DNA from: Liolophura sinensis
Lineage: Eukaryota > Mollusca > Polyplacophora > Chitonida > Chitonidae
Assembly: GCF_032854445.1 (NCBI RefSeq)
Contig: NC_088296.1
Coordinates: 3,931,246-3,995,245, forward strand
Reading direction: 5' to 3'
DNA length: 64,000 nt
Positions 1 through 64,000 of this stretch are shown here, piece by piece. Positions within the stretch are counted from its first letter, which is position 1, and the number at the start of each line of letters is the position of its first letter. Under the pieces are notes generated by a model. It saw nothing but the letters and a program-made list of their open reading frames with translations, was not told the DNA's origin and did no database searches. Both the position numbers and the translations under genes were made by a program.

Positions 1-37
1 TGCCGTGTTACAAAAATCAAAAAGACATTCTCCATGT

Positions 38-205
38 TTGAAAATACTTAACTGTGTTATAACATACCTTTCCTGAGTTATAAAGACACATTCCCCTTCT
101 CACAACATATATCCCCACTGTTACAACATATATCCCCATTGTTACAACACATATTCCCCTTGTTACAACATATATATTCCCTGTATTATAAAAATACATT
201 TCCCT
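38..205. repeat. 22-bp minisatellite, about 7 copies
   Basis: A degenerate tandem repeat with unit close to TTACAACATATATCCCCATT. The copies differ by point changes and small indels. The small minus-strand reading frame through it only reflects the repeat and is not a gene. Confidence 0.8.
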
Positions 206-288
206 TCACGCAATATACATGTCTGGAGCCAAACGTCAAATTAGTGTGACTATGTGCCCAATTTTGAAGAGATTTCATTTTTTTAAAA

Positions 289-452
289 ATGTATTTGTTT
301 GATTGTCGCTTTACCCTGTACTCAAGAATATTTCTCTTATACGACAGCGCCTAGCAGTGTGGTGCGAGAAAAACAAGACAGAGCCCGGGGGAACCCACCA
401 CCATCCGCAGGTTGCTAGCTTCCTAGTATGACCGGCTTGGAAGCCAGAGTAG
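289..452 (-). mobile_element. SINE-A copy, 5' truncated and diverged
   Basis: Reads as the reverse complement of SINE-A: TTTGATTG near 298, the ACTCAAGAATATTTC block, then ACAGAGCCCGGGGGAACCCA and the CATCCGCAGGTTGCTAGC block, ending in GGAAGCCAGAG. The tRNA-like head is missing. Confidence 0.8.
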
Positions 453-1250
453 AAGATATTTCATTTTACGATGGTCAGTGGCATCGTATTTAATTTATGT
501 ATTTGCATTGGTGCAAATGTGAGCTTTTGTCACTGGTACCACAAACGGCACCACCGACACTCCACATTCCACTCATAAACTATTCATAACGACAAAAACA
601 TGCTGGGATCACCAGGCGTCAAAGCTGAAACAAGTGCGTTCCCGGGCTATAGAAGTAATGCGCACCTGATTTGTCAAAATTGATCACGCGACAGCGCGTT
701 CGATTTTTTCGATGTGCGCATTTCTTTTTATATTTGGTATAGTGTTGTCTTTTCATTCAACAAAGACGAACAAAACCTGAACAATGGTTAAAAGAGCTCT
801 CACCTACGCCTCGGCATGTATACGTTTTTGAACAAAAGCCATAGGGTTTGGTTCATTGTACTCTCTCGGATAAGGTCTTATATCAAAGCGATACTATAAT
901 GGCTTCATTAGCCTCTCAAACCTAATCAACTGATAATAGTCTTGTGTAAGTACGGAAACCACAAAAGATCACATCGCATGTACACGTTAATAAAACACCA
1001 TCAGTTATATTCGAAACTCTGTAAGATACCGATCAATGCAAAGCACGATGTAAAATACGTGTTCCGCGAATAGCTTATACAAAGCGATAATGCGGTAAGC
1101 TAGGATAGTACGTCAGATCTCCAGGCCTGGAGAGCATAACTACTGCCATCTGATCATACATAGCTCCTAAAACACCGGAAACAGGAGCAGGTATAGGATC
1201 ACGCATAACAGGCGCAGTAGCAACAAGCCAGGACGGGCATACTGGGATAC
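453..1250. other. unassigned non-coding stretch
   Basis: AT-rich sequence without a convincing reading frame, exon or repeat on either strand. The short minus-strand frames here are not conserved-looking. Confidence 0.5.
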
Positions 1251-1392
1251 ATCGCGATAGGTTAAAACAGATGTCCTGTGATAAATCGCAAAAGACCAAC
1301 ACAGACATGCTGGGATAAATCGCAGTAGGCCAAGACGGATATGTCGGGATAAATCGCAAAAGGCCAAGACTGATATGTTGGGATAAACTGAA
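1245..1392. repeat. ~35-bp degenerate tandem repeat, 4 copies
   Basis: The unit contains GGGATAAATCGCAAAAGGCC followed by AAGACGGATATG. Copies start near 1250, 1288, 1313 and 1346, with spacing of about 34-38 bp. Confidence 0.75.
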
Positions 1393-1419
1393 AAAAAGCC
1401 AATCTTTAAGATGAATCGA

Positions 1420-1560
1420 GAATTTAAGTTTTTAGAGAGCAATATTATAGTTCTAGGCGTCAACAAACTGGGACGTTCCAGGTCAATAATCGCAAGATCA
1501 ACTTCCAAACAACGTTCAACACAAACTATCAATGAACTAAGGAAGTATAAAAAGCATATC
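1420..1560 (-). repeat. dispersed repeat, copy 1
   Basis: The reverse complement contains TTGATCTTGCGATTATTGAC and CTGGAACGTCCC. It matches plus-strand 15690-15780 (GGATCTTGCGATTATCGACT, TGGAACGCCC), so the two are copies of one interspersed element of unknown class. A 131-codon minus-strand frame through it is probably chance. Confidence 0.6.
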
Positions 1561-1735
1561 AAGTCATTAAATTAGAACGTGTCCATGGAAAGACAAATCG
1601 TCGACAGTTTCCGAAAGACGATGGAAAGACGCAAGGAATGCTCCAGGCGAGTGAACTGAAGCAGTGTTCAAATCATAAACCTTACTTGTTCATGTGTTGT
1701 CGACAATCGAACGTTTGATTGCGCTTTCGATCAGT

Positions 1736-1771
1736 TCTGAGTACGGCGTAAAACACCAATCAAATAAATAA
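1736..1771 (+). mobile_element. SINE-A tail fragment
   Basis: GAGTACGGCGTAAAACACCA followed by ATCAAATAAATAAA, the 3' terminus of SINE-A. Confidence 0.85.
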
Positions 1772-2041
1772 ATTCACCCGCTTCTGTGTGACAACCACAC
1801 GGTATATACACAGTAAAACCTTCAGCACACGGTAATGAACGTAGGTAAACAAAAAAAACAAACAAAAAAAAAAACATTGAACAATACTGTGCAGTAGCTG
1901 GTCATGGTAGTGTAACCATTTTATGGCGGTATAGTACAGTCAGTGGCCACACGGCACCGTGAAGTCATGATCCTTGCGGTAATGCCGCAGTCGCACAGCA
2001 CAGTACTGAAGTGGTATGTATCCGCTCTGCTGTATCACAAT

Positions 2042-2345
2042 GTTTATTTATTTATTTATTTGATTGGTGTTTTACGCCGAATGTACGGGACCTAGCCCAG
2101 GGTTAAGCGAAATGAGACAAGATTGTGAAGCAGAGTGTCAGAGATCCTACCGAGACACCTGTCCGTATTTACTTACAAGAGATTTATTTATTTATTCAAA
2201 TGGTGTTTTACGCTGTACTCAAAAATATTTCACCTATGCGACGGCAGAGGAAACCGCACAGAGCCTCGGGGAAACACACGACCACCCGCAGGCTGCAGGC
2301 AGACGTACTGCCGGGGAGGAAGCCAGCATGAGCTGGGCTGTACTT
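2042..2345 (-). mobile_element. SINE-A copy interrupted by another repeat
   Basis: The tail begins at 2042 (TTTATTTATTTATTTATTTG, ATTGGTGTTTTACGCCG). About 80 bp of a second repeat (CTAGCCCAGGGTTAAGCGAA, also seen near 6840, 12200 and 18030) follows. A second SINE-A tail starts at 2166 and runs through GAGCCTCGGGGAAACACACG to GCCAGCATGAGCTGGGC. Either two tandem fragments or one copy split by insertion. The frames across it are SINE-derived and not a gene. Confidence 0.8.
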
Positions 2346-3170
2346 GAACTAACAGCAACCGTATTGCGCCGCGCCGGCGTTCTAACCCCCTCGGAGGACC
2401 CTACCACAGTGTTTAAATCTGTATGGTACGTTTTGTGCGAGAGCTTTTCGTCCAAGTGACGTTCAGTAACCTTAAAGTGCGATGTGGTGAAAGTTTTTTC
2501 TGTGTACCGTGTACCTCGTAATAACGTAAGTACAGTGCGTGCAACGGCACGGTAGAGACATACAGTGAAGGTTACAGTATATGGTTTGTCAAAAGGCGCA
2601 TCCCTAAAGCGGTTCTGAGACGAGGTCACGTGATTCGACAATGGCCAAAAAATCGATCAGCCCAAACCTAATCGAATTTTTGCTGTTATTTTAGAAAAGC
2701 ACAAACAATCACTTTTCACAATATATCAGCCTCATCACGTGTTACTGGTCAAATACATTTGCGTTATAACTTTTTTCAAACTTTAGAATCATTTCGACAC
2801 TATAAATTGTACAAATACGAGTCTGATATTTACTGAAGGCAATAAAGAGAGCTAGTCTTGGTTAAAACAGAAAACTTGGTTTGATTAGGGAATATGAATT
2901 GTTTGCCCGAAATCCCCGGTATAGACTCTTAGCCTCCACACTATTACACACAACCACAACACTCATATCGCATGTGTATCTGAATTAGTATAGGTGTTAT
3001 TATGCAAACGTTTAAACTGTTTTAATGAGAATAAATCAGCGTTTGATTAACTTTTAATTGCAAAAGCAAAAAGACGAAGATATTACTCTGGACCCATTTT
3101 TGAGCAGGACAGCGCTACATAAGTTAATCTCTGCGCTCATTACACTCAGTGTACGACATCGTTTCTTTTA
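2346..3170. other. unassigned non-coding stretch
   Basis: AT-rich sequence with no supported exon. The minus-strand frame at 2234-2641 is half SINE. Confidence 0.5.
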
Positions 3171-3182
3171 AAAGCTCGCCGC

Positions 3183-3545
3183 CTCTGCCCTTTTGGTTTG
3201 GTCATTTTACTACACGCGAATGTCCCTTTAATGGTCTTCTAAAATGAAGGCATTCCTTATTACTAAACCATGTTTTGGTTTAATCATTTTACTCCTCACG
3301 AATGCCCCTTTAATAGCTCACTGTTTGAGGCAAAAATGACAGGTATTCTTTATTACTAAACCAAGTTTTGTTTTGGTCATTTTACTCCTCACGAATGCCC
3401 CTTTAATAGCTCACTGGGGCAAAAATGACAGGTATTCTTTATTACTAAACCATGTTTTGTTTTGGTCATTTTACTACTCGTGAATGCCCCTTTAATGGCT
3501 CACTATTTGAGGCAAAAATGACAGGTATTCTTGATCGTTAAACCA
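3183..3545. repeat. ~95-105-bp tandem repeat, about 4 copies
   Basis: Each unit holds TTGGTCATTTTACTACTCAC, AATGCCCCTTTAATGGCTCA, a GAGGCAAAAATGACAGGTATTC-like block and TTATTACTAAACCATGTTTT. The second and third copies are nearly identical, so the expansion is fairly recent. It lies immediately downstream (minus sense) of the exon at 3574-3639, within its first intron if that exon is real. Confidence 0.8.
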
Positions 3546-3573
3546 TGATGGGAAGGAAAAATAATAAACTTAC

Positions 3574-3639
3574 CTTGACTGGAATGGAATAAACTGCAAT
3601 GACTTGGATGAGACCTAAGGTGAGATAGAAACTCCACAT
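3574..3639 (-). CDS. candidate first coding exon: signal peptide of a secreted protein
   Basis: An ATG at 3639 opens 22 codons reading MWSFYLTLGLIQVIAVYSIP then VK. This is a short N-terminus followed by a hydrophobic core and a small-residue cleavage-like region (AVYS|IP), as in an N-terminal signal peptide. The exon ends at a perfect donor, AAG|GTAAGT, in phase 0. No downstream exon is recognised between 1 and 3573, so the rest of the gene is probably beyond the left edge or in short exons I cannot see. Product unknown. Alternative: a chance ORF next to a chance donor. The combination of signal peptide, donor and upstream TATA-like motifs makes a gene more likely than not. Confidence 0.55.
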
Positions 3640-4028
3640 GATTCCGTTAGTCGATGAAGTCCAAGAAAAAAGACACTGCTTTCGTTGTTTAGGGAACACC
3701 TGGAAACTCCCGCGTCAAACGCCTTTCGATGAATGGAAAGAACTTGAAGGTTGTTAAATTATGTTTAACTTGTTGCGCTCATGCCGTTGAATCTGTGTGA
3801 GAGACGTGTGCGTGAAGAGATATAAAGAGGGAGAGAGAAGTGGATCTGTGGGTAGACGACGAGGTGTGGACAAACGCGAATCTAAGATACTGCTCGAATC
3901 GGACGCACGTATCAAGAGCTGCACTGACGATTGGTAGCGGACAGACCTGACTGTGGAGCCAAGCCGACGCGGACGGTCAGGGCTTGTAGCTGTTAGCGGT
4001 GGGCCAATGAACTGGCTGATGTTCCGGA

Positions 4029-4035
4029 CTTTATA
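4029..4035 (-). promoter_or_regulatory. candidate TATA box for the signal-peptide exon
   Basis: The minus strand reads CCACTTATAAAGTCCGG about 390 bp upstream of the ATG at 3639. A weaker CTTTATATC lies at about 3819-3827. The intervening sequence would be 5' UTR. Placement is by motif only. Confidence 0.35.
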
Positions 4036-4515
4036 AGTGGACGGATGGCTGACTTGAAAACGAGGTGGGGGCGAGGGGCGGGATCTTTCCGGAGGGAACA
4101 AGTTGGTAAGGTATCTAGCACGAAACACGGTTTGGATATCAGAACACCTGTAATATGTTGTTTTCCCGAGCACTGTTTGTCACATCCCTACGGTGCTAGG
4201 CTCTTTCATAGCGACCCAGCCCTCACCCCACCCCCCTCGACAGTAATAACGGTTAATAAGGCAGCTTCAACAAAAGCAAATTATTCTAACCACGTGCCTT
4301 GTCCCAGATAATTCACATGTGGATTGCTGTCATGATTCGTCTGCCTGTAATTGGCATCACGTCATTTCCTTTGCTGGGTCTACTTATAATTAACTGATGG
4401 GGCTATTTGATTGTCTTTTCCCTCGTGTAAAATTAATACCAATCACACTGTCACGGTTTCACACGAATTTCAGTTGATTTCGCTCTTGTTTACTATAAAC
4501 ATCTATAGACAATGA

Positions 4516-4835
4516 ATCAATGAGTGAGTGAGTGCATGGGTTTAACGTCGTATTTAACAATTTTTCAGTCATATGACGACGAAGGAATCCTTAGAGTGCA
4601 TGTAATGTGCCTCCTTGTTGCAGGACGCATTTCCACCGCTCTCATATCTAGTGCTGCTTCACTGTGACGACTTACCGAGGTCACTCTGCCAGAGTCATTA
4701 TAATGATACGGGTCAAACAGTCGTTGCACTATCTTTTTAATGCTGAAACCGGGCGAGGATGTTACAACTTCCTTTTTCTTAAGATCTTAGGTTTGACCCC
4801 AACCAGGATTGACCCTGGGTCCTCCACCCAAAATT
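4516..4835 (+). mobile_element. SINE-B copy, near full length
   Basis: Starts with the GAGTGAGTGAG run, then GGGTTTAACGTCGTATTTAA, TCATATGACGACGAAGGAAT, a GTGCCTCCTTGTTGCAGGAC block, ACTTCCTTTTTCTTAAGATC and a tRNA-like end (CCAGGATTGACCCTGGG). Reads with few changes against the copies at 16755, 27368, 37612 and 42566. Confidence 0.88.
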
Positions 4836-4930
4836 GACCCCGAAACGGACGAATTAAAAGGTTCTATAAGTTATAATGATACGTATTAAGTGTTGCACAA
4901 AATATGCGTGCCAATATCTAAAAATGTTAC

Positions 4931-5124
4931 ACAGGCCTCCGTGGCCCATGATGACCCAAGAGCCTCTCACCAATGCTGTACGCACTGTGAGTGCATGCTG
5001 GTTTCCTCTCCATCCGTACGTGGGAAGATCGTTTTTCCGGTTTCCTCCAACCATAATACTTGTCGTCGTCGTACAAATGAAATACTCTTAAGTGTGGCGT
5101 AAAACACTAATCAAATAAATAAAG
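4931..5124 (+). mobile_element. SINE-A copy with internal deletion
   Basis: Head CAGGCCTCCGTGGCCCATGA, middle CTGGTTTCCTCTCCATCCGT, then a jump to CCGGTTTCCTCCAACCATAA and a tail of ACTAATCAAATAAATAAA. About 50 bp of the head and the GGATGGTCGTGGGTTTCCCC block are missing compared with full copies. Confidence 0.88.
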
Positions 5125-5970
5125 GAATACAGGAATACAAATGTTACCCAGCCTGATGATTGTCTGCAAGCTGTAACACAATGTTAGAATCCAAGTCGTC
5201 TTTAGCATTTTTACTTTATGTGTATTGTAAAGGTGCGGGAAACAAAATTAAATGCGTTAATTGAGCATACAGCTAGTGTAGTTTACAATATTTCTTGTTG
5301 TAGCTTTTTTTTTCTTGTTTGGTTTTTGTTTTTGTTGTTTTTTTGTTTGTTTGTTTTTTTTTGGTAATGTACCGAATGACTTCTTCCAGTGGTATTTACA
5401 AGCTGAGCTAACATAACAAATATATGGCATATGTATTTGCCAGCATGCAGCTTCGTTTTGGAATAATTATAACGTCTTCCGAGGCAATTCTTGGTGTTGA
5501 AACCAGGCTTACAGGGATTAACATTAGAATTAGAAAAAAGTATTTTATCTGCGTTTTCCTTGGAATAGACGTAAAACATATTAATGTGTAGAGCTTGTGT
5601 TGTTAAGTGTTACTGACCAATGGCAATTTTGGTAGACAGTATGACTGATTTTACACACAATTGAATGTAGGCGATCCGCTAAAAGAAACAGACTATAGTT
5701 TCTTTACCGAAGACACTCACTGAATAAATAAAGTTGTGATCAATACATTTGTCATGTTAATATGTCTCATTTCTAACCTAAAGTTATAAAAACCACCCTC
5801 CTCTACCATTGAAAAAATGTTTGATTTAACATTATTAAGATCATATATAACATATCAGATTAAGTGTACATATCTGTTGATACTCTGTCGCTTTACACAG
5901 GAAAAGTGTGAAGCCTCAAACCAGCGCATGCGTTGACAAACCTGACGAATATGATATGGTAAGGTACACC
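5125..5970. other. unassigned AT-rich stretch
   Basis: Holds a T/G-rich low-complexity run at 5298-5362 (TTTTTGTTTGTTTG type). A 98-codon minus-strand frame (5283-5579) contains a short Cys/Lys-rich part but matches nothing recognised and has no splice support. Confidence 0.45.
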
Positions 5971-5979
5971 ATGTATGTG

Positions 5980-6076
5980 ACTTTACACTGGGTTTCCAAT
6001 ATGGCACTGTATGCCGTCGTATAAGTGAAAGATTCTGGCGCACGACACAAAACATCAATAAATAAATAAATAAACA
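5980..6076 (+). mobile_element. diverged SINE-A 3' part
   Basis: CTGGGTTTCCAATATGGCAC, GTCGTATAAGTGAAAGATTC and a tail of CATCAATAAATAAATAAATA. Clearly older than the other copies. Confidence 0.65.
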
Positions 6077-6124
6077 ATCTTCTGGTACTAAACTGCTGCC
6101 GTTTAAATGACACATGAGAAGCAA

Positions 6125-6255
6125 ACCGACTACCTACTACAAAGGCCAAACAAAGTAGAGTGGGATTCGAACTCGCGACCTCTATGGCCCTGGCCCCATC
6201 CACTGGGAGAGAATAGATCTTTATTCGATTCAACCATCGAGGGCCATCATTCTTC
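6125..6255 (-). repeat. tRNA-like B-box repeat (SINE relic)
   Basis: In minus sense the segment reads GTCGCGAGTTCGAATCCCAC, a good RNA polymerase III B box, after a GCCCTCGATGGTTGAATCGA head. It is not a functional tRNA because no cloverleaf can be drawn. Similar B-box relics occur near 31168, 36155, 45147 and 46230. Confidence 0.5.
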
Positions 6256-6584
6256 ATTATAAAGAAATGGAATATTCCCGAACATTACAATTTAAACGGC
6301 ACAAAATACAAATGAAAAAAATTAAATAAATGTAATTCTTGGCAATTTAGCCAGATACGAACCAGTGCAAATTACGGAGTCATCACACTGACGGAAATGA
6401 TCCATTTCATCATCAACTAGACTCATTTTGACGCTGGATATTTAATTAAGTTGATGCCTGCTTGGCAACATATTGGTGAAAGCTTGCAATCAAGTTTTAT
6501 ATTACTTAGGTAACTGACAACACAAGGGCGCACAGACCGTATGTTACGAGTATGTAATCCTGCGAAATGAACTGTATCGTTTGA

Positions 6585-6663
6585 GGTATTTATTTATTTG
6601 ATTGGTGTTTTACGCCAAACTCAATAATATTTCACTTATACGACGGAGACCGTCAGCATTCCC
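6585..6663 (-). mobile_element. SINE-A tail fragment
   Basis: TATTTATTTATTTGATTGGT, GTTTTACGCC and ATTTCACTTATACGACGGAG in reverse-complement sense. Confidence 0.85.
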
Positions 6664-6804
6664 TTGGAGGAAGCTTTCGGGAATATTAACGAATGCAAGG
6701 GAAAGCGACTTTATACAGCCTCTTATCTTGATGATTTGATACTTCAAGGAGCATCATCAGACAGAGTAGCGTATTGCAACTGTCCTTACATCCAATGTGG
6801 CAAT

Positions 6805-6915
6805 CTAATTCGACACGATGAATACAAAACCTCTAGCCCCAAGGTAAGCGAGATTCGGCACGATCATGATGCAGAGCGCCAGAGATTCTGGACGCTGTGT
6901 CCATATTACACGAGA
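6805..6915 (+). repeat. third dispersed repeat family (SINE-C-like)
   Basis: Contains CGACACGATGAATACAAAAC, AAGCGAGATTCGGCACGATC and AGAGCGCCAGAGATTCTGGA. It shares words with 2090-2170, with 12190-12330 (reverse sense) and with 18030-18180. It supplies the middle of the 111-codon plus frame at 6664-6999, which is therefore repeat-derived. Confidence 0.55.
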
Positions 6916-7136
6916 AATATACTTCTTTTAAGCAATGAGAAGACTAATTATCACATTATTGTAAAATTTAACAAACTTAGAGTGAAGACGTTGGATTGAA
7001 TTACCTTGACACAATAGTTTTGCTGTAATATAACTTGTGACGTTTAATAAAGTGATCAATTAACACGTAGAGTCTAACAAATACTACAAGGCGAGATATC
7101 TCCACGCAACAGACAAGACCCTCTGCTATGTATATA

Positions 7137-7449
7137 TGTATGTATGCTTGGGGTTTAACGTCGTACTTAGCAATGATTCGGTCATATGATCATGAGGAGT
7201 CATTAGGTGTGTGTGTGTATATAGTGTGTCTTCTTGTGGCAGGGAGAGTCAGCGAAATATCATGCCAAATACACCAAAAATGAAGCCACACCAAGTCACA
7301 TTATATTGACACAGTGCCAACCAGTACTGTTTCCTTGCTCTAACCTCTCAGTGCTGAGAGCCAAGCGAGGCAACAGCAACTATCTAAAGTCTTCTCTCGC
7401 GATTTCTCGCCTTCGAGGCGGGCACTCTAACCATTAGGCCACCGAGGCA
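7137..7449 (+). mobile_element. SINE-B variant, full length
   Basis: TGCTTGGGGTTTAACGTCGT opens it, followed by GTCATATGATCATGAGGAGT and a variant middle (TATCATGCCAAATACACC). It ends in a tRNA-like segment with GGCGGGCACTCTAACCATTA and GGCCACCGAGGC. It shares this variant middle with the copy at 31885-32225. Confidence 0.8.
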
Positions 7450-7457
7450 ATGAGGGC

Positions 7458-8276
7458 CCTTTGGTATATAGCTTAACATTTGTCCTGTCCTGTACGTAAT
7501 CCCGCATATAGCTTAACATCCCTTCACTCCTGTACGTAATCCCGTATATAGCTTAACATCCCTTCACTCCTGTACATAATCCCGTATATAGCTTAACATC
7601 CCTTCAGTCCTGTACGTAATCCCGCATATAGATTAACATCCCTTCAGTTCTGTACATAATCCCGTATATAGCTTAACATCCCTTCAGACTTGTACGTAAT
7701 CCCGCATATAGCTTAACATACCTTCAGTCCTGTACGTAATCCCGCATATAGCTTAACATCCCTTCAGTCCTGTACGTAATCCCGTATATAACTTAACATC
7801 CCGTCAGTCCTGTACGTAATCCCGTATATAGCTTAACATCTCTTCAGTCCTGTACGTAATCCCGTATATAACTTAACATCCCTTCAGTCCTGTACGTAAT
7901 CCCGTATATAGCTTAACATCCCTTCAGTCCTATACGTAATCCCGCATATAGCTAAACATCCCTTCAGTCCTATACGTAATCCCGTATATAGCTTAACATC
8001 CCTTCAGTCCTGTATCTAATCCCTTACATAGCTTAACATCCCTTCAGTCCTGTATCTAATCCCTTACATAGCTTAACATCCCTTCAGTCCTGTACGTAAT
8101 CCCTTATATAGCTTAACATCCCTTCAGTCCTGTACGTAATCCCTTATATAGCTTAACATCCCTTCAGTCCTGTACGTAATCCCTTATATAGCTTAACATC
8201 CCTTCAGTCCTATACGTAATCCCGTATATAGCTTATCATCGCTCCAGTTGTGTATGTTATCCGGTATATACCTTAA
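7458..8276. repeat. 40-bp minisatellite, about 20 copies
   Basis: Unit: TATATAGCTTAACATCCCTT then CAGTCCTGTACGTAATCCCG, 40 bp exactly and in strict register for about 800 bp. Variation is limited to a few sites (CCCG/CCCT, TATATA/CATATA, GTACGT/GTATCT/ATACGT). The last copy decays into unique sequence. It abuts the end of a SINE-B copy. Confidence 0.97.
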
Positions 8277-9240
8277 GTAAGCACTGCAAGATTCAAATTC
8301 CAAACTCATTAAGAATAGTCATTGTCGTAAAACAAGGCAGTATGATTTTAAAATATATCAGTTTATGTATTTTACATCCCCAGGGCTCTGCCCGGTATCC
8401 TCCAAAAATGAAGCCGGTCCCCGTATTATGAGTCATTTTTTTAAACTACGGCGTAAAACACTTATCCAAAAAATACATAAATTATTTCGTTATAGCTGTT
8501 CATAAACTCATAACGGTGGTATTAAACCTGTGAAATTCACGCTCTGCTATCCCAGGTCGGTTAAGCCACGGTAGTAAACAGTGTACAACCCGTATCCAAC
8601 ACTTGTAGTATACCTAATGTTTTACGCACAGATTGCATTTAATCAAGGATGTTTGTGACACTATATCAGAAACTTTGAATGTTGTAAAGCTTTACTTAAG
8701 ACATTTCAGGAACAGTGGCGAATGTTAAAATCTTCTGTTTTCGTACAATATTCAAGTAAATGGGTAAAACAATTAGCCTCAGTAATTACTGCAGGTGACG
8801 AACTAGGCCTACTACGGGGGAGTCCTTTGCATGCAACAAGCACCTGCTACCTCCAGATGGCGCTGTGACAAACGCACGTGATATATAATCTACAGCAGAA
8901 GGTGTTAAGGGGTTCAGCTTACATTGAGGTCAACGACTAGTTGGTAGTTAATACGCATCACTCATGCTGAGAAATACACTAATTAAGCTTTGGTAAATTT
9001 CTGCTGGTGTTGAGAGAACGGAGAACTGCATGGTACCGCCATGTTGAATAAAACTATTATTTTTGGAATTTATTTGCGCTGATTTTCTCCAAAAATATGT
9101 TCGCAGCAATTAATTTTTGGCGTATTTAAGAGAATGCTGAAAAACAAATCTTAAAATTTTCCAGGATGTAATATGGCCGAAATTATTCAATCACCTCACA
9201 CTGGTATCATTATGGGTGGCTTTGATCCTCCTTTGTTTCC
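8277..9240. other. unassigned stretch with a SINE-A remnant
   Basis: A diverged plus-sense SINE-A 3' part lies at 8385-8483 (GGCTCTGCCCGGTATCCTCC, ACGGCGTAAAACACTTATCC). The remainder holds no recognised gene. Confidence 0.55.
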
Positions 9241-10560
9241 TGCGGTGTTGCTAATCCTCGTGACCTGGGTCAGAGATTAAAACAATGGGGGATGGATGAT
9301 CACATCTCAGAAGATTGCTTTTGCACCTACCGTGAGCAGCACTCAAACAGGTGTCACTTCTTTTCGAATCATTGGTGAGTACTTTAAACACCTGGCAAAG
9401 TGATCGGTCACTTTTGGAGCAGTTCAACAAAAAACATATGAATTCATCCTTTGTCAAGTAACGCGGTAAGTTTTGCATTGTTTTAAGTTTTAATCGTCTT
9501 CTGCCATTGTGTTGTTGCAAGCACTTCACATTGGACCACAGGAGAGACACAGCCAATGGGATAGCGTGTATCAGAGCGACATTCATCAGAAGCCAGCATC
9601 TGCTGGTATCTACTTTCTTTCACTTTAGAGGCATAGCGAAGATTGATCAAACTAAAGACGAATGAACTCCCACTTTGTTTTATACCCACCAAACTTTAGC
9701 ACCAGAGTTTGTATATATTTAAACCATAATTTCCCTTCCCTGCTGTTAATAAATTTAACTGGCCCGTCAATCAATCAATCAATCAGTCAGTCATGTGGAC
9801 TTGGAACTGGTTTCAAAGCAACGGAAAGAAAAACAAGAATATCTTAAAGCAAGAAAAGGGTCCTTCATAGCCGAGTGGTTAACAAGAGATAGTGTTGGGT
9901 GCATGTGGCCTGATATTGAGTTTTTGTTTTTATATTTTTACCTTCAGGAGAAATGAGTGTACAGTTTATTGGTGGTGTTTGCAGTTATCCACAAATAAAA
10001 ACCCATTTCAACATCAAATTCTAAGTATCGAGGGTATTTGTGACACTACTGACACCATAAGCCGGAGGTGCATTAAGATCATCGTAGAATCCAGAATTTT
10101 GAGGAGATTTCATTAAGTAAAACAAACTTAAATTAGTTTTCAGTGGAATTCCATTTAGTGCTACTTTATTTCTTCTCCGCTTTCACATCAGCTACGGTAT
10201 TGGGACCGCCTAAGCTCTAAGAGCAACCTTAAAACGGGAGACCGCGAGATAGAAGAGCAACCACGTCTGTCTTACAAGATCGGTTTACTCCAGCTCTGAG
10301 ATCGGTTGGCCATGTTCGCAGCTTAGCTTCCACATAAACCATTCTGATTCGTTGCATTCACTAGACTGGAACTCGATCCTGTCGCTTGCGCTGTCCTCAT
10401 GGTGTCAAAGATGTAAGCAGGAAAAACAGGTGTCCAGCGATCTTTAAGTAGCTCTGTATTCATGTCACCCCATTATGCGGGGATAATACCGACTGTAAGA
10501 TCGCAATTAACCCAAACAAACCGACGAATCTCTCCGACAGCATCAGAACTTCGCAAACCG
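9241..10560. other. unassigned stretch
   Basis: Two overlapping minus-strand frames (9251-9586, 9483-9692) are unrecognised and have no convincing exon boundaries. A tRNA-like A box (TAGCCGAGTGGTTAA) sits at 9869-9883 without a B box. A short (ATCA)n run is at 9768-9786. Confidence 0.4.
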
Positions 10561-11825
10561 CCATGGTCGAATCACGTGACTTCGTCACTAAGGTGGTCTC
10601 AGCTGCTCTGAAAACTAAGATCATCTTCATTTGTCACGATAGTTTGCTTAAGTTTCTTTCGTTCATTATTAGAGCAAAAACAAAGTTAAGACGCCCACAC
10701 AAGTTGTCATTCGCGTTCTTAATGGCGTTCATATTTTTGTTCAAAATCCAAACGAGTCCTTTTTTTTGCGAACCATGCCGAGTGCGACTGGCTCGAACTG
10801 AACACGGCGGGCAGCAAAATTTGGCTTCCAGTCTATCCACCTGGTACATATGTGATAATTTGGACGTTATGGTCTTCATTATTTACGAATTGTTATGTGA
10901 TACGAAGGCAGAATTAATGCAGCATTAAAGACACGATGTTTCTGTACAGTACGGCTTTGTCATATTGAGGGGAACATACTCGGAAAGACCGAGTTCCGGC
11001 TTAGTGAATGGAGGAGTACATATCTGTATTTCTAAAAGCTAAGCTGGAAAGAACGAAAAGGATCTCGGTCCTAGTTTTACTCAAACATCATATCACAGAC
11101 CATGTAATAACTGATCAGGGCACGGCCGTCGCTTACTGACCAGAGGTAAGTCCGTGCAGTTCCGGGTGTTAATGACTTTGACCTGCTATGCCCAGTAGCC
11201 GCTCTAAAACTAGCCCGTGTAATTACAGTGCCATAATTCTCCGGTCTTTTCCACTCTCCCACCAAATGTCATTTTTTGTTGTTGTATGGATGGTGACATG
11301 GATATCTGCACGCCATGCAAACAGCATCACAGCCCAGAGTGACGTCACACGCACGCGCAATTTTAGAGCATTTGTTTGAGCTTAGTTTAAAGGAAAACAC
11401 ACACAGAGACAGACGAGCATGGCTGTTTGCACGACGATGTTGACTTTCCTCCCTGTAGTTATTTAATTGCTTTTAAATGATATCAGAAATACGCGAATCA
11501 CATCATATACCAGAGCCACGTGCAATCCTGGTGCAAAACCAGGAGGCATTTAGCGAAATCGATCATACATGAAAGGACATACATCCTAATTACACACGCT
11601 AGGAGACGGCAACGAACGAGGCGACCTTTTTTTGTTCTTATAGCTGTATGTCATTTCGTGATTTATGGCTCCTATTAATATCTCTGTAGAGAATAATTGC
11701 TGCAATATGCCGTAAAGAAGACTTTGCATATTATGAAAACTACCTATGTGTGTACTGTGTGACAATAAGGATGACTCTGACGTTGATTTGCTGGCTTTAA
11801 ACAATCCATATACAGCTAAGACTGT
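10561..11825. other. unassigned stretch
   Basis: Overlapping frames on both strands (plus 10563-10928, minus 10634-10879) are mirror shadows with no recognised domain. A palindromic TGACGTCA is at 11340-11347. No supported gene. Confidence 0.4.
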
Positions 11826-11849
11826 GAAAGATATTTACCCACGCTCGCT

Positions 11850-12125
11850 GGATTAAAAAAAAATGACTCTCCAGATGGTACATCTTATCTGGACATATAT
11901 TTGTACAAATACCAAACCGGTTTCCTCTCTCGCAGACTTTATGACACGAGTGATAGTTTCAATTTTGACATTGTAAATCACCCTTACTTGGGCAGCAATA
12001 TACCGAACCGTCCTGCATATGGTGTGTACATATCTCGCCATGTAGCATTTGTTAGATACAGTGTGTTGTGTGACGATTTCAACCAACGTCACAAGTTATT
12101 ACTGCAAAAACTAATGTGTCAAGGT
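11850..12125 (+). pseudogene. reverse-transcriptase C-terminal remnant of a retroelement
   Basis: The plus frame reads SYLDIYLYKYQTGFLS, then RRLYDTSDSFNFDIVNHPYL, then GSNIPNRPAYGVYIS and a RHKLLLQKLMCQG end. From memory, this resembles the segment just after the RT domain in a retroelement-type protein common in molluscs and cnidarians, where LYDKRDDF...SNIP..PAYGVYISQL is typical. The RT core itself (YADD) is not found upstream, so this is a truncated relic. The frame opens without an ATG. Family assignment is from memory and not searched. Confidence 0.6.
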
Positions 12126-12189
12126 TGTTCCAACAAATGCGTTCACTTCAGCTGTACAATGATTATAATTAGTTTATAGGTAAATATGG

Positions 12190-12335
12190 ATAGACCGCCC
12201 GGAATCTGTGGTGCTCTGCTTCATGATTGGGTCTTAATCTTAATTTCGCTTAATCTGGGGCTGGTGGGGGGGTATATTCATCGTGTTTAATTAGACCGAC
12301 ACGTTGGATATATGAATAATTGCAACCAAAGCGCA
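12190..12335 (-). repeat. copy of the third dispersed repeat family
   Basis: Contains TGGTGCTCTGCTTCATGATT, AATTTCGCTTAATCTGGGGC and AATTGCAACCAAAGCGCAAC, shared with 18100-18270 (CTGGTTCATGATTGACTCTA, GCGATCAAAGC). The GCAA(C/T)(C/A)AAAGCG word recurs at 13087 and 15487. Confidence 0.55.
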
Positions 12336-12387
12336 ACTGAGATACAAATTTTGTTATTGACACCTGATATTCTAGCATGGTACACGA

Positions 12388-12480
12388 TTTTACACGGTTT
12401 CCTCCCACCATAATGCTGGTCGCCGTCGTATAAGTGAAATATTCTTGAGTACGGCGTAAAACACCAATCAAATAAATAAA
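12388..12480 (+). mobile_element. SINE-A 3' part
   Basis: ACGGTTTCCTCCCACCATAA, CGTCGTATAAGTGAAATATT and a tail of CCAATCAAATAAATAAA. Close to consensus. Its 3' flank is duplicated at 13709-13752. Confidence 0.9.
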
Positions 12481-12524
12481 TGAAAGGCTACAGCACAGGC
12501 AGTGAGATCAAAGCAGTGACGACC
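12481..12524 (+). repeat. 44-bp segment duplicated after two SINE-A tails (copy 1)
   Basis: TGAAAGGCTACAGCACAGGC followed by AGTGAGATCAAAGCAGTGAC. The same sequence with one change follows the SINE-A tail at 13709. An (AAAT)n run follows at 12528-12556. Confidence 0.9.
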
Positions 12525-12559
12525 ACTCAAATAAATAAATAAATAAATAAATAAATATA

Positions 12560-13170
12560 AGAAAAGAAGAGTAAAACTGAACTGAGAAAAGAAGTGGCCT
12601 TACGAGTGTGTCAGCAGCTGCCACTCAGAGCTATAGTCTGTTTCGCTTCTTGGGCTGTACACTTTCTTGCATTGGGGTCGATAACCCCGCCTTACCATAC
12701 CAGTCCTCTTTTCTTATATGGCAAACATCCGACTTATAAAGCTCCAGACAAGCACTGAAGTGATGTATGGGTCATAAAATGGAAAAATGGTAGCCTTCTC
12801 CAGTCACGCTAGACACTGCAGATTAGGGAAAGCCCCTGCACCACAAATGTAAGTTTCTGAAAAATAAAATGTTAATGTTATTGACATACGACCACATACT
12901 ACATGTATTATGCTCTCATGCCACAAGTTACGTATACCATACCTTAACAATTATCCATTCTATTTCATGATAACACTTATTTCATGCAAAACGGCCTATA
13001 TCTTTTCTCACACAAAAGTATGTTTCCAAAGAGGCTGGATAAACATGGCGTAGTTTATGTTTCAGCGCTGTGTTTATATGAACAGTTGCAATAAAAGCGT
13101 AAACTGAGATTGTGTCTTTTTTTATGTATGACAAGATACTGTGCGTAATAGCAATGTGGACCCTTCGATG
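12560..13170. other. unassigned non-coding stretch
   Basis: No exon, repeat array or recognised element seen. Confidence 0.5.
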
Positions 13171-13173
13171 GTT

Positions 13174-13216
13174 AATTTATTTATTTGATTGGTGTTTTAC
13201 GCCGCACTCTCGATGC
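13174..13216 (-). mobile_element. SINE-A tail fragment
   Basis: ATTTATTTATTTGATTGGTG then TTTTACGCCGCACTC, reverse sense. Confidence 0.85.
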
Positions 13217-13445
13217 TTGAACATTAAGTGTTGTGGACAACGCACTGGAATACACACACGTAAGTCTTTCCCACCTCGTTGTAAACTTTCGACTATTATT
13301 TTCAGATCTTGACAACATGAGAACAACTGTAACATGTGTTACTATGAACGTATCACTATTTGAACGTCTTGAGAGCGTAGGTACCCCACATAAAAAAGTT
13401 CCAAATTTCGACTTGGAATTCAAATGATATACTATAAGACTACAG

Positions 13446-13708
13446 GGGGCCTCCATGGTCGAGGTGGTTAGCGCGCTAGCGCAGTGCGATGACCCATGCA
13501 GAAGCCTCTCACCAGAACGGTTGCTGTGAGTTCAAGACCAGCTCATGCTGGCTTCCTCGACGGCCGTAAGTGGGAAGATCTGCCTGCAGCCTATGGAAGG
13601 TCGTGTGTTTCCCCCGGGTTCTGCCCGGTTTCCTCCCACCATAATGCTGGCCTTCAATATAAGTAAAATATTCTGTAGTACGGCGTAAAACACCAATCAA
13701 ATAAATAA
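13446..13708 (+). mobile_element. SINE-A, full length
   Basis: Head GGGGCCTCCATGGTCGAGGT with A-box-like GGTGGTTAGCGC. B box is GAGTTCAAGACC. The body contains CTCATGCTGGCTTCCTCGAC and GGTTTCCTCCCACCATAATG, and the tail is CAATCAAATAAATAAAT. The tRNA-like head carries both internal pol III promoter boxes, so it is a tRNA-derived SINE. Confidence 0.95.
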
Positions 13709-13752
13709 ATGAAAGGCTACAGCACAGACAGTGAGATCAAAGCAGTGACGAC
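13709..13752 (+). repeat. 44-bp segment duplicated after two SINE-A tails (copy 2)
   Basis: TGAAAGGCTACAGCACAGAC followed by AGTGAGATCAAAGCAGTGAC, matching 12481-12524 at all but one position. Confidence 0.9.
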
Positions 13753-13904
13753 AGTGTAATAACCTTCGCCACAGGCAACTAAATTAAGTCGCATGTAATT
13801 TGTTCACATTTACCATTGCAATTACGTCCTAACTGGTGGGGGGGTGAGTACAGTGCTACTTCTATAAGCATATATATTCGGAATGAAACTCTGAATGAGC
13901 TAGG

Positions 13905-14335
13905 TAAATTGACAAGAGACCGGATTTAACCGGTTACGTGTGACCATTTGCCAACTTTATCATGCTGTCATCACTGCGGCCTCGTTTCACTGTCTATGGT
14001 GTAAGTCGCTCATATCATACAAAAAAATCTGATAAAAAATAGAGCAATGTTCTTTAAAAATTAATTAACTTACACTAAAATTTAAAAGTCTATTATCACA
14101 TTGCTTCCATTTAAAATTTTACACAAACTGGTAGAACATAATCAAAACTGATGCAAATTGACAAGAGACCGTATGTCTTTGATTACGTGTGACCATTTGC
14201 TAGCTATTACACTGTCGTCGTTGTTCTGGTTTTTACTCTCTGTGTTATAGCCGTATTTCACTGGTTACGCGTGAAAGTTTGTCAGTTATCACACTGACGT
14301 CGTCGTTCTGGTCTTACTCTCTATATTCTACCTCT
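13905..14335. repeat. diverged direct repeats, 3 copies
   Basis: ACAAGAGACCGGATTTAACC and TTACGTGTGACCATTTGCC at 13912-13955; ACAAGAGACCGTATGTCTTT and TTACGTGTGACCATTTGCTA at 14161-14204; GGTTACGCGTGAAAGTTTGT at 14261. CGTCGT(T/C)GTTCTGGT also repeats. Spacing is irregular. No gene seen in 13753-14740. Confidence 0.6.
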
Positions 14336-14884
14336 ACAATTATACGGCAACATATTTATTTTTATTTTTTGGTTCAGGTATTACCCATGGCAACATGTAC
14401 GTTTCTAACATGTGTTGTCATGGCAGTTACAATCAGTACAGCCTGAGATCGTTTTGAAGAATGATATTCTGCTTTTGTGACGTCATTTATCGGTAATTCT
14501 TTAACAATAGACAGTAATACGAAGCATAACTCGGATATCCGATGGCCAATGAGATTTATCTATCTAATAGGCACATGCTCAGAGAAATGATAATGTCTGA
14601 GTTAAGGTTTATGAGCAGGATCGAAGTTTAGCAGAAAATTCCGTCTGTAACTTACCATAATTTCTTTTTTAGCCGAAAAAATCTTGTCATGAAATATTGA
14701 ATGCGTTTTAAAATGAGATAATTCATTCCATAATAATTGGCAAAAATTTAGACATTTTGCATGGTTGTGTATTTTATCTTGGAGTATTTATCTTTGGACG
14801 CGTTTTCTACATAGTTAAGGAATTTATGGCGCAATGCCTTTTTTCCTGCGATCTTTTTACTTAGATTAACGATTTCTTCCAGTG

Positions 14885-15053
14885 GGTTGTGCATGTCTGT
14901 ACATCTCACGCGGGTAAGTTCGTCAGTAACTTGCCAAAGGTTGTTAGTTAACCCTAGGGACTCCCATAACCGCCACTGAAAATTCTGACTACCATTGTAC
15001 AAGTAAAGGTTCTTGCACACTAGTATCATTAAACAACAATCAAATAAATAAAT
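14885..15053 (-). mobile_element. old SINE-A copy, strongly diverged
   Basis: In minus sense it reads TTTATTTATTTGATTGTTGT, then a decayed body whose order of words (GGCAAGTTACTGACGAACTT for GGCAGACCTTCCCACTTACG) still follows SINE-A. The start of the minus-strand frame at 14748-15098 comes from this element. Confidence 0.6.
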
Positions 15054-15685
15054 ACACAGCCCAATTTGTTTAACATCGAACCGATTAAAAACATACAACA
15101 GTTTGTATACTTTCCAGCTAGGGAGGTTTAAATTAAACTTTATTCCATTCAGAATTCTTTATGGGGATAAATTAGTTACAGACATCGACCATTATATATA
15201 TACACACCTTTCAGTTATATCAAAATGTTTATTAATTTGTCGATGACAAGAATCCATTTTTGGATATCTGCTATTACTGCAGTTATATTGATATCTACAA
15301 ATGTCTGATTTTAAAATACGTCTGAAGTATTTAAGTGTACATCAATTAATAACTGCGATAATAAATAACAGAAATAAATGACATAGCTGTATCGATAAAC
15401 TGTTTCATTTTAAGACAAATTAACTACATTTAAATGATAGCACTCGAGAAGAAATTACAGCTCAGTCATCATGCCTTTATAAACAGTTGCAATTAAAGCG
15501 CGACTGAAATACCTTGTGTAATTGTAATTTGACCTGGATCTCATTTATGGGCTACGAATTTAAACTTTAAAATGGAATTCATGCCTGGAATATCAACTGT
15601 CTGTCTGGCATCATTGAAAACTGATGACTGCTTCTCTCTTTTGTGTTACCGGCTTTATTTCTTATTTGTATAATTTCTTACAAAC
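15054..15685. other. unassigned AT-rich stretch
   Basis: No gene supported. AACAGTTGCAATTAAAGCGC at 15483 and TCATTGAAAACTGATGACTG at 15611 also occur at 13081 and 18644, so part is dispersed repeat. Confidence 0.45.
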
Positions 15686-15785
15686 CTTTGTATTTGGGAG
15701 CTAGTGTTAAACGTTGTTTTGGAAATGGATCTTGCGATTATCGACTTGGAACGCCCTATATGGACCACGAGTGGTACACGAATGT
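15686..15785 (+). repeat. dispersed repeat, copy 2
   Basis: GGATCTTGCGATTATCGACT and TGGAACGCCC, preceded by GTTAAACGTTGTTTTGGAA. Matches the reverse complement of 1440-1540. Confidence 0.6.
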
Positions 15786-16146
15786 CGGACATGACGCTTA
15801 TATCAATAATCGTTAATAGTTTTGGTGATTGTATTCCAAGATTTAAGACACAGAATGATTCAGTTTTTTGAAAATATTGTCACTGATGATCTTTGGTTTC
15901 ATTCTGATCGTTGGTTTTATTTCATGTCCACTCCATTTAGGTATCGAAAGATCTAGTAATATAAGAGTTCATCAGTTTAATCAAAACAGAGAGATCAATA
16001 AAAAGTATCAATATTAGATTAGGCTGATAAAATAATTTTTGTCTTAAGTAATTGTCCATTAAGTCATAATTTGATGCAATCTCCCAATTTCCACCAAGCA
16101 CATGCATGTACACGTATCTCCAATTCATGAGCTGAGTTGTTTCCCC

Positions 16147-16236
16147 TTACCACCCGGGCAGTTCAAGCCAGGGGTTAGCAGTCAGTGGCGCCATGATAAC
16201 GTCATCGCTTTCTATCGGCCCGTCAGGCAACAAAAT
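16147..16236 (-). CDS. WAP/VWC gene, terminal exon
   Basis: Acceptor ...TTATTACAG| at 16237-16241, phase 0. Thirty codons: ILLPDGPIESDDVIMAPLTA, then NPWLELPGW and TAA at 16147-16149. It forms a Cys-free acidic/proline tail. The phase matches the preceding exon exactly, which supports the model. No clear AATAAA was located close downstream. Confidence 0.75.
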   Translation of the reverse strand: MLLPDGPIESDDVIMAPLTANPWLELPGW

Positions 16237-16459
16237 CTGTAATAAAAAAAACAACAGGTAGTTCTACAGTTATTGTAGAATGTTTTTTTTTGTTGTTGCA
16301 AACGGAACTGCCTTTTTTCATGCGCCGTCTGGTTTCTTCTGCCCATAATCCCGACTGTTATCACGTAAGCGAAATAAATCATGATTACATATGTCCTAAG
16401 CCAATAAATAAACTAATACATGGATCTACCAACATACAAGAGAGTATTTTCAGACTCAC

Positions 16460-16590
16460 CATGTTAGGCTGACCACAGTTTGGCATTCTCTTACATCCGG
16501 TTTTCTTGCCATTCTTGCCGCATGCGCACATGGAACATCCGCTTTTAAACAGCTCTCCTGGGTGGTATTTCTCTCCATCTTCTACGCAGT
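16460..16590 (-). CDS. WAP/VWC gene, Cys-rich (VWC- or pacifastin-like) exon
   Basis: Acceptor ...TGTATTCAG| and donor AACATG|GTGAGT bound 131 bp (enters after one base of a codon, leaves in phase 0). It encodes CVEDGEKYHPGELFKSGCSM, then CACGKNGKKTGCKRMPNC and GQPNM. The spacing C-x16-C-x2-C-x-C-x8-C-x5-C with YxxGExF before CxxCxC is the first subdomain of a von Willebrand factor C module. Pacifastin-type inhibitors share this layout, so either is possible. The six cysteines and lack of hydrophobic stretches fit an extracellular protein. Confidence 0.8.
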
Positions 16591-16754
16591 CTGAATACAG
16601 ATAAAACTGGTTACGTATAATTACGTGTGTCAGAGTGACGTCAGCATGGCGTAAATTAATGAATTAACGTCGCCGTGTCAGTAAAGTACGGCGTACCGAT
16701 TTGTCAGTGTATTCGCTAGCATACAGACAAGGACTGGTATATTTCCAATCTGAC

Positions 16755-17091
16755 ACCGCTTCGGGACCGGTAGATCCAGGATCAATCCTTGATCCAGTCA
16801 CACCTAAGACTTTAAAAGCGGAAGTTGTAACTTCCTCGTTTCGCGTTCAGCATGAAGGGGATAGTGCAACCAACTGGTTGACCCGTATCAGTGTATTGGC
16901 TCGGGCGGGACGGCTTACTTGATTTCGGTTAGTCGTCTCAGTGAAGCAGCACTAAATAAAAGAGCGGTGGAAATCCGTCCTGCAACTAGGAGGCACATTG
17001 CACGTACATGCACCCTAAGGATTCCTTCGTCGTCATATGACTGAAAAATTGTTGAGTACGACGTTAAACCCCAAGCACTCACTCACTCACT
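16755..17091 (-). mobile_element. SINE-B, full length
   Basis: Reverse sense: tRNA-like end (GTAGATCCAGGATCAATCCT) first, then CCTAAGACTTTAAAAGCGGA, GTTCAGCATGAAGGGGATAG, GATTCCTTCGTCGTCATATG, GTACGACGTTAAACCCCAAG and a (CTCA)n end. It lies in the intron between the WAP and VWC exons. Confidence 0.93.
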
Positions 17092-18020
17092 CCAAATCTG
17101 ACACCACCAGGGACCCAAATACCCACCATATATATATACGTCAGAATGACGTCAGACGTGTTTCGAAGCATATAATCAATTCACTAATTCGTGCCCTACA
17201 ACGTACCTTCACAACGTTGAATTTACTACAACATCTCGTGCACACTATAATTTAACTTTGAAGAATTTTTAAAGCAAGACGTAATTACAAATTTAATTCA
17301 CTGAAACATACTTTCCACGAATATATTCCTGTATATTCTTGTTGATGTCAAACATTAATATAGTTTGGTCGAGACATCAGCAGAGACACTACATATGGAC
17401 CTGTGTAAAAACTGTACATTTTACTTAAATCTTTGCCTTTATAAGGCCAAACAGAGATATAAACAAATCCATAAAAAAGATATCAGCAGTCCACAAAATC
17501 AGAATAAAACTTTACTTCGATGGACGTCGTTTCCCGTGAATGTAGAATAAGTATAGGATGTAATACAGTATACAGGAAGGTGTTATGACTAGACGTAAAT
17601 GAATTTTGTAAGACAGCAGTGTACATGCACATTATCCTTGTAGCTCCGCGGTATTATTTATCAACATTTAACAATACGTGTTGTTAATAGTACGGAAGAC
17701 CCGACGCGTGTAATAAGCCACACTCTCCTTACTTTAAACTCAGACGCCCCACTGCGACGGGGGCGCTAGCACACAGCTTTTGTTTTGATAGGAGATCACT
17801 GAATCATGTGCTTCCAGGCACGTTAATGAGCTTTTGTTCAATGGAGTAGCCACCCCGCGTGGCAGAAAGGAGAACTAAGGTGTCCCTCATTGTTGCATAT
17901 GAACTAAGAGAGTATAATACAACGTGCCAAATTAGGACGGAATTATGTAAAGAGAAGCAGTTCATATATCCAACGTGCCGATTTAATTCAGTACGTTGGA
18001 TATACAGCACCTAGCTTCGG
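17092..18020. other. intronic/unassigned stretch
   Basis: Within the intron of the WAP/VWC gene. No exon or recognised element seen. TGACGTCA occurs at 17147-17154 and, in a similar context, at 16636-16643. Confidence 0.5.
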
Positions 18021-18029
18021 TTAAGCGGA

Positions 18030-18271
18030 ATTGGATATTCACGAAGCAGAGAAGGTCTTGTAGCCGTCTGTCTAATGTTGCAATGCCATATAATTCTCTG
18101 GCACTCTGGTTCATGATTGACTCTAATCCCGTTTAACCCGGGGCTAGGGGCAATCTACTCATCGTATTGAATTAGATCGCCACTTTGGAAATAAAAATGT
18201 AGTTGCGATCAAAGCCCAACTGTATTTTTATTTCCAAAGTGGCGATCTAACTGCGATCAAAGCACAAGTGG
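18030..18271 (+). repeat. third dispersed repeat family with a foldback
   Basis: CTAGCTTCGGTTAAGCGGAA, CACTCTGGTTCATGATTGAC, CCCGTTTAACCCGGGGCTAG. It ends in a perfect 27-bp inverted repeat (separate entry). Confidence 0.6.
18172..18250. repeat. perfect 27-bp inverted repeat, 25-nt loop
   Basis: Arms 18172-18198 (TTAGATCGCCACTTTGGAAA...) and 18224-18250 are exact reverse complements. The loop carries GTTGCGATCAAAGCCCAACT, and CTGCGATCAAAGCACAA recurs right after the second arm. The arms are therefore embedded in a repeat that was copied once in reverse. Confidence 0.95.
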
Positions 18272-18273
18272 GG

Positions 18274-18533
18274 GCTTCCGTGGCTCAGTTGGTTAGCTCG
18301 CTAGCGCAGCGTAATGACCCAGAAGCCTCCCACCAATACGGTCGCTGTGAGTTCAAGTCCAGACCATGCTGACTTCCTCTCCGGCTGTAAGTGGGAAGGT
18401 CTGAGAGCAACCTGCACATGGTCGTGTGTTTCCCCCGGGCTCTGTCCGGTTTCATCCCATCAAAATGCTGGCTGCCGTCGTATAAGTGAAATATTCTTGA
18501 ATACGGCGTAAAACACCAATCAAATAAATAAAG
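18274..18533 (+). mobile_element. SINE-A, full length
   Basis: GGGGGCTTCCGTGGCTCAGT with A box GGCTCAGTTGGTTAG, B box GAGTTCAAGTCC, and a body with CCTCTCCGGCTGTAAGTGGG. Tail CACCAATCAAATAAATAAA. Intronic to the WAP/VWC gene. Confidence 0.96.
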
Positions 18534-18665
18534 CGTAACTGAGACACATATTTTTTTGTCGACAACTGATTTTAGCAAGATTTGAATACTGATTTCACTC
18601 AGCCAACTAGAACACACCTTGCGTTTTTCTAACATCATTGAAAACTGTTGACTCTTTCTCTTTGT

Positions 18666-18723
18666 AGTGAGTGAGTGCTTGGGGTTTAACGTCGTACTCA
18701 ACAATTTTTCAGTCATATGAATG
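18666..18723 (+). mobile_element. SINE-B 5' fragment
   Basis: TGAGTGAGTGCTTGGGGTTT, AACGTCGTACTCAACAATTT, TTCAGTCATATGA, then unique sequence. A C-rich run (about 14 C) follows near 18776. Confidence 0.88.
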
Positions 18724-19058
18724 TCTGTTTTCACGCATAGAGCCCTTACCTCCACTCCATCCCCACGATTATTCCCCCCCCCCCCTCCACCCACCCACAA
18801 CAAGCATGAACGACCAGCATGTACGATGACTAACTGGACTTAAACCTGGTATTGAAGCTGAACTTCAATATGGTTTCAAACACACACACACGAAATATGC
18901 GCTGCCTACCACACGGATTGTTTGATTGGTGGAGGTAAATATATCTGCATAAATTTACCTCTGACTGTCTTTCAAATAATTTAATGAAGTGTGTTTAAAA
19001 GCAAATAGAAAGATTTCAAACAATTCATGCAGTCATGAATGAATACATAACGGCTTAC

Positions 19059-19244
19059 ATGTTTGGACGAGGGTCATAAGGGAAAGGCACGTCATCTGGC
19101 AGCCGTTAAAACAGCACCGAGAGATCATGGGACAGTCCTGGTCTCGGCTACATGTCATCCCTTCTAGACCCTCACAGCCGACCAGGGCGTTCATGACGTA
19201 ACCGCGTGGGCATTCGCCGATGGCGGACCGGGGAAGAGTGCCGG
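19059..19244 (-). CDS. WAP/VWC gene, WAP (four-disulfide core) exon
   Basis: Acceptor CTAGTTTCAG| and donor AAACAT|GTAAGC bound 186 bp with symmetric 1-1 phase, usual for an extracellular module. Sequence: GECPRGYVMNALVGCEGLEG, then MTCSRDQDCPMISRCCFNGC and QMTCLSL. Eight cysteines with C-x5-C-x5-CC-x3-C-x3-C spacing match the WAP domain, seen in protease inhibitors, antimicrobial proteins and mollusc shell-matrix proteins. It splices in phase onto the VWC-like exon. Upstream exons, including a signal peptide, must lie above 19244 but were not found. Confidence 0.85.
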
Positions 19245-19416
19245 CTGAAACTAGAAGATATAGACCGGAATGTAGGAGAGGAACTGGTTGTACAGTGTGA
19301 TGACAAGGCTCTATTTTGAGCAGTTCTTGGCCAATGACGTCTAACAAATTGCAAATAACATACTGCTACATGTAGCTTTAAACATTCACGTGTTAAGTTA
19401 GAATAAAACTGAAGGG

Positions 19417-19526
19417 GCCTCCGTGATTCAGTTGGTTAGAGCGCTAGCGCACCGTAATGACCCAGAAGCCTCTCACAATGCGGTCGCTGTGAGCTCAAGT
19501 CCAGCTCATGCAGGCTTCCACTCTGG
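19417..19526 (+). mobile_element. SINE-A (host copy), 5' half
   Basis: GGGGCCTCCGTGATTCAGTT with A and B boxes, running to AGGCTTCCACTCTGG. Its body resumes at 19794 after a second SINE. Confidence 0.93.
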
Positions 19527-19793
19527 TATTTATTTATTTATTTATTTGATTGGTGTTTTACGCCGTACTCAAGAGTATTTCACTTATACGACGGCGGCCA
19601 GCATTATGGTGGGAGGAAACCGGGCAGAGCCCGGGGGAAACCCACGACCATCCGCAGGTAGCTGGCAGACCTTCCCACTTACGGCCAGAGAGGAAGCCAG
19701 CATGAGCTGGGCTTGAACTCACAGCGCATTGGTGAGAGGCTTCTGGGTCATTTCGCTGCGCTAGCGCGCTAACCGACTGAGCCACGGAGGCCC
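19527..19793 (-). mobile_element. SINE-A, full length, inserted inside another SINE-A
   Basis: Starts with the reversed tail (TATTTATTTATTTATTTATT, TGATTGGTG) and ends with the reversed head (CGACTGAGCCACGGAGGCCC). Nearly consensus, so young relative to its host. Confidence 0.95.
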
Positions 19794-19965
19794 CAGGCTG
19801 TACGTGGGAAGGTCTGTCAGCAACCTGCCGATGGTCGTGGTTTTCTCCCGGGCTCTGCCCGGTTTCCACCCACCATAATGCTGGCCGCCGGGGAATGAGT
19901 GAAATATTCTTGAAAACGGCGTAAAACACCAATCAAATAAGTAAATAAATACATCGATAAATAAA
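19794..19965 (+). mobile_element. SINE-A (host copy), 3' half
   Basis: AGGCTGTACGTGGGAAGGTC through GGTTTCCACCCACCATAATG to CACCAATCAAATAAGTAAAT. Continues the element begun at 19417. Confidence 0.93.
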
Positions 19966-20279
19966 TAAGATTAGAACTCAAGGTGTTTTAAATGCCAGAA
20001 CACGGCCACACAGAATGAAACTGTAGGTATAAAATACATTATAATATATGTTTAACAATTTTTCATGTTTTATCATGACCTACGCTCTCCACCGCTAAAA
20101 TAATGTATGCATTCTCAGTGTAGAAGTATATTTGTTTAAATACAAATGGAAGAGAAGATCGAAAAGCTCAAAAGGACGCGTTCCAGAAGTATTTACACTA
20201 TATCCTGGGACTAAGCTGTTTTAAATGTTAATAGGGCTTCACAGAAATTATCTTTGTTCTTTGTAAATGTTAATACCAA

Positions 20280-20333
20280 AGTGCAAGAGGACTTACCATT
20301 AACACCATAGGTGATGGTAAGTCCTCTTGCACT
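20280..20333. repeat. perfect 20-bp inverted repeat, 14-nt loop
   Basis: Arms AGTGCAAGAGGACTTACCAT (20280-20299) and its exact complement (20314-20333), loop 20300-20313. Each arm contains ATG|GTAAGT in outward sense, a consensus 5' splice site on both strands. Confidence 0.97.
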
Positions 20334-20339
20334 GACATT

Positions 20340-21470
20340 GTCACAGTGGTGCCGTGTTAGGGTGTGTTTCCACGAACATGGAATTGAGTTACTTCGTGCG
20401 ATTACTTGACGCATTCGTTTCAGTATTTTCACGCCAGCAATAGATCATCTTCAAGAATTAACTGACAAATAATCTCAAAATGTCAGACATGCCATCGCAT
20501 GTCTGTGGAAACACAGTTCAACAGATGATTATGAAAATATTATTTGGCAATGATATTTGTAAATTGTATACATTGTAGGATTAGACGGAGTCGATTTATA
20601 TGCGTCACTGACGTGCGTTTTCAAATAAAGATGACTTTTGGAATTTCTTGTTTGTATTTTATGGTCCACACCAAGAATATTTCAATTTCACGTAACGACG
20701 GAAATAACCACAGTCCTTTTCCAGGGACTTGAATTCACCCCTACCCCCCTACCCCCACCTAAAATCTTCTCCCTTAATGGACTTGAACACTCAACCTCAT
20801 TGGTCAAAGTCCTGTTTAAAATGGATATACTAGTATTAATTGTTTTTAGTCAGACAAATGATCACATCGGGTTAAATACAGATGTTCAAACATTGGGAAA
20901 ATGACAGGGACATTTATCGTCATGCTCTATCACTTGCGTAAATAAACTCTTATTTACGCTTTAAGCGTAAGAAAATATTCCAGTTATATAATTTATTACT
21001 ATTTGTTTACTTTCGCCTTATATTCTGTCATTTTTCACTTCTGCTATGGCGATCAGTTATAATGATGGACGAAGCAGGAGTGTCACCATCCATGGAGAAT
21101 TACATATAAATCACTGGCAAAATTTCGTGGTACACAAAATTACAGGTCATATCGGTGGGATGGAATTAGCGTACATCATTCATAAAGATCATGGATTATG
21201 TAGGATATGTCACTTGTGTCAAGGCACCCAGTTAAAAGGGCTGACGGTAGGGAGTGTTTGTGTTCCGCAGGACGATCACAATAACTCTCCACTCTGGTTT
21301 ATGGCACAATTGCACGTGGTCACAGTATCAAGCCTTAATCTGTAGAACGCTTGGCTAATACGGATGGAAATGTCGAGCACCACCACAAGGGAAATAACAG
21401 CCCCTTCTGTCACCTGTTGAAAAGCCTCAGCTGCTTTCGAATAATTTAACAAATCTGTAGCCAGGATAAT
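20340..21470. other. unassigned stretch
   Basis: The plus frame at 21046-21345 (99 codons, CRICHLC word) is not recognised and has no splice support. Otherwise AT-rich non-coding. Confidence 0.4.
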
Positions 21471-21479
21471 GTGAGCTGC

Positions 21480-21790
21480 ATAGCAAACGACAATTTGTCT
21501 GGAGTGTGTTTACGACAAGCCACAAATGGGTCAGTGAAGCCAGAAGGGTTTGCACTGGACAGTAAGCAACAGTTTGTCCAACTTGTATTTTAAGGTAAGC
21601 CACAAATGGGTCTTAGTGAAGCCAGGGGGATTTGCACTAGACAGCACAAGAAAATTTGTGCGGTTGTTGTTTTATGACAAGCCATAAATGATTCTTGGTT
21701 AAGCAAGGGGGATGTGCACTGCACAACAAGAGACATTTTGCCCAGCTTGTGTTTACCACAAACCACAAATGGGTGTCAGTGAATCTCAGA
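21480..21790. repeat. ~85-bp degenerate tandem repeat, about 4 copies
   Basis: Each unit holds AAGCCACAAATGGGTC, GTGAAGCCAG(A/G)(A/G)GG, TTTGCACTGGACAG and AACA(G/A)TTTGTCC-type words; starts near 21515, 21597, 21677 and 21757. Confidence 0.75.
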
Positions 21791-22099
21791 CGTAATATTT
21801 ACAGCTCCTTAACATTACCCATATGTACCAAAGGCCAGCTGTAGAGCTAATAGTGTGGTTGAAATCGACCCGTGTTTTTGTTGCGCGTGACTTTTGGAGG
21901 TAACGCTAGTATTGATTGGTCTAAGTCGTTATCACGGGTGACCGGGAAGATCATGAGACATACGCACACGGTGTGAAAGGAGATTAGTCGCGTGGGAAGG
22001 TGACTAACCTATCATCGAGTTTGACAGAAACAGGTTGTGTTGTGTTCTATGTTTGTTTACTTTGTCTTCTTCACCATGATCTGGGTCGTGTCAAAATGA

Positions 22100-22436
22100 C
22101 GTCTCATGTTACGGCAGAATGACTGCGCTAACGACCATCTCATTAAAACAGAATGTCGAAGACACTGGAGACCTGCGTGTCAAGCCGATCCAGTCACTTA
22201 CAAAAAACGACACGACACTTGCTGTTTTCGATTAGTCACAAAATATCAACACCACATATGTCATGCTGTTCCGATCAGTCAAAAAGTACACGTAACAACA
22301 CCATGCGTGTCATGTCGTTTCGACGAGTTAATAAAATACACCACAACTGTCATGCCATTCTGACCAATCATAAAATACCGACACCACATCTGTCATGTCA
22401 TTCTAAAGAGTTGCAAAATATCGACACCACATGTAA
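22100..22436. repeat. ~50-bp minisatellite, left block (split by LINE)
   Basis: Units hold AAAATACCGACACCACATCT, GTCATGTCATTCTGACCA and GTCAC. About 6 diverged copies. The right block is at 26224-26500. Confidence 0.85.
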
Positions 22437-22595
22437 TTTAATTTAATTTAATTCTTTATTTATTTAACGAGGATTTCTCACAGCCTACTGGCTACTACGG
22501 AGATCTCCTCAAAGCAACAATTATTAACATAATAACTAACGAAGTACATATGTATAAATATGAGAATACATATTTCAGGTATAAGTTGAAATAAA

Positions 22596-23078
22596 TTAAT
22601 TATTATTTACAATGTTAATATCGTTATTACCATTACCATGGTCATAAAATCTTTCTGTATCATTGATAAATTTATGCACACATTGAAAAACAAGTTTATT
22701 ATCTTCGTAATTTAAATCTTTAGAGCCAAACAAAAGTATATCACATATATATCGTGAACATTGTGGAATAAAAACAGAATAATTTACACCGGGTGAAATA
22801 ATTTGTGTGAGAGTATGTAGCATGTGCTTCCTATGGGTGGCAAATTGAGAGCAAATAAAAAGATAATGAAAGGTATCTTCACATGTATCATTACAGTAAT
22901 GGCAAGTTGTATCTTCGATAATATCATACTTAAAAAGGTCTGCCCGAAGAGCACTGAGTCCCATTCTCATTCTGCAGTGCTGGACAGAAGAAAAGTTGCT
23001 AAAGTCATTATATAACGATATTAAATCACTAGACGTAGTGATAATTGATGGAGATAGAAATTTTCGAAGTTCTTTCAT
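22596..23078 (-). pseudogene. LINE C-terminal region (Cys/His motif)
   Basis: 160-codon frame with SSVQHCRMRMGLSALRADLF and CHYCNDTCEDTFHYLFIC. The CxxC...HxxxxC pattern sits after the RT as in many CR1/L2-type elements, where it is a presumed nucleic-acid-binding motif. Separated from the RT by frame changes near 23080-23270. Confidence 0.75.
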
Positions 23079-23266
23079 TGAAGAATGGCGAATATGTTTA
23101 GGTAAGTTATTCCAGTCCTTAGTTGTTTTCGGGAAGAAGGAGGATTTATATATTCTGAGGCGGCATCTAAATATACGTAAATTTTCATTATACCTTAAGT
23201 TACATGTATTATACTCTGTTGATCGTCTCGATAATAGGGACTGTAGGTAAGGCGGGGAAAGTCCAT

Positions 23267-23870
23267 TTACAATTTTAAAAATAGCAGAATCCTATGTTGT
23301 CTACGCCGAACATATAGTGGTGTCCAATTGAGTTCACTCAGCAGAGCTTTATCTGATGTACGACGCATTCCACTTGTACAAAGCAAAGCCGCGCGCCGTT
23401 GAACATTTTCCAGTTTTTGGGAAAGCGCAATACTACAGTTATCGTATAATATGTCGCCATACTCTATTGTAGATCTGATGAGGCTATTGTATAAAGTTAT
23501 TAAACACTTCCTTGTTAATATCCTCTCCACTCTATTTATAATATCTAATTTCTTATTACATTTTTTTTACGAGTGATCTTATATGTTCGTCCCATTTACC
23601 ATCGTGCTGTAGAATGATACCAAGGTGTTTATGGTACTGAACGCTCTTCACTTCAATACCATCTAAATACAGTTTTGGGTTCATCGGGTTCTTTTTTAAG
23701 GAAACAAGTAAGTATACAGTTTTCTGTGCATTGAATGTTATCAAACACTGTTTGGCCCATTGAGACAAGCCACCTAGATCTCGATTTATTTTATTTTCAG
23801 ATGTAATAAACTCAGTCATCTCTTCGGACAAAAGATGTATCATCAGCAAAAATACTGATATTACATTCAA
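23267..23870 (-). pseudogene. LINE RT thumb/connection region, two broken frames
   Basis: Frame 1 (23556-23870): LGGLSQWAKQCLITFNAQKT and YHKHLGIILQHDGKWDEHI. Frame 2 (23267-23530): LYNSLIRSTIEYGDILYDNC and KLENVQRRAALLCTSG. These are hallmark segments just after the catalytic palm of APE-type LINE RTs. Confidence 0.85.
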
Positions 23871-24258
23871 TGTTCACATTTATGTCATTTACAAAAATTA
23901 GGAAAAGAAGCGGCCCTAGAACGGAGCCTTGTGGAACTCCGCTTTGAATAGAATATATGTCTGAATCTGCTCCGTTAAAACAAACTTTAATTTTTCTATT
24001 AGATAAATAATTCTTAATCCATGTCAGTAATGGGTTCCCAACACCCAACTGTCTAAATTTAAACAAAAGACCCTCATGCCAGACTTTACCAAAAGCCTTG
24101 CTTACATCTAGGAAAACTAAACACGTATCATTACCGTTATCCAGACTTCTGTATACATCGTGTACAATTTTAGCTAACTGACATATTGTCGAGTCGCCAT
24201 GTTTAAATCCAGAATTATTCGATATCAGAAGGTTACGGTTAATACAATATTCATACAA
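23812..24258 (-). pseudogene. LINE reverse-transcriptase palm
   Basis: 148 codons with GFKHGDSTICQLAKIVHDVY, CLVFLDVSKAFGKVWHEGLL (motif A Asp), IQSGVPQGSVLGPLLFLIFV (motif B) and IFADDTSF (motif C, F-A-D-D intact). The frame is interrupted upstream (stop near 24300) and downstream near 23850, so the enzyme cannot be made intact. Confidence 0.92.
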
Positions 24259-24853
24259 GTGCTTATATACTACTTTTTCTAAGACTTTAGGGAGAGAGGG
24301 CTATAGAGAAACTAGTCTGTAACTTGACATATCATGTCTGTCTCCCTTTTTAAAGACAGGGCATACTCTAGATAGTTTCCAAGCTGATGGAAAGACTCCT
24401 GACCGAAGTGAGAAATTAAATAGTTTGGTGAGGTAAGGTGCTATATTTTCCGCTGTATTTTTGAGCATGAAATTACTAATTCCATCAGCACCAGAAGCTT
24501 TCCTAATATTTAGTTTGGACAGAAAATCAGCTACTTCCCTTTCACTTGTTTGTATACATTTAAGGCGTGCAGCAGTATAATAGGTGAATGGAGGTAAAAC
24601 TGGTATTACTGACGGAAGAGATGAATGGCTTGCAAAAAATCTAACGAACTCATTAGCTTTCTCAGTATCACTTGATACATTTTAATCGTTAACGATTAAA
24701 GTAGGGACAGGTGGTTTCGCTTTTGAACCCAGCAGAGATTTCATTATAGACCAATAAGACTTGCTGGTATCTAAATTGGGATTAGACAGTTTTCACTTTA
24801 GTTTTTCACCATATCTTAATATTGCTTTTCTCTTACTTGTGTTAGCTTCACGC

Positions 24854-25120
24854 CTAAGTATATAAAATCGAAATCTGTCTTCCCCTGACAGTCCTCTTAA
24901 ATTTTTTAAAACATCTATTTCTTATTCGTAATTTATAACGAATATCATTTGTCATCCATGGTTTATCCCTCGGTCGTATTGTTACTTGCTTATTTGGTAT
25001 TGTTTCAGCACAACGAGATAAAAAAAGATTGTTCCAAACATACAGTTTATCATCCATATCATCGAATATGTCACACACGGCTGCCCAGGGAGCGGTAGAG
25101 ATAATTGACTGAAGCTGCAT
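24854..25120 (-). pseudogene. LINE endonuclease-RT linker
   Basis: DKLYVWNNLFLSRCAETIPN and KPWMTNDIRYKLRIRNRCFK: the conserved 'PW(M/L)T..I' linker found between endonuclease and RT in Jockey-superfamily elements. Confidence 0.8.
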
Positions 25121-25499
25121 TTAAGTCAGCACATTTAAAATCCCATATGTATCTATTATATGCTCTTGGTTTACCATTTACCAGAATATTTAAGGTACAA
25201 TATACAGAACAATGGTTACTTTGAGCAAGTAAACTACGAGCATTAAAGTGACAAATTTTTAAATTATTCTGATATGACGGCCCTGGATTTACATGTATGT
25301 CTCCACATCTAAGTAATAAAGTGATATGTATAGTTAAAAAGTTATGTTGATTACAGAGCGTAGAAAGAATAGCAATAATACAAAGACCGAGACATGAACT
25401 CTGTGCTATAATTGCACAGCAAAGATGTTCGTAAAACTTCACTAACTTACTTAACATCCGATTTTTTTTTATAATGTAAAAAATTATTCCAAGCTCCAA
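25071..25499 (-). pseudogene. LINE 5' ORF: hydrophobic leader, 2A-like motif, internally deleted endonuclease
   Basis: 142 codons. Residues 26-48 are hydrophobic (LCCAIIAQSSCLGLCIIAIL). Residues 61-74 read LLLRCGDIHVNPGP, a 2A-type translational-recoding motif (DxExNPGP with His in place of Glu). An endonuclease start (KICHFNARSLLAQ) follows at once, then jumps to its end (NHCSVYCTLN...RYIWDFKCADLNA). About 180 residues, including the catalytic Asp/His residues, are absent. The deletion is clean and in frame. Confidence 0.75.
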
Positions 25500-26107
25500 T
25501 TGCCACCCTATACTGATTCAAGTCACCCATGATATATATAAGGACAGGTATAAAGGAAGCACATGCTCGGAAACTCCACCAACCATGGTAGGGAATATCA
25601 TGAGTTTATAAGTATTTACTGGACCTAATTTCACGAGTTGAGTAATTTCTAATCTATATCGATAATTAATATAAGATACAGATATTCCACATGTACTTGT
25701 AAGTAAATGTGGTGTTAAATTAATTATATGACGTACCAAACAATATAACATGACTGACCACCTGTACAGGTAGTATCGAGGAATGGTAATTGGTATAGTT
25801 ATCAGGAACATTTATATAGCATATAAAGATGAGGATTGTAAGAGTAAGGAAATATTTACAGTTAGCCTTCCAGATAGCAATGTGTTATTATAAGTTTAGT
25901 GTTTACCTTATCAGAACCGTGATCAGGCACCAATTGGTTAATGTCATCGCTATTTACAATGATGAATACACAAATTCGGTTCTATCTATACACTACGAAA
26001 AATAGTCGTAGAGCATATGAACACAGCGCAAAACTGTACCGATATACATGTACTTGAAATCAGAATTGGGGAAAGGATAATTAGGAGAGCCAGTAAATTT
26101 ATAATAG

Positions 26108-26182
26108 AGGCTATTGATACACATGCAAGGGCAATTGATACACATGCAAGGCTATTGATACACATGCAAGGGCAATTGCACG
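26108..26182. repeat. 20-bp repeat, 3 to 4 copies
   Basis: CTATTGATACACATGCAAGG / GCAATTGATACACATGCAAG alternate three times. Confidence 0.9.
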
Positions 26183-26223
26183 GGCTCTTTAGGGCACGTA
26201 TCTACTGAGGGAACAATTTGTAT

Positions 26224-26500
26224 AATAAAATACCGACACTATATTTAGCATGGCATTCTAACCAGTCATACTATACCGACACCATCTCTGTCATGTCATT
26301 CTAACCAGTCACACAATATCGACACCACACTTGTCATATCATGTTGATCAGTCACAAAATACCCATGCCAGATAGGTCATGCCATTCTGACCAGTCACAA
26401 AATCCCGACACCACATCTGTCAATGCATTCTGACCAATCACAAAATACCCACACGACACCTGTAACTTCCACTCTGACCAGTCACAAAATAAAACACCAG
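26224..26500. repeat. ~50-bp minisatellite, right block
   Basis: AAAATACCGACACTATATTT, TGTCATGTCATTCTAACCAG and ATTCTGACCAGTCACAAAAT, the same unit as 22100-22436, about 6 copies. Confidence 0.88.
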
Positions 26501-26563
26501 GCTATCCTGCTGTGCAGTGATATTATATATTTGGTTTATTGTGGTTTATGATTTTTTCAAGAA

Positions 26564-26716
26564 TGTGACATCCAACTGTAGAGACTTCGCTTTTAGTCAG
26601 AAAGACTTCAATTTAACGACACTGAGCACTGCTTACAATATCTTTGCCTGCATTCACTATTTACAGTATTTATATTAGCACTCGTTCATATGGAGTAATC
26701 AAAGATAAACACTACA
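26564..26716 (-). repeat. 3' LTR of Ty3/Gypsy element
   Basis: TGTGACATCCAACTGTAGAG ... GATAAACACTACA. Matches 30874-31057 over most of its length and begins TG and ends CA in both senses. It lacks about 30 bp present in the other LTR. A purine-rich tract (GAAGAAGGGATAGG, minus sense) sits directly beside it at 26717-26730. Confidence 0.85.
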
Positions 26717-26730
26717 CCTATCCCTTCTTC
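26717..26730 (-). other. polypurine tract of Ty3/Gypsy element
   Basis: Minus sense GAAGAAGGGATAGG ends exactly at the TGTAGTG start of the 3' LTR, the expected site for plus-strand DNA priming. Confidence 0.75.
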
Positions 26731-27367
26731 GGAATGGAGCGTTTAAGAACACAACTGTCAAACAAGGGGTTTTCAGCATCAAACTTGGAAAAGTAACTTT
26801 ACGTGATTACATGTTAATCAAAATCGACGGTACGTGACTGTACGTCCTTCTTGCTTTTTTTTTTCTTTAACACAGACTGCCTAAACTAAAACCTTGTACA
26901 TAATGTCACTACAGTGGGTGTCTATAGAAAAAAGTCTTTGAAACGAACTGGGGGTTTCCGTGTTGATCTCCGATGTTCACCTGGAGGTTTCAGGCATGGA
27001 CAAAGATGCGTGGGGCGACAAGTTGACAGCTGTGTTGGTGATCCAAGAGCAGTTGTCAGCCGTGGGGGAGGGGGTTGTGGTGTAGAGGGTACCCAGATCA
27101 CAATCTTCATCCTCCTAGTCTTCGAATGTAGGATTAACTTCTGCTATGACTGGTTTGAAGTGCAATGCACTACGAGTGATGGCCTTTTGACCACAACGAC
27201 TCAGCAAACATGTTGCCCTGCAAGCTCGTGATTCTGTATGGACGGTGATCGAATGGAGTAGAAGGTTTATATCTTTTCCATTGTCACACAATTAAGGTGT
27301 AACCTACAGACAGATCGTTTGGTTTCGCGTTGTGTCTATCGTCGGAGTATGATTTCGCCTTCTGCTT

Positions 27368-27690
27368 ACTGAGTAAGTGAGTGAATGTTTGATGTTTAAC
27401 GTCGTTCTCAACAATTTTTCAGTCATATGACGTGAAGGAATCCTTAGGGTGTATGTAATGTGCCTCCTTGTCGCAGGACGGATTTCCACCGCTCTTTGAT
27501 CTAGTGCTGCTTCACTGAGTCGACTTACCGAAGGCAAGTAAGCAGCCCCGCCCGAGCCATTATACTGATACGGGTCAACCAGTCGTTGCTTTATCCCCTT
27601 CATGCTGAACGCCAAGTAAGGAAGTTACAACTTCCTCTTTTAAAGTCTTAGGTGTGACTTGACCCAGGATTGATCCTGGATCTACTGCTC
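27368..27690 (+). mobile_element. SINE-B, full length, nested in the Gypsy element
   Basis: TGAGTAAGTGAGTGAATGTT, AACGTCGTTCTCAACAATTT, ATGACGTGAAGGAATCCTTA, CCGAGCCATTATACTGATAC and CCCAGGATTGATCCTGGATC. It lies between the integrase end and the 3' LTR. Confidence 0.93.
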
Positions 27691-27699
27691 CCGAAGCGG

Positions 27700-28510
27700 A
27701 CGCTGTATGAGGGTGTTGCGCTCAGCAATTCTGTTATGACTGTCCTAAGCGGTCGGCAGCTGCGGGAAGACATTGTTCATCTGACGTCCACTCAGTGCTT
27801 CGAATGGCGAAACATGGGTAGAGAAATGTGGTGTAGTACGGTAATGTCTAAGAAATTTGAACGAATCCTGTTTCCGATTCCGGTGTTAAACTGAAGAAGT
27901 TCTCATGTTTTTGTTCAATGTTGCAATAAAACGTTCTGCCTCACCGTTGGCTCCGGGTCAGAGAGGGGTAACGTGCCGGTGCTTGAAACCAAGGTTTGCT
28001 ACAAAGTCTTAAAGCCTTGGCTATTGAAAGACGGTCCCTTATCGGATTTGACTTTCTGTGGAATACCCAGCCGTGCGAACCCTGCCAGTTTCGGAATCAC
28101 TACTCTGGATGACATGGAAGTCACGACCTCTATTTCTGGGAAGCTGCTGTACTCGTCGACAACAAGAAGTATGTATTTGCCAGATGGAAACGGTACTGTG
28201 AGATCGACAGCTGCTTCCTCCCGTGGTGTACATGGAAGTTTTGTCGTGCATAGTGGCTCACGCGTTATCGGACGGCTCATGGAAGCTGACAGGGAAAGGA
28301 CGATCGGATACATCGTTCAGTTAACCTATCAATACCTGGAAACCAGACTTTCTGTCTAAGCAGTTGTTTGGTTTTTGCAATCCCTTGGTGACCAATGTGG
28401 GCAAGGTCTATGGCTTTCGCTCTCAGGGGCTGGGGAATCACGATTCGATTACCGCGAACGATGATTCTGTCGCTCACGGTCAGCTCGTTCTGAACCTGTC
28501 CAATCACCAC
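27700..28510 (-). pseudogene. Ty3/Gypsy integrase, decayed
   Basis: Zinc-finger part at 28300-28500: AIDLAHIGHQGIAKTKQLLR, QKVWFPGIDRLTERCI with the H..H / C..C arrangement. Core at 27999-28230: PFPSGKYILLVVDEYSSFPE and GIPQKVKSDKGPSFNS, containing two acidic positions of the DDE triad. Pieces of the following helix (GRTFYCNIEQKHENFF) appear in another frame down to about 27900. Several frame changes and stops. Minus strand, downstream of RNase H, in the usual gypsy order. Confidence 0.88.
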
Positions 28511-28586
28511 TGAAAATAGAGTGCATATTTCTGCATCTGAGGGTAATTCTGTATGTTCTATCTGACCTCATCGAGTGTCAAGGCTT

Positions 28587-29280
28587 TCAGGGAACAACAT
28601 AGTTGACGTAGGCTTCAGCAACACTCTCAGTCGCTGGTGAAGTTTCATCCCCGTCGGAAACAAGTTTGCATTTGTACGGCGTGAGGCGTAGACGCCAGCG
28701 TTCGAGACGAGCAGAGGTCAGTTTTTGACTTTGAAAGATCTCTAGCAAAGGTTTGTGGTCCGTCATGATAGTAAAGTCAGGTCCAAACAGGCACAAACAG
28801 GTATACGTATTAAGCCATACCGAGAGGGGACTTTAGGTCACTCACGTTCTTTGGGGCCGACCGGCTTGTGATTGCGCCAATCTTACGAGGGTTGAGTGAG
28901 ATACAGTTAGCGTCAAAAATATGTCCGTAGAACTCAGTTAACACTGTTTTCGTGCAGTCTCTGCAGCACGGCTTAAAGATTTTTGTCGTGTTTGTCTTTG
29001 TTTCTGCCATGCACCTGGATGTCGTTTGACAAACTCATACAACCCGACAGGTCACGTATCAGCTTTGCGATTTCGTTTTCGAAGATTTGGGATGCTGCAT
29101 TAACGCCAAACATTTGTTATGTTGCGACATCAAGTTCTAGCTGGTGTTGCGGAGTGCTTGGAGGCACTGGATGCTTTTTGCGTATAATCAGTTTATTCGC
29201 CTCCTTAGTATCTACGCAGACACGAACTCCTCCCGATTTCTTCGGAGCGACGACCACAGGGCTGACCCATGTAGTTGGCC
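28587..29280 (-). pseudogene. Ty3/Gypsy RT-RNase H remnants
   Basis: RNase H: FGPDFTIMTDHKPLLEIFQS with QKLTSARLERWRLRLTPYKC (28620-28796). RT pieces: FYGHIFDANCISLNPRKIGA (28860-28940), MFGVNAASQIF and a WVSPVVVAPKKSGG-like start near 29250. The YVDD-box segment is deleted, so there is no active RT. Frames shift several times. Confidence 0.85.
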
Positions 29281-29281
29281 C

Positions 29282-29935
29282 TTAGACCTTTTCAGTAATC
29301 TCGAGACATTCTAACCTCTGTAGCTCAACCTCGACGTCTTTATGGACACGGAAATGTATGCGGCACTGCGGGTGCTGTTTCGTGCGAACTGAATGGTCAA
29401 CGTGAAGATGCACTTGTCCCTTGATTTTTTCGATACTCTTAAAGAAATTGGAAAAATGTTCCATAATCGCTTGTCTCCATGACTTGGAGTCATGTGACTG
29501 GTTTGCTGAGATGGTGCTCACGCTCGATCGAATGTACAACATTTTGAGTTTCTGTGCTGTGTGATAGCTCAACAGATTACAGGTTTTACTACTGAAAACA
29601 CACAATTTCTCTGTGGTGATGTTGTTATGGGTAATGCCAGCCTGTACGGTTCCAATAACAGGACGGGAGAAATCTGTCCCGTATGGAAACAGGCGTGTAT
29701 TCGAGGGGTTTAGATTGAGCTTTGGATCGGCACGTTTAATGCCGTCATAGGTGTCCATGTCAATTATGTTTACAGATGAGACAAATTCAATCATAAATGA
29801 TATAGAGAGTTCGTTCAGCGTCATTTGTCTTATGGGCAAACTGTCACCTTCAATCACTTGGCCAATGATAACAGGTGAGACACAGTAAACATATTCGTCA
29901 TCGTTGCCAGGATTTGGTCTTGATTCTTCACGCAC
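29282..29935 (-). pseudogene. Ty3/Gypsy protease region and RT N-terminus
   Basis: A 217-codon frame running from a gag-pol protease-like fold (SFMIEFVSSVNIIDMDTYDG, RLFPYGTDF, NLLSYHTAQKLKML) to the pre-RT segment (KGQVHLHVDHSVRTKQHPQC, VEVELQRLECLEITEKV). The aspartic protease signature D-T/S-G is replaced by E-F-V, so the protease is dead even though the frame is open. A stop follows ITEKV where the RT should continue. Confidence 0.85.
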
Positions 29936-30029
29936 GTAACGTATTTCTTGTTTATTCTGTTTGTGGTTTGATTGTCTTAAAGTGGTTTAAAGTGGTTTGA
30001 TTTCCCACAGTGGTTGCACGTTTTTTCTT

Positions 30030-30730
30030 TCGTGAGACAAGATTTTTTTGTGCGACAGATTATATCCACAGGAACCATAGGAACCACATGTCAACTGTCC
30101 GTTCTGCACACTGGATTTACCTGCGGTTTGAACGAGGTTACGCGACTGCGATCACTGTTTGTTTTGTGTCCTGCCACCAAGTCGACATCGCGAATAACCC
30201 GGCGAGTTAGAATCATCACGCGGCCTGTTGAATTGCGTCGACATATGCTGGCTGGTGATTGTTGTCATCTTCCACACGACTGGCTTGCATATGGCTGACG
30301 TCAAAGGAGCGTCCTGCATCTAAGAGGTTTTTTTATCTCCAAGTTTTCACGCAAAGCAAGTCGCCGTAGCCTCTGAGATGTGCACGTCAGGACGATTTGT
30401 GAAGCTATTTCCTTATCCACGTCCGTGAAGTCACAAGTTTTTGCAAGGCGTCTTAAACGTGTGTGATATGAGTCTGGTGATAAAAAAGCTATGTGATAAT
30501 CATCGCTTTCTCCAGTATCAGGAAGTGTGCCAAAGATTTCATCAACATCTGTACCAGCCTAATGAAGCAATAAAGCACGCATACCTAGTGGGTTACCCAT
30601 GTCTAGGGCGATTAGCTGACGTTCACAGCACGACGGCCATTTTGACCAGCGTGGCCCAACTTTGCCGTCTAAGTGGACATCAAAACTGGGGAAAACGGGC
30701 GAACTTCTGTGGCGTAGGGTGAGCTGATTT
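30030..30730 (-). pseudogene. Ty3/Gypsy gag remnant
   Basis: FPSFDVHLDGKVGPRWSKW (capsid start), MRALLLH, then IFGTLPDTGESDDYHIAFLS, YHTRLRRLAKTCDFTDVDKE and IASQIVLTCTSQRLRRLALR in minus sense. Decayed nucleocapsid-like sequence follows toward 30050. Frames are broken. Confidence 0.8.
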
Positions 30731-30851
30731 AGACTATAGAGCTCTGGGTGCCTAGTTTTCGTGGCTGGCAACGACAGTTCACACGTACACCTCTCGCTGT
30801 ACAGGGGAGGGTGGCACAATCGAGCACTCACAGTTCTGGGACCGGTTGTCA

Positions 30852-30870
30852 GTGTTCATCCTCGCCGCCA
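30852..30870 (-). other. candidate primer-binding site
   Basis: Three bases inside the 5' LTR the minus strand reads TGGCGGCGAGGATGAAC. Its complement ends in CCA and contains GTTCATCC, which looks like a tRNA T-arm and acceptor end. The priming tRNA is not identified. Confidence 0.5.
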
Positions 30871-30873
30871 TAA

Positions 30874-31057
30874 TGTGATATCCAACTATAGAGTCTTCGC
30901 TTTAAATCAAAAAAATCTTCGATTTAATGGCACTGAGCATTGCCCACAGCATTTCTGCCTGCATTCGCTGCCATGCTACTCGCGCACCACTTTACGGCAT
31001 ACACTGACGTATATATTAGCAGTCATTCATATGTCGTAATCAAATATAAATACTACA
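30874..31057 (-). repeat. 5' LTR of Ty3/Gypsy element
   Basis: TGTGATATCCAACTATAGAG ... AAATATAAATACTACA, paired with 26564-26716. The five bases outside the pair are AAGAA (left) and AAGCA (right), a possible decayed target-site duplication. Confidence 0.85.
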
Positions 31058-31880
31058 AAGCACATTTCAATATTCCTTACGTTTACGATGAAAGAAAGCT
31101 GATGAAACACCATCGCACCTTGACAAGTGCCTGAAACTATTCTAATTTTTAGTCGAAACTGAGTAAACGAGAGCTGGATTCGAACGTATGACCTCATCAC
31201 ATCATATAATCAAGGAGGATTACCTCAATAAAGTTAACACAAATATTTTGGAAGTAACCTATAAAGTTCTTTTGTTCAAGGTAAATGCATAATTCAATGA
31301 CACTTCAACAAAGAAAGGGTAAGGATTACAGTTCTGAACATTTTTTTAAAAATAAACATTACGCACTATTCAATACAATTATGAACAAATTTACGTTTTT
31401 GTTTTCAGCCGCGTAAAGCAATCTAGATAAAATTTTGAAATTGAACTTTCCTTGAAAGGTAATAATTTGAGCTATTCTGGATAAATACAAAGAATCTGAT
31501 TTGATGAGCGACTTTTTTTACCAAAAATCTGCAGTATATCCCCATGAAGGCGAGAAATTGGTCCCTATTTACGATTCTGTTTTAGAACCGTGTTCATGAA
31601 TCATTCAAGACAACTGATGATTATGTACATTTAAGAATTCACCATTTATCTTCTCCCGTATGTATCATTTCGATCATGTATTTACCTGGTGTTGTTGTGA
31701 GCAGCGTAATCGTGGCAGTCACGTGAAGGATAAACACACTCAGGAAGACCTCACTGGTATACCTGTGAAACAAACAAATATTTATTCATTAGACTGGTGT
31801 TTTCAATGCCTTTCAGTCTTTTTTCTTTCCACGACGCTCAACAGATTCATGGGTGAAGAAAACCGAAGTCCTCAGATTAT
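31058..31880. other. unassigned AT-rich stretch
   Basis: A tRNA-like B box in minus sense lies at 31165-31190 (CTGGATTCGAACGTATGACC). A possible SINE-A fragment (ATTAGACTGGTGTTTTCAAT) is near 31788. No gene seen. Confidence 0.45.
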
Positions 31881-31884
31881 GTAT

Positions 31885-32225
31885 GTGTATATGATTGGGG
31901 TTTAACGTCACACTGAACATTTTTTACAGTCATATAACGACGAGGAGTCATTAGGTGTGTGAACATATACCATGTCTTTCTGTGACAGAATGAATCCATG
32001 CTGTTCCTGAAGTATCATGCCAAAGACATCAGCAATTACATTCTACACAGTCACAATATACTGAACCCGGGCCAACCAGTCCTGTTTTATTGCTCTAACT
32101 TCTCAGTGCTGAGAGCCAAGCGAGGCAGCAAGAGGCAGATATTTTTTTTTGGTATGCTCCCTCCCAGGTTTGGCCCCAGATTTCACGACGTCGAGGTTGA
32201 CGCTCTAACCAGCTGAACACTGAAG
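31885..32225 (+). mobile_element. SINE-B variant, diverged
   Basis: GATTGGGGTTTAACGTCACA, GTCATATAACGACGAGGAGT, AAGTATCATGCCAAAGACAT, TCTCAGTGCTGAGAGCCAAG and GTTGACGCTCTAACCAGCTG. Shares its distinctive middle with 7137-7449. Confidence 0.8.
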
Positions 32226-32364
32226 CGCTTCTCCTCGTAGTAAACCACCGCCATTCCTAGGGTACTGAACAAATTGTCTGACATACATCCTCGGCCGAAG
32301 CAGATGGAGCAAAACATATGATGAAAAAATACTAGTATATTGTTTTGTTCAGGTAATTAAAAGG

Positions 32365-32460
32365 GTAAATGACCCACGGGCCTCCCACGAATGCGGTCGC
32401 TCATGCTGATTTCCTCTCCGGTCGTACGTGGGGAGGTCTTCCAACAACCTTCAACAAGGA
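32365..32460 (+). mobile_element. SINE-A head fragment
   Basis: AATGACCCACGGGCCTCCCA, GAATGCGGTCGCTCATGCTG, ATTTCCTCTCCGGTCGTACG. The ATG of the 369-codon plus frame (32369) is inside this SINE, so it is not a natural start. Confidence 0.75.
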
Positions 32461-32469
32461 TGATCCCGC

Positions 32470-33330
32470 GGGCTATGTAAAATTGGTGGCGATGGCGACA
32501 CTCTGCCATCAAAAAACAACGGCGGCAATGAAGAGGATGATGTTGGTCACATTGATGACGACGACAGTAATATTGGTGGCGATTTTGACTCCCTGCCATC
32601 AACAAACGACGATGGCAATGACAGTAATATCAGAGGCGATGATGACTCTCTCCCATCAAAAAAAAACAACGGTGGCAATGATGATAACACTGCTGCTGCT
32701 GATGATGATGTTAGTTCCATTGATGACGACGACAGTAATATTCGTGGCGATGGTGACTCCCTGCCACCCTATTCCAGAAAATCAAACGACGATGGCAATG
32801 ACAGTAATATCAGAGGCGATGATGACTCTCTCCCATCAAAAAAAAAACAACGGTGGCAATGGTGATAACACTGCTGCTGCTGATGATGATGTTAGTCCCA
32901 TTGATGACGACGACAGTAATATTCGTGGCGATGGTGACTCCCTGCCACCCTACTCCAGAAAATCAAACGACGATGGCAATGACAGTAATATCAGAGGCGA
33001 TGATGACTCTCTCCCATCAAAAAAAAACAACGGTGGCAATGATGATAACACTGCTGCTGCTGATGATGATGTTAGTTCCATTGATGACGACGACAGTAAT
33101 ATTCGTGGCGATGGTGACTCCCTGCCACCCTATTCCAGAAAATCAAACGACGATGGCAATGACAGTAATATCAGAGGCGATGATGACTCTCTCCCATCAA
33201 AAAAAAACGACGGTGGCAATGATGATAACACTGCTGCTGCTGATGATGATGTTAGTCCCATTGATGACGACGACAGTAATATTCGTGGCGATGGTGATAC
33301 CCAGAAAATCACAATAACAATGATGACAAT
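32470..33330 (+). repeat. 180-bp tandem repeat with an Asp/Asn-rich reading frame
   Basis: About 4 units of 180-181 bp. One frame reads NDDNTAAADDDVSSIDDDDS, NIRGDGDSLPPYSRKS, NDDGNDSNIRGDDDSLPS, KKNNGG per 60 residues; within a unit the first and second halves are themselves related (DSNIRGDxDSLP). Units differ by an A8/A9 run at 32660, 32840 and 33020, so the acidic frame is continuous only after about 32850; before that the same DNA reads as MMTLSHQKKTTVAMMITLL. The only ATG upstream is SINE-derived. It could be the remains of an acidic-repeat exon or simply a (GAT)-rich satellite. Confidence 0.9.
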
Positions 33331-33616
33331 GCTGGTGAATACGTTGATGACAATGGTAATGATTGCGATGATTCATTATTCATCTATCTATTATATGTTT
33401 TCTATTTCACATCATGATGTGAGGTGCAGATGTATACAGCACATTCTTGGAAGACAAGTGGTTTTCAACGATCGTTAGACTGTGCACACGGCCACGCGAG
33501 GGCCGTCGACCGTTTATTGTCCCCAAGGCCCCACAAGCAGTAGGAGCGGGGCAATCTTCAACTACTTTGTCTATAAGACCGTAACTCGTGTGTCGTACCG
33601 TTTGAAAGGCTAGGTG

Positions 33617-34440
33617 CCAATGTCGATGATTGTGACAATTCTGATGATTGTGACAATGTCGATAATTGTGTCAATGTTGATGATTGTGACAGTGTTAATG
33701 ATTGTGACAATGTCAATGTTTGTGTCAATGTTGATGATTGTTACCATGTTGATGATTGTTACAATGTTGATGATTGTGTCAATGTTGAGGATTGTGACAA
33801 TGTCGATAATTGTGTCAATGTTGATGATTGTCACCACGTTGATGATTGTTATTGTGTCAATATTGACGATTGTGGGCATGCTGACGATTGTGGCCATGTT
33901 GATGATTAGTCAATGTTGATGATTGTGGCCATGTTGATGATTAGTCAGTGTTGATGAGTGTGTCAATGTTGACGATTGTGGCCATATTGACGTTTGTGGC
34001 CATGTTGATTATTAGTCAATGTTGATGATTGTGACAATGTTGATAATTGCGTTAATGTTGATGATTGTGACAATGTTGATGATTGCGTTAATGTTGAGGA
34101 TTGTGGCCATGTTGATGAGTGTGACAATGTCAATGATTATGTCATTGTTGATGATTGTGAAAATGTTGATAATTGCGTTAGTGTTGACGATTGTGGCCAT
34201 GTTGATGAGTGTGACAATGTCAATGATTATGTCATTGTTGATGATTGTGAAAATGTTGATAATTGCGTTAGTGTTGACGATTGTGGCCATGTTGATGATT
34301 AGTCAATGTTGATGACTGTGGCCATTTTGATGATTGTGGCCATGTTGATGATTTTGACCATGTTGATGATTTGTCAATGTTGATGATTGTGACCATCTTG
34401 ATAGTGGCCATGTTGATGATTGTGGCCAAGATGACGAAGC
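33617..34440. repeat. 18-bp minisatellite, about 45 copies
   Basis: Unit near CAATGTTGATGATTGTGA. Since 18 is a multiple of 3, several frames stay open: (NVDDCD)n in one plus frame, (MLMIVT)n in another and (IINIDT)n on the minus strand. A 75-bp segment (about 34105-34180) is duplicated at 34198-34285. The acidic frame continues into CGQDDEATDDNYDEDDDSPD after the array. Confidence 0.93.
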
Positions 34441-34574
34441 TACTGATGATAATTATGATGAAGATGATGACTCTCCGGACGCTCCCGTTTTCCCTACCCG
34501 TAAACCAGACCACCGACAGTGGTATGAGTGGAAAGCCCTCAACTCAGCGCTCAATCAAACAAATAATAAAATAA

Positions 34575-35250
34575 ATAAAAGATGATGACGATGACGAAAG
34601 TGCTGATGATGAATGGGATGAAGATGATGCTAATGATGATAATTATGATGATGATATCAGATCATAGTCCAGTACTTAGTCTTCAAACAGACTGACATTC
34701 CCCCCCCCAAAAAAATCCTCTCCGCAATATAAATTATAGATAAAGTTGTCTGAATGCATGCATATCAGAAAGAGAGATTGACCTGATTTTGGCCAAGTCG
34801 CCTGAAGGCGGATAACTCCTACACATAGGTACAGACTGCTCACTTGATCAGATCTATTAAACATTGTGATAAAGGTCAAGGAAAATCCTACCTACACATG
34901 ACTAATTGAAACCTGGGAATAGATGAAAGATGAAACGTACTTTTTCAACCAGTACAAAAATCCTTACATTTTGTCCGTTTGAGTCAGTTAATTGAAGTGA
35001 AAGATTGCCAGCGCTGTTCGTCAGAGCAGAAAATCAGTCAGCCTGTATTGTCAGTTGCTCGCTGTTTGTTTCTGGCGTTGTTGTGTAAGCTCACCTTGAT
35101 GGAAATCGATTACCTGTCCGTCAGTTTCTCGGTAGGACGTTAATTTCCGAAACACCTGCTGACGTGGACTGAAAGAAACACATACGGTAGCAAGGATCAT
35201 GAGTTTGTGATTGACGGACGGCTCGGAAACGTGGATTTCTTTCCTGCACC
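34575..35250. other. unassigned stretch
   Basis: GAT-rich low complexity to about 34660, then unique sequence without a supported gene. Confidence 0.5.
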
Positions 35251-35254
35251 GTGC

Positions 35255-35373
35255 AGAAACCTTCGAATTATCGTGTGCTTCCCCTGGACTCTGCCCGGTT
35301 TCTTTCCTACATAATGCTGATTGTCGTCGTGTAAGTGAAATAGTCCTCAGTACGGATAAACAACAAGCAAATA

Positions 35374-35416
<43 letters not shown>
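35255..35416 (+). mobile_element. SINE-A 3' part with expanded tail
   Basis: CCTTCGAATTATCGTGTGCT, CTCTGCCCGGTTTCTTTCCT, GTCGTCGTGTAAGTGAAATA. The tail has become an (ATCA)n microsatellite at 35376-35411. Confidence 0.8.
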
Positions 35417-35439
35417 ATAATCTTCCCGTGTGTACCGTA

Positions 35440-36565
35440 ATCGCCAGCACCGAGTTTCACAAAGCTATCTTGGACTGAAGCCAAATCGCTTACATCTGGC
35501 CACCGGAAGTTAAAATATAGTGAACAACTAACGACAATCGTGTTAAGGTAAATATATCATAATTTTAACGTCTTTCACTATCAAGATATATTAAAGTTAT
35601 ATAAATAGAGGATATTGCACAGCGAAGGTTAAATATCATAAGTATTTTTCGAGTGAGAAGTGAAAATGATATGTTATCATTTCTACCTTTCACAAGAGAA
35701 ATATTTATGACATTCAACCTTCACTGTTCAATATTCTCTTTATTATGAGAGCTCAGATCGGAACGTCATAAAATAAAACATTTCTTTTTTTAGGTCATGA
35801 TGTCGTGGTGTGTAATAAGAAAGCATAACATCTAACTTAGCCTTTGAAATATCACTTTTATCAGTGAAGGAAAGCCTGACATTTCACCTTAATAGAAATA
35901 ATAAATATGTTTAACTTCTGTAAAGTCCTGCTCTGTCAGATTGGTGTCTATATATAGCTCTGTGCACTTGTCGCTCATGAACACAACTCTATATGTAAAA
36001 ACGGACGTACGTGTCACAGAGTCAGGAAGCTAATTAATATTCATATAACCCCAGCAAACGGGAGAGGGCGGGGAAGTGGATGGGGGGGGGGGGGGGTTGT
36101 GATTGCTGCAATAAATCAGAAACTGCACCTGACAAAAACTACTGATCGAAGCAGCAGTAGCCGGGTTTGAACACGCGATCTCTTTGACCCGGCATACAAC
36201 CTGTTCGTATTAGTTTTGACACAATTAGACAAATATAGACTTAACTATATTGCTAAAATTTACTGGCCCACGCTAGGAACGGAGTTAAGTGAAAATAGCA
36301 GATTGTAAAGCTAAATGTACTGTAATTCTTCAGCCTTTTCGCATGTTTGCAAGGTTTATTTAAACATATTATGCAGGCATTATTCTGTGTTGACTGATAC
36401 AATTATACTTCTTGCGAAACCTTGACACTGGCAAATCCAACCAATATCTCCAATTTTTGCCCCCAAAATCAAATTAAAGATGTGCATAAATTGCATTGAA
36501 AGAGTGCTCTTTCATATGCGACAAGGATGAGGAATTAAGGTACCTGGATGCGTACCTTCTCCCAT
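35440..36565. other. unassigned AT-rich stretch
   Basis: GAGTTTCACAAAGCTATCTT at 35453 resembles the terminal repeat of the MITE at 57254. A run of about 16 G lies at 36081-36097. A tRNA-like B box (minus) is near 36157. No gene. Confidence 0.45.
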
Positions 36566-36566
36566 A

Positions 36567-36716
36567 TATTTATTTATTTGATTGGTGTTTTACGCCGTAC
36601 TCAAGAATATTTCACTTATACGACGGCGGCCAGCATTATGGTGGGAGGATACCGGGCAGAGCCTGGGGGAAACCCTCGGCCATCCGCTGGTTGCTGGAAG
36701 ACCTTTCTCCCATATA
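36567..36716 (-). mobile_element. SINE-A, 5' truncated
   Basis: TATTTATTTATTTGATTGGT, CGCCGTACTCAAGAATATTT, CCAGCATTATGGTGGGAGGA, GGCCATCCGCTGGTTGCTGG. Ends before the tRNA-like head. Confidence 0.93.
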
Positions 36717-36844
36717 AGTTAAGCGATATGAATTCAGGAATACTTTAAAATTACGGGAAAGATGTTTCCATGGGGGTACAGCTTCGACAATTTAGGAACA
36801 GCGCAGACTACATGACCGAGTTTCAGGTTTGTGAATGTAACAAT

Positions 36845-37275
36845 TCACAGCGGTCAGTGTAGATGCTTAGCTGGAAAAATGGTCAGCCCATCTCACAGCC
36901 GTCAATGTGGAAGCTTAGCTAGAAAAATGGTCAGCCCATCTCACAGCAGTCAATGTGGAAGCTTAGCTGGAAAAAATGGTCAGCCCATCTCACAGCGGTC
37001 AATGTGGAGGCTTAGCTGGAAAAAATGGTCAGCCCGTGTCACAGCGGTCAATATGGAAGCTTAGCTGGAAAAATGGTCAGCACATCTCACAGCGGTCAAT
37101 GTGGAGGCTTAGCTGGAAAATGGTCAGCCCATTTCACGGTGGACAGTGTGGAAGCTTAGCTGGAAAATGGTCAGCCCATCTCACAGCAGTCAATGTAGAA
37201 GCTTAGCTGGAAAAATGGTCAGCCCATCTCACGGTGGGCAGCGTGGAAGCTTAGCTGGAAACGTGGCCGACAAAT
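36845..37275. repeat. 48-bp minisatellite, 9 copies
   Basis: Unit GTCAATGTGGAAGCTTAGCT, GGAAAAATGGTCAGCCCATC, TCACAGCG. Copy length is 46-49 bp owing to A-run length changes. Confidence 0.96.
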
Positions 37276-37611
37276 CTCAGGACTTCTCGACACTCTACTT
37301 TTACTGCTGATCTCTGTGGCCCATGCTAAAAGTATATGGTCGAGCCACAGACACGCACAGGGTGTCACCTCGTGTGCGGACATGACTGAAAGGCAAGCGT
37401 CGTATCCACTTGGCTACCACCTGCACCTGGCCTGTCGAGATGATATGAACCTGTTTGTGATAAATACATCTTCATATATGCGCACGTTTCGGACAAACGT
37501 GTTCGCGCCATACACAAGTCTTTCACATACAGTTGTCTATTACAATCATATCTGTGTTTGTGACATATGTATATACGTGCTTACCGGTAACTATTTTTCT
37601 TAAGAGTATAC

Positions 37612-37950
37612 AGGTGGTAGAGCCTCGGCTTCTGGAGCGGTAGAAGCGGGGTCAATCCTAGGTCGAGTCACAGCTAAGACTTTAAAAGAGGAAGTTATAA
37701 CTTCCTGGCTTGGCGTTCAGCATGAAGGGGATAGTGCAACGACCGGTTGACCCGTATCAGTGTAATGGCTCGGGCGGGTCGGTTTACTTGCCTTCGGTAA
37801 GGCGTGTCAATGAAGTAGCACTAGATAAAGGAGCGGTGGAAATCCGTACTGTAACAAGGCGGCACATTAATGCACTCTAAGGATTCCTTCGTCGTCATTT
37901 GACTGAAAAATTCTTATGTACGACGTTAAACCCCCAAGCACTCTTAGAGT
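37612..37950 (-). mobile_element. SINE-B, full length
   Basis: Starts with a tRNA-like end GGTGGTAGAGCCTCGGCTTC (a real A-box-like GGTAGAGC), then CTAAGACTTTAAAAGAGGAA, CGTATCAGTGTAATGGCTCG, and ends GTACGACGTTAAACCCCCAA. The best-preserved tRNA-like end among the SINE-B copies. Confidence 0.92.
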
Positions 37951-38385
37951 ATATATATTTACCTATGAGCGGTATCTTTTATAATACATTTATACTTAGA
38001 TGCAGTATTTCTGTGATGTAACACAAACGTTATCCAATTTCACATAGGATATAACCTAAGCCTAATAAGTCAAAAATTACCATGGACTCTAGCGAGGAGA
38101 AATAACAGTAGATTTTTCTTCATTTAACGGCATCCAACATCTAAATTTCAAATAAAAGATGAAAAAAATGTCGGGATCATCGATGACACCACTGGAAAAT
38201 GAATCTAAAAATACTTTAATTTAATTTTTTAATAAATTGCGAATTTTTTGTAACAGAATTAAGCGTTTCCGTTTTAATGCAGGCTTTGAGGAACGTGGAT
38301 ATTTTAGCTTCGAATACATCGTGCACCAAGACATAATTCAAATGTGCTTGTGTTACACAATATCGATAACACATATGAATTAATT
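37951..38385. other. unassigned AT-rich stretch
   Basis: No gene or array seen. Confidence 0.5.
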
Positions 38386-38387
38386 CA

Positions 38388-38505
38388 TTTCATTTCATTG
38401 CTGTTTAACGCTATATTCACGAAATTCTGACCTATACAACAGCGGAGAGTTTCATGATTGGAAGCAACTGGAATGCCTGGCGTAAACCACTGACGTCTGG
38501 GACGT
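38388..38505 (-). repeat. old SINE-like fragment at satellite edge
   Basis: CATTGCTGTTTAACGCTATA, ATTCTGACCTATACAACAGC, TGGAAGCAACTGGAATGCCT follow the order of the SINE-A tail region at low identity. Confidence 0.4.
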
Positions 38506-38534
38506 TTCTGAGGAACTGTCTCACATCTGTACTT

Positions 38535-41372
38535 CAGCTACGTGCACCACAACACTACATCGGCGGAGGACCAGCCGACTGATCACATTGACGTTTTTCC
38601 GTACTGTGCGCACCACAACACCATATCGGCTGAAGACCAGTGCGGCTGACCGCATGGACGGTGTCAGGTGCTGTGCGCATCACAACACCATATCGGCTGA
38701 AGATTAGCTTACTGGCCACATTGACGGTGTTCGGTGCTGTGCGCACCACAACATCATATTGGCTGAAGACAAGATACTGATCACATTGACGTTGTCCCGT
38801 ATTGTGCGCACCACAACATCATATTGGCTGAAGACCAGCGCGGCTGACCGCATGGACGGTGTCCGGTGCTGTGCGCATCACAACACCATATCGGCTGAAG
38901 ATTAGCTTACTGGCCACATTGACGGTGTTCGATGCTGTGCGCACCACAACATCATATTGGCTGAAGACCAGCGCGGCTGACCGCATAGATACTGATCACA
39001 TTAACAGTGTTCGGTGCTGTGCGCACCACAACATCATATTGGCTGAAGACAAGATACTGATCACATTAACAGTGTTCGGTGCTGTGCGCACCACAACATC
39101 ATATTGGCTGAAGACAAGATACTGATCACATTGACGTTGTCCCGTATTGTGCGCACCACAACATCATATTGGCTGAAGACCAGCGCGGCTGACCGCATGG
39201 ACGGTGTCCGGTGCTGTGCGCATCACAACACCATATCGGCTGAAGATTAGCTTACTGGCCACATTGACGGTGTTCGATGCTGTGCGCACCACAACACCAT
39301 ATTGGCTGAAGACCAGCGCGGCTGACCGCATAGATACTGATCACATTAACAGTGTTCGATGCTGTGCGCACCACAACATCATATTGGCTGAAGACCAGCG
39401 CGGCTGACCGCATAGATACTGATCACATTAACAGTGTTCGGTGCTGTTCGCACCACAACATCATATTGGCTGAAGACAAGATACTGATCACATTAACAGT
39501 GTTCGGTGCTGTGCGCACCACAACATCATATTGGCTGAAGACCAGCGCGGCTGACCGCATGGACGGTGTCCGGTGCTGTGCGCATCACAACACCATATCG
39601 GCTGAAGATTAGCTTACTGGCCACATTGACGGTGTTCGGTGCTGTGCGCACCACAACATCATATTGGCTGAAGACCAGCGCGGCTGACCGCATGGACGGT
39701 GTCCGGTGCTGTGCGCATCACAACACCATATCGGCTGAAGATTAGCTTACTGGCCACATTGACAGTGTTCGGTGCTGTGCGCACCACAACATCATATTGG
39801 CTGAAGACCAGCGCGGCTGACCGCATGGACGGTGTCCGGTGCTGTGCGCATCACAACACCATATCGGCTGAAGATTAGCTTACTGGCCACATTGACGGTG
39901 TTCGATGCTGTGCGCACCACAACATCATATTGGCTGAAGACCAGCGCGGCTGACCGCATGGACGGTGTCCGGTGCTGTGCGCATCACAACACCATATCGG
40001 CTGAAGATTAGCTTACTGGCCACATTGACGGTGTTCGGTGCTGTGCGCACCACAACATCATATTGGCTGAAGACCAGCGCGGCTGACCGCATGGACGGTG
40101 TCCGGTGCTGTGCGCATCACAACACCATATCGGCTGAAGATTAGCTTACTGGCCACATTGACGGTGTTCGGTGCTGTGCGCACCACAACATCATATTGGC
40201 TGAAGACCAGCGCGGCTGACCCCATGGACGGTGTCCGGTGCTGTGCGCATCACAACACCATATCGGCTGAAGATTAGCTTACTGGCCACATTGACGGTGT
40301 TCGATGCTGTGCGCACCACTACATCATATTGGCTGAAGACCAGCACGGCTGAGCGCATAGATACTGATCACATTAACAGTGTTCGGTGCTGTGTGCACCA
40401 CAACATCATATTGGCTGAAGACCAGCGCGGCTGACCGCATGGACGGTGTCCGGTGCTGTGCGCATCACAACACCATATCGGCTGAAGATTAGCTTACTGG
40501 CCACATTGACGGTGTTCGATGCTGTGCGCACCACAACATCATATTGGCTGAAGACCAGCGCGGCTGAGCGCATAGATACTGATCACATTAACAGTGTTCG
40601 GTGCTGTGCGCACCACAACATCATATTGGCTGAAGACCAGCGCGGCTGACCGCATGGACGGTGTCCGGTGCTGTGCGCATCACAACACCATATCGGCTGA
40701 AGATTAGCTTACTGGCCACATTGACGGTGTTCGGTGCTGTGCGCACCACAACATCATATTGGCTGAAGACCAGCGCGGCTGACCGCATGGACGGTGTCCG
40801 GTGCTGTGCGCATCAGAACACCATATCGGCTGAAGATTAGCTTACTGGCCACATTGACGGTGTTCGGTGCTGTGCGCACCACAACATCATATTGGCTGAA
40901 GACCAGCGCGGCTGACCGCATGGACGGTGTCCGGTGCTGTGCGCATCACAACACCATATCGGCTGAAGATTAGCTTACTGGCCACATTGACGGTGTTCGA
41001 TGCTGTGCGCACCACAACATCATATTGGCTGAAGACCAGCGCGGCTGAGCGCATAGATACTGATCACATTAACAGTGTTCGGTGCTGTGCGCACCACAAC
41101 ATCATATTGGCTGAAGACCAGCGCGGCTGACCGCATGGACGGTGTCCGGTGCTGTGCGCATCACAACACCATATCGGCAGAAGATTAGCTTACTGGCCAC
41201 ATTGACGGTGTTCGATGCTGTGCGCACCACAACATCATATTGGCTGAAGGCAAGATACTGACCGCATGGACGATGTTCGATGCTGTGCGCATCATAAAAC
41301 CATATTGGCTGAAGACAAGACCCTGATCACACTGACGGTGTTCGGTAATGAGCGCACCACAACACTGACAAT
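38535..41372. repeat. ~66-bp satellite with higher-order units, about 40 monomers
   Basis: All monomers start GTGCTGTGCGCA(C/T)CACAACA. Type A (67 bp) continues TCATATTGGCTGAAGACCAG, CGCGGCTGACCGCATGGACG. Type B (66 bp) continues CCATATCGGCTGAAGATTAG, CTTACTGGCCACATTGACGG. Type C (65 bp) has AAGACAAGATACTGATCACA. Type D (82 bp) is an A front joined to a C back (CCGCATAGATACTGATCACA). A-B dimers (133 bp) and A-B-D trimers (215 bp) recur, for example at 40231, 40446 and 40927. The many small frames reading MSGAVRITTPYRLK are satellite, not genes. Confidence 0.97.
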
Positions 41373-42560
41373 GTGCTCAGTTAATCCAACCTTAACTGCA
41401 ATTAAACAAACGTTAAAATCCACCAGCTTCTTTTATAAAACTTTAATACCCAGTCAAATTTTTAGTATCTTTTGACCTAGGCCAAAATGGTGTTTCCGAT
41501 ATGGCCATAGCGCGACTTACTTTACGGGAAAATAATCGTCATTTTGTGAAGGAGAGCTCACTTCGTTCCATTTAAGTATTTTTTAAAATCAAAATTTGAC
41601 CTAAGAAGAGGTAATCTTTCTGTCCGATTCTGTTTTATTGATGTTGGAAAGTGTTTGTTTGCTAGGTGGAATCATATCCTAGCGGAATATTTAAGTTTTC
41701 GTACCTATATGCAACATTTAGAGCAAATTTCAGCAGCATTTTTAGATAGGGTCTACACTTTTCAGCGAACAAATGTGTCCCATGACAGCTGCATTTTTTT
41801 GTCTTTCCTGTTAACAGAGTCCCTCTATAATGCAGGTCCAAGGAAAATTCTGTTGCCATCTGCAAAACTGGTTCGGCAGTTTTCTGTCCAGGGCAATAAA
41901 TATTCTACAAATTATGTTTAATTATAGTGGGCGGCAAAACATTATTTATAGCATTGACAATTCAAGTTCCTTAAAAGGACCAGGAGGTGATAAATGGCAT
42001 GGAGCTCAATGAGCGAAATGCTGATTTTTGTTGATTTCTGAAGTTTTAAGTACTACAGGGCAATGAAACTATCATATCTGAACGTATGGCACATTCTGCT
42101 TACTTTTCCAGAAAAAATTCTTACCTAGAAGCTATAGTTTTCATTATTTATGCTAAAATCTTATTCACGGCCTATCTCACTTGGGTTAAATTCGGTTTGT
42201 TTTCACCTCCAGTACTCTAGCCACGTGACTAAAGAGGGTGTTGATGACTGGCTCAGCAGCTATGACACCACTTTAAAATTATGAATTACAACATATCTAT
42301 ATTTATGCTGCAGTGTTTCGACGGATATTAGATCCCACTTACCATTGCACGCCCGATTGGGAGCAGGCCCTGATCCACCTAAAACTCCCTAGGGTATCAG
42401 TGTTTCGGGTTCAAAACCAGCTTTGGACAAGCCATTCGTAGATTCATCCGTTCATGGCTGTGAGCCTTTGGTGACAGTAAGTGGTCAGCGACCCCTTTGG
42501 GCAATCGTTCCTTGACGACCACTTGTTATTCACCAATAGGGCGTGCCTATATAGGTCACG
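41373..42560. other. unassigned stretch
   Basis: An 88-codon plus frame at 41655-41921 overlaps a minus frame and matches nothing recognised. No splice-supported exon. Confidence 0.45.
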
Positions 42561-42563
42561 TGT

Positions 42564-42885
42564 GAGGAGTGAGTGAGTGAGTGAATGCTTGGGGTTTAAC
42601 GTTGTACTTAACAGTTTTTCAGTCATATGACGACGAAGGAATCCTTAAATTGCATGTAATGTGCCTCCTTGTTGCAGGACAGATTTCCACCGATCTTTTA
42701 TCTAGTTTCACTGCTTCACTGAGACGCCTTACCGAAGGTAAGTAAGCCCGAGCCATTGTACTGACACGGGTTGCACTATCCCCTTGATGTTGAACACCAA
42801 GCGAGGAAGTCACAACTTCCTCTTTTAAAATCTTAGGTGTGACCCGACCCAGGATTGACCCTGTTTCTACCGCTCGCAACACGTG
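42564..42885 (+). mobile_element. SINE-B, full length
   Basis: GAGTGAGTGAGTGAGTGAAT, GGGGTTTAACGTTGTACTTA, ATGACGACGAAGGAATCCTT, TCACAACTTCCTCTTTTAAA, CCCAGGATTGACCCTGTTTC. Confidence 0.93.
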
Positions 42886-44515
42886 TGAAGCAACTTTGTC
42901 ACTAAGTTCCCACACAATAAACGCTGTTCTTCTTGATTCATTCTTCAGTAAACGCCAATAAAATCACACTCCTTACAGAGCCTCTCCGTTTGCTTTACAT
43001 CACTGCCACCACTAGCAAATTTTGTACAGAAATCTTGAACAACGCTGAGATCACATGTGTCACGGTGATGATCGAAGCCGGAAGTGATTTCAGAGAACGC
43101 AAGCGCTTTATTTCAACATTTGTTTCTGAAAATACTCGAGACAAATGCATTCTCTTTATATAAGGTATGCACAGCATGACTCTAATTTGACTCTAACAAT
43201 TTAATTGACAAATGCTGATTATAGTTCCGCGCAAGGATATTAGTGCAAGGATATTAGCTATTATTAGCTAATCCTGGGTGCCTCGCACAGGACCCAAAGG
43301 TCAAGCTTGTCTAGTGTTGGCAGTGATGTAAAGTGAGCGTAAACAGCGATACATGCGCCGTAAGGAGTATGCAATGAAATAAATCAATAAATGGTATCGC
43401 TCCTTGTTTAGCGGTAGTCTTTGAAATATTGTAGGTCTTTATACTGTAAGCATAAGTCATAAATCACGATATTGCAGAATGCGGAAAAGCCGACATTATA
43501 CTCTGTGATGGTGCAATTGGACCGAGGAAACCCCATTTTACCGATTTGGAAACTGGGGTTAAGGAAACCCTTATTTTGAGGTACATGTAATGGAAGCTTT
43601 GGTTGACGAAAACCTAGTTTAGATGTAATGGAAACTGCATGGATTCAGGAAATCCCGGTTTACTGGTTTAGAGAAATCTGCTACAGGAAACAACATTTGG
43701 GGATTGGTGAGCTATACATGAGAAACTTCAACAATATCATCCCTCTGCCAGAAATTAAGGAAACTTATTATTTAATTATCATCTGAACGAATGAAAAAAA
43801 AAAACAACATTTTTACTCTGTTTTTCTTATAACAATACAGCCAACACAACAGCTGTATAACAGGTTTTGATGCATGTATTAACGTATTTATTTTGTTAAG
43901 GTAAAGATAAAGAAAACACACACACAAACAACCCCACTGCAAAGGGATTAGCATTATAATACTAGTAAAGCATAAATATATATTGTGCGTTAATGGAATG
44001 AACAAATAATAATACATAAACAAAGGGCTCAGTGTAAATATGTCTGAATAGAAATAAAACACGTTGTGCGAAACAAAAGGAGTAAAAACACTGCTGTGTA
44101 CAAAATAAAAAATAAAATAAAACCTTACACTTAACTATCACAAACTTACGGATATCACAGAAAAACCAATAACATCAAGGTATGTTATACGCTAATAATA
44201 TCAGTGTACATGTAATTACTGCAAGAAAAAAATAGGTAGAGAAAATGAAAAAAGCAGAAGAAAATCAAACGGTGTGGATAAGTCACAAACTTGTCACAAT
44301 ATCGTGGTAAGAATGAGTTGTCTGGACATTCAATGTTTTTTTAATTTCAAAGATTTACATTAAACTGTCATCCATATATGTGCTTTTCATATGTTACTGT
44401 CTTTTAATTCCAACTGTCATTTATAATACATGTTGCTGGTTTAGTCAGTAGATTTGCAAGATACCTGCCAATGGCCAGCGTTTTACTCCAGCCATTTCAG
44501 TTTCCTTTACCTATA
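42886..44515. other. unassigned AT-rich stretch
   Basis: Short frames are AT-rich and unconvincing. 43530-43660 has loosely repeated GGAAACCC(C/T) and TTTGGAAACTGGGGTT words. No gene. Confidence 0.45.
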
Positions 44516-44635
44516 TTTTATGTATTTGATTGGTGTTGTACGCCTTACTCTAGAGTATTTCACTTATACCACGGCAGCCAGTGTTATGATGCTAGGAAAC
44601 CGGGCAGAGCCCAAGGGAATCCTTCACCTGTAAGC
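44516..44635 (-). mobile_element. SINE-A, truncated
   Basis: TTATGTATTTGATTGGTGTT, ACTCTAGAGTATTTCACTTA, GGAAACCGGGCAGAGCCCAA. Confidence 0.88.
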
Positions 44636-44639
44636 TTAA

Positions 44640-47040
44640 CGGATGCAACCGAAAGCATTAAACTCTGATCAGATAAATAGAAAAACATTCCATTAACACA
44701 TGTCCACAATACGTAACCAATCCTGAACAGACATGGAAGAGTGCGTGTAGTCCTAACCAATGTCATAGGCCACAAAAATCCAAAATAAATTCATTTATAA
44801 ATAATAATAAAAAAAAAAACCCAACCAGATAAATCTGTTGAAGATATTAGGAAAACATTTTAATCGCTTAATTATGAACATGATGGATATTTAAACTTTA
44901 ACAAACAGAAAACGACCAAATCACAGCTGCTCTGGTCAATCTTTGTACAACATAATACACTACAACCAACAGCAGATACTAAGTTCCCTTAAAATGTACA
45001 AGATTTTCACTTTTGTGAGTAAAATTTCAGAATTTAGTATAATTCACCTTTTAATTTATCCTCTTCCTAGATGGTTTTTACAACCTGTCCGGAAAAAGGT
45101 ATGTGTGACAAAAAAATCAAATAATAAATATATAAATTGACCTTAATCGGGTTTGAACCTGAGCTGACCTACAGGACTTCTTTTTAACTGTGCATTGTTC
45201 TAAAATGGATGAACGTTGTTCAATGCCACAGCATAATACAATGCAGTATGGTTTCAAAGATGGTCACCATTAGGAATATTTACAGAAGTCTTCAAGAGTA
45301 ATTCCCCTTGTTTCTGACTGGTGAAATCATGGCTGTCAATTGTATCACGGAATATAATTCCCACGCTAACACGTTACGTAGCATCAGTCTGAATGGATAT
45401 TGCAGAACACACTTCTGTGCTGGGAATGGGTCAGGTGAAAACAATAATCAGTTTATAACTGTAAACAGAGATCCATAAAACATCGACTGAACAACAGTCA
45501 TTAACAAAACATAAACCTTCGTTGAACAATTCACTAATTATCACAGGTACCCTACATGTGAGTCAATTATTAATGATCGAGGTCAAACTAAAATTTTAAT
45601 ATACTTTTTAAAAAATCTTTCACTATCTACGAATATCTTTAAATGCAATTCATACAAATCAATAATTTGACTCCAGAGATGTTACTCTCATGATGGCAAT
45701 GGTTATGAAAAACTTAGCAGGGTGGTGATTTTCTCTAGTTTTCCTTTGGTGTTTCCTCAATGTTTGCTTTCCGGTTTCCTTGATGTGTTCTGTGTGGTTT
45801 GCTAGAGGTTTCCTCAAAGTGTCCTCCCCGGTTTCCTTTATGGTTTGCCTCAGGTTTCCTCCGGGTTTCCTACATGTACATATACATTCAGGCACCTACA
45901 TGTAACTATCTTCCTTTAAATTAAATACAAGTATTCACGAATACTGCGTCAGGTGCCAATGCCTTGGCGCAGTGAAGTACTTACAGGCTAATTTCAGTTC
46001 TTGTCACAAAAAGATTTCGGTAGTATTTTAAGTGGCTATCATAATCCTTATTCATGTAAAAATGCAATAATTTATTATTTCACAGGTGTTACACTATAAT
46101 ATTTAATTGAGATGATGGTGGTCAGTTTTATGGGTGTATGGGAACCAAAGTCTTCAAAGTACAATACAGTTCTTCACCAGAAACCTGATAAAACTCCTAA
46201 AATGAGTCTGCGGCCGAACTAGGGAGAGTTGGATTTGAGCCTGTGACCTCATTGCTCGGGGGCAAATCAGCTATGATGACAACACCAGCCAACAACAGCA
46301 GAATAGGAATGTCAAATGCTCTTTGAGGATTGTCTAAGTTTGCAAGATTATATTCAACCTTACATCTCTCTCACACACATACGCGTTGGGTGGTACTTTC
46401 ACATCAAATTAACTCTTATCTGTTATCGACTACATCTCATACTTAATACATGCCATCATTAACAACAACAAAATATATAACGAATGACAGGTATCATTTA
46501 GGCTAAAGTGGGAGTAAAACTCACGAATAAATGCAACATAGTTTACACATTTTACATCTAGCAAAGCTTATAGAAACATTGTGAAGTAAAGAAACATTTT
46601 TCATAATTATGAGTACTATACATAATAAAAAAAAGCACTCCATAAAAAAACACTTCAAATGCATTTTTATAAATTACGTTAAGTACTCTTACCATACACA
46701 AGGAAACGAAATCATCGCTAATTGGCTAATTAATTAATAAAACAGTACAGAATTTGTGAATTCAACTGTGACCTACAGACAAGAACTACATCACCCAACA
46801 TCCTTTATCACTATACTTTGTCTAACAGCCAATCAAAACGGAATAAACAATGCATGATTTTCCTCCAGTTCTGTTCAAATCAGTACATCTTATGTCTTTT
46901 TTTTCTTAATGATTCTTAATGAAGTACATCTATACACCATTTAATGCCCACTAATAAACAACACAGGAAGCAAAGTATGAATAGTTTCTGATCATAAATT
47001 TAGGCTACATACTGTGAATGTTAAATTCAAATTCTAACTT
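44640..47040. other. AT-rich stretch, possibly 3' part of the gene starting at 47247
   Basis: No exon can be recognised. A degenerate GGTTTCCT(C/T)-rich patch lies at 45730-45870. tRNA-like B boxes lie near 45148 and 46232. If the 47-kb exon is real, later exons or a long intron should be here. Confidence 0.4.
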
Positions 47041-47042
47041 AC

Positions 47043-47247
47043 CTCCAAAAGTTTTAACACTAAAAGCAATGGCAAACGAAGTGTGCTCAAATTGACAATC
47101 AATACACAGTTGCCGTCCTCGTCGTGGAGGATGGGACGGTTCCATTTCGCTAATAAAATAAGGAGGGAGGGAGGGAGTGGGCGGGATTGTGCTGTCAGAA
47201 CGTCTGTTTTCTTCAAAATTTGACATCTCACACTTTCCAAGGTCCAT
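47043..47247 (-). CDS. candidate first coding exon of an unknown gene
   Basis: ATG at 47247, preceded in frame by a TAA, opens 68 codons plus one base and ends at a perfect donor, TTTGGAG|GTAAGT. The protein starts MDLGKCEMSNFEENRRSDST, is proline-rich (IPPTPSLPPYF), then RRGRQLCIDCQFEHTSFAIA and FSVKTFG. The CIDC pair and the alternating hydrophobic end look like real coding, but I do not recognise the family. No signal peptide, so probably cytoplasmic or nuclear. Upstream 47400-47640 holds an ETS-like CCGGAAATG (minus sense TAGCCGGAAATGTGC lies on the plus strand at 47624) and CCAAT-type words, which could be its promoter. Confidence 0.55.
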
Positions 47248-49330
47248 TGCAAACTGAATTTACATATAATTGGTCAGGCTGTCAGGATTAAAGTGAATTA
47301 TTTACCTTTACCACCATCATGTGACCAATAGGCACTTATCCCGCGAATGAGATTTACAGAGGTGGCATTCAAACAGTAATATATAACGGTTATATAGCAA
47401 CGACGCGTTCTTCAACGTTCTCTTCCTTGTCGGCTACGCCATCATCTCACGAAGCACCTTCCACTTAAGCTTCAAATGAATCTACAAGTTTCTCCACGAA
47501 ATAAACCGTCCACTTCTGACAGTTTTTTTTTTTATATTAGTTTGACTTCAAATCATTTTTCCTCTGTCGTCGCAAAACTACCATGTTCATATTTAGAGCT
47601 CGAACTGGCATGGATCGGTGCTAGCCGGAAATGTGCATTCATTGGGCAATAACTGTTTCATTGGCAAGGACTTCCTCAAAATCATAACAAAACAATCTAG
47701 ACCGTTACACATTAACAAAAAGGACAGAGGGCTTGTTTTCCGTGTTACTTTTTCTCCGTAATGGTATGTTAGAACAGAAATAAAACGTAGTTTGTCATGC
47801 TCAAATCACCAAGATAATTACTGGAATGTAAAACAATTCTTAAGATTATAATTAAAATTTCTTAATTATGTTAAAATGAAAAACATCTGTAACAGATATG
47901 GACATAACATAAAACAGTCCAAAGGAGGTAATTATGTTTAACATGTGAGATTCCAGTAATTAAGGACCAATGTCGTTCCTTGTTTGACTACTCAAGGGAG
48001 GTAATCATGTTTAGTTTAAAGAAAAGGCCACGTGGCAGTGTACGGGGCATTGCAAAAGCATGGTCGTTAACGCGAATAAATGCCCAATAATTAGTCCAGG
48101 AATAAATAGAAAAATAAGAAAAGAATAAAAAAACAGGTGTGCTACAAAAAATCTAAATGCAGTTTCCATCATATTTCCAGAAACTAAGTCTTAAAACTTC
48201 ACATCCTGTTAACATCCCGCAAACTGACTTTTTATCGAAATAAATATAACTTCATACCATGATTAATATAACTGTACATCAGAAATTGTTAACTTTGCTT
48301 TTTTTGTGGGAAAATAAGCTCATTTTTGAGCCATCCTAAAATCACGTGACATATAAATCACGTACACAAAACAAAAAAAATATTACACGCAGGATGTTCC
48401 TTGTTCTGGGAAAGACAGAAAGAAAATGTTGTATCATAAGCAATACAAAGCTATACACCTAATGCAGTTTGGCAAAATACATCTTTGGAATGAACAGAGC
48501 TGAAACATATCTGTCACCGTGTCACTATAAACCTCGTTACAAACCAACTCAATTCTTCTAAAACTTGGGACAAATATTAACAAGTAGAAAAAGAAAAAAG
48601 TAAAGACATAAGTATGTTGTTCATTAGATGGTTTAACCATGTGAGAAAAAGAAGCTCAATGTTCCTGCTTGAATTACACATACAGTCGCCAAAATTAACA
48701 GACCGGGTGTCCCAAATTTTAGAAGAAACAGGCTACCTCGTATTACACTGTTTAGTAGCCTTGATATTACATACAAAACCTGTCAACGGTGAATTATCCG
48801 GTATCTTCCCGGCTTTTAATTGTTGCCTCAAATTAAGCTATGGTGTTGATTCCAGTTTTGACTTCAGTCTAAATTTGAATGTGATTTAAATGCTTCGTTT
48901 CACGCCTTATGAGTTTAAAATAAAGTATGAACCATAAACTACACATGATACTGCTTTCGACTAGTGTCAAAAATCGCTTTGTGGAACTGGTTCCTGTAGC
49001 ATAATTAAGACAAACACTGACAAATCAGTTTTAAGCCGTTTACTACTGGAAAATTCCTTTTGACGGGAGTCTCACAGCAGAGACATCTACTTCCAATTTA
49101 ATCTGCAGGTAACTATTTTCACTTCATATACCCAGTACTTAACACGTTTTTCTTGCTTAATCGTACTTCAAAAAATGGACATTTCCTTGTGGAACAATCT
49201 TACTCTTCATTCATACATTCCAATGTCCAACTGCAGGCCTGTAAATAACTCTCTGAGGCATGGCCCTCAAATATCAAAATCCAGCCAACCCTAGTAGTGT
49301 TTTGAGTCCTCATGTTATTTAGAGGTCAAA
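47248..49330. other. AT-rich intergenic stretch
   Basis: Holds possible 5' UTR and promoter of the 47-kb exon. TTCGACTAGTGTCAAAAATC with CGCTTTGTGGAACTGGTTCC at 48957-49000 resembles one end of the MITE at 57254. The plus frame at 48614-48889 is unrecognised. Confidence 0.4.
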
Positions 49331-49334
49331 TTTG

Positions 49335-49808
49335 TCAGACACCGGTTTATACCAGACAATGTGGGCTTTGATGCCTGACAATTTGGGCTTTGTTGTCTGA
49401 CAATATGGGCTTTGATGCCTGATAATATGGGCTTTGTTGTCTGACAATATGGGCTTTGTTGCCTGACAATATGGGCTTTGTTGCCTGTCAGTATGGGCTT
49501 TAATGCCTGACAATATGGGCTTTGATGCCTGACAATATGGGCTTTGTTGCCTGACAATATGGGCTTTGATGCCTGACAATTTGGGCTTTGTTGCCTGACA
49601 ATATGGGCTTTGATACATGACAATATGGGCTTTGTTGCCTGACAATATCGGCTTGTTGCCTGTCAATATGGGCTTTGTTGCCTGTCAATATGGGTTTTGT
49701 TGCCTGACAATATGGACTTTGTTGCCTCACAATTTGGGCTTTGATGCCTGTCAACATGGGCTTTGTTGCCTGACAATATGGGCTTTGATGCCTGACAATT
49801 TGGCCTTG
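49335..49808. repeat. 22-bp minisatellite, about 21 copies
   Basis: Unit GGCTTTGTTGCCTGACAATATG, with GTT/GAT and ATATG/ATTTG variants. As 22 is not a multiple of 3, all three frames on the minus strand give the same 22-residue peptide repeat (NKAHIVRQQSPYCQATKPIL). Confidence 0.97.
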
Positions 49809-49851
49809 TCAAGCTGCTTATTTGCAGGCTTGCAATTATCCATGTATTTTT

Positions 49852-49882
49852 TGATTTATTTGATTGGTGTTTTAAATTGTCC
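49852..49882 (-). mobile_element. SINE-A tail stub
   Basis: TTGATTTATTTGATTGGTGT then TTTAAATTG. Confidence 0.75.
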
Positions 49883-49889
49883 ATATACA

Positions 49890-50985
49890 TATAAGCATAC
49901 TTTGACAATGCAGTTATAACGATAACCTATATAGCTGTAGCTTGTGGGAATTTCTCCTAGACTTTTGAAAAAAGAGGTCTCAGTTCAAACACCGATGTGA
50001 AGCATATCCTTCGGCCATTGTAAACATACGTATCACAAGCCTCCACTTTTGAACTCTGATTAGTTCTACGGCTAAAAATGAATTTGGAAATGTACAGTTG
50101 ACTGTCAGCATAACATTACAATATTTATAATTAAACGCATCCACATAACAGACACAATTTTAGGCATACTCAAAAGCTGAACACCAATTTACCAGCGCAT
50201 CCAAACTTCAAACTGTAAAAACTTAAATTGGTCAAGGCATTTCAGCCAATGGGGCTGTACGGTTCATATTTTTTTAAGGAAAGCAAATCCTGCATTGTAA
50301 TATGCAATACGATTGGTTGACGATGAGATCTGCATGTTGATACAAAGTTTGTTGATGTATAAACTGGTAACTAGTTATAATCTTATTACCCATAAATTCT
50401 GGCTACATGTAAGAAGGCTTGAAAACTTGGAAGGAATTCGGTATGAAAATATTCCTCATTCTCTTTTTACAGCTGTGTTATATGGAAGTTTTTAACATAA
50501 TATGCATGGTTTTTTGTTTTTTTTTACTACATCTACTGATCAGCATAATTTCAAAAAGAAATCGTGTAAGTTTGCTCTCTGCAAATCCACTTTCACCAAA
50601 CACCAACAACAACGAATACAGAGGACAGTTTCTCCAAAATGCCTTTGCATGAGTTCAAGTCACCTTTGCTTGTTTTCTCAGTCAAGAAAATCTCCAGCGG
50701 ATCTTTCGTCTTACTGAGGAACAAATTAATTCAGCTGCGTCAGCCTTTTTCCCCTGTTCAATACACAGCACATGGAGCATGAATAGAGTCTTGGATTAGC
50801 CATTTCATCAATCAATCAAAGAAGCTTCACAGAAGCTCCACAGCGATCAATTCTAGGATGATCCATTACTTTGCATGGGAAATACATACACAACAGTTTC
50901 TCCTTCAATATTAAGAATCAGGTTTGTATAGAAGTGAAACCCAATTGACTTATGAGGATGTAAAAATGCTAAAACCTCTGGTCTG
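49890..50985. other. unassigned AT-rich stretch
   Basis: Overlapping plus frames at 50313-50717 are not recognised. No splice support. Could belong to a long 3' UTR or intergenic DNA. Confidence 0.4.
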
Positions 50986-50989
50986 TTAG

Positions 50990-51595
50990 TCAGGCTTCCT
51001 TGCCCAATGAAAAAGTCTGTTAGACTCCAAATACAACTGTCCTAAGAAAAATCACTGGTCCATTCATTAGTAGGTCTTGTTCAATGAAACAGCTTGTAAC
51101 ATTCCAAACTCAACTGTTCTAGACAAAATCGCTGGTCCATTCATTAGTAGGTCTTGTTCAGTGAAACAGCTTGTAACATTCCAAACTCAACTGTTTTAGA
51201 CAAAATCACTGGTCCATTCATTAGTAGGTCTTGTTCAATGAAACAGCTTGTAACATTCCAAACTCAACTGTTCTAGACAAAATCGCTGGTCCATTCATTA
51301 GTAGGTCTTGTTCAATGAAACAGCTTGTAACATTCCAAACTCAACTGTTTTAGACAAAATCGTTGGTCCATTCATTAGTAGGTCTTGTTCAATGAAACAG
51401 CTTGTAACATTCCAAACTCAACTGTTCTAGACAAAATCGCTGGTCCATTCATTAGTAGGTCTTGTTCAGTGAAACAGCTTGTAACATTCCAAACTCAACT
51501 GTTCTAGACAAAATCGCTGGTCCATTCATTTGTGGATCTCGTTCAATAAGACAGTCTGTTACAAGTCACATTCAACTGTCCTGGGCAAGTATCAA
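50990..51595. repeat. 77-bp minisatellite, about 7 copies
   Basis: Unit GGTCCATTCATTAGTAGGTC, TTGTTCAATGAAACAGCTTG, TAACATTCCAAACTCAACTG, TTCTAGACAAAATCGCT. The inner five copies are almost identical; the outer copies are diverged, as expected from unequal exchange. Confidence 0.97.
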
Positions 51596-51757
51596 CGGCA
51601 CAATGGATATGATGCATAAACCTAAATATCAGAATCAAAGGACTGAATGAATTTCTGTTTTTTTCCCAGCTCATATATCCAACATCCACTCCACCCTCTC
51701 AATATCATCCATTCTATTTCAGCCAGAGAATCAATCCTCTTCACTTCTCTGGAGGCT

Positions 51758-52445
51758 TCATCATCAGAATAGTGGCTACATCATCGGAATAGTGGCTACA
51801 TCATCGGAATAGTGGCTTCATCATCAGAATAGTGGCTACATCATCAGAATAGTGGCTTCATCATCGGAATAGTGGCTACATCATCGGAATAGTGGCTACA
51901 TCATCAGAATAGTGGCTTCATCATCGGAATAGTGGCTACATCATCGGAATAGTGGCTTCATCATCAGAATAGTGGCTTCACCATCAGAATAGTGGCTACA
52001 TCATCGGAATAGTGGCTTCATCATCAGAATAGTGGCTACATCATCGGAATAGTGGGTTCATCATCAGAATAGTGGCTTCATCATCGGAATAGTGGCTTCA
52101 TCATCGGAATAGTGGCTACATCATCGGAATAATGGCTTCATCATCGGAATAGTGGCTACATCATCGGAATAGTGGCTTCATCATCAGAATAGTGGCTACA
52201 TCATCAGAATAGTGACTACATCATCAGAATAGTGGCTACATCATCAGAATAGTGGCTACATCATCAGCATAGTGGCTTCATCATCAGAATAGTGGCTACA
52301 TCATCAGAATAGTGGCTACATCATCAGAATAGTGGCTTCATCATCAGAATAGTGGCTACATCATCAGCATAGTGGCTTCATCATCAGAATAGTGGCTTCA
52401 TCATCAGAATAGTGGCTACGTCATCAGAATAGTGGCTACATCATT
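51758..52445. repeat. 20-bp minisatellite, about 34 copies
   Basis: Unit TCATC(A/G)GAATAGTGGCT(A/T)CA, in strict 20-bp register for about 690 bp. Nearly all variation is at two sites. Confidence 0.98.
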
Positions 52446-52774
52446 TTCTTGTGTTATCTACTGCTGGAAAGTTCCTTCTTTCTCAGCTTCTGAATGTTTT
52501 GTTTTGGGAGCTCAATTTCTTCTGGAAGAGGCACATGGGTGTAGCCCAAACTGGACAATGGGTCTGTCTCTGAACTAAGTAAGATGCACTTTTCCCCTAC
52601 AGCCATGAAAAGTTTATGTCTTCTTGCATGAAGTATCTGCATCTTCTCGCCTTTACCTCCATTTCGGTTTATAACATTTGTGGTGGTCCATATACATGTT
52701 TGTCTATTGGGATGTTAGAATGTTTTTCTCAGTCATATGCATCTGTCCAAGACTCTCCATTTATCTTTTGGAGA

Positions 52775-52995
52775 CTGTCTGGTCATGTGTGGTCGACTTT
52801 TCTGAGACTATATTCATGTGTGGTATATTTTTCTGAGCTCATGTGTGGTACACTTTTTTCAGTCTCCGTGTTCATGTGTGGTACACTTTTTTCAGTCTCC
52901 GTGTTCATGTGCGGTACACTTTTTCAGTCTCCTTGTTCATGTGTGGTACGCTTTTTTCAGTCTCCGTGTTCATGTGTTGTACACTTTTCTCACCC
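52775..52995. repeat. 33-bp minisatellite, about 6 copies
   Basis: Unit TCATGTGTGGTACACTTTTT, TCAGTCTCCGTGT; the ends are more diverged. Plus-strand frames reading FFSLRVHVWYT come from it. Confidence 0.93.
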
Positions 52996-52999
52996 TTTC

Positions 53000-53960
53000 C
53001 TTTCATGTGTGACACAGTATGCAAGTCTTTGTCCGATGCACTGGTACTTACTCATGTGATTCTGGATGTCCTTGTAGCCTGACTTCATCCCACAACTAAA
53101 CCTTCACAGATTCTGTGGCATTGCAGTGGTTTGGTTCTACTTTTCTCTGATCTGACAGAACACAAAGTTCTTGCAATAGATCCATCAGCCAGCACCCGCA
53201 ACTGCATGTGACTGTCAACTGAATACATGTTTGGAAGTCGTCCAATCAGAATGAGTATTACATGTTGAGCCAAGAGTCATCCAATCAGATTTATTCTTAC
53301 ATGTTAGGAAGTCTCTAACTCAGAAATCAGCTCACTACAAACACACATGTAGTTTCCGGTCAGGTAGCAAGTTACATCAGTCATCCACATTCACCTTTAG
53401 ATATTTTCTGTCTGGAATTCACATCACGGACACTTGCTTTATATCAAAGAACAGTTTACCATATTTACCATTAACACCAGCCATTCTGCTGGCAACTACA
53501 AGGCATTCCCTGAAACAGTTGTCTTGGAAACATGAAATTTGCATCCAATCATAGATCGGGTAAGAGTCCCAGGTTAATCACTCCGCTGGTACATGTAGAT
53601 GCAGCCAATCAGCTGACTTCTTGCATGTCTTATGTGGAAGCAGTCACCAAAGTAACTGTATTTCTTATGGAATCCCTGCATTTTAGTAAGTGTTTCTATT
53701 TAAACATTCATTCAACTGGGTCAATCAGATGCATTTTCACTCCACTAAAGGACACAGAAGTGTTTTTCATCCAACTGACATCTCATAAATTCATTTCTCA
53801 GTGATGTTTTAATGCATTGATCTCTCCAGGTCAATCAGATGGGGCCTTACATTCGTCATGTACAGAAATGAGAGGCATTTCAACCAATCAGCATCTTTGT
53901 TGCTTAGGCTGAAGGAGGTCAGGCACAGAATAGAGATAGGGGAATCCCCTTAGAAAGGCT
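53000..53960. other. region 3' of the ARM-TIR-SAM stop codon (probable 3' UTR)
   Basis: No ORF of note. An AATAAA in minus sense lies at 53290-53295, about 670 bp past the stop, and is a possible poly(A) signal. The plus strand carries several CCAATCAG words (see findings). Confidence 0.4.
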
Positions 53961-53964
53961 GATA

Positions 53965-54063
53965 TTACGTTGTGAGGCCGTCCAGGGCGTCAGTGAAGAG
54001 CAGAATGTCAGCAAACGACATGCCCAGCCGTCTCTCCAGGGATTGGTAGAAAAATTCTGGAGC
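53965..54063 (-). CDS. ARM-TIR-SAM gene, terminal exon
   Basis: Acceptor TTATTTTTCAG|; APEFFYQSLERRLGMSFADI, LLFTDALDGLTT, TAA at 53965-53967. Completes the SAM-like helices. Confidence 0.88.
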   Translation of the reverse strand, partial: APEFFYQSLERRLGMSFADILLFTDALDGLTT

Positions 54064-57000
54064 CTGAAAAATAAAAAAAGACTAATGCACAAACTGAAAA
54101 CACAACAGACCAGGCTCAAATACTAAGGATCATTAAGTTACGTTCTATATAAATAGAAAAATGTGTAAAAAAAAATCAAGTAGGGACCACTTTCAAGGAT
54201 TTACGCCAAAGTAATAATTTTTTTTTCTGCATGGTTTTTCAAGGTCTTGAAAATGTTTCCAAAAAGTGTAAGTACTTTAAAGGATTTAAAGTAGCGATGA
54301 AACAGCCCTGTAAACGTGTCTATGAACTAGCCCCACGCGCCTGCCTGCACTCATGCCTCCGCCGCCAAAGCCGCCGCCCCACCTCCCCCACACACACACC
54401 CCACACCCGACAGAAGTTGTCAACTCACCTCCCTCCTCATCTCCCTGATCTGTCCCAACATCCGGCCATCAATGGGCGTGAACGAGGCACTCAGGCTGCA
54501 CAAAACAAACAAAGCGATCGGGTTATGGTTTCACTAAGATCTTACCTCATATGATCAAGTACATTTCACACAGATGTATGGCATCCACACCACCAGATAC
54601 CTGACAATGTGACAAACCACCTATTACCTGACAAACCTCCTCAGAGTTTTTTTCTTTCTTCTTTTTTGTTTTTTTTTTCATCAATCAGATTCCATTTGTT
54701 CATTCTTTCCATGTGTTCATAATAGCTGTAGTCCTCATTCATTTCCAAAACATTGAAAAGTATATATTCGTAAAGCCTATAAAAAGCCAAGTTTTTTCTC
54801 ACCACTTAAAAAACTTATTCCCTTTTCCAGATTTATATTTTTAATTTTATAATGGTTGGCATTAATCATCTTAATTTAATTTGGTTTTGCTTTGTATTTT
54901 GTTGAACACATATATTTTCTTTATAAATGCTAAACCTGAAATTTCATATTTTTCAAAACAACAAGACGCTCTATTTCAAACTTCTGCAAATTGCTAAACT
55001 TAATTGACACATAAAATGCATGAAAATGTCTGTGTCAATACTGCATCTGAAATTCGCCTTCATAAAAAGGTTAAAAAACACATCTGTTGAGGATACTAGC
55101 AAATGAGTGCCGTCTAGGCCCCTTTAAAACTTACTGTCCCAGACCAACATGGTGCAACCACTTGCCAACTTCCTCCCTGGTCTTGATGTGCCCGGCCGAG
55201 TTCTGATGAGGATGTGATGCATTGTGGGTAGCAAAATGATGGTGGAGGGTGGGTTCGTGGGAGTTGGGCAAGTCTACAGTTTCTGAAACAGACAAATCCC
55301 AACTTGCATTTATTTATTGGTCTGATATTTTACTGAAAACGCACAGAGACACAATTAAATATAAAAACTTTTTCCTGAGGTAATTTTCAATTCTTTTAAT
55401 TTCCTTTGATGCGTACTGTATTTCACCTATAAAGTTTAGGCTGTTTTACATGACACATACTGCTTCACTCTGGCAGATTCAACCATTTTATGGGATCACC
55501 TATTGAGCTTTTCATGAAGTTTGATCCATTTTTTGGCAGAAAAAAAACTACAGTACATGCATGGGCATCAAAAATATCATTTTAAGGCGATTATGTGATT
55601 CTCAAAATGCATTTTTTCAAGCCAAACATTTGGCAAAATACAGAATTTCATTTTGATGTTAAGACTTTATTTCAAAGCCCTAGAGTTTATAGTACATGTA
55701 CCTCCTCTGCGCGGACCATTGGGCACGCCTTTGCCTCGACCTCTCAGCTCCTTCAAAAGGCCATTGACGCTCTTCTCAAACGGGTACTTGCCGCTGAAGT
55801 CGATGTAAAGCTTGGCACCCAGGATGAGCCCTAGCCAGCCGTCGGGGCGGTACCGCTTCTGCATCATGATAGGAATGTAATCCTTCCTAAGCTGGAATGT
55901 GTACTCCGCCTCTGTGGGGAGGACAAACATGATCACATTCCATTCAAAATTACATCATAACAGGCCTCTGTGCCCGTTAAAAAAGGCTTTATTTATTTAT
56001 CTGATTGGTGTTTATGCTGTATGCAAGAATATTTCGCTTATACGACGGCAGCCAGCAATACGATGGGAGGAAACCGGGCAAAGCCTGGGGGAAACCACAA
56101 CCATCTGCAGGCTGCTGACACACCTTCCAATCTTCCAATTTACAACTGGAGAGGAAGCCAGCATGAGCTGGACGTCACTCACAGCGACAGCACTGGTGAG
56201 AGGCTCCTAGTCATTGCACTGTGTTAGCCACAAGGGCCCAAAAGGGGCATAATCCAGAGAATAAAGGAGAACAGAGATGAAAACAGTACAGAGCCTCCGC
56301 AGGAGCACACAGCATTCCCATCTAGGGTCACACGTGATTTTCTTTTATCTGATTGGTGCTGAACAATGTACAACTGTGAGTATTTCACTTATACAACAGA
56401 GTATTTCACTTATACAACAGAGTATTTCACTTATACAACAGAGTATTTCACTCACATAAAACACACAGCCAGATTCTGTGGAGGTGGAAACACATTCATA
56501 ATACAAGGAAACCAGCATTTCAAGGGGAAAACCACCCACTCCAAGAGGAAACCAGCATTTCAAGGGGAAAACCACCCACTTCAAGAGGAAACCAGCATTT
56601 CAACGGGAAAACCACCCACTCCAAGAGGAAGCCAGCATTTCAAGGGGAAAACCAACTGCATCAACAGGAAACCACTGCACATACAAGACTAACTATACTG
56701 GCATAAAATGAGAATCAAGGATGCTTATCTGCCAGTACAGCTTGTTAATGTAAGTTATTAACACCCTTGTCTTTGGGTAATAAAGTAAAAGAACGTGCCT
56801 CAACTGAGTCTACGACCTGACTGGTCAGGTGGCTGTGACAAGACCAAGGCAAGCACGGTCTTTATGGTCAGATACCAATCATTGTCAAAACAGCAAATGT
56901 CACCAAGCCTGGTAACCATGGTGGCAAGTTCCACCCACCTGTGCGACAGTTGGGGCTCTGTTTGTACTTCTCCGACATACAGATAAGTACGACGGTGGCG

Positions 57001-60000
57001 TTCTCCGTGGCTTCTGCCATCGCCTGTAGTGTGGAGCCTCCCATCTGCTCCACGTCTATCCAGATATTATAACCTTCTTTCTGTCAATAAAAACAAAAAA
57101 CAATGAATAAAGAACAAAGAATAAAGAACAATGAAAAAAGAATGCTCACATGAACTGGTTTACCTTTCAGTAAAAGATGGACTAGAGATGGAGTGAAGAT
57201 GGACTGAAGATGCACTAAAGAAGACCTAATTTGCACCTGTTGTAAAGTATCCACCAGGACCGAATTCACAAAGCCATTTCTGACTTAAGCCAAAATTTGA
57301 AAATACAATTTAGGAGCATATTCTGAGGTTCTGTACAATAAACTTTTGACCACCTTAGCAATGTTATATTAAGACAAACGTGTTAAACTGGCAACACCAA
57401 GTATCCAAAACTGTGACAATATTTTAAACTTTTGACTAGAGTCAGAAATGTCTTTGTGGAATTGGTTACTGGTCTTTGACATTTGCCAGAGATCCTATCT
57501 GGTTGTGAAATGCTGCATTTGCACACACAGTTGTGCACTTTTGAGCAAATTTTTTCAGCTCAACTTACCTGGGTACAAGAATTCTACAATGATTTTTTTA
57601 TGTATCTCCATAAGATAAAGGTGTACCAGTAAGGTAACAAAAATACACTATTGAGGAAATGAAGGCAAATGAACGCCTCCTAACCGCGATTTAAGAACCT
57701 TGGAAATCAAGCCAACTTTCACCTTCATTTTATCCCCTAATTCCTCTACCTTTTTGCAGATGACAGAGCAACTTTTAGTGCAACTTAATTTGAATTTATT
57801 TGATTTTGGCGGCAAAGCTCCTTTGATTACACTGGCCAAATTCACGGTTTCACAAACACTTTGCAAACATGCGAAAAGGTTGAACTATCAATTTTTATTT
57901 AGTTATCCAAAGTTATTTTGGATAACGATATTTGTCTACAGGTCTTATAAGGACAATTTAAAATTTCACACTTTACTGAAGTGTTCACATGCATCCTTCT
58001 TCCCCTACATTCTCTCGGTAAGCCTGATTTGTGTTTAACTGACCTTTAACCTATCGGCGATCTCCATCACGTGGACACGATCACTCCAGCTGTAGCTGAT
58101 GAACACATGACTCTTGGATGGCCCAGCTGAGCGTGGTCCTGTCAGAAACAACACCATCACCTGATTAACCGACTGATGCATTGATGGATTCATTTACTTT
58201 TCTTTAAATTGATCATTACATCCCTCACACAAGGACAGTCAAGGTTGTTTTTTGGGGAAAGCCGCTGTGAGTTCAAGTCCAGCTCATGCTGGCTTCCTCT
58301 CAGGCTGTAAGCAGGAAGGTCTTCCAGCAACCTGCGGATGGTCGTGGGTTTCCCCTGGGCTCTGCCCGGTTTCCTCCCACAATAATGCTGGCCGCCGTCA
58401 TATAAGTGAAATATTCATGAATATGCCGTAAAACACTAATAAAATAAATAAAACAAATAAATTTTTGGGAAAGGCATGTACATGTAATTTAATATATCAC
58501 TTACCTATCATCTGACCTTGTACTACAATGATTTCTGAAATACTTTCCTTACACAAGTGCAAATTTTTGGGGAGAACCATGAAGGTTTATGGATTTGAGC
58601 ACCAGCTCTATTTATTTATTCCATTGGTGTTTTACGCAGAATATTTCGCTTATGCCATGGTGGCCGGTCATATGGTAAGAGGAAACTGGGCAGAGCCCAG
58701 GGGAAACCCAGCTTGCCACAGCTATATATAAATTGCATGTTTATACCCTAGTCTTACCAGAGTGCTTGTCAGTAACAGCTTGACCAGTCTGGTCCTCGGG
58801 GCTTATTTTGAGCAGCGAAAAAATTGTGCCCTTGACCACAGGACAGGCAACCTAATGGTTCTTTGCACTAAACTTGACCTTGACTTTCCTTGCTCATGAT
58901 CTCAAAATCCAGTTTCTTCTGGTTTGTTACAGGGTTTTCATTTTAACTGCACGAGATTTGTCAGGTGACTGGGGAAGTGGGATAGTTAAATAATTACTTA
59001 AATATATTTTTTTCTTCTCACTTTATCAAGTCTGCATTTCACGCTAATGTTCGATACGTACTGTTTGGGTTATCTGCCTCTTCTCGGATGACCCATAAAG
59101 CACCAATACAACTTTTGGACAGGTTTTCGTCGGGGCTTTGCGTCATCTTCTCTAACATGTCAATGAGCTCCGTCATCTCCAGGATTTTCTGTCGCACATT
59201 TTTGTCGAAAGAAAGTGTCCAGATAGCGCGAGCGGCCATTGACTCCTCCCTAATGTCGTCGTGTTGCAACATGATCAGGAAAGACTGAAGGGCCCCTTCT
59301 TCCACAATCTGTGAAGACAAAGTAGTGAAAAGTGTGTCACAGTAGAGGTATGTGCCACAGCTGAGGTGTGTGTCACAGCTGAGGTATGTGTCTCAGTGGA
59401 GGTATGCGTCACAGCTGAGGTATGTGTCACAGCTGAGGTATGTGTCACAGTGGAGATATGTGTCACAGTGGAGGTATGTGTCACAGCTGAGGTATGTGTC
59501 ACAGTAGAGGTATGTGTCACAGTGGAGGTATGTGTCACAACTGAGGTATGTGTCACAGTAGAGGTGCGTCACAGTATATGCGTGTGTCACAGTAGATGCA
59601 TGTGTCACAGTTGAGGTTTGTGTCACAGTAGCGGTAACCACACTGAGCCACATCATGCTCCCTAATTTCACAGGTAACGAGACACCTGTGCTCATATTAA
59701 TTTTCCTACAATCACACCTGTGCTCACATTGATTCGGCCACAATCACACCTGTGTTCATGTTAATTTTTCTACAACCACACCTGTGCTCACATTGCTTCA
59801 CCCACAATCACACCTGTGCTCAAACTAATTCGCGCACAATCATACCTGAGCTCACATTGATTCGCTCACAACCACACCTGAGCTCATATTGATTCGCCCA
59901 CAATTACACCTGGACTCACATGGATTTGCCCACAATCACACCTGTGCTCATACTGATTCGCCTACAATCACATGTGTGCTCAAATTGATTCGCCCACAAT

Positions 60001-61299
60001 CACACCTGTGCTTACACTGACTCGAGTTAATTTTCCTACAACCACTCCTGTGCTCACATTGATTTGCCCACAATCACACCTGTGCTCACACTGATTCGCC
60101 TACAATCACATCTGTGCTCAAATTGATTCGCCCACAATCACACCTGTGCTCACACTGACTCGAGTTAATTTTCCTACAACCACTCCTGTGCTCACATTGA
60201 TTCGCCCACAATCACACCTGGGCTCACACTGATTCGCCCACAATCACACCTGTGCTCACCTTGATTCGCCCACTATCACACCTGTGCTCATGTTAATTTT
60301 CCTACAACCATGCCTGTCCTCACCTTGATTATCCAACAACCACACCTGTGTTCACCTTGATTATCCTACAACCACACCTGTGCTCACACTGATTATCTCA
60401 CAACCACACCTGAGTTCACATTGATTATCCTACAACCACACCTGTGCTCACCTTGATTATCCAACAACCACACCTGAGCTCATATTCATTATCCTTCAAT
60501 CACACCTGAGCTCATTTTGATTACCCTACAACCATAACTGTGCTCACCTTGATTTTATTGCTGTCATTCACAGCCAGCTTGTCCAGCCCCTGGGTGAGTT
60601 CCTGGGGGGTAAACCCTCGGTACCTGCGCTTTGGATTGGACAGGGCTTTACTCAGCCACTCACACACACATTTTATTACACCTGGAATACGAATTAAACA
60701 ACTGATTTATTTATCAGATAATTGACTTCTAAATACAAGATGTGCTCCACGTACATTTTTGAAAATCAAATAGGCATAAATTCCAACACTGACAAATCAA
60801 CACCTGGCAAAATTTGTAGACAATCAAATTTCAATGTACCATATTTTCTGTGACTATATTTATTTATTTATTTATTTATTTGATTGGTGTTTTACACCGT
60901 ACTCAATATTTCACTTATACGACGGCGGTCAGCACTATGGTGGGTGGAAACCGGGCACAGTCCAGGGGAAACCCACGACCATCCACAGGTTGCTGGCAAA
61001 CCTTCCCACTTAGGGCTAGAGAGAAAGGCAGCATGAGCTGGACTTGAACTCACAGCGACTGCTGCGCTAGTGCGCTAACCATCTGAGCCACCGAGTGCCT
61101 TACCTGTGACTATATAATTTGCAGTGAACATAAACAGTGGCCCAATATAAGTATACAGGTACATGTACGCAAACATTTCAATCTCACCGGTTTCGTCAAT
61201 AAGTGTGCTGTTTTCATCTTCATCTACGACGTAAGCCAGAGTCAACATGGCCAGAGCTTTCAGCATTTCGTCAGAGTTTTCAATGAACGGTCTTATAAC
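53965..61299 (-). CDS. ARM-TIR-SAM-like protein gene (3' nine exons, 5' end missing)
   Basis: Joined exons (high to low): 61299-61188, 60681-60548, 59308-59062, 58138-58044, 57080-56939, 55911-55702, 55282-55135, 54495-54429, 54063-53965. Total is 1254 bp, 417 codons plus stop, and every junction is GT-AG with matching phase. Visible residues 1-164 are armadillo repeats (ARAIWTLSFDKNVRQKIL). Residues 174-306 are a TIR domain: SHVFISYSWSDR start, BB-loop-like WIDVEQMGGS, then VVLICMSEKYKQSPNCRTE. A His-rich linker follows, and residues ~350-412 are SAM-like (VGKWLHHVGLG...PIDGRMLGQI). The Glu at residue 244 aligns by spacing (E-x12-P) with the catalytic Glu of SARM1, from memory, so NAD cleavage is possible. 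SARM1 is ARM-SAM-SAM-TIR; here the SAM-like part is last. Probably a cytoplasmic innate-immune or stress sensor. No signal peptide or membrane segment visible. Confidence 0.9.
54429..54495 (-). CDS. ARM-TIR-SAM gene, SAM-like exon 2
   Basis: 67 bp. TTTTGTGCAG| acceptor, GGGAG|GTGAGT donor. LSASFTPIDGRMLGQIREMR, RE; the IDG..L motif is typical of the middle of SAM domains. Confidence 0.88.
55135..55282 (-). CDS. ARM-TIR-SAM gene, linker and SAM-like exon 1
   Basis: 148 bp. CTGTTTCAG| acceptor, GGGACA|GTAAGT donor. A His-rich linker (HHHFATHNASHPHQN) followed by EEVGKWLHHVGLG. Confidence 0.88.
55702..55911 (-). CDS. ARM-TIR-SAM gene, C-terminal TIR exon
   Basis: 210 bp. CCTCCCCACAG| acceptor, GAGGAG|GTACAT donor (non-consensus but GT). 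AEYTFQLRKDYIPIMMQKRY, RPDGWLGLILGAKLYIDFSG, KYPFEKSVNGLLKEL, then a basic Gly/Arg stretch. Confidence 0.92.
55988..56238 (-). mobile_element. SINE-A, nearly full length, intronic
   Basis: TTTATTTATTTATCTGATTG, GGCAGCCAGCAATACGATGG, GAGGAAGCCAGCATGAGCTG, ending in a decayed head (TGTTAGCCACAAGGGCCC). Same strand as the host gene. Confidence 0.92.
56340..56458 (-). repeat. SINE-A stub expanded into a 21-bp array
   Basis: A SINE-A tail remnant (TTTTATCTGATTGGTGCTGA) leads into GAGTATTTCACTTATACAAC repeated four times at 21 bp. The repeated word is the SINE's own ATATTTCACTTATACGACGG segment. Confidence 0.9.
56508..56680. repeat. 40-bp minisatellite, 4 copies
   Basis: Unit GGAAACCAGCATTTCAAGGG, GAAAACCACCCACTCCAAGA. 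Intronic. The GGAAACC(A/C)(A/G) words resemble the SINE-A GGAAACCGGGC segment, but descent from it is uncertain. Confidence 0.95.
56939..57080 (-). CDS. ARM-TIR-SAM gene, central TIR exon
   Basis: 142 bp. TTATTGACAG| acceptor, CACAG|GTGGGT donor. KEGYNIWIDVEQMGGSTLQA, MAEATENATVVLICMSEKYK, QSPNCRT. Holds the BB loop and strand D. The codon for the candidate catalytic Glu is split across the following intron (G|AG). Confidence 0.93.
57254..57472. mobile_element. MITE-like element with ~33-bp terminal inverted repeats
   Basis: Left end CCAGGACCGAATTCACAAAG, CCATTTCTGACTTAAGCC. The right end, reverse complemented, is CCAGTAACCAATTCCACAAA, GACATTTCTGACTCTAGTC. About 219 bp, AT-rich and non-coding inside. 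Single ends of the same type occur near 35453 and 48957. Intronic to the ARM-TIR-SAM gene. Confidence 0.75.
58044..58138 (-). CDS. ARM-TIR-SAM gene, N-terminal TIR exon
   Basis: 95 bp. GTTTCTGACAG| acceptor, TTAAAG|GTCAGT donor. RPRSAGPSKSHVFISYSWSD, RVHVMEIADRLK; HVFISYSWSD is the classic TIR box 1. Confidence 0.93.
58257..58462 (+). mobile_element. SINE-A lacking the first ~60 bp, intronic
   Basis: GCTGTGAGTTCAAGTCCAGC (B box kept, A box lost), CTTCCTCTCAGGCTGTAAGC, ACACTAATAAAATAAATAAA. Confidence 0.92.
58608..58716 (-). mobile_element. SINE-A, truncated, intronic
   Basis: TCTATTTATTTATTCCATTG, GTGTTTTACGCAGAATATTT, GGAAACTGGGCAGAGCCCAG. Confidence 0.88.
59062..59308 (-). CDS. ARM-TIR-SAM gene, ARM exon 3
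   Basis: 247 bp. TTGTCTTCACAG| acceptor, CCAAACA|GTACGT donor. IVEEGALQSFLIMLQHDDIR, EESMAARAIWTLSFDKNVRQ, KILEMTELIDMLEKM, NLSKSCIGALWVIREE: about two armadillo repeats. Confidence 0.93.
59330..59637. repeat. 18-bp minisatellite, about 17 copies, intronic
   Basis: Unit GAGGTATGTGTCACAGCT (CT or TG/TA at the end). It begins 22 bp upstream (minus sense) of the ARM exon 3 acceptor, so it sits where branch point and polypyrimidine tract should be. Confidence 0.96.
59675..60545. repeat. ~31-bp minisatellite, about 27 copies, intronic
   Basis: Unit CAATCACACCTGTGCTCACA, TTGATTCGCCCA. A longer unit of about 143 bp beginning GACTCGAGTTAATTTTCCTA is itself duplicated (60018 and 60155). The array reaches to the donor of ARM exon 2: its CTGTGCTCACCTTGATT word contains the splice-donor complement. 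Confidence 0.95.
60548..60681 (-). CDS. ARM-TIR-SAM gene, ARM exon 2
   Basis: 134 bp. CGTATTCCAG| acceptor, ATCAAG|GTGAGC donor. VIKCVCEWLSKALSNPKRRY, RGFTPQELTQGLDKLAVNDS, NKIK; fits the inter-repeat helices of an armadillo fold. Confidence 0.92.
60857..61102 (-). mobile_element. SINE-A, nearly full length, intronic
   Basis: TATTTATTTATTTATTTATT, GACGGCGGTCAGCACTATGG, CATGAGCTGGACTTGAACTC, CGCTAACCATCTGAGCCACC. Lies 85 bp downstream (minus sense) of ARM exon 1. Confidence 0.95.
61188..61299 (-). CDS. ARM-TIR-SAM gene, ARM exon 1 (first visible exon)
   Basis: 112 bp. GTTAACTTGCAG| acceptor, GAAACCG|GTGAGA donor. VIRPFIENSDEMLKALAMLT, LAYVVDEDENSTLIDET. It starts in phase 0 after an acceptor, so at least one upstream coding exon exists, beyond what I can identify. 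Confidence 0.92.
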
Positions 61300-62865
61300 C
61301 TGCAAGTTAACAACAACCACAACAAGAATGAAATTTGTGAATCAACAGCATTGATCCGTGAAACAAGAAATAACATCAATATATGGTATTATATACTAGT
61401 CTTAGGCTGACTGCAGCCAGATATATCTGCTGGAAACTGTTATTAATTAAAATCCTGGGGGTAAATTTACAACCTTTTCAACCAGTAAAAGCCCTTTTTT
61501 TCAGTGGAAATTCAGTATGCATACAGGTACAATTATTATGAAAATGATGTTAAAAATTATTTGTTAGGGTCATTAAATATGCATGCTTCATAAAACTGTG
61601 ATTATTTCCCCAAACCCCATAGTTTTCTCAGAACTTATTACATCTGGGGCTGATATAACAGGTTATATATTTTATTACATTGGTTGCAGACGTGGGTGAA
61701 AAGTTTTACAAATTAAGGGGCCATTTATTGACAGAACAGGTACATTAGGCCTACATGTACATGTGTACATGTTTTAGATCAAAGACCATTCATTATAACC
61801 TGTACACATCTGATACTAACACACAATGGTACCTGCGGGTAGAAATTTGTTGTGTGGTTTTCATAAAGAGTTCGCAGCTGATTGCCCGAGAACAGTCCGC
61901 ATATATGTAAGCGTACACGTGTACAAGTAGTTAGATACTGTATACGACAGATGTATCGGTATAGATCGACACTGATCTGTTAATATATAACTTTGATTGA
62001 AGTTTGTACAATGTATCTAGGCTGTGTGTCTGTGCATGGGCCACATTTGCAGGTTTTTCCTTGTTACGATTGACCCATGACACCTCATCGTGGGCAGAAA
62101 AATTACGACCTGTCGATTGCGTAAATTTGTTTTCAGAAACATTGACATCGTAAATTTTATGACTTTTACCACGGGTTTAAGTCTACGACTGTTCTAAGTC
62201 CCTTTTGAGAAACAGCCCCGTAAACCAGAAACTTAAGTTACATGGGTGATTGCAAGAAAGGATGAGGGAGGAAATGCAGAACTATGATAGAGTAAATATC
62301 AAGAACACAAAGACAGTCCCAAAACAGCTGTAATTTATAAACAAGAACAGATAGACCTACATGTATATAATGCCATGCTAGTGAGATACATGTATGTTTT
62401 TTAATATATGTAAACGTGCATGTATATGCATGTAGATCTACAATATCTTCTCACCTGGCTAATTAGGTAAACCTAACAGGTAATTAAAACTTTGAGAATT
62501 TCTACAAAAGCTCTGGCAAACTGTCAAGGTTTGTGTTCTTAGTTTACACATAAACTAAAAGACATTACAAGCATATAATTAATATTACATGTGAACTGTA
62601 CATTATACTGACAAGTATGTAGAAGAACTTAACTCTACACTAAGAAACAAGTGCATTCACATGTAAATCGCCACAAGATGCAAACGCATGCGCGTGATCA
62701 AAATGCAAAGTTAATTATCGAGTGACATTACATGGAAACAAAGTGTAGTATAAAATAAACCCTAACACATTTATCATAATACATTAAAACAGTAATTACT
62801 ATTCTCTAGTTCAATTCTTTCAATAAAAGCAACAATTTTTCATCATACATGGGAAAATCTGTCAG
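61300..62865. other. intron or 5' region of the ARM-TIR-SAM gene
   Basis: AT-rich, with many ACATGTA words, and no upstream exon recognised. 62100-62215 (CTACGACTGTTCTAAGTCCC, TTTTGAGAAACAGCCCC) looks like one end of an old inverted-repeat element. Confidence 0.45.
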
Positions 62866-62867
62866 CT

Positions 62868-62976
62868 ACCTGCAGATGGTCATGGGTTTTCCAAGGGCTC
62901 TGCCTGGTTTCCTCCCACCAAAAGACTGGCCACTGTTGTTCAAGTGCAATAGGGTGTAAAACTCCAACCAAATAAA
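62868..62976 (+). mobile_element. SINE-A 3' part, diverged
   Basis: CTGCAGATGGTCATGGGTTT, GGCTCTGCCTGGTTTCCTCC, AAAACTCCAACCAAATAAAT. Confidence 0.88.
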
Positions 62977-63375
62977 TTTACTACCCAAACTCCATATGCC
63001 CATATGCCCATACTTATATTGCCTTCACCCTACCCTTTCGGCATGACCTCCTTTTCAGCTGCTGACCTCATTATACCGATAAATTTATTCTCCTCACAGT
63101 CCGTACTTGCCTCCAATCCTAAACTGACGGCCAAAAGAAACTTTACAAAGAGTTCAAATCAATTTATTTTGCCAAAGCAAAACACAGGATGACCGAAGTT
63201 TAATATATTGAGAAGACCAATGACTTTAGATATTGAAAGTCTTGAGTAAGAAGGGACAAAGCAGCCCTCAAATCATTTTACAAGTGAACGAACAGAGCAC
63301 GGGTAGAAAAATAGCCATTCCATCTTAGTTAACAATGGGAAGAGTATACAAAAAGTTGATTATTTTTAAAATCAG
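62977..63375. other. unassigned stretch
   Basis: No gene seen. May include the non-coding end of the Tc1-like element that follows. Confidence 0.4.
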
Positions 63376-63377
63376 TC

Positions 63378-64000
63378 GATATCAAAACCAATCAATTCTG
63401 CACGTGGCCAACCCATGCAAAAACTCATAGAGTAAAACAACATAGAGAAAGCCAGTTGTCTGATGAGATGACGTGCGATTCCTTGCCATCCATCTTGGAG
63501 AGCGAACACCTGTTCTTGTCCGTTTGCTGCAAGATGTGGCCGTTGTCTTACTAGACGACCCATGATATCCCAAAGGTGATCTATGGGGGGCATATCTGGG
63601 GGGCATATCTGGGGAACATGCAGGCCAGGGCAAGACTTTGACTTCGTTGGAGTCCAGGAAGTTCTGCTCAAGCTGTATGGGGTCTGCTGGTACAGGGCAC
63701 CACATGGTTGAAGGAATGGCAAGACAACAGGACGTAGAATTTCATCCACGTAACGTTGAGCTGTAAGGTTCCCGTAGATGATGACCAGTGGTGTCGGCTC
63801 CTCTCCACAAATACCAACCCACACCATCAAGCTGGCGCCACCAAACAGTACCACCTCCTGGATGCATGATGCAGCCGTTCGTTGGCCTCTTCAAAGGTAA
63901 ACTCGCTGTCTGCCATCGGTTCGGAACAGACAGAAGCAGTTTTCATCCATGAAAACAACACGCCAATCACGTCACTGCCAACGACATACAATTCGAGCTC
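63378..64000 (-). pseudogene. Tc1-family transposase, broken, runs off the right edge
   Basis: Minus-strand pieces: VVFMDENCFCLF (first catalytic Asp region, ~63930), FGGASLMVWVGICGEEPTPL with VIIYGNLTAQRYVDEILRPV (63700-63850), then in a second frame SNEVKVLPWPACSPDMPP and back in the first frame DHLWDIMGRLVRQRP. The DNARPH segment with the second catalytic Asp is missing. A 13-bp duplication (GGGGGGCATATCT) at about 63587-63612 and frame changes break the gene. Typical DDE_3 transposase of the Tc1/mariner superfamily, inactive here. Terminal repeats not identified. Confidence 0.9.

Follow-up and report, generated by a model that had tools for sequence, protein, structure and literature searches.

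An armadillo-TIR gene family with a probable SAM-like tail in Liolophura sinensis

The gene and its paralogs

The window, by which we mean the whole 64,000-nucleotide stretch analysed, corresponds to C2:3931246-3995245 in the 609-Mb genome of Liolophura sinensis. A splice reading of its minus strand between 53965 and 61299 gave nine exons (a to i) with agreeing phases, whose joined product is 417 residues long. The acceptors are AG and the donors GT, exon i ending in a stop instead. Exons a (61188..61299), which begins the 417 visible residues, and b (60548..60681) encode ARM repeats and were placed by splice sites, phase and paralog matches, while exon c (59062..59308; splice sites, phase, Pfam) encodes the last repeats; a Pfam Arm match at residues 76-115 straddles exons b and c. 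The TIR domain starts with FISYSW in exon d (58044..58138; splice sites, phase, Pfam) and runs through exon e (56939..57080; WIDVEQM ... NCRT) and exon f (55702..55911; EAEY ... DGWLG; splice sites, phase, Pfam, alignments). Exon f is the exon of Glu244, the codon of which is divided by the intron between the fifth and sixth exon. Exon g (55135..55282) carries a linker and the first SAM-like helix (REEVGKWL), exon h (54429..54495) continues the SAM-like part, as judged from splice sites, intron phases and the tail alignment, and exon i (53965..54063) encodes the end of the SAM-like tail, stop codon included.

The ARM part extends in phase through four upstream exons on the same minus strand, up to 18 kb past the window, at C2:4001115-4001213, C2:4010239-4010319, C2:4011423-4011553 and C2:4013076-4013226, each recognized by weak paralog matches and open frames. 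With these four the coding part amounts to 571 residues up to the stop. A further candidate exon lies above them at about C2:4014.7-4015.2 kb, where overlapping open frames offer no simple join; it probably encodes a disordered region. Searches by tblastn with five, and then eight, paralog N-terminal queries did not find a start exon. The joining of the nine exons in phase, first suggested by a sequence-only reading of the window, is borne out by the AG/GT sites, the phases and six paralogs of equal domain order, and we consider the exon chain and its ARM-TIR content real with near certainty for a gene predicted from DNA.

Two kinds of repetitive sequence were seen in the same region. Tc1-type transposase-like frames (by eye) lie in an intron of this gene at 63372-64000 (minus) of the window, continuing into the adjoining stretch (L001). 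Long minisatellites are located at 51005-51554 (77-base unit), 51754-52444 (20), 59333-59629 (18) and 59682-60554 (32), the last two taking up a large part of the b-c intron.

Pfam detected TIR_2 at residues 176-294 (6.4e-26, cut-off passed). Arm passed its cut-off of 20.6 bits when the ARM part was scanned alone (22.0 and 21.2 bits) and fell under it on the whole chain (18.0 bits), and SAM_1 stayed under its cut-off both on the whole chain (0.037) and on the tail alone (0.005). An HMM search for all three domains, proposed with the original reading, has thus been successful for TIR_2 and, on the ARM part alone, for Arm, but not for the SAM_1 match of the window protein. A family ARM profile, built from 6/7 genes with C8a left out, matched armadillo proteins in the PDB (best 7.7e-33). 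No Death domain, a feature of MyD88, was found by Pfam in the residues scanned, all of them downstream of the N-terminus.

Using the 417-residue product as query, sets of exon matches were located at C1:71.05, C3:7.93, 7.95, 7.97 and 3.01, and C8:26.92 Mb, and spliced alignment produced ARM-TIR-tail models at 6/6 of these loci. Most of the models come from queries in which a tail was present, and they include some chance pieces, most of all C8a, where some of the 19 pieces are surely due to chance. Two additional queries brought up no other close member, and the matches at C8:55.18 and C7:19.56 Mb were weaker. The genome therefore contains at least seven predicted ARM-TIR-SAM-like genes, seven being a lower bound, so that the suspected membership in a multigene family is confirmed by six further genes of equal order.

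The seven family TIRs have a mean column identity of 63%, with CR-x-EAEY and DGWLG invariant. The intron that follows exon e, before EAEY, is in phase 1 in 7/7 family models. Within the tail, an intron past the first helix has an acceptor-side phase of 2 in 6/7 (it was missed in the C8a model), and the intron before APE-FY is in phase 0 in 6/7, C1 having no intron there. Since a stop lies no more than one residue from the aligned tail end in the window gene and all six paralogs (7/7), the tail is expected to be the true C-terminus. Candidate starts were observed in three paralogs, namely MGSNSA (L005, C3:7.947 Mb), with a second Met directly before it, MGAAAS (L008, C3:7.977 Mb) and MGSSPS (L010, C3:3.018 Mb). 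We take these to resemble N-myristoylation signals, which would anchor the three proteins to membranes.

From a prokaryotic genome collection, one pattern scan yielded 12 pattern stretches and a single relative, in JAIYDP010000408.1 (L023:2-3457); a scan of viral contigs yielded 68 pattern stretches and no relative. The contig that encodes the relative measures 12 kb and is assigned to a pond MAG of Verrucomicrobiaceae; the TIR of the relative is 44% identical. The frame of the relative is 2205 residues long (on L028) and ends in CMLL, presumably a CaaX-like motif. The last 1151 residues match TIR_2 (1.3e-19) and, under the cut-off, Arm (18.3 bits), and a separate scan of what follows the TIR gave SAM_1 at 0.028 and SAM_2 at 0.037, each under its cut-off. 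A second contig of the bin carries another such TIR (L027). The G+C content of 60.4% falls within the 50.5% to 67.0% range of other stretches of the bin, so composition does not decide the origin of the contig. Beyond the gene there are frames of 230, 182, 179 and 163 residues (150 or more counted), and one of 401 residues overlaps the gene on the opposite strand. Perhaps this is a protist contig placed in the wrong bin.

Catalytic-site residues and a possible activity of the TIR domain

Glu244 had been singled out as a possible counterpart of the catalytic Glu of SARM1, and in alignment and spacing the two do correspond: hhalign places Glu244 on SARM1 E642 (probability 89.6%, E 1.9e-6), and the Glu-to-Pro spacing is 13 residues in the window protein, equal to that of SARM1 E642-P655. 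The diagnostic value of the residue did not survive: it is also present, within W-C-x-x-E (by eye), in 8/8 TIR segments from this genome that are Toll-type or similar; "Toll-type" is our own label, and the eight segments come from ten comparison TIR loci (L030-L039), of which L034 and L035 yielded no segment and are uncounted. The Glu is found in over 70% of all TIRs surveyed, according to the excerpted text of PMC7075850, and at such frequencies it permits catalysis but does not show it. All nine TIRs of the seven family genes and the two MAG contigs keep it, and the TIR at C7:22.13 Mb has Asp at the equivalent place.

Around this position the agreement with SARM1 is partial. Residues identical to Y568 and D594 occupy the aligned family positions (hhalign), G601 stands opposite Ser, W638, H640 and K628 stand opposite alignment gaps, and the family has a shorter loop ahead of the Glu. 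Four residues before the Glu the seven family TIRs have N, N, N, N, Y, A and S, with Trp in none. Excerpts of PMC8266388 report that mutation of several of these SARM1 residues lowers SARM1 activity, and that TIRs without a certain loop, by context the SS loop, are inactive. Hydrolysis of NAD+ by the window protein is plausible.

Comparison of the family TIR profile with the PDB returned the NADase-type Cat1 (9mud) as best match at 2.2e-10. Next came a SEFIR protein (5e-4), RPS4 (0.0014), entries of SARM1/tir-1 (from 0.0027) and a cyclic-ADP-ribose enzyme (0.0031), and after these MyD88 (from 0.014) and TLR1 (from 0.018). The ranking gives thin support for enzymatic function, because several full-length SARM1 entries (0.05-0.08) and the plant TIRs RPV1, Roq1 and RUN1 (0.65-1.4) trail MyD88. 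In the excerpt available of PMC13142454, 1/3 amoeba TIR proteins were active as NADase in a plain assay. We would put the chance that the family TIR acts as an enzyme at even.

Somewhat below this we rank a non-enzymatic adaptor, in which the TIR would bind the TIRs of Toll-like receptors and MyD88, and the other two parts, ARM and SAM-like, would serve as the scaffold of a signalling complex. Adaptor or regulator roles are hypothesized for such TIR proteins in survey passages (excerpts of PMC6321704 and PMC9334734), and a Glu that is common outside enzymes, together with the missing W638, would suit them, yet Cat1 as the best PDB relative points the other way. So does the motif after beta-B, which is WIDVEQM in the family and near SARM1 FIDVEKL, versus RDF in 6/8 of the Toll-type or similar segments (by eye). 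Partners for an adaptor are likely to exist, because the genome holds 117 TIR_2 matches (exon matches); many of them lie in one open frame each, 800-1200 residues long, and they probably represent a large Toll-type repertoire.

The C-terminal tail and the relation to SARM1

When the seven tails were aligned, WL was invariant at the end of the first helix and was followed by a GxxLxFLxxL stretch and then by APExFY. The tail profile gave 35 PDB matches (E up to 10, best E 5.8e-5), 32 of them SAM or Pointed by title, where some constructs, such as 2d8c and 2e8m, are assumed to be SAM domains; most matches span just about the first 40 positions. ETV6/TEL, the SAM domain of which forms polymers, accounts for 18 of the 32. 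The reversed alignment had one match, not to a SAM domain (0/1); this control was built from an earlier tail alignment differing by three letters in one row, for which the forward count was 26/30 SAM or Pointed. Using Pfam, one of the seven tails passes a SAM cut-off (C3c, SAM_2, 22.5 versus 20.5 bits), three match a SAM model under the cut-off (window, C3a, C3b) and three have no Pfam SAM match (C1, C3d, C8a), as is the case for three reversed tails. AlphaFold2 was run on 285 residues of the MAG-contig homolog, TIR through SAM-like part, adding three window exons to the alignment; at pLDDT 39.9 and pTM 0.24 the model was set aside. The tail is very likely SAM-like, and probably of SAM or Pointed type. 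The order ARM-TIR-SAM-like claimed for this locus is upheld by the exon chain, Pfam, the tail profile and the six paralogs; its stated difference from SARM1 also stands, the TIR being internal and the SAM-like tail last.

It is very improbable that the chain is wrong, with a tail taken from another transcript or not a SAM domain at all. The exon joins are predictions from DNA, single-sequence SAM scores are weak and hhalign found no match between the tail and any of three single SAM-type sequences (0.2-3.6%); nevertheless, the tail follows the TIR in 6/6 paralog models (the search query already contained the tail), intron phases are common to the family, the stops fall at an equal place, and the tail profile collects SAM-rich matches while its reversed control is clean.

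A human SARM1 TIR query detected two other genes, at C7:52.77 and C10:19.91 Mb, with 48-52% in the best exons, and in both the frame before the TIR resembles the second SARM1 SAM (by eye, not by domain search). A further SARM1 candidate at C7:22.13-22.14 Mb, where a SAM match lies near a TIR match, was rejected on its domain layout: TIR-like, SAM and TIR-like parts share one frame (L019:8346-9920, minus), with a further TIR downstream at L019:954-1466 (minus), all by eye.

Phylogenetic analysis of 23 TIR rows grouped the seven family and two MAG-contig TIRs at 97/99 and the SARM1 pair at 98/93; the tree is small, its base is weak (69/64), it has two long branches, it leaves the seven family TIRs unresolved from the MAG contigs, and it has no row for L022, the other of the two SARM1-type genes, or for the second TIR at C8:55.18 Mb. 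A constraint uniting the seven family, two MAG-contig and SARM1 TIRs (eleven), fixed before the tree was seen, was rejected (p-AU 0.028). Very probably, the family TIR belongs to a lineage apart from SARM1. That the gene is a SARM1 copy with SAM pair and TIR swapped would explain the three equal domain kinds and the alignment of its Glu with E642, but we regard this as very improbable, given the two separate SARM1-type genes, the tree with its rejected joint group, the absence of SARM1 among the best 60 of 197 PDB matches to the family ARM profile, and a tail that hhalign does not align with the SAM-like frame of this genome's SARM1.

Proposed function and comparison with known proteins

We propose that the protein is probably a cytosolic innate-immunity or cell-stress factor of the invertebrate ARM-TIR class. 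The best explanation overall, with a probability of about 0.5, is an ARM-held TIR enzyme clustered through its SAM-like tail. The ARM solenoid would sense a signal or keep the TIR inactive; release of the TIR and clustering of the tail would bring the TIRs into close packing, after which the site at and near Glu244 could cleave NAD+ or a related nucleotide. This working mode would be like that of SARM1 or a plant TIR receptor, yet the protein would not be a SARM1. The ARM lock and the altered activation geometry suggested by the sequence-only reading belong to this hypothetical part. We consider it rather doubtful that the ARM-TIR-SAM proteins form another family of TIR enzymes gated by armadillo repeats, ancient and present in animals and at least one microbe, with a toolkit acquired independently of SARM1, in which a C-terminal Pointed-like SAM clusters the protein instead of a central SAM ring and some members are perhaps tied to membranes by a myristoylation-like N-terminus.

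Proteins combining ARM and TIR are already a named, uncharacterised class. In Aplysia it is counted as 11 in Table 5 and as 10 in the text of PMC9334734, and the ecTIR-DC classes of Gerdol 2017 are cited in PMC6321704 and PMC6836662, the latter describing one class with ARM, Death and two TIRs (all three as excerpts). The window family resembles these proteins in having armadillo repeats and a TIR in one protein, in having several genes per genome and in being uncharacterised; it differs in its SAM tail, unmentioned for known ARM-TIR proteins in those excerpts. The order ARM-TIR-SAM was not found in the literature searched, which does not include the bivalve TIR survey of Gerdol 2017, where the SAM tail may already have been described. 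An atlas of eukaryotic TIRs has six clades without a characterised member (excerpt of PMC13142454).

IPR000157 and IPR001660 denote TIR and SAM. The rule by which the Aplysia survey assigns "SARM" from domain content (IPR000157 + IPR001660; excerpt of PMC9334734) could misname ARM-TIR-SAM genes.

TIR and SAM are also joined in a single gene in amphioxus Brafl1_131196, from which a transcript was recovered (excerpt of PMC2575513), and the term TIR-SAM also occurs in PMC10242710, on Arabidopsis. Besides being the best PDB relative (2.2e-10), Cat1 (9mud) shares the C-x-x-E spacing at the Glu, but it has a W four residues before the Glu, which the window family lacks. Cat1 is a CRISPR-associated TIR, a prokaryotic effector with another sensor.

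SARM1/TIR-1 has the same kinds of domains, ARM, SAM and TIR, an aligned Glu and the residues Y568 and D594 in common with the family. The SAM pair of SARM1 is central and its TIR C-terminal (excerpts of PMC8635717 and PMC7075850), whereas the family TIR is internal, of another lineage and followed by a single SAM-like tail, and two SARM1 features, W638 and a longer loop ahead of the Glu, are missing. In animals, the ARM-gated TIR enzyme that has been studied well is SARM1. A family apart from it that has like parts reordered would provide a natural test of which elements of its control, such as restraint by ARM and clustering by SAM, are general and which are special to SARM1.
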